Part shown: one piece after another, positions 1-64,000 of the stretch | Layout of the letters: the number at the start of each line of letters is the position of its first letter | Position numbering within the stretch: the first letter of the stretch is position 1 | NCBI GenBank assembly: GCA_903923925.1 | Contig: CAIXZF010000072.1 | Coordinates: 62,001 to 126,000, forward strand | Reading direction: 5' to 3' | From: an uncultured Bacteroidales bacterium | GTDB taxonomy: Bacteria > Bacteroidota > Bacteroidia > Bacteroidales > CAIXZF01 | DNA: 64,000 bases | Notes under the pieces: generated by a model | The model's database searches: none | The model's input: the letters and a program-made list of their open reading frames with translations, nothing else | Told to the model about the DNA's origin: nothing | Program-made: the position numbers and the translations under genes

Positions 1-2
1 AT

Positions 3-530
3 GTTACCAACGCTGAAATGCGCGATGAACTCACAGGAATTATGAGATCCATAAGAAAAACAAAACCCGGAGCCGAAGAAAACTTTTCTATCAATGAAAC
101 CAGTCTTATTAGTAAGGGGTTCGATGAACTATTTGGTGTAATCTCAATGGTTGGCTGGATTATCGGCGGATTTTCATTGTTGGTAGGCGGATTTGGAATT
201 GCTAACATTATGTTTGTTTCTGTTAAAGAAAGAACCAGCATTATTGGAATTCAAAAATCTCTTGGGGCGAAAAACTATTTTATTCTATTCCAATTTTTAT
301 TTGAAGCTATTTTCCTCTCATTATTTGGTGGTATTATTGGTTTGATTATCATTTTTATAGCGACTAAAATTGTGTCCAGTAGTTTTGAAATGACACTCAT
401 CCTTACTCAGGGAAATATTTTTCTCGGCGTTTTTGTGTCAGCAGCTATCGGTTTGATATCAGGTATTATCCCTGCCTGGAATGCTTCAAGACTCAATCCT
501 GTTGACGCAATCAGATCAACCGGAGCCTGA
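3..530 (+). CDS. ABC transporter permease, MacB/FtsX-like, C-terminal part (gene begins upstream of window)
   Basis: Reading frame is open to the window edge; three TM stretches and the typical 'GGFGIANIMFVSVKERTSIIGIQKSLGAK' and 'GIIPAWNASRLNPVDAIR' C-terminal FtsX motifs. Confidence 0.9.
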   Translation, partial: VTNAEMRDELTGIMRSIRKTKPGAEENFSINETSLISKGFDELFGVISMVGWIIGGFSLLVGGFGIANIMFVSVKERTSIIGIQKSLGAKNYFILFQFLFEAIFLSLFGGIIGLIIIFIATKIVSSSFEMTLILTQGNIFLGVFVSAAIGLISGIIPAWNASRLNPVDAIRSTGA

Positions 531-691
531 AAAATTCCCTTTGAAATCCTGGTTTTATAAAAGAAGTTTCTTTTTTTTAGAATAACTGGGCAATTATCAA
601 AATTCCTCTTAAATTTGTTCAGCCCGGGAAAGAGATTTTTTGGGTGTATTTGGTATTGTAGAAAGTCAAACAAGTTCTAAGGTTATTGTAA

Positions 692-2461
692 ATGGATAAA
701 CGTTGGGTCATAAAACCTCAGGGAGACGACAAGATCATCGATGAGCTTGCCCTGACCCTCGATATCGATAAAAACCTTGCAAATCTTCTCGTCCAGAGAG
801 GTATAGAAACATTTGAGCAGGCGCGTGATTTTTTCAGGCCCGACTTAACACTTCTGCACGATCCTTTCCTGATGAAGGATATGGATAAAGCTGTTACCCG
901 AATCAGGGAAGCCTTTAGCAAAGATGAAAAAATTCTTATTTACGGCGATTATGATGTTGATGGAACAACAGCGGTAGCACTCGTTTTTACCTTCATACAA
1001 CAGTTCTATTCAAAAGTCGATTTTTATATTCCTGACAGATACTCAGAGGGTTACGGAATTTCAATCAAAGGAATAGATTTTGCGGCTGAAAACGGTTTTA
1101 CTTTGATTCTGGCTCTTGATTGTGGTATTAAAGCCATCGAAAAAATTGAATATGCCCAAAGTAAAGGGGTTGAATTTATTATTGGCGATCATCACCGCCC
1201 AGGCGATGAGTTACCTAAGGCCTGCGCTGTTCTCGATCCAAAGAGGGCTGATTGTGAGTACCCTTATAAAGAATTATCAGGTTGTGGTATTGGATTTAAA
1301 TTTTGCCAGGCATTAGCACAGGAAACAGGTTTCCCTTTCGAAAAATTATCGAAGTTTCTTGACCTGGTTGTTGTTAGTATTGCATCTGATATTGTTCCCA
1401 TTACAGGTGAAAACAGGATTTTGGCCTATTATGGATTGAAGTTGCTAAATACAAAACCGAGACCCGGTCTTGAAGCAATTCTGCAATTCAGCAATATCCG
1501 GCGGCGCGATTTATCAATGGTAAGCACCAACGGAAATAGTTTCCTCTTTTCAAAAGAACTTACAATAAGTGATCTGGTTTTTCTTGTTGGGCCTCGCATT
1601 AATGCAGCCGGACGTATCGAGAGCGGGAAAAACTCTGTTGAATTGTTAATTTCAAAAGACCTGCCAGCAGCAAATAAAATTGCTGAACAGATCAATAAAA
1701 ATAATACAGAAAGAAAAAACCTGGATACTCTGATAACTCAGCAGGCTCTTGAAATGATTACTAAGGATGTTACCCAGAGTGAGCATAGAACCACTGTTGT
1801 TTATCATCCCGACTGGCACAAAGGTGTTATAGGAATTGTGGCTTCAAGATTAACTGAATATTATTACAGACCGACTATTGTGCTTTCGATGTCGAACGAA
1901 TTAATAACTGGTTCAGCCAGGTCGATTAAGGATTTTGATATTTATGACGCAATTGATTCCTGCAGCGATCTGCTCGAACATTTCGGAGGACATAAATATG
2001 CAGCCGGACTGTCGCTTAAACCTGAAAATCTGGAAGCTTTCAGAACCCGTTTTGAGGAATATGTATCGAATTCTATCACAAAAGATCAGCTAATCCCGGA
2101 AATTGAAATTGATTCGAAACTTAAGCTTAATTCAATTAGTTCGAAATTTTACAGAGTATTGAAACAGTTTGCTCCTTTTGGTCCCGGGAATATGTCGCCG
2201 GTTTTTGAAACAGAAGGTGTAATTGATGCCGGACATGCTAAAATTGTAGGGAATAATCACCTTAAGCTTTCTGTTGTCCATCCGGATATATCCGGTTATC
2301 CAATCTCCTCAATAGGATTCCAGCTTGGGCAATATTATACAGATATCAACAAAGGGATGTGTTTTGATATTTGCTACCATGTGGAAGAAAACGAATGGAA
2401 TGGAGTAACATCCCTTCAACTCAATCTGAAAGACATCAAGATTCTTGCTGCTAAGGAATAA
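692..2461 (+). CDS. recJ: Single-stranded-DNA-specific exonuclease RecJ
   Basis: 589 aa with DHH motifs 'IYGDYDVDGTTA' and 'LDCGIK...GDHHRPG', and DHHA1 'HKGVIGIVASRL' and 'GGHKYAAGLS'. Confidence 0.96.
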   Translation: MDKRWVIKPQGDDKIIDELALTLDIDKNLANLLVQRGIETFEQARDFFRPDLTLLHDPFLMKDMDKAVTRIREAFSKDEKILIYGDYDVDGTTAVALVFTFIQQFYSKVDFYIPDRYSEGYGISIKGIDFAAENGFTLILALDCGIKAIEKIEYAQSKGVEFIIGDHHRPGDELPKACAVLDPKRADCEYPYKELSGCGIGFKFCQALAQETGFPFEKLSKFLDLVVVSIASDIVPITGENRILAYYGLKLLNTKPRPGLEAILQFSNIRRRDLSMVSTNGNSFLFSKELTISDLVFLVGPRINAAGRIESGKNSVELLISKDLPAANKIAEQINKNNTERKNLDTLITQQALEMITKDVTQSEHRTTVVYHPDWHKGVIGIVASRLTEYYYRPTIVLSMSNELITGSARSIKDFDIYDAIDSCSDLLEHFGGHKYAAGLSLKPENLEAFRTRFEEYVSNSITKDQLIPEIEIDSKLKLNSISSKFYRVLKQFAPFGPGNMSPVFETEGVIDAGHAKIVGNNHLKLSVVHPDISGYPISSIGFQLGQYYTDINKGMCFDICYHVEENEWNGVTSLQLNLKDIKILAAKE

Positions 2462-2463
2462 TT

Positions 2464-3093
2464 TCAGGCTATCCAGGCAAAATTCAGAAAAACTCTGATA
2501 ATTAGCGCTATTCCGAAAACAACAAGTAAAATTCCGACAATGTGATTTACTGTGGACAAAATCTTCGGATTTAAGTATTGTTTTATTTTGTTTGAAACAA
2601 AACATTTCAGGAAATCAGTGGCAAGGGTTGTAAACAATAAAGAACCGAAGAAAACATAAACTTCATTTGAATTCACACCCAGATTTGAGGTCATTCCCAC
2701 TACGACTCCCATCCAGAAGATCCAGACAAATGGATTGGCAATGTTCAGAAAAAACCCTTTCAGAATGAATGTTAGGGGGCCTGGCTTCTTAAGATGAAGA
2801 TCCTGACCCTCAGTATGCAACTTTCTTTTAAAGGTTACAATCCCGAAAATAATTAAAATAATACCACCGATTATTCCAAAAATAAGAGAGTTTTTCCCTT
2901 CATAAATAATCTGTGTAGCACCAAGATAGCAGAAAAGGACAAGTGCAAGGTCGCTGAGAAATACCCCACCGGCCAATAATAAACCAGAAGCAAGCCCACG
3001 ATGTATGCTTGTTTGGATCAGCGTAAAAAAAGCCGGCCCAAGCATAATTGCGAGCGTTAACCCCAGTAAAATGCCTTCAATAATAGGATGCAC
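2464..3093 (-). CDS. LysE family amino-acid exporter
   Basis: 209 aa, about 6 TM helices, N-terminal 'EGILLGLTLAIMLGPAFFTLIQTSIHRG' typical of LysE/RhtB. Confidence 0.85.
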   Translation of the reverse strand: MHPIIEGILLGLTLAIMLGPAFFTLIQTSIHRGLASGLLLAGGVFLSDLALVLFCYLGATQIIYEGKNSLIFGIIGGIILIIFGIVTFKRKLHTEGQDLHLKKPGPLTFILKGFFLNIANPFVWIFWMGVVVGMTSNLGVNSNEVYVFFGSLLFTTLATDFLKCFVSNKIKQYLNPKILSTVNHIVGILLVVFGIALIIRVFLNFAWIA

Positions 3094-3095
3094 CT

Positions 3096-4646
3096 TTAGT
3101 TCAAAGTTTGTTTATATTCCTGAATGAAACTTTCCCACTCAGTGAATTGTTCATTTTTTACAACACGCGGAAATTTATGCTGCCCACCTTCTTTCTTTTT
3201 TGATTTCATCCAATCATAAAAAACTTTTGTGGGCAAAACTTCTACTATTAAATCTTTAATTGCAGCAATCCTTTCAACACTATAATCGTCGTTGAGTAAC
3301 TTAAGATTGTCGTCAATCAATTTACGAATCACCTCAATATCAACTTCCTGATCAATTCCAAGGAACCACTTATGAGCAAACATGCTCTCGTAGGTAATTC
3401 CACTAACTGTAAATTCAGGAACTTCTATATTAAGTTGGTTTTCAAGCATTTCTATAGCTCTGTTCATGTTTTCCTGGCTAAGGTGTTCTCCACAGAGGTT
3501 TAAATAATGCTTTGTTCGTCCGGTTATTACAATTTCGTTCAATTCGGTTGATGTAAACTTAATAGTATCTCCAATAAGATATCTCCATGCACCGGCACAG
3601 GAACTAATAAGTAAAGCGTATTCCTGTCCTTCCTTTACCTGATTGATAGTAAAGGTCTGAGGAGTTTCTCTTATATTTCCGATATTATCGAAATTGTCGT
3701 CGGTAAAAGGAACAAATTCGTAGAAGAGACCATTGTCGAGAACCAATTGCATGGAAGCAGTATTCGGCCTGCTCTGATATGCAATGAAACCTTCAGAGGC
3801 AAGATAGGTTTCCATATAAGTAATAGGTTTTGCAAGCAGCCGTTCAAACCCCTTGGCATACGGCTTAAAAGAAACCCCACCATGTACATAAATAGACAGG
3901 TTTGGCCAGACGTCATGAATATTATCTACATTATAATATTTAATGATCCTTTCCATCAAAACCTGCAACCATGCAGGAACCCCGCAAATAACTCCAATAT
4001 CCCAGTTTTTTGCATTTTTTACGATCTCATCAAGTTTTGTATTCCATTGTCTTTCTTTTGAAATACGTTTTCCTGGTTTGTAAAAATGTTGAAACCAGAA
4101 TGGCAGGTTACCTGCAGTTATTCCAGATAAATCCCCTTCATAAAAAGTTCCGTTAAAATGCAGGTGGGTACTTCCTCCAAGCATTAGAATCCCTTTTTCA
4201 TAGAATTCTTTTGGGAGATCGTAATGTGCCAGGGAAAAAATCTGCCGTATGCTGGTCTTTTTTATCGACTTAAGCATGTCGGAAGTAACAGGAATATGTT
4301 TACTGGAGGCTTCAGAAGTTCCTGAGCTCAGTGCAAAATATTTTGTAGTAGTAGGCCAGCAAACATAGGCTTCCCCGTTTAATGCCCTGTACCACCATTT
4401 TTTAAAGATAGAATTGTAATCAAAAACCGGTACTCTTTCCTTAAATACTTTTACAAAGTCGCGTTGCTTTAGTATTTCTGTAAAACCATAATATTCACCA
4501 AAATGAGTTATCTGCGCTTTTCGCAGAAGTTTTTTAAGTACTTTTTTTTGTTGTCGGTATGCATCAGCCTTACCCGACTTTTCCTTAATTGGTATTTTAC
4601 TGCCAATTTCAATTGCCGCCTTTATTATTGATCCAAGTATTGGCAT
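3096..4646 (-). CDS. GH3 auxin-responsive promoter family protein (acyl-adenylate-forming)
   Basis: 516 aa; 'YFALSSGTSEASSKHIPVT' and 'ITGRTKHYLNLCGEHLSQENM' match the GH3 family pattern. Confidence 0.88.
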   Translation of the reverse strand: MPILGSIIKAAIEIGSKIPIKEKSGKADAYRQQKKVLKKLLRKAQITHFGEYYGFTEILKQRDFVKVFKERVPVFDYNSIFKKWWYRALNGEAYVCWPTTTKYFALSSGTSEASSKHIPVTSDMLKSIKKTSIRQIFSLAHYDLPKEFYEKGILMLGGSTHLHFNGTFYEGDLSGITAGNLPFWFQHFYKPGKRISKERQWNTKLDEIVKNAKNWDIGVICGVPAWLQVLMERIIKYYNVDNIHDVWPNLSIYVHGGVSFKPYAKGFERLLAKPITYMETYLASEGFIAYQSRPNTASMQLVLDNGLFYEFVPFTDDNFDNIGNIRETPQTFTINQVKEGQEYALLISSCAGAWRYLIGDTIKFTSTELNEIVITGRTKHYLNLCGEHLSQENMNRAIEMLENQLNIEVPEFTVSGITYESMFAHKWFLGIDQEVDIEVIRKLIDDNLKLLNDDYSVERIAAIKDLIVEVLPTKVFYDWMKSKKKEGGQHKFPRVVKNEQFTEWESFIQEYKQTLN

Positions 4647-4791
4647 CAGCTTCTTTTCTCGTTCAAGCCACTAAAATAAGAATAATTTAATAATTTTATG
4701 TGGATTAAAACCCTCTCATTTGGTGGAAAGAGATAAAATGGTGTTGGTATCATATCTGTTTTAGTTAGTTAATAACCTGTAATCCAATAAT

Positions 4792-5862
4792 TTGATGAAA
4801 ATATTCCGATTTATATTCAAAATTTTATTACTGCTTTTAATTATTTCCTTAGTAATTTCTGGAACATTGATAGCCTATTTATCATTAACAGAATATAAAC
4901 CATCGCCAGTTGAGAAACTGGAAATACATGGATTAAATAAACAACAACCAGGAGCTCACCGCTCATTCAGCCTGCTTACTTGGAATATTGGATATTGTGG
5001 TTTAGGCAAGGGAGAAGATTTTTTTTACGATGGAGGAAAATCAACCAGGCCTGAATTCGGGAATTACCAGAATTATCTTAATGGGGTTTACAACCTGCTT
5101 TCGAAGCAGGATTCTATTGATTTTATTTTATTGCAGGAAGTAGACAAAGATGCAAAACGCAGCTATTTTATTAATCAGATTGAGTTGATGGCAAATAATT
5201 TCAAAGATTTTAATTATCAGTTTGCACGGAATTATTTTGTGAAATTTATTCCATTTCCTATTTTTTCGCCGATGGCCAAAGTAGAAGCCGGCCTGCTGCA
5301 GCTCCAAAGATATAAACCAGTTGAGGCACAGAGGTTTTCTGCGCCTGTAAATTTTTCGTGGCCCAAACGGATTTTTTTCCTTGACAGGTGTTTCATGGTA
5401 ACAAAATATATTCTTGACAATAATAAACAGCTAGTAGTAATAAATCTGCATAATTCAGCATTTGATGAGGGTTCAGTTCTGAGAAGCGGGGAAATGAAAC
5501 TCCTTAAGGATCTGATGACTCTTGAATATACTATAGGAAACTATGTTATTGCCGGCGGCGACTGGAACCAGAATCCTCCGGGGTTTGATACTAAAATGTT
5601 CATCACCGGCGAGTCTAAAATTACCAGGCACATAGAGCCGGGAAATTCAATCTTTCCAAAAGGCTGGACATGGGCATTCGATTCCAGCAGGCCGACTAAC
5701 AGGGATGTCGATAAAGCCTACAGTAAAGGATATACACCTGTATCTATTATCGATTATTTTCTGCTTTCTCCAAACATATCAATTGAAGAAGTGCGCACTA
5801 TCACAAATGGTTTCGGGTATTCAGACCATCATCCTGTATACCTGAGGGTCCATTTGAATTAA
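4792..5862 (+). CDS. Endonuclease/exonuclease/phosphatase family protein, membrane anchored
   Basis: N-terminal TM; 'LLTWNIGYCG', 'LLQEVD', 'GGDWNQNP' and 'SDHHPVYL' are EEP fold motifs. Confidence 0.88.
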   Translation: MMKIFRFIFKILLLLLIISLVISGTLIAYLSLTEYKPSPVEKLEIHGLNKQQPGAHRSFSLLTWNIGYCGLGKGEDFFYDGGKSTRPEFGNYQNYLNGVYNLLSKQDSIDFILLQEVDKDAKRSYFINQIELMANNFKDFNYQFARNYFVKFIPFPIFSPMAKVEAGLLQLQRYKPVEAQRFSAPVNFSWPKRIFFLDRCFMVTKYILDNNKQLVVINLHNSAFDEGSVLRSGEMKLLKDLMTLEYTIGNYVIAGGDWNQNPPGFDTKMFITGESKITRHIEPGNSIFPKGWTWAFDSSRPTNRDVDKAYSKGYTPVSIIDYFLLSPNISIEEVRTITNGFGYSDHHPVYLRVHLN

Positions 5863-5871
5863 AAATGGAAA

Positions 5872-7017
5872 TTAATCTTCATTGTTGTCGTCTGTCTGAA
5901 AGAGGTCGGTAGTTATATGGTCAGCCAATAACATACCCTGTTCTGTAAGGAAGTATATTCCATTGTGAGATTCAAGCAAGCCTTCCGAATAATAGAACCC
6001 GGCCAGATCAACAAACTGATGGTAATATTTGTCTCCGAATCTCTCGCGGATAGAACCGGAATCACATCCTTTATTTGTCCTTAACGAAGTCATCACATAT
6101 TCATTATAAAACTGAACTTCTGTAAGTATTTCTTTTTCGAATTGAAGATTCCCTGAGGAGATTTCTGAACGGTACTGCTCAAGATTAGCAACATTCCATT
6201 GACGGGATATTCCATTGTAGGAATGAGCCGAAGGCCCTAAACCGAGATAGGATTGTCCGGTCCAATACGCTGTATTGTGCCTTGCCTGAAATCCCGTTTT
6301 GCAGAAATTTGAGATTTCGTAATGGTCAAAATCATGTTCTTTGGCCCATTGTTTAAGTAAATGAAAGTGTTCAATTCCAAGGCTTTCGGCAGGTTCTTCA
6401 ACTTTTTTCTTCCTAATAAGCTGATCTAAAGCTGTTTTAGATTCAACGGTGAGCCAGTAAGCAGAAAAATGTTTTATATTAAACTGCTCAAGCTTACTCA
6501 GGTTGTAATCCCATTTAGCGGTTGTTAAGCCAGGTATACCATAAATTAAATCAATACTGAGGTTTGAAATACCGGATTCGTAAGCCATTTTTATACAGGA
6601 TTCAGCCTGTTCTGAAGAATGAACTCTGTTCAGCCAGGTTAGATCAGCATTATGAAAAGATTGTATGCCAATACTTAATCGATTAATCCCTGATGAATAC
6701 AGGCTTTTAAGATAGTTCAGATTTAGATCATCAGGATTGGCTTCCAGTGTTATTTCGGCATCGGGAGATAGAACAAAACACTTACTTATTTCATCAATAA
6801 TCAATTTTAAACCATAAGAATCCATTAAAGAAGGAGTCCCTCCTCCAAAATAAATACTTGTTATTTCTGAACCAGAAAGATAATCTCTCTGTAAGGCTAA
6901 TTCAGTTATGAGGAATTTCTCAAATCCTTTAATGTACTTTTTACTTGCCAATGAGAAAAAATTACAATAATGGCATTTTTGTCTGCAAAACGGTACATGA
7001 ATATATATTCCTGCCAA
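5872..7017 (-). CDS. hemW: Radical SAM heme chaperone HemW (coproporphyrinogen III oxidase-like)
   Basis: 'AGIYIHVPFCRQKCHYCNFFS' CxxxCxxC and 'YFGGGTPSLM', 'RLSIGIQSF', 'DLIYGIPGLT'. Confidence 0.94.
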   Translation of the reverse strand: MAGIYIHVPFCRQKCHYCNFFSLASKKYIKGFEKFLITELALQRDYLSGSEITSIYFGGGTPSLMDSYGLKLIIDEISKCFVLSPDAEITLEANPDDLNLNYLKSLYSSGINRLSIGIQSFHNADLTWLNRVHSSEQAESCIKMAYESGISNLSIDLIYGIPGLTTAKWDYNLSKLEQFNIKHFSAYWLTVESKTALDQLIRKKKVEEPAESLGIEHFHLLKQWAKEHDFDHYEISNFCKTGFQARHNTAYWTGQSYLGLGPSAHSYNGISRQWNVANLEQYRSEISSGNLQFEKEILTEVQFYNEYVMTSLRTNKGCDSGSIRERFGDKYYHQFVDLAGFYYSEGLLESHNGIYFLTEQGMLLADHITTDLFQTDDNNED

Positions 7018-7317
7018 GGCTAATAATGATTATGAATATTTATTTTCAATTTACTTATAACTATTCTATATAATTCCCTTTACGGGCTCACTTTGTTAAA
7101 AGTGTAAATTTGCAGTTACAGTGACTACTAAAATACAAACTGGCTTACCGGGTTGGATTATAGTATACTGATTTAGTAACCATATATAATCAGATTACAG
7201 GTTTTAAAAGAACTAAATTGATATTGATTCTAAAAAGCTTAGGCTTAGTTATTTTTTGCTAAAAGTAGGTGATAAACTACCGGATTAAAAAAAAGTTTAA
7301 AAAATTATCATTTTAAG

Positions 7318-7345
7318 GGGGATATTTTTCAATTTTTGCTACTAA
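7318..7345 (+). promoter_or_regulatory. 28-bp element, copy 1 (upstream of sigma factor)
   Basis: GGGGATATTTTTCAATTTTTGCTACTAA; 26/28 identical to 12062-12089. Confidence 0.7.
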
Positions 7346-7929
7346 TGTTGTGGAGTAAGAAAGTACATTATACGGACTTTGAGATAATCGAAGGTTTTCG
7401 CAAGACTGATAATTCAGTTTTGAGTTACGTATATAGTAATTACTTCAGAATTGTAGAAACGTATATTCTTAACAGCGGAGGTAAATCAGAGGATGTTAAA
7501 GACATTTTCCAGGATGGTTTAAGTACCATTTACACGAAAGCCAAGGATCCTGATTTCAAATATAATTGTGCTTTTGGCACGTATTTGTTTTCAGTTTGTA
7601 AAAATCTTTGGCTCTGGGAGTTAAGAAACAGGAATTCGCATCCTGAAATTCTTGGCGATATGATCGATATAATTCCTGATGAAGCTGTTGAATTAGAGGA
7701 TATAGAAATAGTATGGGCAAAAAAGCATAAACTGTTCAGGTATCATTACGATAATCTGGATGCTGTGTGTAAAAAATTGATAATTCTCTTTCTCCAGAAA
7801 GTTCCTTTTAAGGAAATTGCTGAGCAGATGAGTTTTAAAAATGAAATGCACGCCATTCGAAGAAAGTCAAAATGTAAGGAGCAGTTAATAAGAAGAATAA
7901 AAAATGATATGGACTTTAAAAACTTTTAG
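7336..7929 (+). CDS. RNA polymerase sigma factor, sigma-70/ECF-like
   Basis: About 190 aa; region 2-like 'VLSYVYSNYFRIVETYIL..GGKSEDVKDIFQDGL' and 'TYLFSVCKNLWLWELRNR'; region 4-like C-terminus. The track start (TTG 7336) overlaps the 28-bp element, so the true start is uncertain (ATG 7345 or later). Confidence 0.85.
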   Translation: MLLMLWSKKVHYTDFEIIEGFRKTDNSVLSYVYSNYFRIVETYILNSGGKSEDVKDIFQDGLSTIYTKAKDPDFKYNCAFGTYLFSVCKNLWLWELRNRNSHPEILGDMIDIIPDEAVELEDIEIVWAKKHKLFRYHYDNLDAVCKKLIILFLQKVPFKEIAEQMSFKNEMHAIRRKSKCKEQLIRRIKNDMDFKNF

Positions 7930-7931
7930 CA

Positions 7932-8672
7932 ATGAAAACACGCTTAAACTTTAATGAACTGATTGAACAGTATCGTAACGGCTTACTTAACCAGGAAGAG
8001 CGGAAATTTGTAGACAAACTTCAGGAAACGGATCCTGAATTTCAGAAGGAATTTCAACTGCATGTGCACCTTGATTCTGCAATTTTAGACATGGATTTAA
8101 TGAATTTTGAGAAGCAAATAGCTACTATACATAAGGATTACGAAAAGAAGCATTCAATACCTATTTTATGGCGGGTAGCTGCTTCAGTCGCATTTATCAT
8201 AGTTGTTGGTAGCTTGTTTTATTTAACAAATCCTGGTCTGCTTAGATCAAGTCAAAGTCTTGCTGATAATTATTATGAGGTTTATAAACCGCTTTCTGCA
8301 TTCAGATCGGGGGATCAGCCGTCTGATTTATTGCTTGCAGAAGCTTTTGATCTTTTTACGAGGAAAGATTTTTCCAATGCAGCAAATAAATTTAAAAATC
8401 TGCTTAATCTGAATCCATCTAATAACATGGCCCGATTTTACCTGGGAATTTCATTAATTGAAACAGGTAAACCATCAGATGCCATTCCTCTTATGCAGGA
8501 AATTATTCAGCAGAAGGATGTGTTGTTTGGGAATCAGGCTGAATGGTATCTTTCCTTGTGTTTTCTGAAAACGAATGATAAGGCAGAAGCTAAAAAACAT
8601 TTAAAAATCCTTGTAAGCAAAAACAGCCATTACAAAGCTCAGGCACTGAATTTGCTGAAGGAGTTAAAATAA
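7932..8672 (+). CDS. Putative anti-sigma-like membrane protein with extracytoplasmic TPR domain
   Basis: Starts 2 nt after the sigma gene; soluble N-terminus, one TM ('VAASVAFIIVVGSLFYL'), then TPR-like repeats ('FTRKDFSNAANKFKNLLNLNPSNNMARFYLGISLIETGK'). Confidence 0.72.
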   Translation: MKTRLNFNELIEQYRNGLLNQEERKFVDKLQETDPEFQKEFQLHVHLDSAILDMDLMNFEKQIATIHKDYEKKHSIPILWRVAASVAFIIVVGSLFYLTNPGLLRSSQSLADNYYEVYKPLSAFRSGDQPSDLLLAEAFDLFTRKDFSNAANKFKNLLNLNPSNNMARFYLGISLIETGKPSDAIPLMQEIIQQKDVLFGNQAEWYLSLCFLKTNDKAEAKKHLKILVSKNSHYKAQALNLLKELK

Positions 8673-8678
8673 ATACGA

Positions 8679-11600
8679 TCAGAATACCTTCCGGATAATC
8701 GGCAACAACAAGAGAAATAATCCGAGAATGCTGCCAATTATGCCTAAATAATTTGAAGAATGGCCGTCATTGGTAGTGATTGGAGAGACATTGCCAATGT
8801 TTACATAAGCAGCCCAGAAATAAGGGTGAGATCTTAGAGGATCTGCCGTTTTAAGATAGTTCAGTTTAGCCATTCTTAAAGCTTCAATTTTATCTTTACC
8901 CTGAGCTAGGTAGTTGTAAAAATCTTTTATCAGCGAAGAACTTATCTGATCTTCAACAGGCCACAGAGTCATCACTACATCAGGGCATCCTGCATAGTAG
9001 AACCCCCTTGCCAGGCTCATCATTCCTTCGCCCTTGTCCATTTTTCCAACTCCGGTATTGCATGCGCTTAAAACTGCCATTTTAGCTTTAAGCTGCATAT
9101 TAAAAATTTCATATGTATTTAACAGACCGTCATCTCCTTTTTCGGGGATTCCGGTAAATGCCAATTTAGAATACATTGGATTGTTGTTGTCAATTATAGT
9201 ATGCATTGATAAATGCAGTATGTCATAATTCCCAGCAACCTGTTTAAATTTTGTTTTGTTCGCAGATAAATCCGTATACACTTTTCCATTAAAAATATTG
9301 GATACCATTGATGCTTCTTTTCCGGCAAAAGGCAGTGGTTTTAATGCGTCGCGGTAGGTGAATATTCCGGTATTCTGACCTGAAAAAGATTCATATGAAG
9401 GAGCAAATGCTGCAAGACTGGGAAGCTTATTATCCGGTTTTTCCTGTTCTACGAAAAGCAGGTTAGCGGAATATGCGTAGCCAACAGCATTTTTCTTTAT
9501 CAGGTATGGCAGATTAGTAAATTCGGTAACACTTGAAACAGGCGAAGTTAGCAGTACTTCAAAAGGTATGGATGAAAGTTTATCATCCGGAACAATTATT
9601 AATTCTCTGGATGCAATAAAAGGTTCACAGGGTTTAAGGAGATATTGATATAATTGCGAAGAAGCATTAAGGTACGCATTGAATTTCTCAGGTTTTTGCT
9701 CTGTAAAGTCTTTCCCATCAAGATATTTTCTCAAAGAAGATAGCTGACCATCAAAATCAGCTGGTTTGTTTGTCTGAAAAACTTCAAATCTGTCTGTAGT
9801 AGCAAGGAAAGAAAGAATCTTAGTGTCGGTAACTACAAATTCAATGAAAGCTTGTTTTGGAGAAAGCTGGCGGCGAAGATTAGGAATATCAATGCTGTTA
9901 TCATCATATTTCAATGCAAAATAATTTGGATACTCATTTTCATAAAAGCGCACAAGTTGTTCCTGATCCGATTTCAGTTTGAAAATTTCGCCTTCCCAAT
10001 AATTAATCTGGTTTTTATCTGAATTATTCTTTAACAATTCCAGTTGTATTAGGCTCTGGAATGATTCTATACTCTTATTAATTGAAGCTTCTCTTCGAAG
10101 AAGAGTGTCAGGAACACCCCCAAAGTGAAGCGCTTTCTTTTCCTGCAGAGAACTTAGCAAAACAGCTGATTTGCTGAGTTCAGCAAAATTGAAAGCCTTT
10201 TCCTTGTAGTATGAATCGTGAGTTTTTGAATAGAGGTTGAGTGCTGCGAAAATTGCATCATCATAAGTTTCTTTTTCCTGACTTGAAACAAACAGTTTGC
10301 TGTTGTATTCAGAGAAGGAAGTCCTCATTTTATGGATAAGTTTTAAAGCTTGTTCGTAAGCACTTAGTCCATTTTGTAAATTTTCAATTCCTTTATTACC
10401 ATTAGCACCTTCATTTGAAAGTAAGTAGGCTTTCTTCTTTAAGGCACTCAGAAGTTCAGGGCCAAAAAATTTCCCGGAAAGAGAGGGGTTGTCGTAAATA
10501 TTTTCGGAGTAGAAATCTTCAGAAGAAGCAATAATAGCTTTCTGATAATAAGTTATGGCATTTGATGTTTTCCCTTCAGATTCCAGGATATCGCCGAGGA
10601 ACTGATAGCATTTTGAGGTTTCAGGGTACTTTGAGCCAAAGAGCTCAAGATTAATATCAAGAGCCATTTTAATAAGTTTCCTGCCTTTGTTTTCATATCC
10701 ATTTTGGAAGCAGAAAGTACCATAGCTCAGATAATCACGGGCAAGATCAAATGACTGATCGTTACCGGCTTTTACATGTTCAAGAATGGCAAGTTCATAG
10801 TATTTTGATGCCTGCTTTTTATCACCAAGCTGTGAATAACAACCTGCAATACCGCTATGGGTTTTTGCAATCTCATCCGAACTGCAGTCACTTTTGTAAA
10901 TTTCAGCATTCTTATAATGCTGGAGTGCATCAGTATAGTCGGCTTTTTTGTAACTGATAATACCCAGATTATGGTTAATTCTTCCCAGTGAAATTGAATT
11001 ATTTACCTGATCGGATTTTAGCTTGTTAAGTATATAATCGTAGCATGATTCAGCTTTTTCCAGATCCCCCATATTTTCGTACAGAGTTCCTTTGTTGAGC
11101 ATTACATAACTTTCAGTGAGCGGATTGTCGATTTTATTTGTAGCAAAAATATTTGAAGCAAGATCATAGTTGGCAATGGCATCGGAGTAATGTCCGAGCA
11201 GTTGATTTAAATACCCTAATCCCACGTAATGATCTAGTTTATGCTTATCATTACCGGGATAAAGATTTTCAAGAATAGTTCCTGAACCGAGCTGATAGTT
11301 CAAAGCTTTGTTGTAATCGCCTTTTTTTATATAAAGGTTTGCAATATTATACAGGATATCTGCATGCTCATAACCGTTTGAAGCTTTCGTAAAGTTCGTA
11401 AGATTTTCTGCCTTTTCATAATTTGATAAAGCCTCATTATAATTGCCCATTATTGAATACACTGAACCCAGTAAATTATAGGAAAAGATAAGGGAAGTAT
11501 CTTTTTTACCATTCAAACCGATTCGGATATCAATTGATTTTCTGGAAGATTGAATTGCTTTTTCATTATCGGATTCCATCAGCGCAATTGTACCCTGAGT

Positions 11601-12005
11601 TCTGTAAAAATCTGCAAAAACCTCTGAATTCTCTTTTATTTTATTTAAAGCAATTCTCTGCATTTGAGAAAGTGAAGAATGGGCTTTTGGGATATTCCCA
11701 AGTAAGCGGTAACATTCAGCAGAATAAATAAGGCTGCTGGCTGCCTTGATTATTTCATTTTTCTGCAAATAAAGCTCACTTGCCTTATTGAATTGGCTGA
11801 CAGAAAGGTCGATTTTATCGTTAGATAAATTCATTTTTCCCTCTGAAAAATAATCATCGGGGGATGAAAGGTGGATTTTCCGAGCAATTGTGGCTGAATT
11901 TCTCCTGTTAACTTCTTTTTTTATGGCTGCAGGGCCAATAAAAAGCAAGGGTAACAGATAAACCATTAAAAAATAATTTATTTTATATGGTTGGAAAAGA
12001 GCCAT
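8679..12005 (-). CDS. TPR-CHAT domain protein (caspase-like protease), membrane anchored
   Basis: 1108 aa; N-terminal signal/TM, about 10 TPRs, CHAT domain with 'YDILHLSMHT' (His) and 'AVLSACNTGVGKMDKGEGMMSLARGFYYAGCPDVVMTLWPV' (Cys), C-terminal TM 'YLGIIGSILGLFLLLLPIIRK'. Confidence 0.93.
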   Translation of the reverse strand: MALFQPYKINYFLMVYLLPLLFIGPAAIKKEVNRRNSATIARKIHLSSPDDYFSEGKMNLSNDKIDLSVSQFNKASELYLQKNEIIKAASSLIYSAECYRLLGNIPKAHSSLSQMQRIALNKIKENSEVFADFYRTQGTIALMESDNEKAIQSSRKSIDIRIGLNGKKDTSLIFSYNLLGSVYSIMGNYNEALSNYEKAENLTNFTKASNGYEHADILYNIANLYIKKGDYNKALNYQLGSGTILENLYPGNDKHKLDHYVGLGYLNQLLGHYSDAIANYDLASNIFATNKIDNPLTESYVMLNKGTLYENMGDLEKAESCYDYILNKLKSDQVNNSISLGRINHNLGIISYKKADYTDALQHYKNAEIYKSDCSSDEIAKTHSGIAGCYSQLGDKKQASKYYELAILEHVKAGNDQSFDLARDYLSYGTFCFQNGYENKGRKLIKMALDINLELFGSKYPETSKCYQFLGDILESEGKTSNAITYYQKAIIASSEDFYSENIYDNPSLSGKFFGPELLSALKKKAYLLSNEGANGNKGIENLQNGLSAYEQALKLIHKMRTSFSEYNSKLFVSSQEKETYDDAIFAALNLYSKTHDSYYKEKAFNFAELSKSAVLLSSLQEKKALHFGGVPDTLLRREASINKSIESFQSLIQLELLKNNSDKNQINYWEGEIFKLKSDQEQLVRFYENEYPNYFALKYDDNSIDIPNLRRQLSPKQAFIEFVVTDTKILSFLATTDRFEVFQTNKPADFDGQLSSLRKYLDGKDFTEQKPEKFNAYLNASSQLYQYLLKPCEPFIASRELIIVPDDKLSSIPFEVLLTSPVSSVTEFTNLPYLIKKNAVGYAYSANLLFVEQEKPDNKLPSLAAFAPSYESFSGQNTGIFTYRDALKPLPFAGKEASMVSNIFNGKVYTDLSANKTKFKQVAGNYDILHLSMHTIIDNNNPMYSKLAFTGIPEKGDDGLLNTYEIFNMQLKAKMAVLSACNTGVGKMDKGEGMMSLARGFYYAGCPDVVMTLWPVEDQISSSLIKDFYNYLAQGKDKIEALRMAKLNYLKTADPLRSHPYFWAAYVNIGNVSPITTNDGHSSNYLGIIGSILGLFLLLLPIIRKVF

Positions 12006-12061
12006 TTACGATTCTTTGTATTTATTTTTAAAAAAAAAGTCAAAAATAGTTCTAAAAAAGA

Positions 12062-12089
12062 GGGGATATTTTTCACTTTCTGCTACTAA
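12062..12089 (+). promoter_or_regulatory. 28-bp element, copy 2 (upstream of GG-leader peptide)
   Basis: GGGGATATTTTTCACTTTCTGCTACTAA; 26/28 identical to 7318-7345. Confidence 0.7.
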
Positions 12090-12162
12090 CTGATGTAAGA
12101 AAACTGAACAGGCAGATTTGAAATGCATTGCAAGTTAATAAACTTTTTTTAAAAATTTCAAT

Positions 12163-12321
12163 ATGAAAAACAGGGAAAACGTTCGATTTTTTGAAAATTT
12201 TGTTTCTCAGAGGTTAACAGCTGCTCAATTATTAAGAGTTAAGGGCGGCGATAACAATCCTCCACCTCCACCGAATCCTGATGGACAATTGCCAGGACCA
12301 CACATTCCCCGACCAAAATAG
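12163..12321 (+). CDS. Double-glycine-leader peptide precursor with proline-rich core
   Basis: Manual translation: MKNRENVRFFENFVSQRLTAAQLLRVKGG|DNNPPPPPNPDGQLPGPHIPRPK*; below the track length cutoff; 217 nt upstream of a C39 peptidase ABC exporter. Confidence 0.85.
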   Translation: MKNRENVRFFENFVSQRLTAAQLLRVKGGDNNPPPPPNPDGQLPGPHIPRPK

Positions 12322-12538
12322 GTTTCAAAAATTGAATTATTTTCTGCAAGAGCAGGGAGCAATTTCTGGTTTTTGCCAAAGTTGTGAAGATTTTCATAAC
12401 TCAAAACTGATTTAACCTTACCCCCAATAAGTAATCCCTAAATTTCAATTTTAGTAGCGGTGTTGGTCTTCCCCAAAGTACCAACCCGCTTTCTTTATAA
12501 AAAAATATATCTTTAGCCTGACATTACAGATTAGGATA

Positions 12539-14728
12539 ATGAAGCGATTTAAACATGTAAAGCAGCATGATGCCAAAGACTGCGGACCAGCATGTCTTCA
12601 GATGATTTCTGCGTTCTATGGCAAGGATTATTCTCTGCAGACGTTTCGGGAAAGATCTTTTATTAACCGGGAAGGCGTTTCAATGCTGGGCATTAGTGAT
12701 GCTGCTGAATCTGTAGGATTTCGTACGATTGGTCTTCATATGGAGATTGGACAGCTAACAGAAGAAGCACCTCTTCCTTGCATAGTTCATTGGAAACAGC
12801 ACCATTTTGTGGTTGTATATGATGCAAAACCCGGAAAATGGGTTAAAGTTGCCGATCCTGCTTTTGGCCTGGTAAAGCTGAGTATTTCAGATTTTGTGGT
12901 TGGATGGACTGGTTCAAACAATTCAGAAAGAAAAGGAATTGCATTGTTGCTGGAACCTTCTCCCGATTTTTATAATCAGCCGGGTGAAACACAACGGAAA
13001 ACGGGTTTCCTTTATCTTCTTCGTTATCTGAAACCTCAGAAAACATTGTACTCGCAGCTTATTCTTGGAATTATTCTGGGTAGTTTTTTGCAGCTTATTT
13101 TCCCATTGCTTACACAATCTATTGTGGATAAAGGTATCGGAAGAGTAGATCTGGATTTTATTTACATTATCCTCATTGCGATGTTTGTTCTGATTCTGAG
13201 CAGGACAGCTATCGATTTTTTGCGGAACAGAATATTGATGCATATGGGATCGCGGATAAATATATTGCTGATATCAGATTTTTTAATCAAGCTTATGCGC
13301 TTGCCTGTTGGCTTTTTCGACAGCAAGCTCACTGGTGATATCATGCAAAGAATCTGGGATCACCAAAGGATTCAGTATTTTCTGACAACAACCTCATTAA
13401 ATATACTTTTTGGAATTTTTAGTTTTTTCGTGTTTTCGATAGTCCTGGTTTTTTACAGTTTTAAAATACTAGCGATATTCCTGTTAGGCAGTCTGTTATA
13501 CTTTCTTTGGATCAGATTCTTTATGAAGAAACGACGTGAACTGGATTATAAGCGATTTTCACGACTTTCAGAAAATCAAAGTACGTTGTTCGAGATTATT
13601 ACCGGTATGCAAGAGATTAGGTTGAACAACTGCGAATATGAAAAGAGAGCAAAATGGGAAAACATACAGGCAGGTCTTTTCAAAATAAATATGAAGAGTC
13701 TGGGGCTTACTCAATATCAGCAAAGCGGTGGGCTTTTTTTTAACGAAAGCAAGAACCTGCTCATTACTTTTGTTTCAGCCTGGTCGGTAATTCATGGTGA
13801 GATGACCATGGGGATGATGGTGGCTGTACAGTACATTATTGGACAGCTTAATGGACCAGTTGATCAGATGATTGGTTTTTTTCAGGCAGCTCAGGATGCC
13901 AGGATCAGCCTTGAGCGCTTCGGCGAATTACAGAATCTGCCAGATGAAGAATCTGCCGATTATCCTAAAAAAACTATTTTGCCTGACAAAATAGATCTGA
14001 ATATCCGGAACCTGACATTTCATTATGAGGGGCCACGGTCGCCAGCTGTTCTCCATAACCTTAATATCGTTATTCCAGAAGGAAAAGTTACTGCTATTGT
14101 TGGGCCCAGCGGAAGTGGAAAGACTACTTTGCTTAAGCTTTTACTAGGGTTTTACGAGCCTGCGGAAGGTGAAATCTGCGTGGGTACATTACCTCTCAGT
14201 GAGGTTAGTAATCGTTACTGGCGAAGCATATGCGGAACCGTTATGCAGGATGGTTTCATTTTCTCCGATACAATTGCCAGAAATATTGCCCCTTCGGGCG
14301 AGAGTATTGATAAGCAGAAATTACTGAATGCTGCAAAAATTGCCAATATCCTTGAATTTGTGAATACCTTGCCTATGGGATTCAATACAAAAATCGGGCA
14401 GGAAGGAAGTGGACTAAGCCAGGGACAACGACAGAGAATATTAATTGCAAGGGCGGTTTACAAGAATCCGCAATTTCTTTTTTTCGATGAGGCCACTAAT
14501 GCCCTTGATGCTGAAAACGAAAGTGTAATAATGAAAAACCTGGCCTCTTTTTATTATGGCAGAACCGTAATAATTGTTGCTCACCGGCTCAGTACGGTAA
14601 AAAATGCTGACCAGATAATTTTACTTGATAAAGGCAAGATTTCAGAATTTGGTAAACATGAGGAACTTATAAAATTAAAGGGATTATATTATAAACTTAT
14701 AAAAAATCAACTGGAACTTGGAGAATAA
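12539..14728 (+). CDS. Peptidase C39-containing ABC transporter (PCAT), bacteriocin/peptide exporter
   Basis: N-terminal C39 domain with 'QHDAKDCGPACLQMI' (Cys), 'CIVHWKQHHFVVVYD' (His), 'VADPAFG' (Asp); ABC TM region; Walker A 'GPSGSGKTT', signature 'LSQGQRQRI', Walker B 'FLFFDEATNALD'. Confidence 0.97.
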   Translation: MKRFKHVKQHDAKDCGPACLQMISAFYGKDYSLQTFRERSFINREGVSMLGISDAAESVGFRTIGLHMEIGQLTEEAPLPCIVHWKQHHFVVVYDAKPGKWVKVADPAFGLVKLSISDFVVGWTGSNNSERKGIALLLEPSPDFYNQPGETQRKTGFLYLLRYLKPQKTLYSQLILGIILGSFLQLIFPLLTQSIVDKGIGRVDLDFIYIILIAMFVLILSRTAIDFLRNRILMHMGSRINILLISDFLIKLMRLPVGFFDSKLTGDIMQRIWDHQRIQYFLTTTSLNILFGIFSFFVFSIVLVFYSFKILAIFLLGSLLYFLWIRFFMKKRRELDYKRFSRLSENQSTLFEIITGMQEIRLNNCEYEKRAKWENIQAGLFKINMKSLGLTQYQQSGGLFFNESKNLLITFVSAWSVIHGEMTMGMMVAVQYIIGQLNGPVDQMIGFFQAAQDARISLERFGELQNLPDEESADYPKKTILPDKIDLNIRNLTFHYEGPRSPAVLHNLNIVIPEGKVTAIVGPSGSGKTTLLKLLLGFYEPAEGEICVGTLPLSEVSNRYWRSICGTVMQDGFIFSDTIARNIAPSGESIDKQKLLNAAKIANILEFVNTLPMGFNTKIGQEGSGLSQGQRQRILIARAVYKNPQFLFFDEATNALDAENESVIMKNLASFYYGRTVIIVAHRLSTVKNADQIILLDKGKISEFGKHEELIKLKGLYYKLIKNQLELGE

Positions 14729-14738
14729 ACTGTAGGCA

Positions 14739-15227
14739 ATGGAAGATTTTAAAGAAATAGAACTTCAGGATGAAGAAATAGATCAGATGCTCAGCCGTCC
14801 GCCTTCATGGATGCTGCGCTGGGGAACGTGGATGGCAATGGCCGTTATTCTCCTTCTATTAGCTTTGGGATGGTTTATTAAATATTCTGATACAGTGGCG
14901 GGTAGTTTTAATTTATCAGGGAATGCCAGTTGCCGGGGAATTGTAAGCGGAGTAATTATCATATCAGATTTCAACAGTAACAATATTGAAATCGGGCAAA
15001 AAGTTGTTTTAAATTTTGCTGATTTTCCTTCAATAGAGTATGGGTTGGTGGCTGCAAAAGTGGATTCTGTTTTAACAGTTCCTGAAAAATCAGCCAAAAA
15101 AATCTATTTTAGTTTTTTTAAAGGGATTCGTAGCGCTAAAAACCGTACAATTCCGTATTGTGAAGGAATGACAGGCAGCGCTAAAATTTTGACTAAAAAG
15201 AAGAGATTTCTCGAGTGGATATTTTAA
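14739..15227 (+). CDS. Miniature HlyD-like membrane fusion protein (apparently lacking lipoyl/coiled-coil hairpin)
   Basis: 162 aa; N-terminus 'LSRPPSWMLRWGTWMAMAVILLLLALGWFIKYSDTV' and C-terminus 'GQKVVLNFADFPSIEYGLVAAKVDSV...EGMTGSAKILTKKKRFLEWIF' resemble the two ends of Bacteroidota HlyD exporters. Confidence 0.8.
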   Translation: MEDFKEIELQDEEIDQMLSRPPSWMLRWGTWMAMAVILLLLALGWFIKYSDTVAGSFNLSGNASCRGIVSGVIIISDFNSNNIEIGQKVVLNFADFPSIEYGLVAAKVDSVLTVPEKSAKKIYFSFFKGIRSAKNRTIPYCEGMTGSAKILTKKKRFLEWIF

Positions 15228-15250
15228 GTGCTTATAGCTGAGAAAGGGAA

Positions 15251-15742
15251 TTATTTTTTATAAACACCTGTTTCATCCATTATTTTCTCAAGGCCCTTCT
15301 GGTCCATATTGATGTATACGGTGGTCACTTCCAGACATGCATTAAGGCTTTTTATTTCAACCTTGAGGTTCCAGAAGTTGTCAATACCATAGAAAACATG
15401 CCGCATTCCATTGCGGAGGTATGGTTCATTTTTTTTCTTGGCTTTTTTATAATCGTCGAATGATGAAATTGGTGAAAGAGTAATTCCAATCATTTTAAAG
15501 GTTTCTTTATTCATGAAGGTAGCCATGAAATCAGGGCCATTTTTACCCGTTTCGGTGAAAGGATATCCTGCAGGGCTGAGGGTTTTCATCCAGGTTTCAA
15601 ACTGAGTGAAGCTCATTTTCATAGTATTGCTGTCGGCAACTGCTTTGGATTTTTGGGCTGAAGCAAAGAAGGATGCCATCAGTAAAAGAATCGTCAGGAA
15701 CGAAATGTTTTTTTTCATTTCAAAATGTTTTGCGTTTCGCAA
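15251..15742 (-). CDS. Hypothetical secreted protein
   Basis: 163 aa; signal peptide 'KKNISFLTILLLMASFFASAQ'. Confidence 0.7.
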   Translation of the reverse strand: MRNAKHFEMKKNISFLTILLLMASFFASAQKSKAVADSNTMKMSFTQFETWMKTLSPAGYPFTETGKNGPDFMATFMNKETFKMIGITLSPISSFDDYKKAKKKNEPYLRNGMRHVFYGIDNFWNLKVEIKSLNACLEVTTVYINMDQKGLEKIMDETGVYKK

Positions 15743-15891
15743 AGATATTAATTTATGATTGTTTTGCCAGTGATATGTGGCGCTTCACTGAGCGTGGCAT
15801 TTACCCCTTCAAACAAATCCAAATTACCAGGTATTTCCTCTCTTTATACTATGAAAAAGTGTAGGTTTGCAAAACGCCTTAACAAAGTCTC

Positions 15892-16530
15892 ATGCCAGAA
15901 CCGTATTTACAGAACCTGATCCGGCAAGGAGAGCATCAGAAGCTTGACTTTAAGTTTGCAGTGAACGACGCCCGTAAGATTGCGCGTTCATTGGTTGCCT
16001 TTGCCAACACAGATGGTGGAACCTTACTGATTGGTGTTAAAGATAACGGAGTGATAGCCGGGGTTAGGTCGGAAGAAGAAATTTATATGCTGGATGCCGC
16101 GGCAAGCATGTATTGCCGGCCAGAAGTAAAGTTTGAAATCCGTAAGTGGGATTTCGACAAGAAAAGCGTATTGGAAGTTATTGTCTCCAGAAGTAAGCTA
16201 CGTCCTCATTTTGTGAAAGATGAGGAGGATAAATGGCTGGTATATATCCGGGTAAAGGACCAGAATCTTTTAGCAAATAAAGTATTAATGATGGTATGGG
16301 AGATGCAGCAGGGCAACAAGGCTGCTATGGTCAGGTACACAGATAAAGAAGAAATTCTATTGCATTTTCTTAAAAATCATGAGAATATTACCTTATCAGC
16401 GTTTTGTAAAATGGCATTTGTACCCCGATTCATTGCAGAACGGATTCTTGTGAATATGGTTGTGATGAAGATTGTAAAGATGGAGCTTAATGATAAGGGC
16501 TGTTTTTATTCATTGGTGGAGGAGAAGTAA
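15892..16530 (+). CDS. AlbA/Schlafen-like ATP-binding domain protein
   Basis: 'EHQKLDFKFAVNDARKIARSLVAFANTDGGTLLIGVKDNGVIAGV' is the AlbA_2 signature. Confidence 0.85.
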   Translation: MPEPYLQNLIRQGEHQKLDFKFAVNDARKIARSLVAFANTDGGTLLIGVKDNGVIAGVRSEEEIYMLDAAASMYCRPEVKFEIRKWDFDKKSVLEVIVSRSKLRPHFVKDEEDKWLVYIRVKDQNLLANKVLMMVWEMQQGNKAAMVRYTDKEEILLHFLKNHENITLSAFCKMAFVPRFIAERILVNMVVMKIVKMELNDKGCFYSLVEEK

Positions 16531-16684
16531 GGTTCCTGACTCTTAGAGAATCCTATAGCAGTTTCTGTACCAATGCTTATTGGGATTTTACAAAGCTGCA
16601 GTATTTAGTTAGCAATCCCGATTGCCATATGAGATGAATTTCATACCTTTACACTCTATTTTCCTCATATTCTAAACGTTCTAA

Positions 16685-17842
16685 ATGACGCAATTTACGG
16701 GAACCATTTATTCAAAGCTTCCGAATGTGGGCACTTCCATATTTGCCGTAATGACGAAGCTTGCCAATGAACACAAGGCCATCAACCTTTCCCAGGGTTT
16801 TCCTGACTTTGAAGTCTCAGAAGAATTGATCAGCCTGGTTGATAAGTACATGAAAAAGGGGTACAATCAATATGCGCCAATGCAGGGTATTTTGCCTCTT
16901 CGACAGGCTATTTCCCATAAAATCAAGGAAATATATGGGGTGAATTATGATGCCGAAACCGAGATTAATATTACTGCCGGCGGTACACAGGCAATTTCTT
17001 CAGTAATTGAAGCCTTAATAAAGTATGAGGATGAAGTAATAATTTTTGAACCTGCTTACGATTCCTATGCGCCTGTTGTAAAGCTGAACGGCGGTATTGT
17101 AAAGTATGCCGAACTTAAGCAACCAGATTACCATATCGACTGGAATGAGGTAAAAAAGATGGTGACAGCCCGAACAAGGATGATCATTATAAATTCACCT
17201 CACAACCCCAGCGGAAGTGTGTTGAGAAAAGAGGATATGGATGCCCTTGCTCACCTAACCGATAATACTGATATAATTATTTTAAGTGATGAAGTTTATG
17301 AACACCTGATTTTTGACGGGATACCTCATGAGAGTGTTTGTAAATATCCAAGATTATCAAACCGATCATTTATTGTAGGTTCGTTTGGCAAAACTTTTCA
17401 TGCTACAGGATGGAAAATGGGGTATGTTTTTGCTCCTGAAAACCTGATGGCTGAGTTCAGGAAAACACATCAGTTCATCGTATTCAGCTGCAATACTCCA
17501 ATTCAATACGCTTTGGCTGATTATCTGGCTAACAAAACTCATTACGAAGGCTTAGCTTCCTTTTACCAGCAGAAAAGAGATTATTTTGTGAAATTACTCG
17601 ATACTTCGCGTTTCGAAGTAATCCCTTCGTTCGGAACATATTTCCAATTACTCAGATACAGTAAAATCAGTGATGAGAAGGATACTGAATTTGCAATCAG
17701 GTTAACAAAAGAGTTTGGTATTGCATCAATACCGGTTTCGGTATTTTACCAGATGAAAAAAGACCACCAGGTCTTACGTTTTTGTTTTGCAAAGAAGGAT
17801 AAAACTCTTGAAAAGGCTGCCGAAATATTATGCAGGATTTAA
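16685..17842 (+). CDS. Pyridoxal-phosphate aminotransferase class I/II (methionine/kynurenine aminotransferase-like)
   Basis: 'NLSQGFPDFE', 'NSPHNPSGSVL', 'SDEVYEHLIFDG', 'GSFGKTFHATGWKMGY'. Confidence 0.93.
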   Translation: MTQFTGTIYSKLPNVGTSIFAVMTKLANEHKAINLSQGFPDFEVSEELISLVDKYMKKGYNQYAPMQGILPLRQAISHKIKEIYGVNYDAETEINITAGGTQAISSVIEALIKYEDEVIIFEPAYDSYAPVVKLNGGIVKYAELKQPDYHIDWNEVKKMVTARTRMIIINSPHNPSGSVLRKEDMDALAHLTDNTDIIILSDEVYEHLIFDGIPHESVCKYPRLSNRSFIVGSFGKTFHATGWKMGYVFAPENLMAEFRKTHQFIVFSCNTPIQYALADYLANKTHYEGLASFYQQKRDYFVKLLDTSRFEVIPSFGTYFQLLRYSKISDEKDTEFAIRLTKEFGIASIPVSVFYQMKKDHQVLRFCFAKKDKTLEKAAEILCRI

Positions 17843-18624
17843 AGATCACATACGTACAAGCTGAGCTTGTTTGGGAAGATATTCCCGCAAACCTTGAAAA
17901 GTTTACAAGTATTTTAAGTACACTTGAAGGGAAGCAGGATTTGGTAATACTTCCGGAAATGTTTAATACAGGTTTCTCTGTTACTCCGGATAAAATTGCT
18001 GAATTGCCGGGAAGCCGCACCATGATTTGGATGCATGAGCAGGCAAAGGCCTTGAATTGTGTGCTTTGTGGAACAGTTATCATCAAGGAGGGCGGGTACT
18101 TCTTTAACCGTATGGTGTGGATGAGGCCTGATGGCAGTTATGAAAGCTATGATAAACGTCATCTCTTCCGCATGGGCAACGAGCATCTGCGTTTTAATGC
18201 AGGAAGAAAGCGTCTCGTAATCGATCTTAAAGGCTGGAAAATCAGGCCGCTTACCTGTTACGATCTAAGGTTTCCGGTTTGGGCAAAAAATACGTATGCT
18301 TCTGATCATTATGAATATGATGTTCTGCTTTATCTTGCAAACTGGCCGGAAGTCAGGCGGCACCCATGGAAATCATTATTGGTTGCGCGTTCAATGGAAA
18401 ATGTAGCGTATACAATCGGGATTAACCGTGTTGGCACTGATGGGATGGGAAATGCGCATAGCGGAGATTCTGTATGCCTTGATTACAAAGGGGAAGTAAT
18501 CAGTTTGATTCCTGAGCACACCGAAGGAACTGATACGGTTGTACTCTCTTATGATCAACTCAACGACTTTCGTTCTAAATTCAATATTGGGGCGGAGTGG
18601 GACTTATTTAACATTCAGCTTTAA
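17830..18624 (+). CDS. Carbon-nitrogen hydrolase, omega-amidase-like
   Basis: Nitrilase catalytic motifs 'ILPEMFNTGF', 'YDKRHLF', 'LTCYDLRFPVW'; overlaps the aminotransferase gene by 13 bp. Confidence 0.92.
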   Translation: MQDLKITYVQAELVWEDIPANLEKFTSILSTLEGKQDLVILPEMFNTGFSVTPDKIAELPGSRTMIWMHEQAKALNCVLCGTVIIKEGGYFFNRMVWMRPDGSYESYDKRHLFRMGNEHLRFNAGRKRLVIDLKGWKIRPLTCYDLRFPVWAKNTYASDHYEYDVLLYLANWPEVRRHPWKSLLVARSMENVAYTIGINRVGTDGMGNAHSGDSVCLDYKGEVISLIPEHTEGTDTVVLSYDQLNDFRSKFNIGAEWDLFNIQL

Positions 18625-18633
18625 TCTGTAATT

Positions 18634-19965
18634 TTGGAGAAAACACCCCGTTACCGGGAAATCTGGTCGATCTCTTATCCTATAATTCTGGCCCTTGTTG
18701 CTCAAAATGTAATTAATGTTACAGATACTGCATTCCTGGGGCGTTTAGGAGAGGTTGAGCTTGGTGCTTCAGCTATTGCAGGTTTGTTTTATATTTCACT
18801 TTTTATGCTGGGGTATGGTTTTGCAACAGGAACACAGATTCTTGTTGCAAGGCGATTCGGAGAAAAAAGGAAAAGTGAAATTGGCACCATTGTCGATCAT
18901 GGTTTTTACTTTCTCTTTGCCTTGGCAATATTCCTTTTCTTTGTGATTCGATTGCTTTCTCCTGCTTTTATGGAGCGGTTTATTGCATCCGAAGCCATTC
19001 GGCATGCCTCTTTAGAATTCCTCCGGTATAGAATCTGGGGAATATTTTTCGCCTTTATTAATGTGCTTATCCGTGCCTTCTATATTGGGATCACAGATAC
19101 AAAGTATTTAACCATGAATGCTGTACTTATGGCCGTGGTAAATGTAATCCTGGGATATGCATTAATTTTCGGGAATTTTGGAATGCCTAAAATGGGAATA
19201 GCTGGGGCCGGACTGGCATCCGTAATTGCTGAAGCCAGCGCAGCTCTATTCTTTCTTATCCTGACTTTCCGCAAGAAATATATCAGCACTTACAACATTT
19301 TCCGATTTCCGAAACCAGATTTGGGAATTATTCGCAAAACCCTGAGCATCAGCATTTATATCATGGCTCAGTTCTTTATTTCGTTGGGGGGATGGTTTGT
19401 TTTCTTTATTATAATTGAAAAGATGGGTGAGCGTTCGCTGGCAATCTCTAATATTATCAGAAGTGCCTATATGGTGATGATGCTTCCTGTATGGGCTTTG
19501 GGTTCAACTGCAAGCAGCCTTGTAAGTCAGGCAATTGGTGCAGGTAAGCACGACTTTGTTATTCCTATCATTACTAAAGTTTGTAAGTTAAGCGTATCTA
19601 TTGTTGCTTTTGTGGTTCTGATTTCTCTTGGTTTTCCAAAGCAAATCATCTCAATTTATACAAATGATGCTTCGCTTATTCAGCACACCATACCATCGCT
19701 TTATGTGATAATGGGAGCATTGCTGTTATTTTCACTGATGCAGGTTATGTTTAGTGGTGTGAGCGGAACTGCAAATACAAATGTTGCTATGGGTATAGAA
19801 ATAGCCACAATTACCATTTATTTATTTTTTACGTGGCTCATTGCTGTGCGTCTCACTCAGCCTATTGAGATTGTATGGTGTGCAGAATACATCTACTTTA
19901 TGAGCTTAGGAACCTTATCATTTTTCTATCTGCGTTTCGGGAATTGGCGGAAAAAAGTTATTTGA
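18634..19965 (+). CDS. MATE family efflux transporter
   Basis: 443 aa, about 12 TM; 'EIWSISYPIILALVAQNVINVTDTAFLGRLGEVELGASAIAG'; TTG start. Confidence 0.93.
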   Translation: MEKTPRYREIWSISYPIILALVAQNVINVTDTAFLGRLGEVELGASAIAGLFYISLFMLGYGFATGTQILVARRFGEKRKSEIGTIVDHGFYFLFALAIFLFFVIRLLSPAFMERFIASEAIRHASLEFLRYRIWGIFFAFINVLIRAFYIGITDTKYLTMNAVLMAVVNVILGYALIFGNFGMPKMGIAGAGLASVIAEASAALFFLILTFRKKYISTYNIFRFPKPDLGIIRKTLSISIYIMAQFFISLGGWFVFFIIIEKMGERSLAISNIIRSAYMVMMLPVWALGSTASSLVSQAIGAGKHDFVIPIITKVCKLSVSIVAFVVLISLGFPKQIISIYTNDASLIQHTIPSLYVIMGALLLFSLMQVMFSGVSGTANTNVAMGIEIATITIYLFFTWLIAVRLTQPIEIVWCAEYIYFMSLGTLSFFYLRFGNWRKKVI

Positions 19966-20003
19966 TAGCATTTTTGTTACATTTGCTTCAAACTATTTAC
20001 TTA

Positions 20004-20765
20004 ATGCCAGAAAAAATAGCCGGTCTTTCTGTAGTTATCATCACCCTGAATGAAGAAAAAAACATAGGGCGTTGTTTGGAATCTGTTAAAGATATTGCTG
20101 ACGAAATTGTTATAATTGATTCATATTCAAAAGATAAGACAAAAGAAATCTGTATAGCAGCAGGGGCTGTTTTTATTGAAAATCCATTCATAGGGCATAT
20201 TGAACAAAAGAACATTGCCCTGGAGAAGGCCTCCTATAATTATATCCTTTCAGTAGATGCAGACGAAGCTTTGACTGAAGAACTCCGGCAAAATATTCTA
20301 CTAATCAAAAATAACTGGACAAAGGATTCCTATTCCTTTAACAGGCTTACCAACTATTGCGGGAAATGGATACGGCATTGTGGCTGGTACCCTGATGCAA
20401 AAGTCAGGTTGATCGACAGGAGGAAGGCCTGCTGGGGTGGTGTTAATCCACATGATATGATGATTGTTCAGGAAGGAGCCACAACTGCTCACCTCAGAGG
20501 CGACTTGTTGCATTATTCTTATTATTCAATTACCGACCATATAAAGCAAATTGATTATTTCACTACTATATCTGCTAATCTGCTGTTTCAAAAAGGAAGA
20601 AAAGTTGGCTTGCTAAAACTCTGGACCTGCATTCCTATTCGCTTTTTCAGGGATTATTTTCTTAATCTTGGGATACTTGATGGCTATTACGGATTTGTTA
20701 TAAGTCGTTTGAATGCATGGGCAACATTTATTAAATACATCAAGCTGAAGAGTTTGTACAAATAA
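20004..20765 (+). CDS. Glycosyltransferase family 2 (WaaE/KdtX-like)
   Basis: 'LSVVIITLNEEKNIGRCLESVKDIADEIVIIDSYSKDKT', 'SVDADEAL'; ATG at 20004 chosen over the longer track ORF (19875) that overlaps the MATE gene. Confidence 0.88.
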   Translation: MPEKIAGLSVVIITLNEEKNIGRCLESVKDIADEIVIIDSYSKDKTKEICIAAGAVFIENPFIGHIEQKNIALEKASYNYILSVDADEALTEELRQNILLIKNNWTKDSYSFNRLTNYCGKWIRHCGWYPDAKVRLIDRRKACWGGVNPHDMMIVQEGATTAHLRGDLLHYSYYSITDHIKQIDYFTTISANLLFQKGRKVGLLKLWTCIPIRFFRDYFLNLGILDGYYGFVISRLNAWATFIKYIKLKSLYK

Positions 20766-20772
20766 CTATGGT

Positions 20773-21714
20773 ATGGCAAATGAGATCATTGGTGAATGTG
20801 AATGGTTGGTTTTAGTTAATCCGCATGCCGGCGACAGCAAAGGTTTGCACGATTGGGATGAGATCTCAGCATTACTTACAAAATATGGAATCCAATACCA
20901 TCACAGGTTTACGGAATATGCCCGGCATGCAGTTACACTCATTCAGGAACTTATAAAACATGGTTGTCATAAAATAATTCTGGTTGGTGGAGATGGTTTT
21001 CTGAATGAGGCTGTTAACGGAATTTTCACCCAAACAGATATAGACACCAGGAATATTACCCTGGCAATGATTCCAGTTGGAACAGGGAATGATTGGGTAA
21101 GGTCTTTTAACATTCCATTTGATTATGAAGGGGCAGTAAAAGTCATAAAAGAAGGAAAAACGATAATGCATGATATCGGGCGTGTCTTTTATTTTATAAA
21201 CAACGCTGAATACTCCTGGTATTTTATCAATATGTGCGGTATTGGATTTGATGCTGAGGTTAATAAAAAGGTAAACGCTGATAAAGGACATGGGAGAACC
21301 GGCCCTCTGAAGTATCAGTATCATATTTTCACAACACTCATTGGCTATCATACTACGCAGATAAGTCTTAATATCGACGGAAAATCCCATCAGCATGAAG
21401 TATTCAGCATGAATGTCGGCATTGCAAAATATAATGGAGGTGGTATGAAACAGTTGCCCGATGCAGTTGTTGATGACGGGATTTTTGATATTACAATAAT
21501 CGGTAAGATCTCGAGGCTGAAGGTTGCCCGTCATGTGAAAGACCTTTACGATGGCTCATACATAAATCTGCCTGAAGTTACTACCTATGCAGGTGCAGAT
21601 ATCCGCATTGATTCTGAACCAAAAGTATGGCTCGAAGGTGATGGAGAATCACTGGGGCATACACCATTCAGGTTTGAAATACTACCACAGGCAATCCGGG
21701 TAGTGAAAGGCTAA
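20773..21714 (+). CDS. Diacylglycerol/lipid kinase family protein
   Basis: 'VLVNPHAGDSKG', 'ILVGGDGFLNEAVNGI', 'IPVGTGNDWVRSF'. Confidence 0.92.
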   Translation: MANEIIGECEWLVLVNPHAGDSKGLHDWDEISALLTKYGIQYHHRFTEYARHAVTLIQELIKHGCHKIILVGGDGFLNEAVNGIFTQTDIDTRNITLAMIPVGTGNDWVRSFNIPFDYEGAVKVIKEGKTIMHDIGRVFYFINNAEYSWYFINMCGIGFDAEVNKKVNADKGHGRTGPLKYQYHIFTTLIGYHTTQISLNIDGKSHQHEVFSMNVGIAKYNGGGMKQLPDAVVDDGIFDITIIGKISRLKVARHVKDLYDGSYINLPEVTTYAGADIRIDSEPKVWLEGDGESLGHTPFRFEILPQAIRVVKG

Positions 21715-21751
21715 GAACTAAAATAAACAAATTCAATACTATCGGGCAGAT

Positions 21752-22693
21752 ATGAAAAAACTTTACAAAGCTTTCATTTTCATGGTTTTGTTATCAGTTC
21801 CAGCCATGCTTTCGGGACAGCCTTATGTTGATTTACTTAGTATCCAGAAAAATTGGTATAATAACACGACCTATAAGAACGACCCCAATGCAAGCCTCGA
21901 TCATGCCCTTACCAATGTAAGTCTCTTACTTCCGTATGTTTTTAAAAACGGGAATAAACTGATATTTGGTTTAGACTATCTCGAGAATAGCTTTCGCTAC
22001 AAATCAGATACGTCCTTTCATACTTACCTTGAAATGCAAACCATAGCAGCAGGGTTTATAAAAAAATGGAAGGGTACTCCCTGGACAACAACCTTTATGG
22101 TTCTTCCACATATTGCGGCAGCCTTAAAATATGCAGAAAGTAGCGATTATCAGCTCGGTTGCATGGGAATGCTTACATACAAGAAGAGAAATAGTCTGAA
22201 GTTTAAATTTGGATTGTACTATAACCCTGAATTTTATGGGAATAACTTCAAGCCCTTACTTGGAATCGACTGGAAAATAACGGACAGATTGTATATGTTT
22301 GGTGTTTTGCCAGGTAGTATGAATTTTGAATACAGGCTTTCTGATCGTTTTTTTACCGGATTGGCATACAGGAACAACACATTTACCTACCATGTAAACA
22401 ACGGACCAAAAGATATTTATATCCTCGACGGGAATTTCGATCTTGGGAATAATCATTTATATACCTTCATTCATGCATATCTTACGAAAAATCTTGTAAT
22501 ATATGCCGGTGCAGGTATCACTTTATTCCATTATTATCAATTGTATAATGATGATAATGAGAAGCTTACTAAAAGTAATATAACTTATAAAGTCTATAAT
22601 GAAGTCAGGGACGGGGCTTTTTTTCAACTTGGTGCTGCCTTTAGATTAAGGCTGGATAAAGATTACGCAGAATCGTCGGAGAAGCAACTTTAG
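21752..22693 (+). CDS. Hypothetical outer-membrane beta-barrel-like protein
   Basis: Signal peptide and alternating aromatic beta-strand pattern. Confidence 0.65.
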   Translation: MKKLYKAFIFMVLLSVPAMLSGQPYVDLLSIQKNWYNNTTYKNDPNASLDHALTNVSLLLPYVFKNGNKLIFGLDYLENSFRYKSDTSFHTYLEMQTIAAGFIKKWKGTPWTTTFMVLPHIAAALKYAESSDYQLGCMGMLTYKKRNSLKFKFGLYYNPEFYGNNFKPLLGIDWKITDRLYMFGVLPGSMNFEYRLSDRFFTGLAYRNNTFTYHVNNGPKDIYILDGNFDLGNNHLYTFIHAYLTKNLVIYAGAGITLFHYYQLYNDDNEKLTKSNITYKVYNEVRDGAFFQLGAAFRLRLDKDYAESSEKQL

Positions 22694-22718
22694 GTATAAT
22701 ACTTTTGATTCAGGGAAT

Positions 22719-24020
22719 ATGAAGATAGAAACCATTGAAAAAGGAAATCCAAAAGTTATCAGAGGTTGGGTAATGTACGACTGGGCAAATTCAGTGTATC
22801 AACTTACAATAGCTTCTGCGATTTTTCCGATCTATTACAGCAAGATTACGCTGGTTGGCGGTAGCGACGTCGTATCGTTTTTTGGTATCAAGATCATTAA
22901 TACAGTTTTGTATTCATGGGCTATAGCAGCTGCATATCTCTTGATGGCTTTGTTGTCGCCCATGTTTTCAGCCATTGCAGATTATACTGGCAGAAGAAAG
23001 ACCTTTATGAAGGTCTTTACCTGGATTGGCGCATGGAGTTGTGGATTCCTGTTTTTTTTCACTAAGGATACACTTGAGTTTGGAATTATAACCTTTTTTA
23101 TGGCTTGGTTAGGATATTGCGGCAGCCTGGTTTTTTACAATTCATTCTTACCGGTTATTGCAGAACCTGAAGATCAGGATCGCATAAGCGCCAGAGGATA
23201 TTCTATGGGTTACCTGGGAGGTGTTGTTCTGCTTATTATTAATCTGCTTGTAGTGTTAAAGCCCATGTGGTTCGGGATTACAGATCCTACCTTACCTGCC
23301 AGGCTGGCATTTCTGTCCGTTTTCCTGTGGTGGATAGGATTTTCTCAAATAACATTTTTAGCATTGCCGAAATACACATATGGAAAAAGAGGAGGGAAGA
23401 ACTATTTGTTAAATGGGTATTCTGAACTAAGAGTAGTGTGGAGACAACTTCGCCAATCTAAAGTAATGGTAACGTATCTTATAGCCTTCTTTTTTATGAA
23501 TAGTGGTATACTAACTGTTATGTTCATGGCGGCTACTTATGGCGAAAAGCAGTTACATCTTGGCGAATCTGTCTTAATAGGGACCATTCTGGGCATTCAG
23601 TTACTCGGAATTGCAGGTGCATGGTCTTTTTCCCGTATATCCTCTTTAATCGGCAATATTCCTACATTAATAATTACCGTATTTGCCTGGGTAATAATTT
23701 GTATTGGAGCGTATTCAATTTCCAGTGCTGTGGGCTTTGTAATTGTAGCCTGTTTTGTGGGTCTGGTAATGGGAGGATCTCAGTCGCTTGCACGTTCAAC
23801 GTATTCTAAAATGCTACCTGAAACCCAGGATCACACCTCGTTTTTCAGCTTTTACGATGTAATGGAAAAATTGGCAACAGTTGCCGGATTGTTCAGTTTT
23901 GGAATTATAGAAGCTATAACAGGCAACATGAAAGATTCTGTGCTGTCTGTTGTTTCATTCTTTATAGTTGGCCTCACATTTCTTCTGATAGTATGGCGAC
24001 TGGAGAAACCATCGGAATAA
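22719..24020 (+). CDS. MFS transporter, UMF1/Atg22-like
   Basis: 'RGWVMYDWANSVYQLTIASAIFPIYY' N-terminus and 'GLVMGGSQSLARSTYSKMLPE'. Confidence 0.9.
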   Translation: MKIETIEKGNPKVIRGWVMYDWANSVYQLTIASAIFPIYYSKITLVGGSDVVSFFGIKIINTVLYSWAIAAAYLLMALLSPMFSAIADYTGRRKTFMKVFTWIGAWSCGFLFFFTKDTLEFGIITFFMAWLGYCGSLVFYNSFLPVIAEPEDQDRISARGYSMGYLGGVVLLIINLLVVLKPMWFGITDPTLPARLAFLSVFLWWIGFSQITFLALPKYTYGKRGGKNYLLNGYSELRVVWRQLRQSKVMVTYLIAFFFMNSGILTVMFMAATYGEKQLHLGESVLIGTILGIQLLGIAGAWSFSRISSLIGNIPTLIITVFAWVIICIGAYSISSAVGFVIVACFVGLVMGGSQSLARSTYSKMLPETQDHTSFFSFYDVMEKLATVAGLFSFGIIEAITGNMKDSVLSVVSFFIVGLTFLLIVWRLEKPSE

Positions 24021-24051
24021 AAAACAATTCAGAAATCGCTATTTTATCTGA

Positions 24052-25776
24052 TTATTCCACCCAGGTTTTTAATTCCTCTATTTTAAGGGCTGCTACATCC
24101 AGTTTCATTTTTTTGCGCATCCCATTAAGATCATTGAAAAGCTTGTTGATGTTGGCTTCTCTGAGCGCTGATGGGCTTCCGATTCCAAGTTTAACAAGAA
24201 TTGATGCCCAGGCTTCAGGAACAACAGTATCCTGGAAGGGATTCGCAGAGTCCGACACATGCGCTTCAATAACTTCAGGGCGCATCTGAGGAAAAAACAA
24301 CACTTCCTGGATCGATGGAGAATTGGTTATTATCATTGAGAGCCGGTCGATACCGATTCCAAGGCCTGCTGTTGGAGGCATTCCGTATTCGAGAGCCCGA
24401 AGGAAGTCCTCATCAAGTACCATGGATTCCTGGTCGCCACGTTTTCCCAGCTCAAGCTGTGATTCGAACCGCTGGCGCTGATCGATTGGGTCGTTAAGCT
24501 CGGAGAAAGAATTGCAGATTTCTTTCCCGTTACAAATGGCCTCGAAACGTTCTACCAAACCTGCTTTTGAACGGTGCTTCTTAGCTAAGGGTGACATTTC
24601 GACGGGATAATCCGTAATGAAAGTTGGCTGAATTAAGTAAGGTTCACATTTCTCACCGAAAATCTCGTCGATGAGCTTTCCTTTACCCATACTGGCATCA
24701 ACATTTACTCCGAATTTTGTTGCAACTGCCACGAGTTCAGTTTCCTCCATCATAGAGATATCAATACTGGTGAAGTGTTCGATGGCTTCAAACATTGTAA
24801 AACGCTGCCATGGTCTTTTGAAATCTATATCATTCTCACCTACTCTGATTATTGTTGAACCATAAACATCCAAAGCGATTTTTTCTACCATTTCCTCCAC
24901 AAGGTTCATCATCCATTCATAGTCCTTGTAAGCTACATAAAGTTCCATCTGAGTAAATTCCGGATTATGAAAGCGATCCATTCCTTCATTTCTGAAATCC
25001 TTGGAGAACTCATAAACACCATCAAACCCACCCACTATTAGCCGCTTGAGGTACAGCTCATTGGCAATGCGGAGGTAAAGTGGCATATCCAGTGTATTGT
25101 GATGCGTTTTAAACGGCCTTGCTGCAGCGCCTCCATAAAGAGGCTGGAGCACAGGAGTTTCGACTTCAAGGTACCCGCCTCGGTTGAGGAATTCGCGCAT
25201 GGAATTCACGATACGGGTACGTTTAATGAAAATGTCTCTTACTTCCGGGTTTACAATTAAATCAACATAGCGTTGACGGTATCTCTGCTCAGGATCACTA
25301 AAAGCATCAAAAACAACATCGTCTTTTTCTTTAACTACAGGCAGGGGTTTTAGTGATTTACAAAGGACCTTATATTCTCTTACGTGAATAGTAAGTTCTC
25401 CCATCTGAGTGTAGAAAGCATAACCTTTTATCCCGATAATGTCGCCGATATCCAGTAAACGCTTGAAAACAGTGTTATACATTGTTTTATCCTCACCGGG
25501 GCATATGTCATCTCTTTTAAAATACAGTTGGATTCTGCCACTGGAGTCCTGAATTTCGGCAAAAGCAGCCGCTCCCATAATGCGTCGGGTCATAATGCGC
25601 CCTGCAATGCTGATATCCTGGTAGAGGCTATTGTCGTTAGGGAACTTTTCAAGAATTTCTTTTGAAGTAGCATTTATAGCGTAAGTTTCTGCCGGGTAAG
25701 GCTCAATGCCAAGGTTTCTCATTTCTTCAAGCGCATTTCTGCGAAACATTTCCTGATCAGAAAGTTGGATGCTCAT
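24052..25776 (-). CDS. lysS: Lysine--tRNA ligase
   Basis: Class II motifs '[23 protein letters not shown]' and '[13 protein letters not shown]'; ATG at 25776 ([11 protein letters not shown]) preferred over the longer track start. Confidence 0.96.
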
Positions 25777-25926
25777 AAACTTTTTTTTGGGCTGCAAAGA
25801 TACTAAATAACTACCCATTTCAAGTACCTAAAGCAGTATGCGATTTAAAAAATAACTACCTTTCGAATTATTATTGCTAAATTTCAATTTCGTATAAAAC
25901 ATTGATAAACAGGAATATAATTGTAA

Positions 25927-27297
25927 ATGGGATTGAAAAAAAGCATAATTGGAAGTTGGAATAAGCTCAGTAGCTGGAAGAAAGTCTGGATAACAGGGCT
26001 CTTATTTGTTGCTGCAAATCTTACATTTTCGAATTGGTTGCTGGTTAACTGGCAGGGTTTGATGTGGTCCGACATGGCTGGCTATTACCAATGGCTTCCG
26101 GCTGTTTTTATAAAACATGATATTTTAGCTCAGCCCTATGCTTTCTATCTTCCTTATGGTACTCCATTCAATCGATACACATATGGTGTGTCTATATTGA
26201 TATTGCCTTTCTTCCTGGTATCTCATCTGTATTCATTAATAATGGGATTGCCAACCGATGGGAGATCAGCTGTTTATGGTGCATCGATAGTAGCTGCTGC
26301 AATTACCTGGTGTTATGTTGGCTTATACCTGCTTTACCGGGAATTAAAAAAACAATTCCCGGCCAAGGCCTCGTTTATCACCGTATTTATGCTGTTTTTT
26401 GCAAGCAACATCTTTTATTATTCGGATATTGAGTCGGGGATGTCGCATGTATTTGGGTTCTTTCTAGTGGCATGGATTGTTTTTTCTACACCTCGCTTCT
26501 GGGCTAAGCCGAATGTGCGAAATTCAATCTGGCTTGCAATACCACTTGGAATTGCAGTATTGATAAGGCCTACAAATCTGGTACTCTCTTTTTATATCAT
26601 TCTCTATGGTATTCATTCTTTTAAGGCTCTTAAAGAAAGAATTGCTGCGGTTTTCGGAATGTGGGACAGCTGGTTGATTTTTTTTGTAATAGGTATTTTA
26701 TTCTGGATCCCCCAAAGTTATTACTGGCATGCAACTACCGGTGATTGGATCACTTATCCTTACAAATATTCGTTTACACCCAACGAGACTTTCAGAAATC
26801 TGGAAAGTCCGAAAATTTTCCAGGTTTTACTAAGCCCAAGGAGTGGCTGGCTACTCTATAGTCCGTTTATGATACTTGCTGTAATTGGTCTTTATAAGTG
26901 TGCCCGCCTGAACAAATTCAATATCTGGGGAATTTTGCTGCCTTTCCTTCTGATACTCTATTTCGATGCAAGTTGGTGGATCTTTACATTTGCCTGTAGT
27001 TTTGGTTACAGAGCACTTATAGAAACCTATCCTCTGCTTGTAATTCCTTTAGGTCTGATCGTCACACAGATACTAGCTTACCGGAAAGTTGCAGCAAAGA
27101 TTACAGTGATATTTTTTGCCTGTATCCTTTTATATACTAATGTCAGGATGTCGTACATTTACAATAAAGCACCCTGCTGGGACGGGAAAAACTGGGGCTG
27201 GCCACAGTATAACCTTATATGGAATAAGGTCTTCTGGTTGTCAAATTACAGAAACGATATTCCACCCTGCGATTTGGAAGAAGCGAAACCTGAATAA
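25927..27297 (+). CDS. Polytopic membrane protein, glycosyltransferase-39/PMT-like
   Basis: 456 aa, about 10 TM; 'DMAGYYQWLPAVFI' and 'IRPTNLVLSFYI' resemble GT-C glycosyltransferases. Confidence 0.6.
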   Translation: MGLKKSIIGSWNKLSSWKKVWITGLLFVAANLTFSNWLLVNWQGLMWSDMAGYYQWLPAVFIKHDILAQPYAFYLPYGTPFNRYTYGVSILILPFFLVSHLYSLIMGLPTDGRSAVYGASIVAAAITWCYVGLYLLYRELKKQFPAKASFITVFMLFFASNIFYYSDIESGMSHVFGFFLVAWIVFSTPRFWAKPNVRNSIWLAIPLGIAVLIRPTNLVLSFYIILYGIHSFKALKERIAAVFGMWDSWLIFFVIGILFWIPQSYYWHATTGDWITYPYKYSFTPNETFRNLESPKIFQVLLSPRSGWLLYSPFMILAVIGLYKCARLNKFNIWGILLPFLLILYFDASWWIFTFACSFGYRALIETYPLLVIPLGLIVTQILAYRKVAAKITVIFFACILLYTNVRMSYIYNKAPCWDGKNWGWPQYNLIWNKVFWLSNYRNDIPPCDLEEAKPE

Positions 27298-27346
27298 TTA
27301 GGGACAACAAGTAAAACCTGGCAAATAATAGAATACCAAACAAATT

Positions 27347-27367
27347 TCATTTATCTCCTACGGAGAA
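27347..27367 (+). repeat. 21-bp hairpin repeat, copy 1 (TCATTTATCTCCTACGGAGAA)
   Basis: Exact duplicate at 27398-27418; internal TCTCC-TAC-GGAGA hairpin. Confidence 0.85.
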
Positions 27368-27397
27368 AAAATATTTCGTTGCCTATCCATTCTATTG

Positions 27398-27418
27398 TCA
27401 TTTATCTCCTACGGAGAA
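27398..27418 (+). repeat. 21-bp hairpin repeat, copy 2
   Basis: Identical to 27347-27367; inverted relatives at 48758-48777 and 48811-48829. Confidence 0.85.
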
Positions 27419-27433
27419 TTCAATATAAAAACT

Positions 27434-27495
27434 ATTGAAACATCGAATTGAAACATCGAATTGAAAATAATCTGGAATAATCTGGAATAATCTGG
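27434..27495. repeat. Short tandem repeats: ATTGAAACATCGA x2.5 then AATAATCTGG x3
   Basis: Direct reading of the sequence; two adjacent perfect microsatellite-like arrays. Confidence 0.9.
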
Positions 27496-27587
27496 AATAT
27501 AAGCTTTCTTTGAAGAATTATCAAAATAACTTCCTCAAAACAGTATCAATCCCTTTTAGACGTGATAACTAATTGCTGCAAACATAG

Positions 27588-27602
27588 GGCTCCGCTGGAG
27601 CC
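27588..27602. repeat. Palindrome GGCTCC-GCT-GGAGCC
   Basis: Perfect 6-bp stem with 3-nt loop; same stem/loop layout as the TCTCC-TAC-GGAGA repeats. Confidence 0.7.
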
Positions 27603-27688
27603 AGTTGCAATTTTGTTATTAAGTGAGCAATTTCAAAATATCACGACATTCATTGATTTAATTGAGGAATTATTCCTTTCTTAAAATC

Positions 27689-27950
27689 TCAAAGAGAAAT
27701 TTGCAACAAATCATTCGCAAGCTGGTGAAGTCCTAATTCAATCTTTTTCGACTGGGCTGGACGTGGATGTTTTAAGCCAGATGCGTATTGGCTTTTATTT
27801 CATCAATTGTTGAAGCTGTGCTAACACAGCCAGGAAGTATAGGAATATAAGCTGAATATCCTGTATTTGATTTTTCGATGATGATGACGACCTTTTCCAT
27901 GTTGTCTTTCCTTTATATTAATCCTGCCTGCTTTAAAATTGAGTTTTGCA
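27689..27950 (-). pseudogene. Decayed hicAB toxin-antitoxin remnant
   Basis: Minus strand: '..NSILKQAGLI*' (hicA-like 3' stub, stop at 27913-27915), then ATG 27900 'MEKVVIIIEKSNTGYSAYIPILPGCVSTASTIDEIKANTHLA*' (hicB-like N-terminus, stop 27772-27774), then an out-of-frame '..SKKIELGLHQLANDLLQISL*' tail ending 27689. Confidence 0.7.
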
Positions 27951-27966
27951 CTAAAAATAATGATAA

Positions 27967-28701
27967 TCACTCCAGCACTTTTTCAAGGATTGCGGGCGAT
28001 TTCATTTCCTGGAAGCCATTCAGCTGAAGCCTGTAATATTCAACTACTTTCTGCAGGAGTTCTCTGCGGGTTGTATTATTGATATTCAATAATTTAATTT
28101 CGTTATAATTGTTGTTGCTAAGTTCATGTATCCACAAACTCAGCGGGAACTCTGCGAAATGTGTATGATTTGGACAGGTTCTGCAAAAAACTCCTTCTTT
28201 CAGATCGAAAACCTGGTTTTGCTGATCATAATTATCCATTGGCCGAAAACCCAATTGACGTGTAAACTGAATTGCAAACCATAAATGGAAATTTATACAA
28301 TCATCTATAAGTAAATCAAACATCTCAATAGAAGCAAGCAGGAAAGAAAAGAGTTCCGGATTTGCTTCTTCCTCTCTTAATGACTTGTAAATAAGTTCAT
28401 TAACAAAAAGAGCAATACTCCTTTTCCGCATGTCAAAAGGAATACTTTGAAATGGCTGATAGAGACTTACTTCCTTAGCTACCTGGAGATCTGATTTTTC
28501 TTTTAAGTTGAAAACGATTTCCAGTAAGCTTAAATGTTCGAAAAGGTTAGGACTTATTCGATGTTTCTGTTTTCGTACACCCTTGAAAATAAAAGATTTA
28601 AGGCCATATTCTTCGGTATAAATCTTTACAATCAGGCTCGACTCACTAAACTTGATCTGGTGAAGTACAATTCCGCGGGTTTTACAGAAAGTAGAAGGCA
28701 A
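27967..28701 (-). CDS. recO: DNA repair protein RecO
   Basis: 'TRGIVLHQIKFSESSLIVKIYTEEYGLKSFIFKGVRK' N-terminal OB fold; Bacteroidota-type RecO length. Confidence 0.92.
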   Translation of the reverse strand: MPSTFCKTRGIVLHQIKFSESSLIVKIYTEEYGLKSFIFKGVRKQKHRISPNLFEHLSLLEIVFNLKEKSDLQVAKEVSLYQPFQSIPFDMRKRSIALFVNELIYKSLREEEANPELFSFLLASIEMFDLLIDDCINFHLWFAIQFTRQLGFRPMDNYDQQNQVFDLKEGVFCRTCPNHTHFAEFPLSLWIHELSNNNYNEIKLLNINNTTRRELLQKVVEYYRLQLNGFQEMKSPAILEKVLE

Positions 28702-28711
28702 AAGGTTCAGA

Positions 28712-31063
28712 TTAATTCTTAAAAAGTATCTTGGTCACATAGGTTTCGGAACCGTCAACATTGCTGATAAATATGAGGTATACTCCGCTACCCGGTCTGC
28801 TTCCGTTCATCGTAAGGCCATTCCAGATTGCCTGTCCACCTTCGGCTTTTGTATGATATATGAGATTGCCTGCAATATCGGTAATCTTCACATCAGCATC
28901 ACGAACAAGGCCTTTCACAGCAATTATTCCAGTATATCCTGATTCTACAGGATTCGGATAAGCAACTACATCTGAATTTGTTTCTCCTCCTTTGGTAGCA
29001 CTTCCTTTAAATGAAACAATGCCTTTATCGCTTCCGAAAAAAACCTCTCCGGTATTATCATCTATTGTAATAGCCGTAATAAGATCCGATAATAAAGGAC
29101 TATTTTCGGTTGTGAAATGATAAATCAGTTTAGTACCATCAGCCGACATTAGAAAAACTCCGGCACGTTCTGTTCCAAACCATTTCCTGTTAGCTCCGTC
29201 AACTGCAATTGAAGTAACAGCTTCGGTTTCCAGCAAATATTGAGTGTAACCGTCCTGAGTAACATAAATTCGCTGAGCATCATTATTCTCATTTGAAAAC
29301 GCTTTTTCGGGAGTGTAAAAAACCGCAACGCCTTCATCTGTACCTAACCATATCAGGCCTTCCTGATCAACAGCAATGCTAAGTACTCTGCTACCAGGAA
29401 TGGCTCCGCTTCCAATACCACCGGATATTATTTTAGCCCTGTCGTCAAGAGGATTATCAATTGTGTAATTGTCGTTGAAAATCAACAACTTATTGCCTCT
29501 CAAAAGCATCCATTTCTGTTCATAATTATCGATTACAAATTCGCCTACATCAATACCTGACCCACCTTGTGTAAGTGTGCCAATATTAAAGGACTTCCAG
29601 TCGCCTGATGGGAACTTTCTTACCGACAGAATATTTGTAGCATTTGAATTACAAACCCAAAGGTTATTGTTTGAATCGAATTGTAATCCGCCAATTTTAA
29701 CTTCGGAAGGAGCTCCATTAGCAGGCGGCCGTAAAGAACTGTTTGTAGCGTTAAAAAGCGTCTGTGGCTGCCCGTCGTACATTTCAAGCAAGCCTCTTCC
29801 CCAGGAACCTGCATATACCCTTTTGGAGTCTGTTGGATCAATGGAAACTGTTACCATATCACGGATAGTATCCATCATGGCTGTATTGGTATTGTCGAGA
29901 GTGGACCAATGTTCGTCTTTAAACGTGAAAACTGCTGCCGGGGTCCAGTTATTACCCCAGGTTAGGTTTCTGCCTCCGGGAGCAACACAAAGTCGTTTGT
30001 CTTTCAGCGACATAGAAAAAACTCCCGGACTCGACGGACCATCTGGCAGGTATTGAATGTAATTCCACGTATCCCAGTTTTGTATAAGTCCATATTTGGC
30101 GTCTGCAAACCAGTTTCTTCCGTCACTATCGATAAAAGCATCCATTGGAGCAGGAAAATGATCAACACCATTTAGAATATAGGTAAAAACATGGTAAACA
30201 ACATTCAGATTAGTGTCGAGGATATCGATAAATCCATCGTTAGCAATAATGGTTTTATCACCATATGCATTGATACTGTGCTTGTTGGATGTATATGTTT
30301 TATCGAAGTAATTCCAAATCCCTTTTGAGTAGTAATAAAGTGTATCGGAACTATAAACAGGGCCTGCTTCATTGGCAAGTAATTTTCCATGGAAATATTC
30401 CACAATATTATACTTTGAGTCAGGATGAAAAATCGTCATGTCTTTTGTCCAGGCCTGGTAATTAGAGAGGTTGGCATGCGATGCTGAGGCCTTGTAGATT
30501 CCAGCCTCAGTTGCAGCAAATAAACTGTCGCCGCTGCTTGTAAAGTCAAAAACTTCGATAGGAGAACCTTCTGGGCCAATATAATAAGTGTCTTTAATTT
30601 CGTTTTTCAGCAGGTCGACAACAACAATTCCAAAACCAGCGCATAAATAAGCGTAACGCCCGTAAACAACAGCTTTATTTACAATTTTCTTTCCTAAAAT
30701 AGGCTTGCGCTTTATGTCGGGAAGATTAATAATCGAATTATTCTGAATAAGATCGATATTTGAATTTTCATATGTTATCACAATAGTTTCATATTCAGGG
30801 CTGTACGAAACAGAGCTTACTCCAACATCACTTAATCCATTAATTTTATTAAGCCGGTTAATGCTCCAGTCGTTTTTATCAATCCAATAAATGCAATATG
30901 GAGTTGCACAATATACTTTCCCTTTGGCCTGAACAACAGATATTGTTTTATTATATGGAAGATGATCGCGCCACTCGCCAATAGCAAGGCCCTGACTGAA
31001 AATATTCTGAGCAAAAAATAAAAAAAGTATAATAAAACCGGGAATTGTGAATAATTTCCTCAT
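28712..31063 (-). CDS. porZ: PorZ-like two-component-regulator-propeller protein with T9SS type A sorting domain
   Basis: 'IGEWRDHLPYNKTISVVQAKGKVYCATPYCIYWID' beta-propeller N-terminus, 'WLGTDEGVAVF' propeller repeats, C-terminal 'VVAYPNPVESGYTG...GVYLIFISN..VTKILF'. Confidence 0.75.
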   Translation of the reverse strand: MRKLFTIPGFIILFLFFAQNIFSQGLAIGEWRDHLPYNKTISVVQAKGKVYCATPYCIYWIDKNDWSINRLNKINGLSDVGVSSVSYSPEYETIVITYENSNIDLIQNNSIINLPDIKRKPILGKKIVNKAVVYGRYAYLCAGFGIVVVDLLKNEIKDTYYIGPEGSPIEVFDFTSSGDSLFAATEAGIYKASASHANLSNYQAWTKDMTIFHPDSKYNIVEYFHGKLLANEAGPVYSSDTLYYYSKGIWNYFDKTYTSNKHSINAYGDKTIIANDGFIDILDTNLNVVYHVFTYILNGVDHFPAPMDAFIDSDGRNWFADAKYGLIQNWDTWNYIQYLPDGPSSPGVFSMSLKDKRLCVAPGGRNLTWGNNWTPAAVFTFKDEHWSTLDNTNTAMMDTIRDMVTVSIDPTDSKRVYAGSWGRGLLEMYDGQPQTLFNATNSSLRPPANGAPSEVKIGGLQFDSNNNLWVCNSNATNILSVRKFPSGDWKSFNIGTLTQGGSGIDVGEFVIDNYEQKWMLLRGNKLLIFNDNYTIDNPLDDRAKIISGGIGSGAIPGSRVLSIAVDQEGLIWLGTDEGVAVFYTPEKAFSNENNDAQRIYVTQDGYTQYLLETEAVTSIAVDGANRKWFGTERAGVFLMSADGTKLIYHFTTENSPLLSDLITAITIDDNTGEVFFGSDKGIVSFKGSATKGGETNSDVVAYPNPVESGYTGIIAVKGLVRDADVKITDIAGNLIYHTKAEGGQAIWNGLTMNGSRPGSGVYLIFISNVDGSETYVTKILFKN

Positions 31064-31173
31064 TCTGATCGTTAATTGGATTACAAACCTACGTTTATTT
31101 CAATTATTTTAAACAGTATGGAGGCGATTTTATTGTTCAATGGCCTTGTGTTTCTCTAAGATTTCAATTACGT

Positions 31174-31785
31174 TTGCTCAGGATGTCGAAGCAGGAAGAA
31201 AAAATAAACCCATCATTACATACCCGCAGGATTGTTGTAAAAAACATGGTTTGCAACTGCTGTGCACGAATAATCCGAATAGAGCTGGAATCAATAGGTG
31301 TTACTATTCTGGATATTCGTCTTGGTGAAATTAATCTCGAATTCGATTCTTCCATCATCACCTTCAAACAGATTGAGAATTGCCTGAATACCAATGGTTT
31401 CGAAATCGTTGAGGATAGAGATAAAGTCTTACTCGAACAAGTAAAACATGCAGTAATCGATCTTGTACATCATTCTACTTTCAATGCAATGGTCCGGAAT
31501 TCCGATTATCTGGTAGAACGTTTCGGGGTGAGTTATCAGTACCTTTCAAACCTTTTCTCGAAAGCCGAAGGAACCACACTCGAGAAGTACATTATTGCCA
31601 ACAAAATAGAAAAGGCAAAGGAATTAATACAGGCTGGCGATCTGACACTCAGTGAAATAGCATATATGATGGGGTACAGTTCTGTCCAGTATCTTTCAAC
31701 CCAGTTTAAAGCTGTAACCGGAATATCTGTTTCCGACTACAAACGCGATCCAGCGGATTACCGTAAGTCGGTTGATAGTTTATAA
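31174..31785 (+). CDS. AraC-family HTH regulator with N-terminal HMA-like domain
   Basis: 'VVKNMVCNCCARIIRIELESIGVTILDIRLGEINLEF' HMA-like CxxC; C-terminal 'LTLSEIAYMMGYSSVQYLSTQFKAVTGISVSDYKR' AraC HTH. Confidence 0.88.
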   Translation: MLRMSKQEEKINPSLHTRRIVVKNMVCNCCARIIRIELESIGVTILDIRLGEINLEFDSSIITFKQIENCLNTNGFEIVEDRDKVLLEQVKHAVIDLVHHSTFNAMVRNSDYLVERFGVSYQYLSNLFSKAEGTTLEKYIIANKIEKAKELIQAGDLTLSEIAYMMGYSSVQYLSTQFKAVTGISVSDYKRDPADYRKSVDSL

Positions 31786-31846
31786 TCGACACCGTATTCC
31801 AGTAAACTATCCGCTGAAATGTTTGTTATTGCAATAAAGAATAATC

Positions 31847-32791
31847 ATGTTTTCTAAATTTTCAATCGTAATCAGTTCATTATTGCTGATTTCTCTAGTT
31901 GGGTGCGGACAGCAAAAATCTGAGACAATACAAAAAGCTATGCAATACAAAGAGTTAACAGCTGAAGAGCAAAGAGTTATACTTCAAAAAGGAACAGAAA
32001 AACCCTTTAGTGGCAAATATGAGAAGTTCGACGAAAAGGGAACATACTCATGTAAACGCTGTGGTGCTTCATTATACAGATCTGATGATAAATTTGATGC
32101 ACATTGCGGCTGGCCAAGTTTCGATGATGAGATTAAGGGTGCTGTAACCCGAACCACAGATGCCGACGGACGCAGAACAGAAATTACCTGTGCCAATTGT
32201 GGCGCGCATCTGGGACATGTATTTCTCGGAGAAGGTCTTACTGAAAAAGATACAAGGCATTGTGTAAATTCAATATCGCTGGAATTTGTTCCTGCTGGTT
32301 CAAAATCCAAAACCGATACTGCAATTTTTGCCGGTGGCTGTTTCTGGGGAGTTGAATATTACCTCCAGAAATCTAAGGGAGTTTTTACTGTGGAGTCAGG
32401 CTATATTGGTGGTCGTAAAGATAAACCGACTTACCAGGAAGTATGTTCCGGAAAAACCGGCCATCTGGAAGCAGTAGAAGTTGTTTTTGATCCGGCCTTG
32501 ACAGATTTTGAAACGCTTGCAAGGCTCTTTTTCGAGATTCACGATCCCACACAGGCCGATGGTCAGGGTCCTGATCGCGGAGAACAGTACCGTTCTGCTG
32601 TCTTTTACAGGACAGAACAGCAAAAGCAAATCACCGAAAAACTCATTATGCTTTTAAAAGGTAAAGGGTATAAAGTAGTAACACAGCTCCTGCCTGCCAC
32701 ACATTTCTGGAAAGCCGAAGAATATCACCAGGATTATTATGAGCATAAAGGGTCGACACCATATTGTCACGGCTATACAAAGCGCTTTTAA
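31847..32791 (+). CDS. Bifunctional methionine sulfoxide reductase MsrB-MsrA, lipoprotein
   Basis: Lipobox 'LLISLVGCGQQ'; MsrB 'CKRCGASLY...HCGWPSF...RHCVNSISLEF'; MsrA 'AIFAGGCFWGVEYYLQKSKGV...HDPTQADGQGPDRGEQYRSAVFY'. Confidence 0.95.
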   Translation: MFSKFSIVISSLLLISLVGCGQQKSETIQKAMQYKELTAEEQRVILQKGTEKPFSGKYEKFDEKGTYSCKRCGASLYRSDDKFDAHCGWPSFDDEIKGAVTRTTDADGRRTEITCANCGAHLGHVFLGEGLTEKDTRHCVNSISLEFVPAGSKSKTDTAIFAGGCFWGVEYYLQKSKGVFTVESGYIGGRKDKPTYQEVCSGKTGHLEAVEVVFDPALTDFETLARLFFEIHDPTQADGQGPDRGEQYRSAVFYRTEQQKQITEKLIMLLKGKGYKVVTQLLPATHFWKAEEYHQDYYEHKGSTPYCHGYTKRF

Positions 32792-32827
32792 TTTTGTTCT
32801 GTAAGGACATGCCATGGCGTGTCCCTA

Positions 32828-33526
32828 CTAAAATGGCAGACAGAATTTGCATCCGATTAAAATTCTGGGTGCATTTTTAGTAATTTTTTTTGCATAATAC
32901 AGGTTTGAAGCATCCTGTAATATATCATTGTAACTACTAGTTCCGTAAGCCACTCCCAGATATGCGTCGTAAGTAAATCTATGTGAGTAGTACTCCCATT
33001 GTTTTCCTGCAATGAAGCAAACTTCCGACATCTGGTATCCAGTGTTTACAGTATAACCAGGAGCATTTCCAAGGATAATTTCTGAATAGGAATTGTATTT
33101 TCTATATTTAGCAGATCCTGAAATGTATATGCCCCCCATGTCTCCTTCAACCGGATAATACCGCAAACCACCTTCCAGCATAATACCTGTTTTGACTATT
33201 ATATTGTTATCAATGTATGCATTATTTTCCCTTGAAAGCTCATAAAAAAAATCCCTGAATGCTGGCCCCACGCCGATCTCAAAACTCAGTTTTCTTTTTA
33301 AATACCGTTCGAAATTAAACAGGAATACACCACGGAACAGCATTGAATAATTCCATTTAAGCATATTTTTTTCTTGTATTATTTCTTTTTCCAGTTCTAC
33401 TTCTGCTGTATCTTTTAAATTGAAGGGTTTGTAAACAACTACCTTATTACTGGAGTCGGTTTGTGCTTTTAACGTTAATGCCAGCAGAAGTGGCAAAATG
33501 AGCATCATTAAAATTTTTGTCATCAT
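32828..33526 (-). CDS. Hypothetical outer-membrane protein, paralog 1 of 3
   Basis: Shares 'KVVVYKPF', 'MLKWNYSMLFRGVFLFNFERYLKRKLSFEIGVGPAFRDF' and 'RILIGCKFCLPF' with the ORFs at 35014 and 35775. Confidence 0.8.
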   Translation of the reverse strand: MMTKILMMLILPLLLALTLKAQTDSSNKVVVYKPFNLKDTAEVELEKEIIQEKNMLKWNYSMLFRGVFLFNFERYLKRKLSFEIGVGPAFRDFFYELSRENNAYIDNNIIVKTGIMLEGGLRYYPVEGDMGGIYISGSAKYRKYNSYSEIILGNAPGYTVNTGYQMSEVCFIAGKQWEYYSHRFTYDAYLGVAYGTSSYNDILQDASNLYYAKKITKNAPRILIGCKFCLPF

Positions 33527-33610
33527 AGCATTTACTATTATTGGTTATACAATGACTTCTCAAGTAAGGATTTTTTCAAGGTGCATATCATGACATTGCC
33601 CTGCAAAATG

Positions 33611-35029
33611 TTAGTATAAGGTTAGGATCAGGTTCTGGTAGATATTTTTTAGTTTGTTTTCGTTTTGTTGATTTGTTTTCTCAGCCAAAAACCAGCTCAT
33701 ACGGCGGCCACCCTGGTAAAACCGGTAAAAAGGATAAACTCCGAAAACTGTTCCGGTGAAGAATAAGCCTTGGGAATAGGATAGTACGGAAAGCACTCCG
33801 CAGCCTGCCTCAAGGAGTAAACTGCTGAGTCCCTTAAGCGGGTATCCTGAATATGCTTGTCCAAGACCCGGAAGAAAGGTGGAAAGCCGCATTGCTTTTG
33901 AAGGAGATCTGAATTTCGGGGAAACACTCAAACTTGCAATTTCCTTGTGAAGGATGCTTGTTGAATCGGTCAGGCGCAGCAATAAATCTTTACACTCCGT
34001 GAACTTCTGCAGTTCGGTCTGAGTAAGCAGCCACAGTCGAAGATCCTGAATGTTTGTCAACCGGATACTGTCGGGGATAGCAGTCTGTACTGAGTACGAT
34101 TTTTCATACTCTTCTTTTAAAAATAATTCGAATGCAAATTTATGGCTTTCGATGCTGGTGAAAGGCGTTTTAAGCAGCAGTTGACTAATCTGCTTATTGT
34201 TATTCTTCCTGTGGTAAAATTCCCTGATATCGTGCTCTGTTTGCCTGTAATAATCGATTTGCCTTTTCTTTGCATAAGCCACTGTACCCCAGATATTGCC
34301 CCCATAAAAGGCTGTCAGCATCCCGAATCCCGCAAGTGTGAGTGTTGGATCATTAACTTTAATAAGCAGTTCGGTGGCTACAGCCGCAATTCCCGCGTTC
34401 ATTACAAAGGCTGATAAGGCCTGTCCTTTGCTTCCAAGGTAGGCTTTGCCAAGTCCCGGGACTAATGCCGATAACAGTCCTGCCTTCAGAGCTGATTTTT
34501 GTTCAGGAGCCTTGTGCTTTTTAATAAGCCCGATTATTTCCGGCCCTAATGAATCAGCAGGAATACTGATGATGAAAGGCTGATTGTTAAACCGGTATTG
34601 AAAAGGATAATCTTTCACCTTGGCAGTGCCCGGATTGAGCAGAAATGCCGGAGCTTCAAACTTTGCACTGCCATTGCAGCGGGTCAGGCGATCTGTAGTG
34701 AGGAACAATCCTTTTACATTTCCAAACTCCGAAATTGCCATCCCTGAAAAAACAGAGCAGGAAGGTTCAAACTCGCAATTTGCAGAAAGCTGCTCGGAAA
34801 GAAATAATCGATAAATCCTGTTGAACAGGCTAAAAACAGAGTGTGCTTTGAGATTGTTGCTGTTCTCGGTATTGAGTTTATTTTCGTAATGACGTAGTAT
34901 AAACTCTTTCTCAGAAAGTGGTGCATTCTGGGAAAAAACCTGAATTTGTAGGGCTAGCAGGATAAATATAAGTGCAGCATTCTTCATTCGTAAGTTTCCC
35001 GATCGTATGGAAATTATAAAGGCAGGCAA
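33611..35029 (-). CDS. YidD-domain protein with multi-TM C-terminal extension
   Basis: 'IYRLFLSEQLSANCEFEPSCSVFSGMAISEFGNVKGLFLTTDRLTRCNG' matches the YidD pattern; followed by glycine-rich TM segments 'ALVPGLGKAYLGSKGQALSAFVMNAGIAAVATELL' and 'TFLPGLGQAYSGYPLKGLSSLLLEAG'. Confidence 0.8.
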   Translation of the reverse strand: MPAFIISIRSGNLRMKNAALIFILLALQIQVFSQNAPLSEKEFILRHYENKLNTENSNNLKAHSVFSLFNRIYRLFLSEQLSANCEFEPSCSVFSGMAISEFGNVKGLFLTTDRLTRCNGSAKFEAPAFLLNPGTAKVKDYPFQYRFNNQPFIISIPADSLGPEIIGLIKKHKAPEQKSALKAGLLSALVPGLGKAYLGSKGQALSAFVMNAGIAAVATELLIKVNDPTLTLAGFGMLTAFYGGNIWGTVAYAKKRQIDYYRQTEHDIREFYHRKNNNKQISQLLLKTPFTSIESHKFAFELFLKEEYEKSYSVQTAIPDSIRLTNIQDLRLWLLTQTELQKFTECKDLLLRLTDSTSILHKEIASLSVSPKFRSPSKAMRLSTFLPGLGQAYSGYPLKGLSSLLLEAGCGVLSVLSYSQGLFFTGTVFGVYPFYRFYQGGRRMSWFLAEKTNQQNENKLKNIYQNLILTLY

Positions 35030-35718
35030 AATTTACAACCAAGTAAAATACGGGGAACAGATTTGTATGCTTTTTCTGAGTAATCAATGTTAAATGAGTC
35101 GTGTTCAATAGTGTGATAGTTAACATTACTCCAGGAGACGCCGCCATAAACATCAAGGATTACGCCATATGCAAGATTGTCCCACTGCCTTCCGCCCATT
35201 ATACAGGCTTCTCCTACCTGGTAGCCGATAGCAGCATTGCTCACTGCAGCTGCACCTCTGCCGCTGTTTAAATCGGTAAAAATGTTGTATTTGCGGTATC
35301 TTAATGATCCTTGAATGTAAATACCTTCCATGTCGCCTTCAACAGGGTAAAACCTAAGTCCTCCCTCTGCCATAAATCCCAGCTTTATTTTAGTTCCTCC
35401 ATCATTCGTCCAGTCCTTATTGTAGAAACCATTGAACTCAAATTCAAAATCCCTGTAAGTAGGTCCTAATCCAACTTCGAAACTAAGTTTAGGTTTAAAA
35501 AGTCGCTCATAATTAATAAGTAAAGCACCTCTGCCTATAAGGGAAGAATTCCATTTAATCATGTTCTGCGGGGAGAATTCATCCGATTCCTTTTCAGCTA
35601 CTTCACCCGACACAAAGGGTTTATAAACGATAACTTTACGCTTTGGATTGTCCTGAGCGCTAACAAGAATTGGTACAAGAAGAAGTATGAAAAAAAGGAA
35701 AAAATTTTTAAGTATCAT
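35014..35718 (-). CDS. Hypothetical outer-membrane protein, paralog 2 of 3
   Basis: 'KVIVYKPF', 'MIKWNSSLIGRGALLINYERLFKPKLSFEVGLGPTYRDFEFE', 'RILLGCKFCLPL'; overlaps the YidD-fusion start by 16 bp. Confidence 0.82.
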   Translation of the reverse strand: MILKNFFLFFILLLVPILVSAQDNPKRKVIVYKPFVSGEVAEKESDEFSPQNMIKWNSSLIGRGALLINYERLFKPKLSFEVGLGPTYRDFEFEFNGFYNKDWTNDGGTKIKLGFMAEGGLRFYPVEGDMEGIYIQGSLRYRKYNIFTDLNSGRGAAAVSNAAIGYQVGEACIMGGRQWDNLAYGVILDVYGGVSWSNVNYHTIEHDSFNIDYSEKAYKSVPRILLGCKFCLPL

Positions 35719-35774
35719 TGAAAGGATTTTAGCAAATTAGATAAAGATCTCCCCCAAAACCCGGATTTAATAAT

Positions 35775-36470
35775 TTAAAATGGGAAGCCGATTTTCCAGC
35801 CACAAAGAATTGTAGGTGTTGTAAAATTCTGTTTTTCAGCGTACTCATTGTTATTGTCGTCGGTCTTTATATTACGGTAAGCGCCGGTTTCATAGGAAAC
35901 GCCAAAATACCAATCGCTGGTAGTACCCCAGAATGAATCTTCCCACTGATAGCCCAGTGTAAAGCAGGCTTCATTCATATTATATGGAATTTTAGTATTT
36001 GTCAAAACTCCATTATAATCCTGAAGGTCAACGGCTACATTATATTTTCGGGCGCGAAATCCTGTAGATACATAAAACCCGTCCATGTCGCCATCGGATG
36101 GGTAAAACCGTATATATCCCTCTGCCATTAACCCAAGCTTGGCTGTTGGCTTATAGTCCGAATTATTGCTTTCAAGCGTCTTGAAAGCTTCAAAAATATA
36201 ATCCCTGTAGGTAGGTCCAAATCCGAATTCTGCACTGAATTTATGGTTTAGCCTACGCTCATAATTGATTAGAAATGCACCACGAACCAACATAAAATAG
36301 TTCCATTTCATCATATTGTCAAACACCTTTACGTCCTTATCTTTATCAATTTCTTCGGTAGGTACAAAAGGTTTGTAAACCACAACTTTTGGTTGAGTAT
36401 TATTCTGAGCACTTAGAGTAAAAGTAACAAATATAGCTAGTATAGATGTTAAAATAGTTTTGGTTTTCAT
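35775..36470 (-). CDS. Hypothetical outer-membrane protein, paralog 3 of 3
   Basis: 'KVVVYKPF', 'MMKWNYFMLVRGAFLINYERRLNHKFSAEFGFGPTYRDYIFE', 'TILCGWKIGFPF'. Confidence 0.82.
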   Translation of the reverse strand: MKTKTILTSILAIFVTFTLSAQNNTQPKVVVYKPFVPTEEIDKDKDVKVFDNMMKWNYFMLVRGAFLINYERRLNHKFSAEFGFGPTYRDYIFEAFKTLESNNSDYKPTAKLGLMAEGYIRFYPSDGDMDGFYVSTGFRARKYNVAVDLQDYNGVLTNTKIPYNMNEACFTLGYQWEDSFWGTTSDWYFGVSYETGAYRNIKTDDNNNEYAEKQNFTTPTILCGWKIGFPF

Positions 36471-36561
36471 TGGTAGGTTTTAAAAAAATTCATAATTTTC
36501 ACCTTTGTTATTACAAAGATGAATATTTCCTTTGGATTTCCAAAACTCAAATTAATATACT

Positions 36562-38184
36562 ATGAAAAAACTGGTTCTTACATTAAGTATTCTACTACTA
36601 GCATTGATTGTCTTCTCCCAGGATCCTAAAGTTACGTTCAGCCAGAAGTTAAAAGTTGCCCGTGGTACCGATATTAGAAATGCCTGCAGAGTAGGCGACA
36701 AAATTTTTGTTATTGAGACTGATGGACTAGGGACATCCAAAATGAACATGTCGGTGTATGATGCATCAAGCATGAGTCTTTTAAGCAAGAGACGATTCAA
36801 AGACAGATCATGTAAAGGTGATCCCAATTGCATTGACAATGACTTTGGCTACAGAAGAACATTGTTCTTTAAAAACTCCATGATTATGATCTTCCAGTCC
36901 TATGACCGGACAAGCGATCAGAATTGTCTTTTTGCACAGAAGCTGGATAATGATGGAAATTTTGTTGGCAAGCTCATCATAATCGATAAAATTCCTTCAA
37001 AGAAAAGAAATAATGCCGGTGAATTTAGTATTGAAGTAAGCGAGGACAGTACAAAATTCCTTATAATAAACCAGCCGCCTTTTGATAAGAAAGCGGATGC
37101 CACTATGAACTTCAAGGTTTACAATCCTCAGCTCGAAAATCTTTCTTCTTCAAAACTTGCCACTGACGAAAAGGATAAGAATTCTGACGTAATGGATCAG
37201 CTCCTTGGCAATGACGGGAAAATTTATGTTCTGATGAAAGTTGAGCTTGAAAAGAAGCAACGCAAACGCGGACAATCATCATTCTATTATTCAGTATACA
37301 CCGTTGACCCTACTGATCAATCTGTTGCTGAATACCAGGTTGTTCTTCCAAAAAAGAACATCGAAGATCTCGCCATTAAACTCGACAACGACAGAAATAA
37401 AGTAATCTGTACCGGCTTTTATTCCGATTTGAAATCAAGTGAATATACGGGTAAGGATATCGATGGTTTCTTCTATATGAGGGTAAACGTAAAAACCTCT
37501 GAGGTTGAAGTTTCAGGAACAAAACCGATTGATAAAAAAATGGTATTGGAACTTAAGGAGAAACGGAAACTAAAAGACGGTGAAGGAATTTCCAAAACCT
37601 TTGATATCGTTAAAATTATTAATCATCTGGATGGTACAGTTACACTGCTGGCAGAAAACAGGTATCTCATCATCACACGCACTACTACAACCACTGCAAA
37701 CGGGGCTACTACAACTACTACAACCTATCATTATTACAGAAAAAACATTTTTGTTATAAAAATTGATAAAGATGGTGGCGTGAACTCATTTATTGATATC
37801 CCGAAATACCAATACACTGTTGATGATGGTGGTGTGTATTCCTCGTTTCTGGCCATGGAAAGCGATGATCGCCTTCTCCTGATATATAATGATCACAGAG
37901 ATAATGTGAGTGCTGAGGTAAAAACATTTAAAGACTGCAAAAGAATGCCAATGCTTAAAAAAGCTGTTCTTGTTATGGTTGAGGTGATGCCTGACGGTTC
38001 TTACACTAAAAAAATTCTTCAGGATAATGTGAAAACCGGATCTACATTTTTGCCCGAATCTGGTTTCAGAATTTCCAATGGGACTTATGTTGTTCCTGCA
38101 GTTGATAATCCTGGAGCAGTTTCCTGTGGTTGTTTTATGATGTTTGTTAAACAAGCGCTTTGTCTGGCGAAGATTGAGATGTAA
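36562..38184 (+). CDS. Hypothetical secreted protein with Thr-rich insertion
   Basis: 540 aa; signal peptide 'KKLVLTLSILLLALIVFSQ'; low-complexity 'TRTTTTTANGATTTTTTYHYY'. Confidence 0.75.
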   Translation: MKKLVLTLSILLLALIVFSQDPKVTFSQKLKVARGTDIRNACRVGDKIFVIETDGLGTSKMNMSVYDASSMSLLSKRRFKDRSCKGDPNCIDNDFGYRRTLFFKNSMIMIFQSYDRTSDQNCLFAQKLDNDGNFVGKLIIIDKIPSKKRNNAGEFSIEVSEDSTKFLIINQPPFDKKADATMNFKVYNPQLENLSSSKLATDEKDKNSDVMDQLLGNDGKIYVLMKVELEKKQRKRGQSSFYYSVYTVDPTDQSVAEYQVVLPKKNIEDLAIKLDNDRNKVICTGFYSDLKSSEYTGKDIDGFFYMRVNVKTSEVEVSGTKPIDKKMVLELKEKRKLKDGEGISKTFDIVKIINHLDGTVTLLAENRYLIITRTTTTTANGATTTTTTYHYYRKNIFVIKIDKDGGVNSFIDIPKYQYTVDDGGVYSSFLAMESDDRLLLIYNDHRDNVSAEVKTFKDCKRMPMLKKAVLVMVEVMPDGSYTKKILQDNVKTGSTFLPESGFRISNGTYVVPAVDNPGAVSCGCFMMFVKQALCLAKIEM

Positions 38185-38220
38185 TTCAGGCACTTATCAT
38201 TCGCTTTTTGCATAAATCTG

Positions 38221-39249
38221 CTACAGAATATCGTATTTACGTTTTTCCTTTTGCTTTGACCAGCTATATACAAATATGCTGGTCAAAGTTATTATTAGGC
38301 AAAACCAAAGCAGAAGCTGCCAGTTGTTCTGTGATTTGTAGAGGTAGGTTCCCAGGTTTCCGATAATGAGCCATTGGAAAACGTAAAAGCGTGTAACATT
38401 TTTGCCTGTCCACTTAAAATAGTTAAAGACAGGATTGTCTGGAAACCTTTCATTAACAAGCATGAAAATTGCCGACCAGAAACCAATGAACAGCAAAGTC
38501 CAGAGAAAAAATACAATGCCGTGATGGTAATATAATTCCAGCTGATGGGTAATATCTGCCGCCTGACTGATTGTGAAAATGATGATCAAACCTGCAAGGG
38601 CAGTCCACGAAAGAATCCTCTTTCGCGTAAGAATATTTTCAAGAATTGGCTTTTCAAGAAGAGAAAAAGTATACCCTGCAATAGGATAAGCAAGCCAGGG
38701 GAAGAGAGGAAAATAGGACCATGAGAAATTTCCTCCGAAATATGCAATCGGGTAATTCTTCCAGCTCGGATCAAGCGGGATATAAGAAAAAAGTGGTGTA
38801 ATTAGAACGATTACTACCGCCATTCCGCCCCACAAATAGAAATTATCTTTAAATATTGGTCTTAAAAAGGCAATAGCTATCAGGCTCAATCCAGCGAGAA
38901 ATAAGATATCCACGCCGAAAATATATTCGAAAGGATTTACCTGAATCTGTTCGGTAAAATGATCAAAAATCAGATGCAGGTTCAAGCCGATGTTCAACAA
39001 TAATCCCCAGAGCAGCAGTTTGAATCCCCTGAAAACCATTTTTGAGGTATTCTTAGCAGATATGGCCAGAAAATAGCCCATAACCGCCATGAAAATTGGT
39101 GCCGCCGGTGGCCCTCCAAGGAAGAGTGAAACCTTTCCGATGTTCGACAAGTAAAGCCCCTGCTGAGCAAACAGTTCCATGAGATGTACCTGAACCATTA
39201 GTACCACTGCAATTCCTTTTAATAGATCGGGAGTAGATTTGCGTTCCAA
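38221..39249 (-). CDS. Acyltransferase-like polytopic membrane protein (HGSNAT/DUF1624-like)
   Basis: 'STPDLLKGIAVVLMVQVHLMELF' N-terminus, about 10 TM. Confidence 0.7.
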   Translation of the reverse strand: MERKSTPDLLKGIAVVLMVQVHLMELFAQQGLYLSNIGKVSLFLGGPPAAPIFMAVMGYFLAISAKNTSKMVFRGFKLLLWGLLLNIGLNLHLIFDHFTEQIQVNPFEYIFGVDILFLAGLSLIAIAFLRPIFKDNFYLWGGMAVVIVLITPLFSYIPLDPSWKNYPIAYFGGNFSWSYFPLFPWLAYPIAGYTFSLLEKPILENILTRKRILSWTALAGLIIIFTISQAADITHQLELYYHHGIVFFLWTLLFIGFWSAIFMLVNERFPDNPVFNYFKWTGKNVTRFYVFQWLIIGNLGTYLYKSQNNWQLLLWFCLIITLTSIFVYSWSKQKEKRKYDIL

Positions 39250-39436
39250 TTGATTGATTATTATAGTTTAACAAAATTTAGTTTAACCGAAATTCTGCAA
39301 TTAATTTTTGTAGCTGCGAAGGTAGCAATGCCAAAAAGAATAGCAAGAGCTGATTATAATCTTATACAATTTGTTTATAATTCTATAAACTCTAATTCTT
39401 GAGTTCCCGTTAATATTGCAAAAAAAAATTACTATC

Positions 39437-39700
39437 ATGAAGTTAAAACCAAATATTGCCGTGAGTGAGTCGGGTTTTGTGTTTAACCCTGCTACCGGAG
39501 AGTCGTTCACCCTGAATCCAATCGGTGCAGAAATTATAGCTAAAATCCATGAAGGCCTCGATTATTCAGAAATTTCTGAATGGGTAAAAAAGGAATACAC
39601 AACAGATGAAGCCACTTTTGAGAGAGATTTCAACGATTTTGTTGGTCAGCTAAAAATTAATGGCCTTTTTGAGAAAAGCAAAAATGAAGAGAAAGCTTAA
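39437..39700 (+). CDS. PqqD-like (RRE-fold) protein
   Basis: About 87 aa; 'LKPNIAVSESGFVFNPATGESFTLNPIGAEIIAKIHEGLDYSEISEWVKKEYTTDEATFERDFNDFVGQLKINGLF' is a PqqD-like pattern; ATG at 39437 preferred. Confidence 0.82.
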   Translation: MKLKPNIAVSESGFVFNPATGESFTLNPIGAEIIAKIHEGLDYSEISEWVKKEYTTDEATFERDFNDFVGQLKINGLFEKSKNEEKA

Positions 39701-40727
39701 TATTGGCGTAACCGCACTGAACGCTATCGACAGTCCGGGGCCAGGAGTACCAGTTATCAGGGCACTCAGGGAGGCAGAGTCCTTTGATGTAAATATCATA
39801 GGCCTGTCCTATGAATCACTTGAGCCGGGAATTTATATGCATGATCTGGTAAACAAGACCTACCATATACCATACCCATCATCTGGTATGGACGCATTAA
39901 TGTACAGGCTGAACTATATTCATGAGAAGGAAAAACTCGATGTAATCATTCCGAATTTCGATGCCGAGCTTTTCTCTTTTATGAAACTTTCAGACAAACT
40001 GAAAGATATGGGAATTCATACATTCCTCCCCACAATTCCGCAGTTTGAGGAAAGACATAAACATAATCTGCCAGAATTTGGTGAGAAATACGGATTAAAT
40101 GTCCCGAAAAGTAAGGCAATTTATGATCCTGTTGAAATTCAGAGCATTGCTGGAGAGTATAGCTATCCGATTGTTGTAAAAGGCAAATTTTATGATGCAA
40201 GTATAGCCTACAATTATGAGCAGGCCAAAAGCTACTATAACAAGATTTCTGCAAAATGGGGTTTGCCAATTATTATCCAGGAATTTGTGCACGGTACAGA
40301 GTTTAATGTAACCGGGCTGGGCGATGGAAATGGAAATACAATTGCCGCCGTTCCAATGCGTAAACAGTACATCACAGACAAAGGAAAGGCCTGGGGCGGA
40401 ATTACCGTCGACGATAAGCGCATGCTCGACCTTACCGATAAATTTATCAGCCAGTCGAAGTGGCGTGGAGCATTCGAACTTGAACTTATCAAGGCTCAGG
40501 ATAACGAATTCTATATCCTCGAAATAAATCCCCGCATCCCAGCATGGATTTACCTGGCAGTGGGAGTTGGGCAGAATATTCCCGAAGCCCTTGTAAACCT
40601 TGCCCTGGGCGAAAAGGTATATCCTTTTACTTCCTTCGATGTGGGTAAAATGTTTATCCGGTATTCATGGGATATGATAGTTGATCGTTCAGAATTTGAG
40701 CAGATTTCTGTACAAGGTGAATTGTAA
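39660..40727 (+). CDS. ATP-grasp domain protein (CarB-like)
   Basis: 'YPIVVKGKFYDASIAYN', 'IIQEFVHGTEFNVTGLGDGNG', 'FELELIKAQDNEFYILEINPRIPAW' ATP-grasp motifs; overlaps the PqqD-like gene. Confidence 0.88.
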   Translation: MAFLRKAKMKRKLNIGVTALNAIDSPGPGVPVIRALREAESFDVNIIGLSYESLEPGIYMHDLVNKTYHIPYPSSGMDALMYRLNYIHEKEKLDVIIPNFDAELFSFMKLSDKLKDMGIHTFLPTIPQFEERHKHNLPEFGEKYGLNVPKSKAIYDPVEIQSIAGEYSYPIVVKGKFYDASIAYNYEQAKSYYNKISAKWGLPIIIQEFVHGTEFNVTGLGDGNGNTIAAVPMRKQYITDKGKAWGGITVDDKRMLDLTDKFISQSKWRGAFELELIKAQDNEFYILEINPRIPAWIYLAVGVGQNIPEALVNLALGEKVYPFTSFDVGKMFIRYSWDMIVDRSEFEQISVQGEL

Positions 40728-40756
40728 TTAGTATGAATTTTTAAAATCAGAATAGA

Positions 40757-42124
40757 ATGTCAATCAGCGATAAAAAAAGATACGAAAGGCCGATGATTAA
40801 GAAGATGGAGGCCGGCGTTCCAAATAAATTCGGGCTCAGATCTGAATACACTCCAATGCAGGAGATCGACGGAGTTAGTATTAAACAGCTTTTAAAGGAC
40901 TACGGTACCCCGGTTTTTGTGTTATCAGAAACCACCATCCGTTCGACCTTCCAGAAAGCAAAAAAAGCATTTACAACACGATATCCTAAAGTTCAGTTTG
41001 CCTGGTCGTACAAAACAAATTATCTGGATGCCGTTTGTAAGGTTTTTCATCAGGAAGGTTCATGGGCAGAAGTCGTGTCAGGTTTCGAATACGATAAGGC
41101 AATAAATAATGGCGTTTCAGGAAAGAAAATAATTTTTAACGGACCCGATAAAACAGAAAATGACCTGGTTAAAGCCATTAACAATGAGTCACTTATTCAT
41201 ATTGACCATCTAGATGAACTTTACCTTCTTATCGAAATTGCCGATAAATTAAATGTACGTCCAAAGGTTGCCATCAGGGTAAACATGGATACAGGTGTAT
41301 ATCCTATGTGGGACCGATTTGGTTTTAATTATGAAAACGGACAGGCATGGGATGCAATAAATAAAATCATGCGCTCCGGCAAAATGGAACTTATGGGGCT
41401 GCATACACATATAGGAACGTTTATGCTCTCTCCAAACGCATATGCGATTGCTGCTTCCAAACTTGCCGATCTCGCAATCAGCCTTGAACAGAAGTACAAT
41501 CATAAGGTGAAATACATTGATATGGGTGGTGGATTTGCTTCCAAAAACACGCTTAAAGGAGCATATCTCCCAGGTACAGATACTAATCCAAGCTTTGACG
41601 ATTTTGCAGAATCAATTACAACGGCACTTTTAAATGCAAATTTCAAAAGTGATGAGATGCCACTATTGATACTGGAAACAGGACGCGCCCTGATTGATGA
41701 GGCTGGTTATTTACTTGGAACAGTTATTGCCAACAAACGCGCTTCTACTGGTAAACGGCTCACAATTATGGATATTGGCGTAAATATACTCTTCACCGCT
41801 TTCTGGTACGATCATAAAATTACTCCTGCTCAGCCATTCACCCATTATACTGAAGAAACTGCTATTTATGGCCCACTTTGTATGAACATTGATGTAATAC
41901 GCGAAAATATAAATCTTCCCTTGCTTAATAAAGGAGATAACATGGTAGTTCATTATGTGGGAGCCTATAATATGACCCAATGGATGCAGTTTATTACCTT
42001 ACGCCCGAAAGTTGTTTTAATCGATACAAATGGTACTCCTCATGTTATCCGGGAGAACGAAACGAATGAAACAATTACTTCCTTAGAAAAGACACCTCAG
42101 CACCTGTCAAGTTTTAATCTTTAA
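40757..42124 (+). CDS. PLP-dependent decarboxylase, fold III (diaminopimelate decarboxylase-like) with N-terminal extension
   Basis: 'VQFAWSYKTNYLDAV' PLP-lysine, 'LMGLHTHIGTF', 'DMGGGFASKN', 'ILETGRALIDEAGYLLGTV'; about 40-aa extension containing 'RYERPMIKKMEAG'. Confidence 0.9.
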   Translation: MSISDKKRYERPMIKKMEAGVPNKFGLRSEYTPMQEIDGVSIKQLLKDYGTPVFVLSETTIRSTFQKAKKAFTTRYPKVQFAWSYKTNYLDAVCKVFHQEGSWAEVVSGFEYDKAINNGVSGKKIIFNGPDKTENDLVKAINNESLIHIDHLDELYLLIEIADKLNVRPKVAIRVNMDTGVYPMWDRFGFNYENGQAWDAINKIMRSGKMELMGLHTHIGTFMLSPNAYAIAASKLADLAISLEQKYNHKVKYIDMGGGFASKNTLKGAYLPGTDTNPSFDDFAESITTALLNANFKSDEMPLLILETGRALIDEAGYLLGTVIANKRASTGKRLTIMDIGVNILFTAFWYDHKITPAQPFTHYTEETAIYGPLCMNIDVIRENINLPLLNKGDNMVVHYVGAYNMTQWMQFITLRPKVVLIDTNGTPHVIRENETNETITSLEKTPQHLSSFNL

Positions 42125-42152
42125 TTAGTTAATAGAATCAGAAGGTTAAATC

Positions 42153-44360
42153 ATGAATAAATTCCGGCAGCTTTTCCCTCACTTCGTTCAGGCATTGCTT
42201 AACAGCTATACCCAGATCTTTTTCAGTAACAGCCTTGTGTTTGGTGCATTGATCATGCTTGTTACTTTCTTTGATTTCTGGGCAGGATTAAGCGGGATAA
42301 CTGCCGTTCTGGTTGCCAATGGCCTGGCATACATTATTGGTTTTAACCGCTTTAATATCCGTTCGGGGTATTATGGCTTTAACAGCCTTCTGGTAGGACT
42401 TGGGATCGGGGTTTACTTTAAACCCGGACTGGAACTCTTTCTTGTTATTGCTTTTGCAGCCTTATTAACATTGTTTATTACTATAGCATTGGAAGGAGTG
42501 ATCGGGAAATATGGTCTGCCATATCTCAGCATTCCTTTCCTTCTTGGAATATGGCTCGTAACCTTAGCTTCCCGTCAATTTCACCACCTTGAAATTTCGG
42601 AGAGAGGTATATATTCCTTAAACGAAATGTATATGCTCGGCGGCGTTCAAATGGTGAATATTTATGAGTGGTTTAACGACCTCAACTTACCAACTACTAT
42701 AACGATCTATTTCAGGTCGCTTGGGGCTATTTTCTTCCAGTATCATTTGTTTCCCGGAATTATCATTGCAATCGGACTAATCTATTTTTCCAGGATTGCA
42801 TTCCTGCTGTCATTGCTGGGGTTTTATTCCGCTTATGCTTATTATTCCTACATCGGAGCCAATTTCGATGAGCTGACCTATGGATACATTGGCTTTAATT
42901 TTATTTTGACAGCAATTGCTATTGGTGGTTTTTTTGTTGTTTCTTCCCGTTACTCCTTCCTTTGGGTAATACTCCTAACTCCTTTGATTTCATTTATTAT
43001 CACAGGTTTTAATACGATTCTTGCTACCTGGCAACTTTCAATATATTCGCTACCTTTCAATATTATTGTTGTAATGTTCCTTTATACACTCAGGTTCAGG
43101 GAGCGTTTTTATCTGAAACCGGAAATGGTTCTTTTTCAGCAATATTCGCCGGAACGGAATTTATATTCACAAATTAACAACAAGAACCGCTTTAAAAATG
43201 CCTTGTACTATCAGATTTATCTCCCATTTTTTGGAGAGTGGACTGTTACCCAGGCTCACAGTGGCAATCATACACATAAGGGAGATTGGCGCCACGCCTG
43301 GGATTTTGAAATTGTCGACGAAAATGCAAAGGTTTATAAGGGAGATGGACTGAAACTTGAGGATTATTATTGCTTCAATAAGCCAGTGTTGGCACCTGCT
43401 GACGGTTATATTGTTGAAATAATTGATTATATTGATGATAATGCAATTGGTGAAATGAACATCCAGAATAACTGGGGTAACACAATTGTAATTAAGCATC
43501 TGGAAGGTTTGTATACAAAGTTATGTCATCTGAAAAAGGAGAGCATTAAGGTAAAATCTGGCGACTATGTGAAGAAGGGAGATAATATAGCTCTTGTAGG
43601 GAATTCAGGTCGCTCTCCGATTCCGCATCTCCATTTCCAGATTCAGGCTACCCCTTATATCGGATCTAAAACACTCGATTACCCCTTGGGAAATTATATA
43701 CGGCACTATAATGGCTTGTTTAATTTCATGTCCTATGATCGTCCGTTGCAAGGAGATATTGTTTCTAATGTTCAGAAAAACAATACCTTGAATAAAGCTT
43801 TTAACTTGATTCCGGGCCAGAGTATACAACTTAAAATGCAGGATAAGAAACAATCGCGAAATGAACAATTCGATTGGGAAGTTCAAAGCGATATTTATAA
43901 TTATACCTATATTTTCTGTGAACAAACCAATTCTAAAGCCTATTTTCATAATGATGGAAATGTGTTCTATTTTACACGTTTCGAGGGTAATAAACGTTCA
44001 TTACTCTTTGCTTTCTACCTTGCCGCCTATAAAGTACTTACAGGCTTTTACAAGGGTTTACAGATTACCGATACTCTGCCACCAGGAGAGTTAAATAATA
44101 TTGTTTTCCTCACGCTTCAGGATTTTATAGCACCATTCTACGTATTTCTGAAAACTGAATATAAGATCGATTATGTAAACATTGAAGACGATTTCGGAAA
44201 AAGCGAAATTCATTTGAAATCCGAAGCTGATGCTAAAATCGGAAATTGGATAGTAAAGAAATTTGAATTTGAGATAGTTATTAAAAATGAGCGTTTCGAG
44301 CGCTTATCCATTATTACAAATAACAGGAGGATTGAAGTTAGTGAGATCGAATCAAATTAG
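42153..44360 (+). CDS. Urea transporter-M23 metallopeptidase fusion protein
   Basis: N-terminal about 330 aa UT-like ('NSLVFGALIMLVTFFDFWAGLSGITAVLVANGLAYIIGFNRFNIRSGYYGFNSLLVGLGIG'); C-terminal M23/LytM-like ('HKGDWRHAWDFEI', 'PVLAPADGYIVE', 'VGNSGRSPIPHLHFQI'). Confidence 0.9.
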   Translation: MNKFRQLFPHFVQALLNSYTQIFFSNSLVFGALIMLVTFFDFWAGLSGITAVLVANGLAYIIGFNRFNIRSGYYGFNSLLVGLGIGVYFKPGLELFLVIAFAALLTLFITIALEGVIGKYGLPYLSIPFLLGIWLVTLASRQFHHLEISERGIYSLNEMYMLGGVQMVNIYEWFNDLNLPTTITIYFRSLGAIFFQYHLFPGIIIAIGLIYFSRIAFLLSLLGFYSAYAYYSYIGANFDELTYGYIGFNFILTAIAIGGFFVVSSRYSFLWVILLTPLISFIITGFNTILATWQLSIYSLPFNIIVVMFLYTLRFRERFYLKPEMVLFQQYSPERNLYSQINNKNRFKNALYYQIYLPFFGEWTVTQAHSGNHTHKGDWRHAWDFEIVDENAKVYKGDGLKLEDYYCFNKPVLAPADGYIVEIIDYIDDNAIGEMNIQNNWGNTIVIKHLEGLYTKLCHLKKESIKVKSGDYVKKGDNIALVGNSGRSPIPHLHFQIQATPYIGSKTLDYPLGNYIRHYNGLFNFMSYDRPLQGDIVSNVQKNNTLNKAFNLIPGQSIQLKMQDKKQSRNEQFDWEVQSDIYNYTYIFCEQTNSKAYFHNDGNVFYFTRFEGNKRSLLFAFYLAAYKVLTGFYKGLQITDTLPPGELNNIVFLTLQDFIAPFYVFLKTEYKIDYVNIEDDFGKSEIHLKSEADAKIGNWIVKKFEFEIVIKNERFERLSIITNNRRIEVSEIESN

Positions 44361-45876
44361 TAAACTTAAGTTAAGCGTTCATATATATTCATTTATTCTG
44401 ATAATGTTTGGATTACTTATTTCCGGCAAAATTTCAGGGCAGGCAACCAACAGGATGCTGGGTGATGGCGAAGGCGGAGATATTGAAAAGACTTCTTACA
44501 GGCTTTTTACAGAATTAAAATGGGATTCATTAATCCAGTTCAACACATATGCCATTAAACAGGGTACCGATTATTTTTACCTGCGTGAGCGTCTTGGAAT
44601 TGCCTGGTACGAAAAGCAAAACTATCGCAAAGCTGTTGAAAATCTCGAAGTTGCCTATACAATGAATCCCACCGATAACTATAATAATGCCACCCTTTAC
44701 TGGTGTTATCTTAATGCAGGCAGAAGAGGAGATGCTTCCTTATTCGGGATTAAAATGAGCAACGAAAGCCAGGCATATTACAAGTATTCCAAAAGTAAAC
44801 TGGTGGAAAATGTTTTTGTTGAATCTGGACCTTCGTTTTCTGGAAATTATAAAGCGCAGGAGGATATTCAGATTCAGGGAACTGATACTACTATTTATGG
44901 TGAAAATAACCTTTCAGGAAATTCATTTTATACACATGCCGGCATTACTACAAAACTATTTCCATGGCTGAAAATATACCAGGGGTATAGTCAGATCAAT
45001 ACGGATATGCAAAAACGTTCTGTTTTCAGAATCCAATATCCAAGCATCACAGATCACGATACAACCGGAGCATATCAAAATAAGCAGCATGAGTATTATC
45101 TGTCCGCCAGCATTTTCCCAAAGCAAGGGTGGACAATTACTCCTTCCTTCCATTATATATATTCCGAAGCTCTTAGTTTTAATTATCACTATTACTGGGA
45201 TACAACCTTATATTGGGCAAATCCTGGCTGGGATACTGCTCAGACTGTCCAGTATTATGATAATTATGCTTTTATTGATACAGCGAAAATATTTCATAAT
45301 TATGTTGCTTCACTTGGAATTTCATATGACTATAAGGCTTTTAACTTCTATGCCTATGGAAGCTTTTCCAGGATTAATAGTCTGAATCAGAAAAGTGCAG
45401 GCTTTTCTATATCATGGTTTCCAAAAGGGAATCTTGATATTTATTCGGTTTCTTCCCTGTCGGTGATGCAATCAGAATACTGGAAACTGGGAGGTTCAAG
45501 TGGTAAAGGATATGGTGCCGGAAATGGCATTTCCAGTTACTCAAAACAGACCGATAACCGATTGATATTAAATCAGAAGCTTGGGGTTAAACTCCAGCAT
45601 AAAATATGGCTTGAAGGGAGCATTTCTTTTGGAGACCTTGACATGTATTCTGATCAGAATGCCTTTATAGTTTATAATGTGGCAGATAAAATTAAACAGA
45701 AAGCCGGACTCGCATTAATCTGTCCTATCAATCCCAGGTATGAATTGTTTTTACGCTACAACCGTTACTTGCGACAAAGTAGTTATATAACATATACGGG
45801 ATCAGAAACATTTACTACTAATTCAGTTAATTATTTAAATCACAGTGTAATAGGAGGTATAAAATGGTATTTCTAA
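44341..45876 (+). CDS. TPR protein with C-terminal beta-barrel-like region
   Basis: GTG at 44341 gives a signal peptide 'SVHIYSFILIMFGLLISGKISGQ'; TPR-like 'YRKAVENLEVAYTMNPTDNYNNATLYWCYLNAG'; C-terminal aromatic beta strands ending 'SVIGGIKWYF'. Confidence 0.75.
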   Translation: MRSNQISKLKLSVHIYSFILIMFGLLISGKISGQATNRMLGDGEGGDIEKTSYRLFTELKWDSLIQFNTYAIKQGTDYFYLRERLGIAWYEKQNYRKAVENLEVAYTMNPTDNYNNATLYWCYLNAGRRGDASLFGIKMSNESQAYYKYSKSKLVENVFVESGPSFSGNYKAQEDIQIQGTDTTIYGENNLSGNSFYTHAGITTKLFPWLKIYQGYSQINTDMQKRSVFRIQYPSITDHDTTGAYQNKQHEYYLSASIFPKQGWTITPSFHYIYSEALSFNYHYYWDTTLYWANPGWDTAQTVQYYDNYAFIDTAKIFHNYVASLGISYDYKAFNFYAYGSFSRINSLNQKSAGFSISWFPKGNLDIYSVSSLSVMQSEYWKLGGSSGKGYGAGNGISSYSKQTDNRLILNQKLGVKLQHKIWLEGSISFGDLDMYSDQNAFIVYNVADKIKQKAGLALICPINPRYELFLRYNRYLRQSSYITYTGSETFTTNSVNYLNHSVIGGIKWYF

Positions 45877-46496
45877 GAAATGTTGCAGCAGGATTATTCG
45901 TTGGAATACTTGCATTCTTAACAGTTAATAACGCATTTTCGCAGGATTTTAAAGCAATCCAACTTGCTTTTAGTAGTAGTTATGCCAGCGAAAAAGCAGG
46001 TGAGCATACAAAAGCGATTGAGGAACTAAAAAAGATTTATGATACTGAATCCTATGAAATAAATCTCCGACTGGGCTGGCTCAGTTATCAGGCAGGTTTA
46101 TTTACGGAATCAATGGCATATTACCAAAAAGCAATTGCATTAAGACCATTTGCTATTGAAGCCAAACTTGGATTCGTTTACCCGGCCTCTGCCAAAGGGA
46201 ATTGGGAACAGCTAAGAACCCAATATGTTGAAATTCTGAAGATTGATCCTCAGAATTCATTAGTAAATTACCGGATGGGATTAATTTATTACGGCAAAGA
46301 GGATTTTACAACCGCGTTTAAGTACTTTGAAAAGGTAGTGAATCTTTATCCTTTCGATTATGATTCCCTAATCATGTTTGCCTGGACAAACTTTAAACTT
46401 GGTAAGTATCGTGAAGCTAAAGTCTTATTCAACAAGGCTCTGATGAATAAACCTAATGATTCTTCAGCTTTAGAGGGTTTGAGCTTGATAAAGTAA
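45864..46496 (+). CDS. Secreted TPR protein
   Basis: Signal peptide and TPRs ('GLFTESMAYYQKAIALRPFAIEAKLG'); overlaps the previous gene by 13 bp. Confidence 0.82.
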   Translation: MVFLRNVAAGLFVGILAFLTVNNAFSQDFKAIQLAFSSSYASEKAGEHTKAIEELKKIYDTESYEINLRLGWLSYQAGLFTESMAYYQKAIALRPFAIEAKLGFVYPASAKGNWEQLRTQYVEILKIDPQNSLVNYRMGLIYYGKEDFTTAFKYFEKVVNLYPFDYDSLIMFAWTNFKLGKYREAKVLFNKALMNKPNDSSALEGLSLIK

Positions 46497-46551
46497 AGCC
46501 AATGCTGTTACCTTTGTACTTTAAAAGGTAAATGACTCTACACTCAGGAAG

Positions 46552-48429
46552 ATGCTAATTTCTCCTCCCCTGATTTATCAGCGACGAAAAACGAAAGTTG
46601 TTCATCTGGGCGATTTGCCGCTTGGAGGTAAATATCCTATCCGTGTTCAATCGATGACCAACACCGATACAATGAACACCAAAGCTTCTGTTGCTCAGAT
46701 TATTAGAATGGTTGAGGCTGGAAGTGAGTATGTACGTTTAACTGCTCAGGGGATTAAAGAGGCTGAGAATCTGGCTGTAATCAAAAATGAACTTCTTAAA
46801 AGGGGTTACAGAACTCCGCTGATTGCTGATATTCATTTCAACCCGAAAGCTGCGGAATTAGCTGCCTGCCTGGTTGAGAAAGTAAGAATAAATCCGGGAA
46901 ATTATATCGACAGGAAAGTGTCGGCAATGCTGGAGTATTCCGACCAGGAATATGCCAATGAACTTGAGCGCATCTCAGATCGGCTCACTCCGCTTTTAAA
47001 AGTTTGTAAAGAATTTGGAACTGTTATTCGCATAGGTACTAATCACGGTTCTCTTTCCGACAGGATTATGAGTCGCTATGGCGATACGCCAGAAGGAATG
47101 GTGCAGAGTGCAATCGAGTTCCTGCAAATTTGTCACGATTTCGGCCATTTCGAAGTTGTATTGTCAATGAAATCGAGCAATATCAAGGTTACAACCTATG
47201 CAAACCGCCTGCTGGCAGCACGCATCGATTCTCTTGGCATGAATTATCCTATCCATTTAGGTGTTACAGAAGCAGGGAATGAAGATGATGGACGTGTTAA
47301 GTCAGCCATTGGAATAGGAGCTTTGCTGGAAGATGGAATAGGAGATACCATTCGGGTTTCGCTTACCGAAGATCCCGAAAATGAGCTTCTTCCGGCAAGA
47401 GATATTGTGCGGAGGTACAATAAACGAAAACCATCAGTATTGACGCATGTTGAGGCTAACCCATTTATTCCGTATTTTTCTTTTTCCAGAAGGATGTCAA
47501 ATCCTGTTGGAAATATCGGAGGCACACAAAAGCCGGTAGTAATTACTTCCTGTATGGGAATAGCCGGATTCCAATGCTATTACTTCTCCAGGCCTTTAAT
47601 TACGCCAGAATATATACACAATTCACCACATATTAAAACACTTGATCATCCTGCTTTTATTGATGAAATCCATATAGCAACAAAGTGGAAAGCTGATGAT
47701 CATACCTCCGTTCCCATTTTTACTGCAAGTGAATATCTCGAGGCTTCTATAAAGTCGAAAAGATTGAATTTTGTAAGAATCGGAGCTGGCGATTGTACAG
47801 ATACTCTCATTAATAAAGTAAAATCGGACCCTACTGTAGTGATTGTTTTTGATGGAGCAGGTCTTGATGATTATACTGACCTTTCTCATTATACACGTCG
47901 CTTGTTTATGATGCTTGAAGAGCATGAATGCCGTCAGCCTGTAATTATTAAACGCAGGTATATTGATCTGCATCCTGATTTAATGCTGATAAACGCCTCT
48001 ATTGATTTTGGTTCCTTACTTGTTGACGGACTGGGCGATGGCTTATGGCTCGAGGGCGATCCGGAAGGAATATGTAAATTCCCCACACGTACTTCTTTTG
48101 CAATCCTTCAGGCTACTGGCGACAGAATTACCCGAACGGATTATATTTCCTGCCCTTCGTGCGGAAGAACTCAGTTTAACATTCAGAAAGCTCTGGAAAG
48201 TGTAAAAGCACAGACTTCACAGCTGGTAGGCGTTAGAATTGCCGTAATGGGTTGTATTGTAAACGGTCCCGGCGAAATGGCCGATGCACATTATGGTTAT
48301 GTTGGTGCTGCTGCCGGAAAAATAAGCCTTTACAAAGGTAAGGATCTGGTGAAACGCAATATTGATGAAGATTCTGCAGTCGCAGAACTCATCGGCCTGA
48401 TCAAGGATTCCGGTGATTGGCAGGATTGA
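46552..48429 (+). CDS. ispG: 4-hydroxy-3-methylbut-2-enyl-diphosphate synthase, long form
   Basis: 'RVQSMTNTDTMNTKASVAQI', 'LIADIHFNPKAA', 'CPSCGRTQFNI...GCIVNGPGEMADAHYGYVG'; 625 aa with mid-domain insertion. Confidence 0.96.
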   Translation: MLISPPLIYQRRKTKVVHLGDLPLGGKYPIRVQSMTNTDTMNTKASVAQIIRMVEAGSEYVRLTAQGIKEAENLAVIKNELLKRGYRTPLIADIHFNPKAAELAACLVEKVRINPGNYIDRKVSAMLEYSDQEYANELERISDRLTPLLKVCKEFGTVIRIGTNHGSLSDRIMSRYGDTPEGMVQSAIEFLQICHDFGHFEVVLSMKSSNIKVTTYANRLLAARIDSLGMNYPIHLGVTEAGNEDDGRVKSAIGIGALLEDGIGDTIRVSLTEDPENELLPARDIVRRYNKRKPSVLTHVEANPFIPYFSFSRRMSNPVGNIGGTQKPVVITSCMGIAGFQCYYFSRPLITPEYIHNSPHIKTLDHPAFIDEIHIATKWKADDHTSVPIFTASEYLEASIKSKRLNFVRIGAGDCTDTLINKVKSDPTVVIVFDGAGLDDYTDLSHYTRRLFMMLEEHECRQPVIIKRRYIDLHPDLMLINASIDFGSLLVDGLGDGLWLEGDPEGICKFPTRTSFAILQATGDRITRTDYISCPSCGRTQFNIQKALESVKAQTSQLVGVRIAVMGCIVNGPGEMADAHYGYVGAAAGKISLYKGKDLVKRNIDEDSAVAELIGLIKDSGDWQD

Positions 48430-48492
48430 TCAAGCTATTTTTACTTAATTGTTCAGTCCCTTCAGGAGACTGGATGTCCTGAGGCATGTTCC

Positions 48493-48515
48493 AACCCCTG
48501 GTTGCGCCAGGGGTT
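48493..48515. repeat. Hairpin AACCCCTGG-TTGCG-CCAGGGGTT
   Basis: Perfect 9-bp stem. Confidence 0.8.
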
Positions 48516-48619
48516 ATTCAAATTGAGCCGCTCCACCGCTTAAGACTGACCGACAAATTTCAGTATTCGCCTACAATATCCTTGAACAGAACCATAATTA
48601 TTGGAGGCATTTCATTGAT

Positions 48620-48681
48620 GCCCTACGGGCAAAAGCCTGTATTGAATGCCGCGTTTCTATTGGCATTAAAGCCCTACGGGC
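48620..48681. repeat. Two GCCCTACGGGC hairpins (48620-48630 and 48671-48681)
   Basis: Exact duplicate palindromes, GCCC-TAC-GGGC. Confidence 0.8.
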
Positions 48682-48757
48682 TAAGTGAGGAATGCCGGCT
48701 AAGTCAGGCTATGTCAGGAATGAGCATTTCTACGGGCTATCCAGAAGTGCGGTTTCC

Positions 48758-48829
48758 TTCTCCGTCAGGAGATTAATGCCAATAGAAACATGGAAACCAA
48801 TACGTAATTTTTCTCCGTAGGAGATTAAT
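48758..48829 (-). repeat. TTCTCCGTCAGGAGATTAATG / TTCTCCGTAGGAGATTAAT hairpin repeats (48758-48777 and 48811-48829)
   Basis: Inverted relatives of the 27347/27398 repeat. Confidence 0.8.
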
Positions 48830-49024
48830 AAAATTGGGTTGGTGGCTAAAATGGAGGAAAATAATTACAGCCATGGGATATATCTTTACGAAGTCAGGAA
48901 ATACCACCAATATGTAATTCTCTTACAGTAAAGACTTCAAATTCAATTAGGTGATCTTTCAATGGTTTCGTTAAATTCTTTTTCTCCTTGAGGAGGAGGT
49001 GTGCCAGAGACTGGGATTGAAGCA

Positions 49025-52000
49025 TCAATCTCTGTCCTTAATTAAATTCACTAATTCTGCCATGGAAAGCTTGCCAGATTGGTCGCTGCCTTCGAGCAGT
49101 GAGTCAGCCAGGTCGCGTTTGGTATTGTGCAACTTGATAATTTTCTCTTCAATAGTGTTCTGAGCAACTAATCTGTAAATTGTAACCGGCCGCATTTGCC
49201 CGATTCGGTGAGCACGGTCGGAGGCCTGGTCTTCAACGGCTGGGTTCCACCACGGATCGAGGTGAATAACATAATCGGCTGCAGTTAGGTTCAGTCCCAG
49301 CCCTCCCGCTTTTAGGCTGATCAGGAATAGGTCACCTTCTCCTCCCTGGAATTTTTTAACACTCTTTTCCCGATCAGGGAGAGAACTTGAACCATCTAAA
49401 TATTGGTAACTAATACCCAGCTTATCAAGTGCCTGGCGAACCAATGTAAGATGCGTTACAAACTGACTAAATACCAGCGCTTTATGTTTATTTTCGATCA
49501 ACTCAGCTACAATGTCAAGAAAGGTTGAAAGTTTAGAAGAACTGATATTGATCAGCGGATTAACAATAGCCGGGTTACAACATGCTTGTCGTAGCCGGGT
49601 GATTTCTGCTAATGCTTTCAAATGTTTTGCCCCTTGCTGTCCGGAATCGTTTTCTAAGTTAGCTATTGCCTGGCGCCTTAAGGCTTCGTAAAATGCCATT
49701 TCTTCGGTACTTAGTTCCACTTTGCGAATAACTTCTGTCTTTGCAGGTAATTCGTCGAGAACTGATGATTTTGTACGTCGCAAAATAAATGGGGCAATTA
49801 ACTTTTTCAGGTGTTTGCGGGCAAGATCATTATCGGGTTTAATATATGTATCTGTAAAATGAGAGAGAGAACCCAGCAATCCCGGGTTGATAAAGTTAAA
49901 TAAATTCCAGATCTCTCCCAGGTGGTTCTGAATCGGGGTTCCTGTAAGTACCATTCTGAAAGGGGCTTGCAGTTGCATGGCGGCTTTCGAGGTTTTTGTA
50001 TTGTAATTTTTTATAGTATGCGCTTCATCAAGCACTATTGAGGCAAAAGTGGTTTGTGAAAAGGCTTTTTCCTCTGATTGCAGCAGCCCATAGGAAGTTA
50101 TCAGCAGATCTCCCGCTTCAAGAGTATTCAGTATCTGTTCGCGGTTTCCGCTTGAAAGTGTTTTCACTTTCAGCCCGGGAGCAAATTTTGCAGTTTCACT
50201 CATCCAGTTGTGTATCACAGAAACCGGGCAAATTACTAAAGCCGCCCCGCTTTGAGCGCGATGCAGCAATACAGCCAGCGCTTGAATAGTTTTCCCTAAT
50301 CCCATATCATCAGAAAGACATGCCCCAGCATCCCATTCTGCGAGTCGGGTTAGCCATCGGAATCCCTCTTCCTGATAGGGGCGGAGGTCGGCCTGAAGGT
50401 TGGCAGGTAGCAGAATATCAGCATTTTGAACTGAAGTTAGTCGCTGCTGAAATTCTTTCCATAATTTGTCGGTTTTCAAATTTTCTGCTTCATCAAAGAA
50501 ATCGCCTAAGGCTACAGAGGCAAATTTATTGATCTGAATACCATTTTTACCGGAGGTTGAAAAGGTCCGCAATTCATCCAGCTGTTTTTTCAAACGCTCA
50601 CTCAATGCCAGAAATTCGCCATTTTTTAACTCTATAAAGCGGGTATACCCCTTCTCTGTGAGTTGAAGCAATTGTTGGATTGTAAGCACTGTATCTTCGT
50701 CAACTTTCAATTCTCCCTGTAATTCGAACCAATTTGATTGAGTTTTTATCTTTAAATTCAGGTTGCTGAAATTTACTGTGCCTTTAATTTTGTAGCGTTC
50801 TCCTTCAGGCCATTCAACAACACATTTATCAAGATGTGCAGACAGAATGTCCAATAGGTTAAGCGAGTCCAAGGGGTTGCCGAAAGCAATTAAATCGTCA
50901 GTTATGTCTATACTTTCGAGCGCTTGTATATTTTCCAAAAGCTCATTTGCAAACGCTGATTCTCTTTCCAGATCGCGGCTTACCTGAAGTTGTACGCCTT
51001 TTTCATTGGCAATTAAGGTTTTGCCGCCTTTGCCTGGTTTACAATACGGTGGGTGGCTGCCAAAAGGTTTTGCAAACAATTCAGCCTTCAGCCCTTGACC
51101 CATTGGAAGCAACTGAACCCGGATACGCGAATCAGCCGACACTTTTTTAACATTCGAATGCTCTGAAACCGACAAATCGGAATGAACCATAAAATGTGAA
51201 CTGAAGTTACCCAGAACCTGCATCAGTTTTTCTTTTCCTTGCTCAGGAACAGTAATTTTTTGTTGTTTAATAGCTTCAATAACTGTTCGTTGCTGTATTG
51301 TTAAATCATAAATTTTGTAGCGCGTATTGGTCTCTTTAACAATATGCAGGTTTTCAGAAGCATCATCAATATCGGTAGACAAAGTAAAGCCTTTCGGGAT
51401 TTTAGTTACCCTCAATATAGGTTGTGCCGCAATTAGTTCAATCGGAAGATCATTCGTCCCTTCAAGGAAAACATAAGGATGCCCAACCAGCTCCTTTAGT
51501 GCTGAAGAAGGTAATATGTATTCTTCAGCCCCATAATAACCAGTGGAATACCTTACCATATTTGCCACATGGGAATCTTGCTGAGTCATTCCGTCCACCT
51601 TTCCATAACTGAAAGTTTTAAGTGCAATATTTCTTCCCGACGACCACAAGCCTTTTGCAGTGCGGGTTTGCAAAACCGGCTGAATATTCAGTCGTTTAAA
51701 ACTCACGTAATAAACTACCCTGTACTTTCCCTGTTCGTCTTTTCCTGTTGAGTTACTTTTTCCCGTATTGATTGAAAGAAAGGCATTAAGGGCTTTTTCC
51801 CATTCTTCCTGCCTGGAAATATGCGATAGTATTGGTTCGAATTCGAAATGCCCTGCAACTTTTTCATACAAGGCTTGAGATTCTTTATTGCCAAGCCATT
51901 GCTTTAAAATATATGCGCCTTCGTAAGCTAACAAACGATAACCATTTGAATATGCCTTGTTAACTTTTACAAATACATCCATTAAAATACTGTTATCAAC

Positions 52001-53089
52001 TTTAATATCAACAAGATACAATGTTAGAAAGTTAATCAGGAAGAAATAATCTTCGTTTGTTGTAAAAAGATTAGCTTTAAGTTGCAGACCAGATATTATC
52101 AGTTTCTCTTTGTCGTTGAAATAATAATTCAGAACAGCTTGGGGAATCTCGTCTTCAGTTTTATAATTTTTTTTGTGTATGAAAACATCGATTTTCTGGA
52201 AAATGGGGGCAGATTCTTCGGGGGTTGCTTGCAGCAGGGCAACAAGGTGATAAAATGCGTCAAAAAGATTACTTGGTAACTGTGTCCCTCTTTCAAACGA
52301 ACGTTGTGCTTTTAGGCCCTTTTCAAATTGTATTAATGCTGGCTTAATAGTATTGATTTGTAGTAAACCAATTGCTGTCATAAAATGATTAGCAATCTCA
52401 TTTTTGCTCACTGAAAGTGCTTCGCTAATATTTCCAAGATGGAAATTGTGCTGAGCTTCTATACTTGGTAATAGCACAGCGTTTAAAGGCGTTACTTTCG
52501 TTTTTATTTTCTCAAGATATTGACGTAAGCCCTCAATTGGTAATAAACCAGAAAAATGTGAATTAGCTTTAAATATAAGTAATTGTTTGATAATACGAAT
52601 GTTAATCATTGAGAAATGATCTGTATATGCTTCATTTTCAAGCAAAGAAGTCATTGTATCGCTCAATTCGGGAAAACCATATAAGAGAAATCTGTTCTCT
52701 GCTTCCGCAAATTTTGTTTTATCGAAAAGCAGGCTGTACAAGAAGTCCTTCAGGTTTCGGATTAATGTATAACCCAAATAATAGGTTTTAAATCTATTTA
52801 AAGCGGCCTCCCATTCCAGAGAATAATTATTTTTTTGAGGAAGTATATAGATCAGAAATTCAGGAATAACGGAATAAGAACTGCTATTGGAAGATTTTGT
52901 TAAAATGCCATTAATGTATGCATTTTCTAAATGCTTTGAAATTTTTGTAGTCGATAATATAGTTTTCCAGGATATTGCTATTGGAAAGCTATAATAATTA
53001 ATATCATCAGCCATAAACGCTGCAACATGAATTACATACAGCTCAGCTTCAGATAGCGAATTGTAATAATCAGCCAGTTTTTGATTCAT
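49025..53089 (-). CDS. SNF2-family DEAD/DEAH-box helicase
   Basis: 1354 aa; 'CLSDDMGLGKTIQALAVL', 'ILDEAH' type box 'VLDEAHTIKN', 'LISLKAGGLGLNLTAADYVIHLDPWWNPAVEDQASDRAHRIGQ'. Confidence 0.95.
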   Translation of the reverse strand: MNQKLADYYNSLSEAELYVIHVAAFMADDINYYSFPIAISWKTILSTTKISKHLENAYINGILTKSSNSSSYSVIPEFLIYILPQKNNYSLEWEAALNRFKTYYLGYTLIRNLKDFLYSLLFDKTKFAEAENRFLLYGFPELSDTMTSLLENEAYTDHFSMINIRIIKQLLIFKANSHFSGLLPIEGLRQYLEKIKTKVTPLNAVLLPSIEAQHNFHLGNISEALSVSKNEIANHFMTAIGLLQINTIKPALIQFEKGLKAQRSFERGTQLPSNLFDAFYHLVALLQATPEESAPIFQKIDVFIHKKNYKTEDEIPQAVLNYYFNDKEKLIISGLQLKANLFTTNEDYFFLINFLTLYLVDIKVDNSILMDVFVKVNKAYSNGYRLLAYEGAYILKQWLGNKESQALYEKVAGHFEFEPILSHISRQEEWEKALNAFLSINTGKSNSTGKDEQGKYRVVYYVSFKRLNIQPVLQTRTAKGLWSSGRNIALKTFSYGKVDGMTQQDSHVANMVRYSTGYYGAEEYILPSSALKELVGHPYVFLEGTNDLPIELIAAQPILRVTKIPKGFTLSTDIDDASENLHIVKETNTRYKIYDLTIQQRTVIEAIKQQKITVPEQGKEKLMQVLGNFSSHFMVHSDLSVSEHSNVKKVSADSRIRVQLLPMGQGLKAELFAKPFGSHPPYCKPGKGGKTLIANEKGVQLQVSRDLERESAFANELLENIQALESIDITDDLIAFGNPLDSLNLLDILSAHLDKCVVEWPEGERYKIKGTVNFSNLNLKIKTQSNWFELQGELKVDEDTVLTIQQLLQLTEKGYTRFIELKNGEFLALSERLKKQLDELRTFSTSGKNGIQINKFASVALGDFFDEAENLKTDKLWKEFQQRLTSVQNADILLPANLQADLRPYQEEGFRWLTRLAEWDAGACLSDDMGLGKTIQALAVLLHRAQSGAALVICPVSVIHNWMSETAKFAPGLKVKTLSSGNREQILNTLEAGDLLITSYGLLQSEEKAFSQTTFASIVLDEAHTIKNYNTKTSKAAMQLQAPFRMVLTGTPIQNHLGEIWNLFNFINPGLLGSLSHFTDTYIKPDNDLARKHLKKLIAPFILRRTKSSVLDELPAKTEVIRKVELSTEEMAFYEALRRQAIANLENDSGQQGAKHLKALAEITRLRQACCNPAIVNPLINISSSKLSTFLDIVAELIENKHKALVFSQFVTHLTLVRQALDKLGISYQYLDGSSSLPDREKSVKKFQGGEGDLFLISLKAGGLGLNLTAADYVIHLDPWWNPAVEDQASDRAHRIGQMRPVTIYRLVAQNTIEEKIIKLHNTKRDLADSLLEGSDQSGKLSMAELVNLIKDRD

Positions 53090-53242
53090 ATAGGAATGAA
53101 TTATAGAGGATAGAAAGCAAATGTAAAAATTGCTATCGGATTACTGAAATATGTAATAAATATTTGGTAAAACTGTATGAAAAAAGTTTGGCATGATTTT
53201 CTCAATTGCTTAACAACCAGCATCGCCAATCAAAAGAAGGTA

Positions 53243-53277
53243 AAAAAAAGCCAGCTTTTTAGAGCTGGCTTTTTTTA
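53243..53277 (-). terminator. Rho-independent, bidirectional-type terminator
   Basis: AAAAAAAGCCAGCTTTTTAGAGCTGGCTTTTTTT directly downstream of the C25 gene. Confidence 0.88.
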
Positions 53278-53291
53278 CAGTTTTAATACTA

Positions 53292-56200
53292 TCAGTTTAC
53301 CATAAACCTCTTGTTTATGCTTTGTTTTTTACCGTCAACATTCAGGTAATAAATTCCGGTAGCGGCTTTGCCCAAATCAATTTTCAGATCCAGCCTTCCG
53401 TTTACATTTAACTGCTTGTTTTCATAAACAAGCATTCCCAGTGTATTTACAACCTTGATGTTCAAAATATCATCAGATATGGTGTTGATGCTCAAGGTAA
53501 AGATTCCACTATTTGGATTTGGATATATCTCGTAGCTATTACTGCTTGATTGCTCATTAATTCCTGCACAAGGATCAACATAAATTGTAGCAGTAGCATT
53601 ATTTGTGCAAGCACCAGCATTAAAGGTATAGGTAACAGCTGTAGTTCCAACGCCTGCAACAGTGGGGTTAAAAATGTTATTGCTGATTCCAGTTCCACTG
53701 TATGTTCCGCCAACTGGTGTGCCTCCGGATAAGGTGTATCCAGCCCATGTTAAACACGCAGGAGTGAGCGTTGGAAGGCTTACATTCGGTATCTGGTTAA
53801 CTGTAATTGTTACAGTTGACGTTGCAGGAACCAAACTACTGTCTTTTACTGTAACAGAATATGTTGTAGTAGCAGAAGGATTTGCAAAAGGATTTGCGAT
53901 ATTGGTAAAGTTCAAGCCTGTTGCTGGTGTCCATAAATACGTATATGGAGGAGTACCACCAGTAACTGTTGCATTAAGTTGTGTAGTTGTTCCAATACAA
54001 ATTGAATTCGACATTGCCGTTGCTACAGCAGATAAAGGCTGTGTACCAATTGAAACAGGAGGGAAGAGAATATAGTCAACCCATGCACAATCACTTCCAC
54101 CGATCTGGCTGCCATCTTTCATATACCTCCATTTAAAAGTATGTGAACCTGCCGGAACCTGGTAAACAACTCTGCCCCAGCTAACAGTGCCTGCCCATGA
54201 ACCAACTTTGGTTGCATCAATATAAAACTCAAGGTAATCATAACCGCTTTCAGATGAAACCTTGCGATAAAAAGAGATAGAGTCGTTCATTAAAACATTC
54301 ATTGAAATGTGGAAGTCATTCCAGCCACTGTTCGGAATAGCACCTGATTTTGCACAATATATGCCCTCATACGGTCCTGCATTCGAAATTATCCAATCAT
54401 TGGATCCAGTGCTTGTTGAATGCGATTTCTGCCAGTCGAATTTCAGGAAGTTCCCTGTTTCCCAGTCTTCAGAAACAAGTCCGATAGTTTGGAAGAATAC
54501 CTTATTCGCTGAATAATTACCTGCAACAGCATCATAGGTAAACATTACATTGTTCCCAATATTCGCTAAAGGGGAAACTTCAACATTAAATGTAGCAGAA
54601 ACTGTTGACCCTGTGGAAATGGTGTTAAGACCTATCGGACTGTTTGTAATTGTAACCAATGGATCAGTTGTTACCAGGGTGGCTAAAACATTTACAGCAT
54701 CGCAATTTCCATTATTTTTGGTCTGCAATGTTATTGTTGCTGTTTCGCCAGGATCCAGACGACCGTTATTGTTACCTGTTGGATCGAGAATGGTAACAGC
54801 ACCAACAGCTAATGCTGGAGCATTTAACAGGAGATTGAAACTACTTGTCCAAACCACAGTACCATTTGTAGCAGAAACTGTAAAATGTGCAAAATGGCCA
54901 TCTTCAACATTATCTGCCACTGTTAATGCGAATCCGTTTGCAACAGAAACAATTGCATTAGCAGCAATATCTCCATAATTTTCCGTTGCATCTGTAATTG
55001 TAACATTTGCATCGGTGCTTTGTATTGTTACAACAACATTACTGGCAAGAGCAATTCCTACATTTTTCAGATCAATAGTCAGGTTGATATTTTCGCCATA
55101 ATCGGCTTTGCTATTGTTATTTCCTGTGGGATCATTAACTGCAACAGCATTTTTGATTACATAAGGACCGGCAGGTGGTATAACCTGTACATCTCCCTCG
55201 TAACGTAAGTAATTCTGCAAAGTAACAACTACATGGATATAATCAGGAGGCAGTTGGTTACCAGGAATAGTAATAGTGGTTGGTACTCCAACTCCAAGCC
55301 CGGTTCCAGTGCCAAGAATTTGTCCGTTTAATGAAAGGCAAATAAGTGCTCCGAGATTTGCGGAAACATCGAAACTTGTTACACCGGTAAATATTACCGG
55401 AGCATGAGCAACTGTAAGAGATTGAGGTACCTCTGAATAAACATTTAAGAATGCATCTCCATGATGGTGGAAAAGATTGTATGTAACTTCCTTATTTGTT
55501 GTATTGTATGGCCATGAAGATTGCTCCAGGAAGAATTTTCCTGCGGCATTTCCAAAAGCAGGAAGGATTCCTCTTTCTGCGGGAGTTGAGCCATAGGCAG
55601 GCATAAAGTCGGGCCACAGATTGTCGTAAACGCCCCAGATATAAGCATCATTCACAAAAGAATAACTTACTTCGGAAGCTGCAATAAGTCCAAGTGCTCC
55701 GGAAGCATGTCCGTTAGCAGTATGTCTGTGGAATTTCTCTGCAAAAACTTCACTGCTATAATTATATTTTCCTGTAAGACAGTTAACAGACATTATGAAG
55801 CTAAGGTCTGTATTGGTTAAGCCATCAATGTCAGAACTAACATAGGATGGTTCGCCCCAACCGGTTTCCATACCATGATCGCGGTGTTGAAGCATAAAAG
55901 AACCGGCATTGATAGCAGTGTTGATCTGGGCAGCATTTCCGCCGGTCCAGTTGCTTAATCCCTGAGGCGTGGTAGGTATATAATTTAATCCTGTTGGACC
56001 GAAATAGCTTACTACTGTTGAAGTATTTGTTGCTGTTGACCATGGATCAACAGCTGGATTTCCTATATAAACAGCATTGATCCTTACAGGGGTTTTGCCA
56101 AGGTGATTCGCCCAGAATCCACCGATTACTTCAGAACAAAGCTGGAACCAGCGTTCTGTCTGCCAGCCGAGTGCAGAAATAGGATGGGAGTAAAAGTATG

Positions 56201-57362
56201 GTGATGTAGGAGGATTTTTCTCATAATTCATGAATTTATGAATCATAACCTCTAGCTGAGTTTCATTCTGTGCTGTAATTCTTGCCATTACAATATCAGG
56301 CATACTGTTACCATCAACATCTCCGTAAATATTATCTGACACGCAATAGGCATCCCAGATAGGAGAAGTAATAGTATTGCTGGCATTTGTGCCATAATCA
56401 CCTAAAATAAGAATAGCAACCGGTGGGATAGACCAGGTAGCATAGGCATTATTGATGTAGTTTTCAATTATTAATTCAGTATTTCCACCAATATCAGCTA
56501 AAGTCTTCTTGCCGGTTATAATCCCCTGACGGGTTCTGAATTTGATGATGGTATCAGCCCATGCCTGAAAAATTGGATCATTAGGAGTAATAATCAGGTA
56601 CTCAAATCCTACATCTTCCGTGTTAACGGTAGTTTTATTGTAATTTACTGTTGGTAACACCTGAGGATTTAAAAGCAAATCTTCAAGAAGAGGATCAAAC
56701 CAACGGCTTCTTAAACGGGTTTCACCATAGGTTCCATTGCCACCATTAAGAGTAATGCGCACACGGATATCTTTGTAAACAATAAGGTCTTTTGTAACGG
56801 GATTGTACTGAAAAGGTGTAAATCCAAGCATCACCATATCTACTCCACGAATTTGAGTAGGTTTCGACATGCTCACTGCTGATTTGGGATATAAGGCGTT
56901 CTCGCCATAGATACTCATGTCTTTGTGGTATTCCAGGCCGTCTTCAGTTTCTTTGGGTATAGTAAAAGCAGGTCCAACTTCAACATTATGAATAACTTCT
57001 GACCTGCTGTCGATAATTTCAAGTGTTGCTTCTGCTCCTTCAGGAATTGCAATATACCTGCCAGTACCGGCAATATTGGGAGCTCCGGCATTGTTTGGCA
57101 GAAAAACGCCTGGTAATCCAATTGTTTTCATGGTCTTCCCTTCAAATTGCATATCCTCCATGTAAAATTCATCAACTGAAAATGTCAGCTGAATCATAGA
57201 AGTATTTTGCTGCTCAATATTGAACCCTCTTGGACCCCAGTTTCCAGAGTATTTTATTATCTGTTGCTGAGCAAACAAACTGTTCGAAACGCCGAAAAGG
57301 CAGAGAACAAGAACAGCATACAGGGATCCTGTAATTAGCGAAAAGCGTAGACCTTGCTTCAT
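53292..57362 (-). CDS. Gingipain-like C25 cysteine peptidase with T9SS type A sorting domain
   Basis: 1356 aa; 'FMLQHRDHGMETGWG' (His) and 'IMSVNCLTGKY' (Cys); C-terminal 'YEIYPNPNSGIFTLSINT...GIYYLNVDGKKQSINKRFMVN'. Confidence 0.93.
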   Translation of the reverse strand: MKQGLRFSLITGSLYAVLVLCLFGVSNSLFAQQQIIKYSGNWGPRGFNIEQQNTSMIQLTFSVDEFYMEDMQFEGKTMKTIGLPGVFLPNNAGAPNIAGTGRYIAIPEGAEATLEIIDSRSEVIHNVEVGPAFTIPKETEDGLEYHKDMSIYGENALYPKSAVSMSKPTQIRGVDMVMLGFTPFQYNPVTKDLIVYKDIRVRITLNGGNGTYGETRLRSRWFDPLLEDLLLNPQVLPTVNYNKTTVNTEDVGFEYLIITPNDPIFQAWADTIIKFRTRQGIITGKKTLADIGGNTELIIENYINNAYATWSIPPVAILILGDYGTNASNTITSPIWDAYCVSDNIYGDVDGNSMPDIVMARITAQNETQLEVMIHKFMNYEKNPPTSPYFYSHPISALGWQTERWFQLCSEVIGGFWANHLGKTPVRINAVYIGNPAVDPWSTATNTSTVVSYFGPTGLNYIPTTPQGLSNWTGGNAAQINTAINAGSFMLQHRDHGMETGWGEPSYVSSDIDGLTNTDLSFIMSVNCLTGKYNYSSEVFAEKFHRHTANGHASGALGLIAASEVSYSFVNDAYIWGVYDNLWPDFMPAYGSTPAERGILPAFGNAAGKFFLEQSSWPYNTTNKEVTYNLFHHHGDAFLNVYSEVPQSLTVAHAPVIFTGVTSFDVSANLGALICLSLNGQILGTGTGLGVGVPTTITIPGNQLPPDYIHVVVTLQNYLRYEGDVQVIPPAGPYVIKNAVAVNDPTGNNNSKADYGENINLTIDLKNVGIALASNVVVTIQSTDANVTITDATENYGDIAANAIVSVANGFALTVADNVEDGHFAHFTVSATNGTVVWTSSFNLLLNAPALAVGAVTILDPTGNNNGRLDPGETATITLQTKNNGNCDAVNVLATLVTTDPLVTITNSPIGLNTISTGSTVSATFNVEVSPLANIGNNVMFTYDAVAGNYSANKVFFQTIGLVSEDWETGNFLKFDWQKSHSTSTGSNDWIISNAGPYEGIYCAKSGAIPNSGWNDFHISMNVLMNDSISFYRKVSSESGYDYLEFYIDATKVGSWAGTVSWGRVVYQVPAGSHTFKWRYMKDGSQIGGSDCAWVDYILFPPVSIGTQPLSAVATAMSNSICIGTTTQLNATVTGGTPPYTYLWTPATGLNFTNIANPFANPSATTTYSVTVKDSSLVPATSTVTITVNQIPNVSLPTLTPACLTWAGYTLSGGTPVGGTYSGTGISNNIFNPTVAGVGTTAVTYTFNAGACTNNATATIYVDPCAGINEQSSSNSYEIYPNPNSGIFTLSINTISDDILNIKVVNTLGMLVYENKQLNVNGRLDLKIDLGKAATGIYYLNVDGKKQSINKRFMVN

Positions 57363-57516
57363 ATTAGATTTAAATTAAGTGAGTTAAACTACACAAAGAT
57401 AAGAAAATATTTTAAAAAGATTTGTCTGTACTCATATAACAAAAGCAAATTGAAATAAACCTCAATATTGTCACACAAAAAAAAATTATATCTTTATATC
57501 GTTCTAGTATATTTTT

Positions 57517-58275
57517 ATGATTACTTCAGTTATTATTGATGATGAACCTATGGCCAGGGAAACGCTTAAGAAAATGGTGGAACGCTATTTCTCTGATACG
57601 CTAACTGTAATAACCGCTGTAGATTCTGTGAAAGAAGGTGTATTTGCGATTTATCAACATCGTCCCGAACTTGTTTTTCTCGATATTGAAATGCCTGTTG
57701 AGAATGGTTTTCAGCTTTTTAAGTATTTCCAGACCATTGATTTCGAGGTGATTTTTACTACTGCGTATAAAAATTATACAATTGAGGCTATTAAAGTTTC
57801 TGCTTTACATTACCTGCTCAAGCCAATTAACTTTATTGATCTTAAAGAAGCTTTAAATCTTTTTCAGAAGCGACAGCTAAACACCAATTCTAATGAAAGG
57901 ATTGAGAAATTATTAAATACTCTTAATCCTGTCTCCGATTCTTACGGGAAGATTGCACTGCCCACTTTTGATGGCTTTCAGATGGAGAAGGTAAATCATA
58001 TTTTATATTGTGAAGCTGATCAGAACTACACAAAGATTTTTACTATTCGTGGTGATGTTGTCCTGATTTCAAAATCATTAGGGTTTATTGAAGAACAATT
58101 ACCGGTAGAGCTATTTTTCAGAGTGCATAAATCACACCTTGTGAATATGAATTTTGTGCGTACGTACAGTAAAGCTGGCGGTCACCATGTTATTCTGGAA
58201 AATGGAAAACGAATAGATGTGGCATCACGCCGTAACGAAGAATTTGTAAAGGCTTTGACAGGAAAAGGGCAATAA
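57517..58275 (+). CDS. LytTR-family response regulator
   Basis: 'SVIIDDEPMARETLKKMV', 'LVFLDIEMPVENGFQLF', C-terminal LytTR 'FFRVHKSHLVNMNFVRTY'. Confidence 0.94.
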   Translation: MITSVIIDDEPMARETLKKMVERYFSDTLTVITAVDSVKEGVFAIYQHRPELVFLDIEMPVENGFQLFKYFQTIDFEVIFTTAYKNYTIEAIKVSALHYLLKPINFIDLKEALNLFQKRQLNTNSNERIEKLLNTLNPVSDSYGKIALPTFDGFQMEKVNHILYCEADQNYTKIFTIRGDVVLISKSLGFIEEQLPVELFFRVHKSHLVNMNFVRTYSKAGGHHVILENGKRIDVASRRNEEFVKALTGKGQ

Positions 58276-58305
58276 AATCAAGTTTTTTACTATAGGAAAT
58301 GCTCA

Positions 58306-61300
58306 TTGAACTTTATTATTGAAAAATCTGATGGGATGAGACTATACAGAAATTTTGTGCTATTTATTTTAGGTACACTGGTTTCTCTTTATGCCTCGTC
58401 GCATACAGTTCCTGCATATACCCGGAATCACCCATTGTCATCGCGCAACCTTACAATGAAGGATGGGTTGCCGTCTAATAGTATACGGGCAATTTTCAAA
58501 GATTCCAGAGGACTAATATGGATTGGTACAGATGCCGGTGTATGTAGTTACAATGGCAGGAAATTTACAATCTATTCTACTTCTGATGGTTTAGCTGGTG
58601 ACAATGTTTGGTCGATTACCGAAGATGATAAAGGATACTTATGGTTTGGATGCCATGGCGGCGGAGTCAGCAGGTTCGACGGAGTAAATTTTTTAACAAT
58701 AAATTCCGGAAACGGACTTATTAACGACTGGGTGCGGGTTGTGTTTTATTCTAAGCGCTTTCATTGTTTAATGGTTGGTACTGAAAAAGGTGTCACCGTT
58801 ATTAAAAATGATACTGTTGTAAAACCGGTAAAACCATGGCCTGTGAAAAGGGAATCCATTGTAATTACTAGTTTTCTTGAATCCCAAAACTTTATTTATG
58901 TTACTGGTTACGGATTACCACTTGTAAAATATTATCCCGGAAGTGCAGTTTTTATGCAGGCTCAGGGGAATGATGGATTCAATGTTAACTCCTCTTGTGC
59001 TTCATTTGCAACTTCCAGCAAGGACACAATCTTTGGATATCACAGAGCTGGTATAGTACTTAAAAGAGGGAAGGAAATTCTATACGATACGCTGAATTTT
59101 GCACAGGTATTCGGTATAGCTGAAGACAACAGTAAAAATATATGGATTGCTGCGTGGTCATACTATATCACTCAACCAGGAGGATTATTCAGGTTTGATG
59201 GTAAAACATCGGTGGATTATAGTGCCTTTTTAGGGATTAATGACCAGGAAGTATGGACTGTTTATTTTGATCAGAGTCAGAAAATTCTCTGGGTTGGTAC
59301 TCTGAATGAGGGATTGTTTCTTGCTTTGCCAGAAGTAATTCAAGCATGGACTTCTGAAGACTTCGGATTAAAAAAGTTAAATGTAAACAACGTTTACTGC
59401 GATAAAGCTGATAATGTCTGGATTGGTCTAAATGATAATCTGATAAGAATTAATAAAGAGATGAAGAATTTCCGGCTTGATACAGCCGATTTTTCCCGTA
59501 AACTTTTTGCAAAAATGCAGAAAGATTTAGAAAGGATGAATATTCCTTTCGACAACGAGCGTAAAAAATATTTGAGAAGAAGCTCACCTCAGTATGATCA
59601 TATTTTTACGGATTCTAAGGGTAATCTATGGGTAGGGTACAGTTTTGGTTCATTTATTTATAATCCTCAAACAGAAGATATACAATTTATTAACACATTT
59701 GCTGATGCAAGTTTAAGGATAAGTCGCAAGGATACAATGTATTGTGGAGGTTGGAATGGATTTGCAGTTTTCTCGGATATCTATAACCGCTTGGACTTAA
59801 TAGACCTTGGAAAATATGCTCTTGGAAAATATCCGAAAGGGAATATCGGCAAAATAATACAGCATGGAGATGAAATCTGGATGGCTTCGTGGACAGATGG
59901 GATATACAGGGCAAGAGGTCTGAATTTTACCAATATGAGCTGTGAAAACGGAGAATTGTACTTTAATATAAAAGATTTCTGTTTTGACAGCCAAGGTCAT
60001 CTCATTGCAGGAGATAATAAAGGTACAATTTCTATTTATAATGTAATTGGGGATAAACTTAGACTTATAAGCTCAATTACGGATAAAAACGGATTAAAGG
60101 GAAACAGCATAAACTGGCTTCTTTATGACGGGAAACAAAATCTTTGGGCAGGAACAAATACAGGTTTAAATTGTATTGATCTGGATAAATTATTAAATAA
60201 AAAGGAATATAAAATTAAATATTTTAATTCTGACGAAGGGTATACCGTTTTTTCCTCAAAAAATGCAGCTTTCGACAGCAAGGGAAATATCTGGGCCGGG
60301 GGTAAAGAAGGACTGTTAAAGATTTCTCCTGATCAGATTACCCTGAATCTTCCGCTCCAAAATAGAATTCTATTTAAGGAACTGGAAATTAATGGTATTC
60401 CCTATCATTTGAGAAGCGATAATAGTAAAGTTTTTAGCGATCTTCCTTTTGAAAATTTTGAATTAAACAGTAATGATAATCATCTGAACTTTATTTTCGA
60501 AATTTATAATTATCGCAATCCTGAAAAAGACCTGTTCAGGTATAAACTTGAAGGATATTATGAGGATTGGAGCGCATGGACGAATGCACGTAACGTTTAT
60601 TATACCAATTTACCTCCCGGAGAATATTGCTTTAAAGTTGAGTCCTATAACTACAATACCGGAATATCTTCTATTCCGCTGGAAATTCCTTTCCGGATTG
60701 TTGCTCCTTTATGGAGGCGGTGGTATTTTATCCTTGTCATTTTATCAGGCATATTAATACCGTCATTTTTTATTGTTAAGGCCAGGATAAAGCGAATTCA
60801 AATAGTTGAAAGTGAAAAATCAGCAATTAGTTCTAAAATTGCCGATTTGGAACTCAATGCCCTTCAGGCCCAAATGAATCCGCATTTTATTTTTAATGCC
60901 ATCAATGCAATACAGGCATATGTTCTGGATAATAAGGTAGACGAAGCACTTACATTTCTTTCTGATTTTGCCAGGGTTGTTCGTACAAGCCTTGAAAATG
61001 TTTCGAAGAAAACTATTACACTCGAAGAAGCATTAGAGTTTCTGGGTAGTTACCTGAATCTTGAGCAGATGCGCTTTCCTGATAAAATTAGATGGAGCAT
61101 TCAATTGGCTGAAAATGTAAATCCGAGTATACTTCTTATTCCGCCAATGATCCTGCAACCCTATGTTGAAAATGCAATTAAGCATGGAATAAGGCATAAA
61201 AAGGAGGGAGGCAAGATCTCTTTAAAGGTTGAGATACTCGACAACAGCAGGCTTCACCTCCAATTGCAAGATGATGGTATTGGCAGGCTTAAATCCTCTG

Positions 61301-61494
61301 TTATCAATTTCAGGTTCAATCTTAGTGATGAGAGGGCTGAGCATAGTACTCATATAACTGAAAAGCGTTTACAATTACTTAATACGCCCGAAAATCCTAA
61401 TCAATTTTTCGTTTCAATTTCAGATTTATATGATGAATTCGGCAAATCCAGCGGCACAAGAGTAGATATCTATCTTCCATTGAAAAAGCTTTAG
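58306..61494 (+). CDS. Two-component sensor: ligand-binding propeller, Y_Y_Y domain, LytS-type histidine kinase
   Basis: 'DSRGLIWIGTDAGVCSYNGRKF' propeller repeats; 'LQAQMNPHFIFNAINAIQAYV' H-box; 'PPMILQPYVENAIKHGI' N-box. Confidence 0.95.
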   Translation: MNFIIEKSDGMRLYRNFVLFILGTLVSLYASSHTVPAYTRNHPLSSRNLTMKDGLPSNSIRAIFKDSRGLIWIGTDAGVCSYNGRKFTIYSTSDGLAGDNVWSITEDDKGYLWFGCHGGGVSRFDGVNFLTINSGNGLINDWVRVVFYSKRFHCLMVGTEKGVTVIKNDTVVKPVKPWPVKRESIVITSFLESQNFIYVTGYGLPLVKYYPGSAVFMQAQGNDGFNVNSSCASFATSSKDTIFGYHRAGIVLKRGKEILYDTLNFAQVFGIAEDNSKNIWIAAWSYYITQPGGLFRFDGKTSVDYSAFLGINDQEVWTVYFDQSQKILWVGTLNEGLFLALPEVIQAWTSEDFGLKKLNVNNVYCDKADNVWIGLNDNLIRINKEMKNFRLDTADFSRKLFAKMQKDLERMNIPFDNERKKYLRRSSPQYDHIFTDSKGNLWVGYSFGSFIYNPQTEDIQFINTFADASLRISRKDTMYCGGWNGFAVFSDIYNRLDLIDLGKYALGKYPKGNIGKIIQHGDEIWMASWTDGIYRARGLNFTNMSCENGELYFNIKDFCFDSQGHLIAGDNKGTISIYNVIGDKLRLISSITDKNGLKGNSINWLLYDGKQNLWAGTNTGLNCIDLDKLLNKKEYKIKYFNSDEGYTVFSSKNAAFDSKGNIWAGGKEGLLKISPDQITLNLPLQNRILFKELEINGIPYHLRSDNSKVFSDLPFENFELNSNDNHLNFIFEIYNYRNPEKDLFRYKLEGYYEDWSAWTNARNVYYTNLPPGEYCFKVESYNYNTGISSIPLEIPFRIVAPLWRRWYFILVILSGILIPSFFIVKARIKRIQIVESEKSAISSKIADLELNALQAQMNPHFIFNAINAIQAYVLDNKVDEALTFLSDFARVVRTSLENVSKKTITLEEALEFLGSYLNLEQMRFPDKIRWSIQLAENVNPSILLIPPMILQPYVENAIKHGIRHKKEGGKISLKVEILDNSRLHLQLQDDGIGRLKSSVINFRFNLSDERAEHSTHITEKRLQLLNTPENPNQFFVSISDLYDEFGKSSGTRVDIYLPLKKL

Positions 61495-61599
61495 TTATCT
61501 GTACTGAGACGTTTATCAAAAGAAATAAAGCGTTTGTACATTAGTTTACTTCCTTTGTAATAGTCAGCCTATATTCGCATCACTTCATACGAAAAAAGA

Positions 61600-61716
61600 A
61601 TGATAATGGATTCTCAGGGAATAATGCCTCCAAGGTTTGATAATTTTTTGTGGACTGCTGTTCTAACATGTTTATCTTCTCTGCTTTTGTATTTTGTTTT
61701 TGAATTATTTATCTGA
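61600..61716 (+). CDS. Possible small membrane protein (38 aa)
   Basis: Manual translation: MIMDSQGIMPPRFDNFLWTAVLTCLSSLLLYFVFELFI*. Confidence 0.3.
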   Translation: MIMDSQGIMPPRFDNFLWTAVLTCLSSLLLYFVFELFI

Positions 61717-61833
61717 TTCCTGAAATATTCAAGAATACCTTTTGTTTATCATTTTATTTGATATATTTGTTGAGTTCTGAACATTCTCATTTACAAATGT
61801 GTTTACTTTGTAGAGTATTATACTTAGTACCTG

Positions 61834-62400
61834 ATGTTAAAAAGAAGTAACGTTGGTTTAGTTGTTGGGTTTATCTTTATTCTGATGTTCTGCAGGTGCT
61901 CATTATTTGCACAAGGGATACCTGTAAACAAGGAAAGTTCAAATCAATCAGACTCCCGGTCTGGATCAGAGATTTCTGTGGTTCTTGAGGAAGACGATCA
62001 GGTAGTTGTAGACGTCAAAGGCATTTGTATAATACCCATTATGGCAGTGCAGAGACTTGAATTAGGATCAATCTCACTAGTTATAGAATTCCCGGACGAA
62101 GTGCTCGATATACTTGATGTTACGAGTAAGATAAAAGGGAAAATGCTTTATACTATAGTCGATGGAGTACTCAGGATTTCCTGGTACAGCCTTATTCCAA
62201 TTAAAATTAAACCGGGTGATGAGCTAATCCGCCTGAAATGCAGGAATACGAATCTCAATCCATTGAATAATACAAAAAAACATTCTACTCAAGATAAAGA
62301 TTTAAATTTGAGAATCAGGCCAATAAGTATGATTAGTAACGGAAGGTCTGTTAACATGTCGAATGTTGTGCTTACCTATCCCCGGATATCAGCAAAATAG
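61834..62400 (+). CDS. Secreted protein with cohesin-like domain
   Basis: Signal peptide; 'LGSISLVIEFPDEVLDILDVTSKIKGKMLYTIVDGVLRISWYSLIPIKIKPGDELIRLKCR'. Confidence 0.55.
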   Translation: MLKRSNVGLVVGFIFILMFCRCSLFAQGIPVNKESSNQSDSRSGSEISVVLEEDDQVVVDVKGICIIPIMAVQRLELGSISLVIEFPDEVLDILDVTSKIKGKMLYTIVDGVLRISWYSLIPIKIKPGDELIRLKCRNTNLNPLNNTKKHSTQDKDLNLRIRPISMISNGRSVNMSNVVLTYPRISAK

Positions 62401-62474
62401 GTTTGTTAAGGCTGAAGCTTCAGTTATTGATTCCATCAAAAATTTTCCGATATTTGCTATCTAAAACCAAATTC

Positions 62475-63254
62475 ATGTCAAGGATACATTTCCATCAGAC
62501 AATATTCGGTCCTATTAACAGCCGTCGTCTTGGTATTTCGCTGGGAATTAACCTTCTGCCAACTAATTACAAACTATGTACATTCAATTGCATTTATTGT
62601 GAATGCGGATGGACAGAAGTGGAGCCTGATACAGAGGTTAATTTTGTGCCAGCCACCGAGATTGTTATTCAACTGGAAGAAAGGCTGAAAGAACTTAAAG
62701 AAGAGGGGGTTATACCTAATTCGCTTACACTTGCCGGAAATGGTGAACCAACTGTACATCCTGAATTTGGTGCTATTGTTGATGGAGCCATCGCTTTGCG
62801 TGATGTATATTTCCCCGATGCAAGAATAAGCGTTTTGTCAAATGCGTCAAAGCTTGAAGACCCGGCTGTATTGAAAGCATTGAAGAAAGTGGATTATAAT
62901 ATCCAGAAGATTGATGCGGGAACAGAACGTACCTTTCAGTTAATTAATCAACCTAAAGTTCCAATTACACTTCGTGAAGTTGTTGATAGTCTCAAACAAT
63001 TCAAAGGGAATTTTGTAGTTCAAACTCTCTTTTTACGGAGAGAACTTGACGGGGTCAGGATTGATAATACTACCGAAGAAGAAATCACCTCCTGGCTTGC
63101 ATTAATGAAAGAAATTCGTCCCCGCAGGGTTATGCTTTATTCTATTGAAAGAGAAACGCCCTTACGCGGAATTGAAAAAATCACAAAAAATGAACTGGCC
63201 AGAATTGCAGCAAGGGTAGAGAAAATGGGGATCTGTGCCGAATTTTTCGATTAA
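62475..63254 (+). CDS. Radical SAM protein (COG0731-like)
   Basis: 'FGPINSRRLGISLGINLLPTNYKLCTFNCIYCECGW' and 'LTLAGNGEPTVHPEF'; ATG at 62475 preferred. Confidence 0.9.
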   Translation: MSRIHFHQTIFGPINSRRLGISLGINLLPTNYKLCTFNCIYCECGWTEVEPDTEVNFVPATEIVIQLEERLKELKEEGVIPNSLTLAGNGEPTVHPEFGAIVDGAIALRDVYFPDARISVLSNASKLEDPAVLKALKKVDYNIQKIDAGTERTFQLINQPKVPITLREVVDSLKQFKGNFVVQTLFLRRELDGVRIDNTTEEEITSWLALMKEIRPRRVMLYSIERETPLRGIEKITKNELARIAARVEKMGICAEFFD

Positions 63255-63257
63255 AGC

Positions 63258-63656
63258 ATGCTGAACTATCCACCCAAGATTTTAATAGCCTTTGGTGAAA
63301 CCATAAGTGGTAACGATCAGATACATAAATGGTTACTTTCTAATGGATATCCTGAACTTGCGGCATTATCAAATGCAATCCGTGGTAGTGAAGACGCTTT
63401 TCATTGGCTGATAAAAAATGGATTTCCTCAGTTCGGAGCACTAGACCATGCAATTGATGGGGATTTAAATGCCCGTAAATGGCTGGTGAACAATAACTTC
63501 CACTTTTTGCTGATCTTTGCTGATGCCTGCAATAATAACCAGGATGCAAAAAATTGGCTACTCAGCAGAGATCTCCAGATTTTTATTGTCCTGGTAAAGA
63601 AAATTGTTGACTTTCGTGATAATCAGTATTTCGACTATCATAAGATTCACTTCTAG
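63258..63656 (+). CDS. Hypothetical protein of 25-aa tandem repeats
   Basis: 132 aa; four consecutive 25-aa units beginning WL(L/I/V). Confidence 0.75.
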   Translation: MLNYPPKILIAFGETISGNDQIHKWLLSNGYPELAALSNAIRGSEDAFHWLIKNGFPQFGALDHAIDGDLNARKWLVNNNFHFLLIFADACNNNQDAKNWLLSRDLQIFIVLVKKIVDFRDNQYFDYHKIHF

Positions 63657-63657
63657 T

Positions 63658-64000
63658 TTAACCGCATTTTGAATCGCCACAGCTCTTGCATACCAGGCAA
63701 CCTTCCTGGTAAACCAGACTGTCCTTGTTTCCGCATTTAGGACAAGTATTGTTTCCGGCTTTTGTACCATCCGGGATATATTTCTTGAGTGAGCGGGTTA
63801 CTCCGTTTTTCCAGGTATTAATAGACTCAGAGCGCAGGTCAAGATTATTAACAAGGTTAACTACAAAAGGAAGAGGCATTCCGTGTCTGAGAATTCCGGA
63901 AATAAGTTTTGCATAATTCCAATATTCTTTCTCAAAACATCGCGATAATCCTTCCATTGTAATTTTATATCCGTCCTTGTCTTCAAACTGAAAGTCGTAA
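63658..64000 (-). CDS. nrdJ: Adenosylcobalamin-dependent ribonucleotide reductase, C-terminal part (gene continues beyond window)
   Basis: 'ISGILRHGMPLPFVVNLVNNL' and C-terminal zinc ribbon 'CPKCGNKDSLVYQEGCLVCKSCGDSKCG'; frame open to window end ('YDFQFEDKDGYKIT'). Confidence 0.85.
   Translation of the reverse strand, partial: YDFQFEDKDGYKITMEGLSRCFEKEYWNYAKLISGILRHGMPLPFVVNLVNNLDLRSESINTWKNGVTRSLKKYIPDGTKAGNNTCPKCGNKDSLVYQEGCLVCKSCGDSKCG

Follow-up and report, generated by a model that had tools for sequence, protein, structure and literature searches.

In RRNPP systems (Rap, PlcR, Rgg), exported unmodified peptides are read by TPR proteins; these receptors are cytoplasmic, and re-import of the peptide is required. 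To our knowledge, little is known of peptide signaling in Bacteroidota, and bacterial TPR-CHAT proteases have few known roles outside CRISPR. Craspase, a type III-E CRISPR system, is composed of Cas7-11, the TPR-CHAT protein Csx29, Csx30 and CASP-sigma; its Csx30 component, which inhibits an ECF sigma factor, is cleaved by Csx29 (PMC10028731). In Myxococcus xanthus, DdvS acts at the promoter PddvS once the anti-sigma factor DdvA is inactivated (PMC4374960). A review (PMC8999054) notes a group of ECF sigma factors whose genomic context includes CHAT proteins, and the bacteroidetocins are double-glycine (GG) bacteriocins exported by peptidase-containing ABC transporters (PCATs) (PMC6671954).

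Here we analyzed a 64,000-nucleotide stretch of DNA from an uncultured Bacteroidales bacterium (the window), in which a gene for a Pro-rich GG peptide adjoins a PCAT gene. The peptide belongs to a gene module that recurs across Bacteroidales, and this module, its predicted promoter and its predicted export route are well supported by sequence. The module suggests a hitherto undescribed kind of bacterial peptide signaling, in which the exported unmodified peptide is probably the ligand of a loop formed by an ECF sigma factor and a TPR-CHAT protein, a ligand role that we infer. No description of CHAT combined with double-glycine, RiPP or T9SS was found in openly licensed papers, an absence that is not proof.

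The GG peptide gene and its precursor

The peptide gene (12163..12321, + strand, ATG start) was identified by translation and synteny and encodes a GG-leader precursor of 52 aa, exactly the sequence that the original prediction had given. The precursor is composed of a 29-aa leader ending in KGG (12163-12249, +; LTAAQLLRVKGG) and a 23-aa mature core (12250-12318, +; DNNPPPPPNPDGQLPGPHIPRPK). The leader had been described as a GG leader, and its hydrophobic patterning followed by GG was indeed found to be common to an 18-member alignment. The core was likewise as described, with 10 Pro (43% Pro), no Cys, Ser or Thr, and a near-neutral charge that comes to 0 when K/R are counted against D/E. A family-model search gave no Pfam or NCBIfam match above cut-off for the window peptide; TIGR04149 did not match it and gave weak matches in 5 of 18 relatives.

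In its own 4.6 Mb genome the peptide ORF is present in single copy. The original prediction had made its case depend on a conserved KGG ORF in homologous loci, and such an ORF, 42% identical, was found in the one other genome of the family analyzed (the sister genome), between the TPR-CHAT and C39 transporter genes as in the window, with a core that likewise ends in prolines and a lysine. The sister genome also carries an additional 179-aa ORF (L126 11306-11845, +) that separates the peptide from the C39 transporter. Short length and lack of a family match above cut-off would suit a chance or decayed ORF beside an unrelated transporter, a reading to which we give negligible weight against the syntenic ortholog, the family found in about 25 other loci, the ORF's own promoter, and the purifying selection on the core in tandem relatives (see below). 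The window peptide ORF was confirmed as a genuine gene.

Neighboring genes and proteins

The genes of the locus are ordered ECF sigma (+), TM-TPR protein (+), TPR-CHAT (-), GG peptide (+), C39-ABC transporter (+) and short HlyD (+). The original prediction had overlooked the module of ECF sigma, TM-TPR anti-sigma-like and TPR-CHAT genes, as well as the promoter that the peptide gene has in common with the sigma gene. The ECF sigma factor (7345..7929, +) was assigned by a Sigma70_r2 match above cut-off, with TIGR02937 (E=3e-10) below cut-off; its start codon is uncertain, as the promoter abuts the ATG and the longest ORF begins at TTG 7336. The next gene (7932..8672, +) encodes a transmembrane anti-sigma-like protein with an N-terminal helical domain, a TM helix at residues 78-96 and C-terminal TPRs. 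Its structural model (pLDDT 88.9) has TPRs that match solved TPR domains, and no anti-sigma structures were among the PDB matches listed for it. Members of this TM-TPR family gave weak matches to the anti-sigma NCBIfam model NF052375, at E values of 2e-4 to 4e-4 that are below cut-off.

On the opposite strand lies the gene for the TPR-CHAT caspase-like protein (8679..12005, -; PF12770 E=1.8e-58), which has an N-terminal hydrophobic segment and a C-terminal TM helix that ends in basic residues. The two hydrophobic segments suggest that the protein is periplasmic and membrane-anchored. By its domain and its His/Cys dyad (His931/His935 and Cys982, invariant in 25 relatives), it belongs to the TPR-CHAT caspase-like proteases and is a predicted protease. 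Structural matches to its model (mean pLDDT 85) were separase and, as the best, the Craspase TPR-CHAT and the transmembrane anti-sigma factor DdvA, the solved chain of which (cryo-EM 8rot) aligned over about 1000 alignment columns at E=3e-13. When solved structures were searched by sequence, the CHAT half gave no match. Sequence matches of the TPR region included a response regulator aspartate phosphatase (Rap type). Among the proteins scanned no CRISPR parts were met. A phage-defence label was rejected, as PADLOC gave only generic TPR and one weak match.

Downstream of the peptide gene, a PCAT is encoded (12539..14728, +; Peptidase_C39, PF03412 E=3e-31) that is predicted to cleave after the GG and to export the core. 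The earlier reading of the peptide as a C39 substrate is supported, and its cleavage and secretion are predicted. No terminator was found between the peptide and transporter genes, so cotranscription is possible. The last gene (14739..15227, +) encodes a short HlyD-like adaptor of 162 aa, with a TM and the C-terminal part only. Most relatives are 432-442 aa in length, and a second shortened form (L202 13454-13978, to 174 aa) was observed; both are without the central part seen in the closest relatives. This shortening may reflect release into the periplasm instead of through an outer-membrane channel, or decay. As originally claimed, no RiPP maturase lies beside the peptide gene: the sole radical-SAM gene nearby (5875-7017) encodes the heme chaperone HemW, with a score above the HemW cut-off. 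A RiPP with a maturase was rejected on this ground.

A predicted promoter common to the sigma and peptide genes

ECF-type promoters of identical sequence were identified on the + strand before the peptide gene (12062..12088, GGGGATATTTTTCACTTTCTGCTACTA) and the sigma gene (7318..7344, GGGGATATTTTTCAATTTTTGCTACTA). The 27-nt sequence GGGGATATTTTTCANTTTNTGCTACTA has only these two exact matches in the 4.6 Mb genome, and a reversed-sequence control in the same genome gave 0. A third copy with 3 mismatches lies at a contig end in this genome (L249 1501-1527, contig C55), before an ORF that is cut by the contig end. In the sister genome, a GTGGGACATTTT..ATGTTATAA pair precedes both the sigma and the peptide gene, and in other genomes GGTTACCTTTT-N10-GGNATTAATA is often upstream of both, with the CHAT gene left out.

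The promoter was first spotted by eye in the output of an unbiased search for gapped 4-mer motifs, which in itself yielded nothing but A/T runs, and was tested afterwards. In other genomes, its -35 motif was found upstream of 9 of 26 peptide genes, 6 of 10 genes for an alternative secreted partner (see below) and 9 of 32 sigma genes, compared to 0 of 36 CHAT genes in sense orientation and a background of 0.02 per region. A promoter common to sigma and peptide is clear in about 6-7 of the 20 loci tested; the pairwise sigma-peptide test across all 20 was not significant as a group, since many of these loci are without a shared motif. Throughout whole genomes, promoter sites were found at module genes, plus a few more in some genomes. 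In genomes G098, G103 and G023, up to ten GGTTACCTTTT-type sites per genome were detected, several of them preceding unidentified short ORFs, and the regulon of these three appears larger than that of the window genome. Judged by sequence only, the window sigma factor has the autoregulated promoter of an ECF sigma.

Occurrence of the module across Bacteroidales

The module consists of a short Cys-free acidic/Pro-rich GG peptide placed divergently upstream of TPR-CHAT, usually together with an ECF sigma factor and an anti-sigma-like TPR protein that is transmembrane. Two more short GG/Pro peptides beside the same kinds of genes came to light when 393 genomes of the order were searched. When the surroundings of about 60 CHAT-protein relatives were compared, 20 of 59 loci were found to carry a GG ORF on the strand opposite to CHAT, no more than 1.5 kb upstream of it. 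ORFs of this class were present upstream on the same strand in 2 of 59 and downstream in 3 of 61, and block-shuffled sequence gave 0.6 on average. The GG peptides were called by regular expression, and this divergent-upstream enrichment (Fisher p about 2e-5 and 5e-5) comes from a position test that is partly circular, as the leader pattern was shaped by the first examples.

An independent scan by transporter similarity alone revealed a CHAT match in 3 of 80 loci, and both loci with a strong match (L033, L049) have a divergent Pro-rich GG peptide beside CHAT. An orphan C39 bacteriocin as the sole reading was rejected, because the 80 similar transporters are mainly accompanied by longer Cys-bearing GG peptides and the two with strong CHAT matches by Pro-rich ones. 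Genera in which similar transporters were found include Prolixibacter, Draconibacterium and Sunxiuqinia. In a deep CHAT tree, locus labels were clustered, requiring 12 changes compared to 19.8 when shuffled (0 of 500 shuffles were as low).

No GG peptide was seen in the majority of sampled loci with a related CHAT gene, a count that is an upper bound on true absence, as the assemblies are mostly drafts with contig ends inside some loci. CHAT loci without a GG peptide, at least ten of which have a T9SS-sorted protein, indicate that the CHAT protein does not need the peptide. Two short Pro-rich ORFs without a GG leader were also observed at CHAT (L186 5690-5827, -, ...LPDPPPNDPIPNPDEPPKK; L206 10646-10747, -, MSTYELYLKRRMDDPDDPPTIPPPPPPPPPKRY). 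Other members of the class carry GG peptides in tandem whose cores are short and acidic (GGDDPVIDPNNQNEPKKTGGNGNP; L219, L236 and L245, genome G707), and no CHAT gene was found in their 1.5 kb flanks.

Properties of the mature cores

Cores linked to CHAT (26) were compared to 20 GG cores from loci of similar transporters that lack CHAT, both sets being compiled by hand and the former slightly biased to Pro-rich members, since two of its loci came from a similarity search with the window peptide. Cys-free cores made up 25 of the 26 CHAT-linked compared to 4 of the 20 non-CHAT cores (p=7e-8); median Pro content was 18% vs 4% (p=8e-6), median length 18 vs 36 aa (p=2e-6), and Asp or Glu was the first core residue in 19 vs 4. 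Cores differ widely from genome to genome, and the relatives of the neutral window core are mostly net negative. This charge distribution bears on the proline-rich antimicrobial analogy drawn in the original prediction, by which the peptide would inhibit translation. The 43% Pro of the core fits that reading, yet the strong positive charge expected of such peptides is lacking and the promoter and CHAT linkage are left unexplained by it; the analogy was dropped for wrong charge, and we regard it as very improbable.

Tandem copies of the peptide gene occur, up to four in number (L172). Between the tandem pair of L195, 9 core codons are identical and 10 differ synonymously with 0 nonsynonymous differences, whereas 22 codons of the leader differ nonsynonymously. 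Copies 1 and 4 of L172 displayed the same trend, with the core kept better than the leader; in L170, the core showed no such advantage over the leader. Taken together, the comparisons point to constraint on the mature core and not on the leader alone.

An alternative secreted partner

In at least 10 CHAT loci (L160, L163, L164, L165, L167, L168, L171, L175, L179 and L181), the peptide is replaced by a T9SS partner of about 400 aa, encoded directly upstream on the CHAT strand. This protein has carboxypeptidase-regulatory/SdrD_B-like domains and a T9SS sorting domain, with dockerin-like parts in most of the four scanned, and is often under a sigma-type promoter (the 6 of 10 noted above). A C39 gene was present in 20 of 21 peptide-type genomes vs 2 of 10 genomes of the T9SS-partner type (p=5e-5). 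Within the module, the two secreted products seem able to substitute for one another, and the peptide comes with an export route of its own.

Both secreted partners adjoin CHAT and have the sigma promoter, which CHAT itself is without. This arrangement would also fit a role of the peptide, or of the T9SS protein elsewhere, in negative feedback on the CHAT protease, whether as its substrate, its inhibitor or a propeptide-like regulator, and Pro-rich segments would suit a poorly cleaved inhibitor. No cleavage motif was identified that is common to cores of 12-40 aa and partners of 400 aa, and we consider such a role improbable.

Alternatively, the peptide may be made under sigma control as a bacteriocin-like or surface-active effector, with the CHAT/anti-sigma branch sensing stress or competitors without binding the peptide. 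Among the promoter targets found in the window genome, the operon for the peptide and its export is the main one, other modules have in its place a T9SS-secreted surface protein that is likewise promoter-controlled, and tandem copies occur; these points favor an effector. By contrast, the cores are short, acidic to neutral and nearly all Cys-free, no immunity gene was recognized, and the conserved placement is divergent beside CHAT and not within the sigma operon. An effector is, in our assessment, unlikely.

Proposed signaling mechanism

We favor a signaling role for the peptide. Signaling had originally been listed as one of several equally possible roles; it stands, and is now the preferred option in place of one among equals. 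The sequence strongly indicates that the ECF sigma factor drives the twin promoters, and with them both its own gene and that of the peptide. The neighboring C39 transporter would then cut after the GG and export the unmodified Pro-rich core, a step that is well supported. We hold these two steps together to be highly probable. Outside the inner membrane, the core would be bound by the TPR superhelices of the TPR-CHAT protein and/or the anti-sigma-like TPR protein. By sequence and model, the receptor candidates are the latter protein, with its anti-sigma-like domain, TM and TPRs, and the TPR-CHAT protein with its invariant dyad. Binding would alter CHAT protease activity, and the anti-sigma would be cleaved or otherwise inactivated to free the sigma factor. 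The peptide would be the main output and feedback signal of the sigma/TPR-CHAT loop. Against this mechanism count the wide variation of the cores, the CHAT loci without a GG peptide and the many loci in which sigma and peptide have no clear common promoter; in addition, with only the sigma and peptide-export promoters found in the window genome, a pure self-signaling loop would have few other outputs. For the mechanism as a whole, with the peptide as the secreted component of a signaling module of ECF sigma, anti-sigma-TPR and TPR-CHAT, we see about an even chance.

More tentatively, a general route of Bacteroidales surface signaling is possible, in which an exported, unmodified Pro-rich peptide acts on a caspase-like TPR-CHAT protein outside the inner membrane to release an ECF sigma factor, with the T9SS protein as an interchangeable signal. 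If true, this peptide-to-caspase-to-sigma pathway would be unlike two-component or RRNPP peptide sensing. As a candidate ligand, promoter, exporter, protease, anti-sigma and sigma are found in one locus, the questions of Bacteroidota peptide signaling and of TPR-CHAT function outside CRISPR are both directly testable, and the predicted promoter offers an immediate transcription readout.

Comparison with known systems

The window locus resembles Craspase in linking a TPR-CHAT caspase-like protease to an ECF sigma factor and its inhibitor, in the window a candidate one, and Craspase is among the nearest solved structures to the TPR-CHAT model. Craspase is cytoplasmic, RNA-triggered and associated with Cas7-11/CRISPR, whereas the window TPR-CHAT carries hydrophobic segments at both ends, a secreted peptide would take part, and the proteins scanned included no CRISPR part. 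Like DdvA/DdvS, the window locus has an ECF sigma predicted to act at its own promoter, and the solved chain of the transmembrane anti-sigma DdvA matches the TPR-CHAT model; the window locus differs in having separate anti-sigma-like TM and TPR-CHAT genes and, in addition, the GG peptide and C39 transporter.

Similarly to PCAT pheromones and bacteriocins (ComC/BlpC type; bacteroidetocins), the window peptide has a GG-ended leader, an adjoining C39 transporter, a short core and no maturase. It differs in its Cys-free Pro/acid-rich core, sigma-factor promoter and CHAT linkage, and in that no histidine kinase or response regulator was met. The rSAM-modified Bacteroidetes RiPP precursors of TIGR04149 (GG_sam_targ_CFB) have a leader of the same Bacteroidetes GG type; the window peptide differs from them in giving no match to this model, in lacking an adjacent RiPP radical-SAM enzyme and in its Cys-free core. 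Like RRNPP systems, the module combines TPR proteins with a peptide predicted to be exported unmodified, and the window TPR region has a Rap-type sequence match; unlike the cytoplasmic RRNPP receptors, the window TPRs are predicted to lie outside the inner membrane.

Follow-up and report, generated by a model that had tools for sequence, protein, structure and literature searches.

RREs serve as beacons in the search for RiPPs irrespective of class. A PqqD protein found without a precursor is usually taken for a false positive or for a sign of a missed peptide. The window analyzed here, a 64,000-nucleotide stretch of a contig from an uncultured Bacteroidales bacterium, carries such a protein at the head of a six-gene operon (positions 39437 to 46496, forward strand). 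What does this RRE-like protein recognize, and what is the operon for? The operon probably makes and moves a small molecule. The reading we favor, and consider somewhat better than even, is a two-enzyme biosynthetic assembly that is joined by a RiPP-type recognition pair without giving a peptide product, and whose small neutral product is exported via a urea transporter-like (UT) channel.

Structure of the Operon

All six genes point in the same direction and either overlap by 13–20 nt or are separated by gaps of 28–29 nt, confirming the tight co-directional arrangement given in the original prediction. The first gene (39437..39700) encodes a PqqD-like discrete RRE protein of 87 aa, and overlaps by 17 nt the gene of an ATP-grasp ligase of the PRK12767/ATPgrasp_Ter type (39684..40727; E = 3e-11 for ATPgrasp_Ter and 9e-25 for the PRK12767 type). 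The ligase gene is followed, across the two gaps of 28–29 nt, by a PLP decarboxylase of fold III (the alanine-racemase fold; 40757..42124, 455 residues, Orn_Arg_deC_N 2e-28) and by a UT channel protein to which an M23/LytM metallohydrolase domain and, at the C-terminus, a beta domain are fused (42153..44360). The fifth gene (44341..45876) overlaps the UT-M23 gene by 20 nt, and has a GTG start with AGGAGG ahead of it. Its orthologues share a signal peptide and a WDSLI..YYYLR.R repeat region. The sixth gene (45864..46496; TPR_2, 4e-18) overlaps the fifth by 13 nt and is retained in this place when loci are compared. Both had been predicted to encode secreted TPR/barrel proteins. This holds for the fifth, which combines a signal peptide with a TPR-like part (a weak TPR match) and an outer-membrane beta-barrel, but the sixth is a plain periplasmic TPR protein with a signal peptide and no barrel. 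The operon is adjoined downstream by ispG, which is outside the conserved unit.

A gene encoding a protein with an HMA-like part and an AraC-type HTH (31222..31788, forward strand) is situated 7.6 kb away from the operon, unlike ∼30 loci where its orthologue is found directly upstream. It is a possible regulator of the operon. As a system-specific regulator it was rejected, since members of its family are common in these genomes whether or not the operon is there.

Distribution and Conservation

Strong orthologues of the ATP-grasp ligase, sharing 40–64% identity, are present in 34 of 396 sampled Bacteroidota genomes. They were also found in 76/395 genomes belonging to the window's own class, and in two further classes of the phylum (13/245 and 62/391 genomes, respectively). 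We compared 40 neighborhoods, comprising 34 with a strong ATP-grasp orthologue and six with a weak paralogue (E > 1e-24). The order PqqD – ATP-grasp – decarboxylase – UT-M23 – (barrel) – TPR is retained in all 34 of the former, as far as the contigs extend, and the operon is absent from all six of the latter. The same pattern was seen in a further set of 80 named loci from GTDB. The PqqD gene is present in 114 of 115 loci, the one exception beginning at a contig end; many of the loci come from metagenome-assembled genomes. In Flavobacteriia-like loci, the TPR gene is followed by a barrel gene of another kind, and a T9SS-sorted protein is encoded upstream.

As the flanks vary between loci, the operon is co-inherited as a unit, and its conservation is far above chance. 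The genes thus co-occur across genomes in a kept order, as expected for the co-inherited pathway that had been predicted. In the literature searched, which included few of the subscription journals, we found no earlier description of this gene combination.

A Leader-Like Tail on the Decarboxylase

The catalytic core of the decarboxylase is preceded by an N-terminal segment of ∼28 residues (residues 1–28, 40757..40840), with the consensus KKxYERPxIxKxxxGxPNKFG in the alignment of decarboxylases. In the window, the segment contains YERPMI (40781–40798) and NKFG (40823–40834), the latter including the invariant Lys24 (codon at 40826–40828). The pattern [Y/F]-E-R-P-x-[I/L/V]-x9-K-F-G is conserved among the orthologues: all 105 near-full-length sequences have [YF]xxPx[ILV] and Lys at +15, and 104 of them have Gly at +17. 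In a larger set, the motif was found in 220 of 223 decarboxylases, and the remaining three are split or interrupted frames. None of 20 other fold-III decarboxylases from the cluster genomes has the motif upstream of the core, three regular-expression matches among them having been read by us as lying inside the core.

In the AlphaFold model of the decarboxylase (20 sequences), the pLDDT of the core blocks is mostly ∼90, and that of residues 1–28 is below 50. Being strongly conserved and at the same time predicted to be disordered, the tail looks like a binding tag. It agrees with the motif to which lasso-peptide RREs bind, YxxPx[LVIFA]. When the 34-residue tail was searched directly against PDB sequences, there was no match, as expected for such a short query. 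It is likely that the decarboxylase itself carries the leader, and this is the probable answer to the puzzle of why no precursor peptide accompanies the RRE-like protein. The original prediction was right that no precursor is nearby, but it missed the tail, the likely partner of PqqD.

Co-variation of the Tail With the PqqD-Like Protein

By sequence, the PqqD-like protein has the PqqD/RRE fold (Pfam PqqD, 3e-10), and the solved chains closest to it are two lasso-peptide RREs, TbiB1 (5V1U) and TfuB1 (6JX3). Discrete lasso RREs recognize [Y/W]xxPx[L/V/I/F/A] leaders, and in LppB the leader Pro and Tyr are contacted by N33 and D70, respectively (PMC13381572); YxxP is a characterized lasso motif (PMC12710340). 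N27 and D64 of the PqqD-like protein have the same 37-residue spacing as this LppB pair, and are predicted to be its leader-contact residues, D64 being the one expected to form a hydrogen bond with the leader Tyr.

N27 is present in all 225 orthologues. Position 64 depends on the tail. Where the tail has Tyr, it is Asp (187 loci) or Asn (two loci), 189 of 189 in total, with the caveat that Asn was grouped with Asp after the data had been seen; hence, the leader-contacting Asn and Asp of RREs are conserved here apart from these two Asn among the Tyr-tail loci. Where the tail has Phe, position 64 is Tyr, Ser, or His (27/27), and never Asp or Asn. There is no exception to this pairing among the 216 loci having both genes, and position 64 ranks first among the PqqD columns for co-variation with the tail. 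On the ATP-grasp tree, the tail residue and the state of position 64 (Asp/Asn or other) each require four changes, and all four inferred switches coincide. The two sites agree in every pair tested, of which only two are on well-supported branches. Most Phe tails belong to a single clade, within which the tree implies three reversions to Tyr, so that a phylogeny-aware sign test is underpowered and significance is out of its reach; for the same reason, we do not take Fisher p-values of the Tyr/Asp association as a measure of the strength of evidence. We rather regard the co-variation as the fulfillment of a specific prediction. Overall, the sequences provide good support for the PqqD-like protein being likely to bind the decarboxylase tail.

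The tail could also do more than dock. It might be a substrate carrier, with the ATP-grasp ligase loading an amino acid on Lys24, PqqD steering the tail, and the decarboxylase acting on its own arm. The Lys is invariant (105/105), the Phe and Gly following it are nearly so, and there is a precedent in the BtrI/BtrK pair, where BtrK decarboxylates glutamyl-BtrI on the carrier protein (PMC7857480). However, the linker between Lys24 and the core is short, ∼12 residues, and Lys24 may merely contact PqqD or the ATP-grasp ligase, so we regard this role as unlikely. We would attach a similarly low probability to a combined scheme in which the leader/RRE pair has been repurposed from making peptide products to the assembly and delivery of a metabolic enzyme, possibly with a swinging arm whose Lys24 is charged by the ATP-grasp ligase, which PqqD presents, and on which the decarboxylase acts in cis. 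The product would be let into the UT channel by the cytoplasmic M23 domain located at its mouth. If the swinging-arm reading were true, the decarboxylase would be an enzyme serving as its own carrier protein.

Search for a Precursor Peptide

The median gaps between the operon genes range from −14 to 31 nt and are so short that little room is left for a precursor gene within the operon. Except for the HMA-AraC-like protein, no small gene recurs in 113 loci, and no short precursor gene with a leader and a core was found at the operon loci. A hidden precursor peptide was considered and discarded: most gaps are too short, there is no conserved small ORF, and other YxxP-like matches in this region are in unrelated frames. 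The earlier view that the locus is no cluster of the standard PQQ or mycofactocin type is supported.

RiPP clusters commonly contain PqqD proteins and ATP-grasp ligases, and annotation often misses precursors. One could thus suppose an orphan RiPP pathway, in which PqqD serves an unannotated precursor encoded elsewhere and the ATP-grasp ligase and the decarboxylase modify that peptide. ATP-grasp is indeed among the RiPP identifiers (PMC12710340). Still, this supposition has against it the lack of both intergenic room for a conserved precursor and a recurring small gene, and the fact that the sole conserved YxxPx[ILV] motif we found is on the decarboxylase, where it co-varies with PqqD. We think it improbable.

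Active Site of the Decarboxylase

The decarboxylase has the residues of a fold-III PLP enzyme: K86 (the PLP Lys), H216 (stacking), and G257–259 are present in 157 of 157 sequences, and the catalytic C375 in 156. In the ATP-grasp ligase, the residues typical of this enzyme type, K167, E268, E281, N283, and R285, are invariant in 20 orthologues. The ATP-grasp/decarboxylase core of the original prediction is supported.

The nearest solved enzyme is the N-citrylornithine decarboxylase 7KH2 (E = 1e-88), with LysA coming next and BtrK further down. The residue beside the catalytic Cys, M376, is Met in all 157 sequences, as it is in FigC, while LysA has Glu there, and the position of the Arg in the LysA specificity helix, T347, is Thr in 156 of 157; that is, the DAP-binding Glu and Arg of LysA are both lacking. 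The citryl-binding residues are lacking too. In FigC, citrate is contacted by H357 and R387 (PMC7857480); the respective positions, I378 and Q408, are Ile in 157/157 sequences and Gln in 156/157, with one gap. The pocket includes invariant Trp350, Gln408, and Gln411. With the contacts for both DAP and citrate replaced, the decarboxylase should act on neither DAP nor N-citrylornithine. Moreover, the residues lost are the charged readers of the distal end, which suggests an uncharged distal group in the substrate, e.g., an amide. On the basis of these lost charged residues, the substrate may be a neutral conjugate.

The scores of all cluster decarboxylases, 213–248 bits, are below the NCBIfam lysA cut-off of 297.9; in 25 of 30 cluster genomes, another protein exceeds this cut-off and represents a separate LysA. 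In the genome of the window, DapF is present but there is no clear LysA, which would favor the cluster decarboxylase as the LysA of its genome. The active-site residues, and the presence of a LysA of their own in most of the other cluster genomes, speak against this possibility, and on the same grounds the DAP/lysine decarboxylation implied by the earlier label "LysA-like" is not supported.

The UT-M23 Channel Fusion

The channel part of the fourth protein has the full UT fold (Pfam UT, 2e-60), and its model matches the Desulfovibrio urea transporter dvUT (3ME1) with a TM-score of 0.86, in line with the predicted coupling of the pathway to a membrane channel. The modeled domain after it matches LytM/M23 structures (Pfam M23, 2e-17), and the zinc ligands and catalytic His, H375, D384, H459, H492, and H494, do not vary in any of 90 sequences. 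The 63–74 loop is basic, as are the N-terminus and the stretch following the final membrane helix (past residue 314), and the mirror loop 235–246 is acidic. By this charge pattern, a cytoplasmic location is expected for the M23 and C-terminal domains, and is probable for M23; it agrees with the topology of known urea transporters.

This bears on the cell-wall remodeling that had originally been proposed, taken here as decarboxylation of amino acids or DAP coupled to peptidoglycan remodeling by a periplasmic M23 domain. The LysA-type fold of the decarboxylase, the M23 zinc ligands kept in 90/90 sequences, and the presence of envelope parts (the barrel and TPR proteins) agree with it, but the DAP-binding residues are gone, a separate LysA is present in 25 of 30 genomes, and the loop charges place the C-terminal domains in the cytoplasm. 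We find this reading very unlikely, and a role in cell-wall remodeling is not supported. Least credible of all is the scavenging of urea or ureides, with the UT importing urea and the operon enzymes assimilating it: the UT fold is full-length, but it scores 123.7 against a urea-transporter equivalog cut-off of 274.6, and urease was found in 1 of 30 cluster genomes, making urea nutrition unlikely. To our knowledge, UT substrates other than urea cannot be predicted from sequence.

Proposed Pathway and Comparison With Known Systems

The conserved operon, the tail with its motif match, the Tyr/Asp co-variation, and the loss of DAP-binding residues are computational observations. The two-enzyme assembly that we favor would build on them as follows. 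The discrete RRE would bind the YxxPx[ILV] tail of the decarboxylase in the fashion of a lasso RRE and its leader, and thereby physically dock the decarboxylase on PqqD and probably also on the ATP-grasp ligase. The ligase would most likely catalyze amide formation on an amino acid, and the resulting neutral conjugate would then be the substrate of the decarboxylase, the inferred order of reactions being that of FigA and FigC in rhizoferrin or BtrJ and BtrK in butirosin biosynthesis. The small product, as an uncharged cargo, could move through the UT channel, presumably in the outward direction; the M23 domain, at the channel's cytoplasmic face, may act on the substrate or the product; and the periplasmic TPR protein and the outer-membrane barrel would carry the product across the envelope.

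Several known systems are close to parts of the operon. The lasso RREs TbiB1, TfuB1/FusB1, and LppB belong to the same PqqD fold family and share the YxxPx[LVIFA] motif and the Asn/Asp spacing, but in those systems the motif is on the precursor peptide, whereas here it is on a 455-residue enzyme, and the operon has no protease B2, lasso cyclase, or rSAM. FigC/FslC (7KH2), which work with an NIS synthetase, are the closest solved homologues of the decarboxylase and have in common with it Cys-Met in place of Cys-Glu/Asp and the proposed ligate-then-decarboxylate logic. By contrast, the operon has no NIS synthetase, H357 and R387 are changed to Ile and Gln, the N-terminal tail is added, and the score against FslC is 241 bits with a cut-off of 500. 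In butirosin biosynthesis, BtrJ, BtrK, and BtrI likewise comprise an ATP-grasp ligase, a fold-III decarboxylase, and a small protein; here, however, the small protein is an RRE rather than an acyl carrier, and the operon lacks a phosphopantetheine carrier.

The ATP-grasp ligase shares the Pfam family ATPgrasp_Ter with Ter-associated and CarB-like (PRK12767) ligases and with MfnD, and MfnD is likewise partnered in its pathway with an amino-acid decarboxylase. Unlike these systems, the operon has no Ter genes, and its ligase is far under every equivalog cut-off. Finally, the full UT fold is shared with SLC14-type urea transporters (dvUT, UT-B), but here the M23/LytM and C-terminal beta domains are fused to it in 90/90 aligned orthologues, and most hosts have no urease.

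If the proposed pathway is correct, leader/RRE recognition would be a protein–protein docking code that is also used outside RiPPs. Orphan PqqD proteins would then become explainable, and YxxP tails should be looked for on neighboring enzymes. The operon would also represent a widespread, uncharacterized small-molecule pathway with an unusual channel–hydrolase fusion.

Genes adjacent to the operon

In approximately 30 of the operon-bearing loci that we compared (all within L072–L149), the gene immediately upstream of the PqqD-like gene encodes a small protein that combines an HMA-like NMxCxCC domain with an AraC-type HTH. The best homologue of this protein in the window is encoded at 31222–31788 on the plus strand, 7.6 kb upstream of the operon, and is flanked by unrelated genes. 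In Flavobacteriia-like loci (e.g., L041, L045, and L052), PqqD is preceded by a co-directional gene whose secreted product is about 280 residues long and carries a T9SS-type sorting domain at its C-terminus.

Lysine biosynthesis and genome assembly

No canonical LysA (diaminopimelate decarboxylase) scoring above the NCBIfam lysA cut-off of 297.9 bits was found in the window's own genome, although DapF is present; the same holds for LysA in genomes G116, G031, G124, and G366. This may reflect a gap in the assembly or lysine synthesis with a different last step. The single 3.74 Mb contig of G124 carries an identical region with the ATP-grasp and decarboxylase genes near both ends, at ∼3.9 kb and 3735 kb, and is probably a circular genome left unclosed.

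Genes inserted within the operon

Some loci have additional genes between the decarboxylase and the UT-M23 fusion. Six of them (L097, L098, L106, L107, L112, and L119) carry a gene resembling eIF2B-like proteins or sugar-phosphate isomerases, and in three others (L109, L114, and L139) the inserted genes encode a histidine kinase together with an aminotransferase of class I; the aminotransferase could provide a clue to the substrate.
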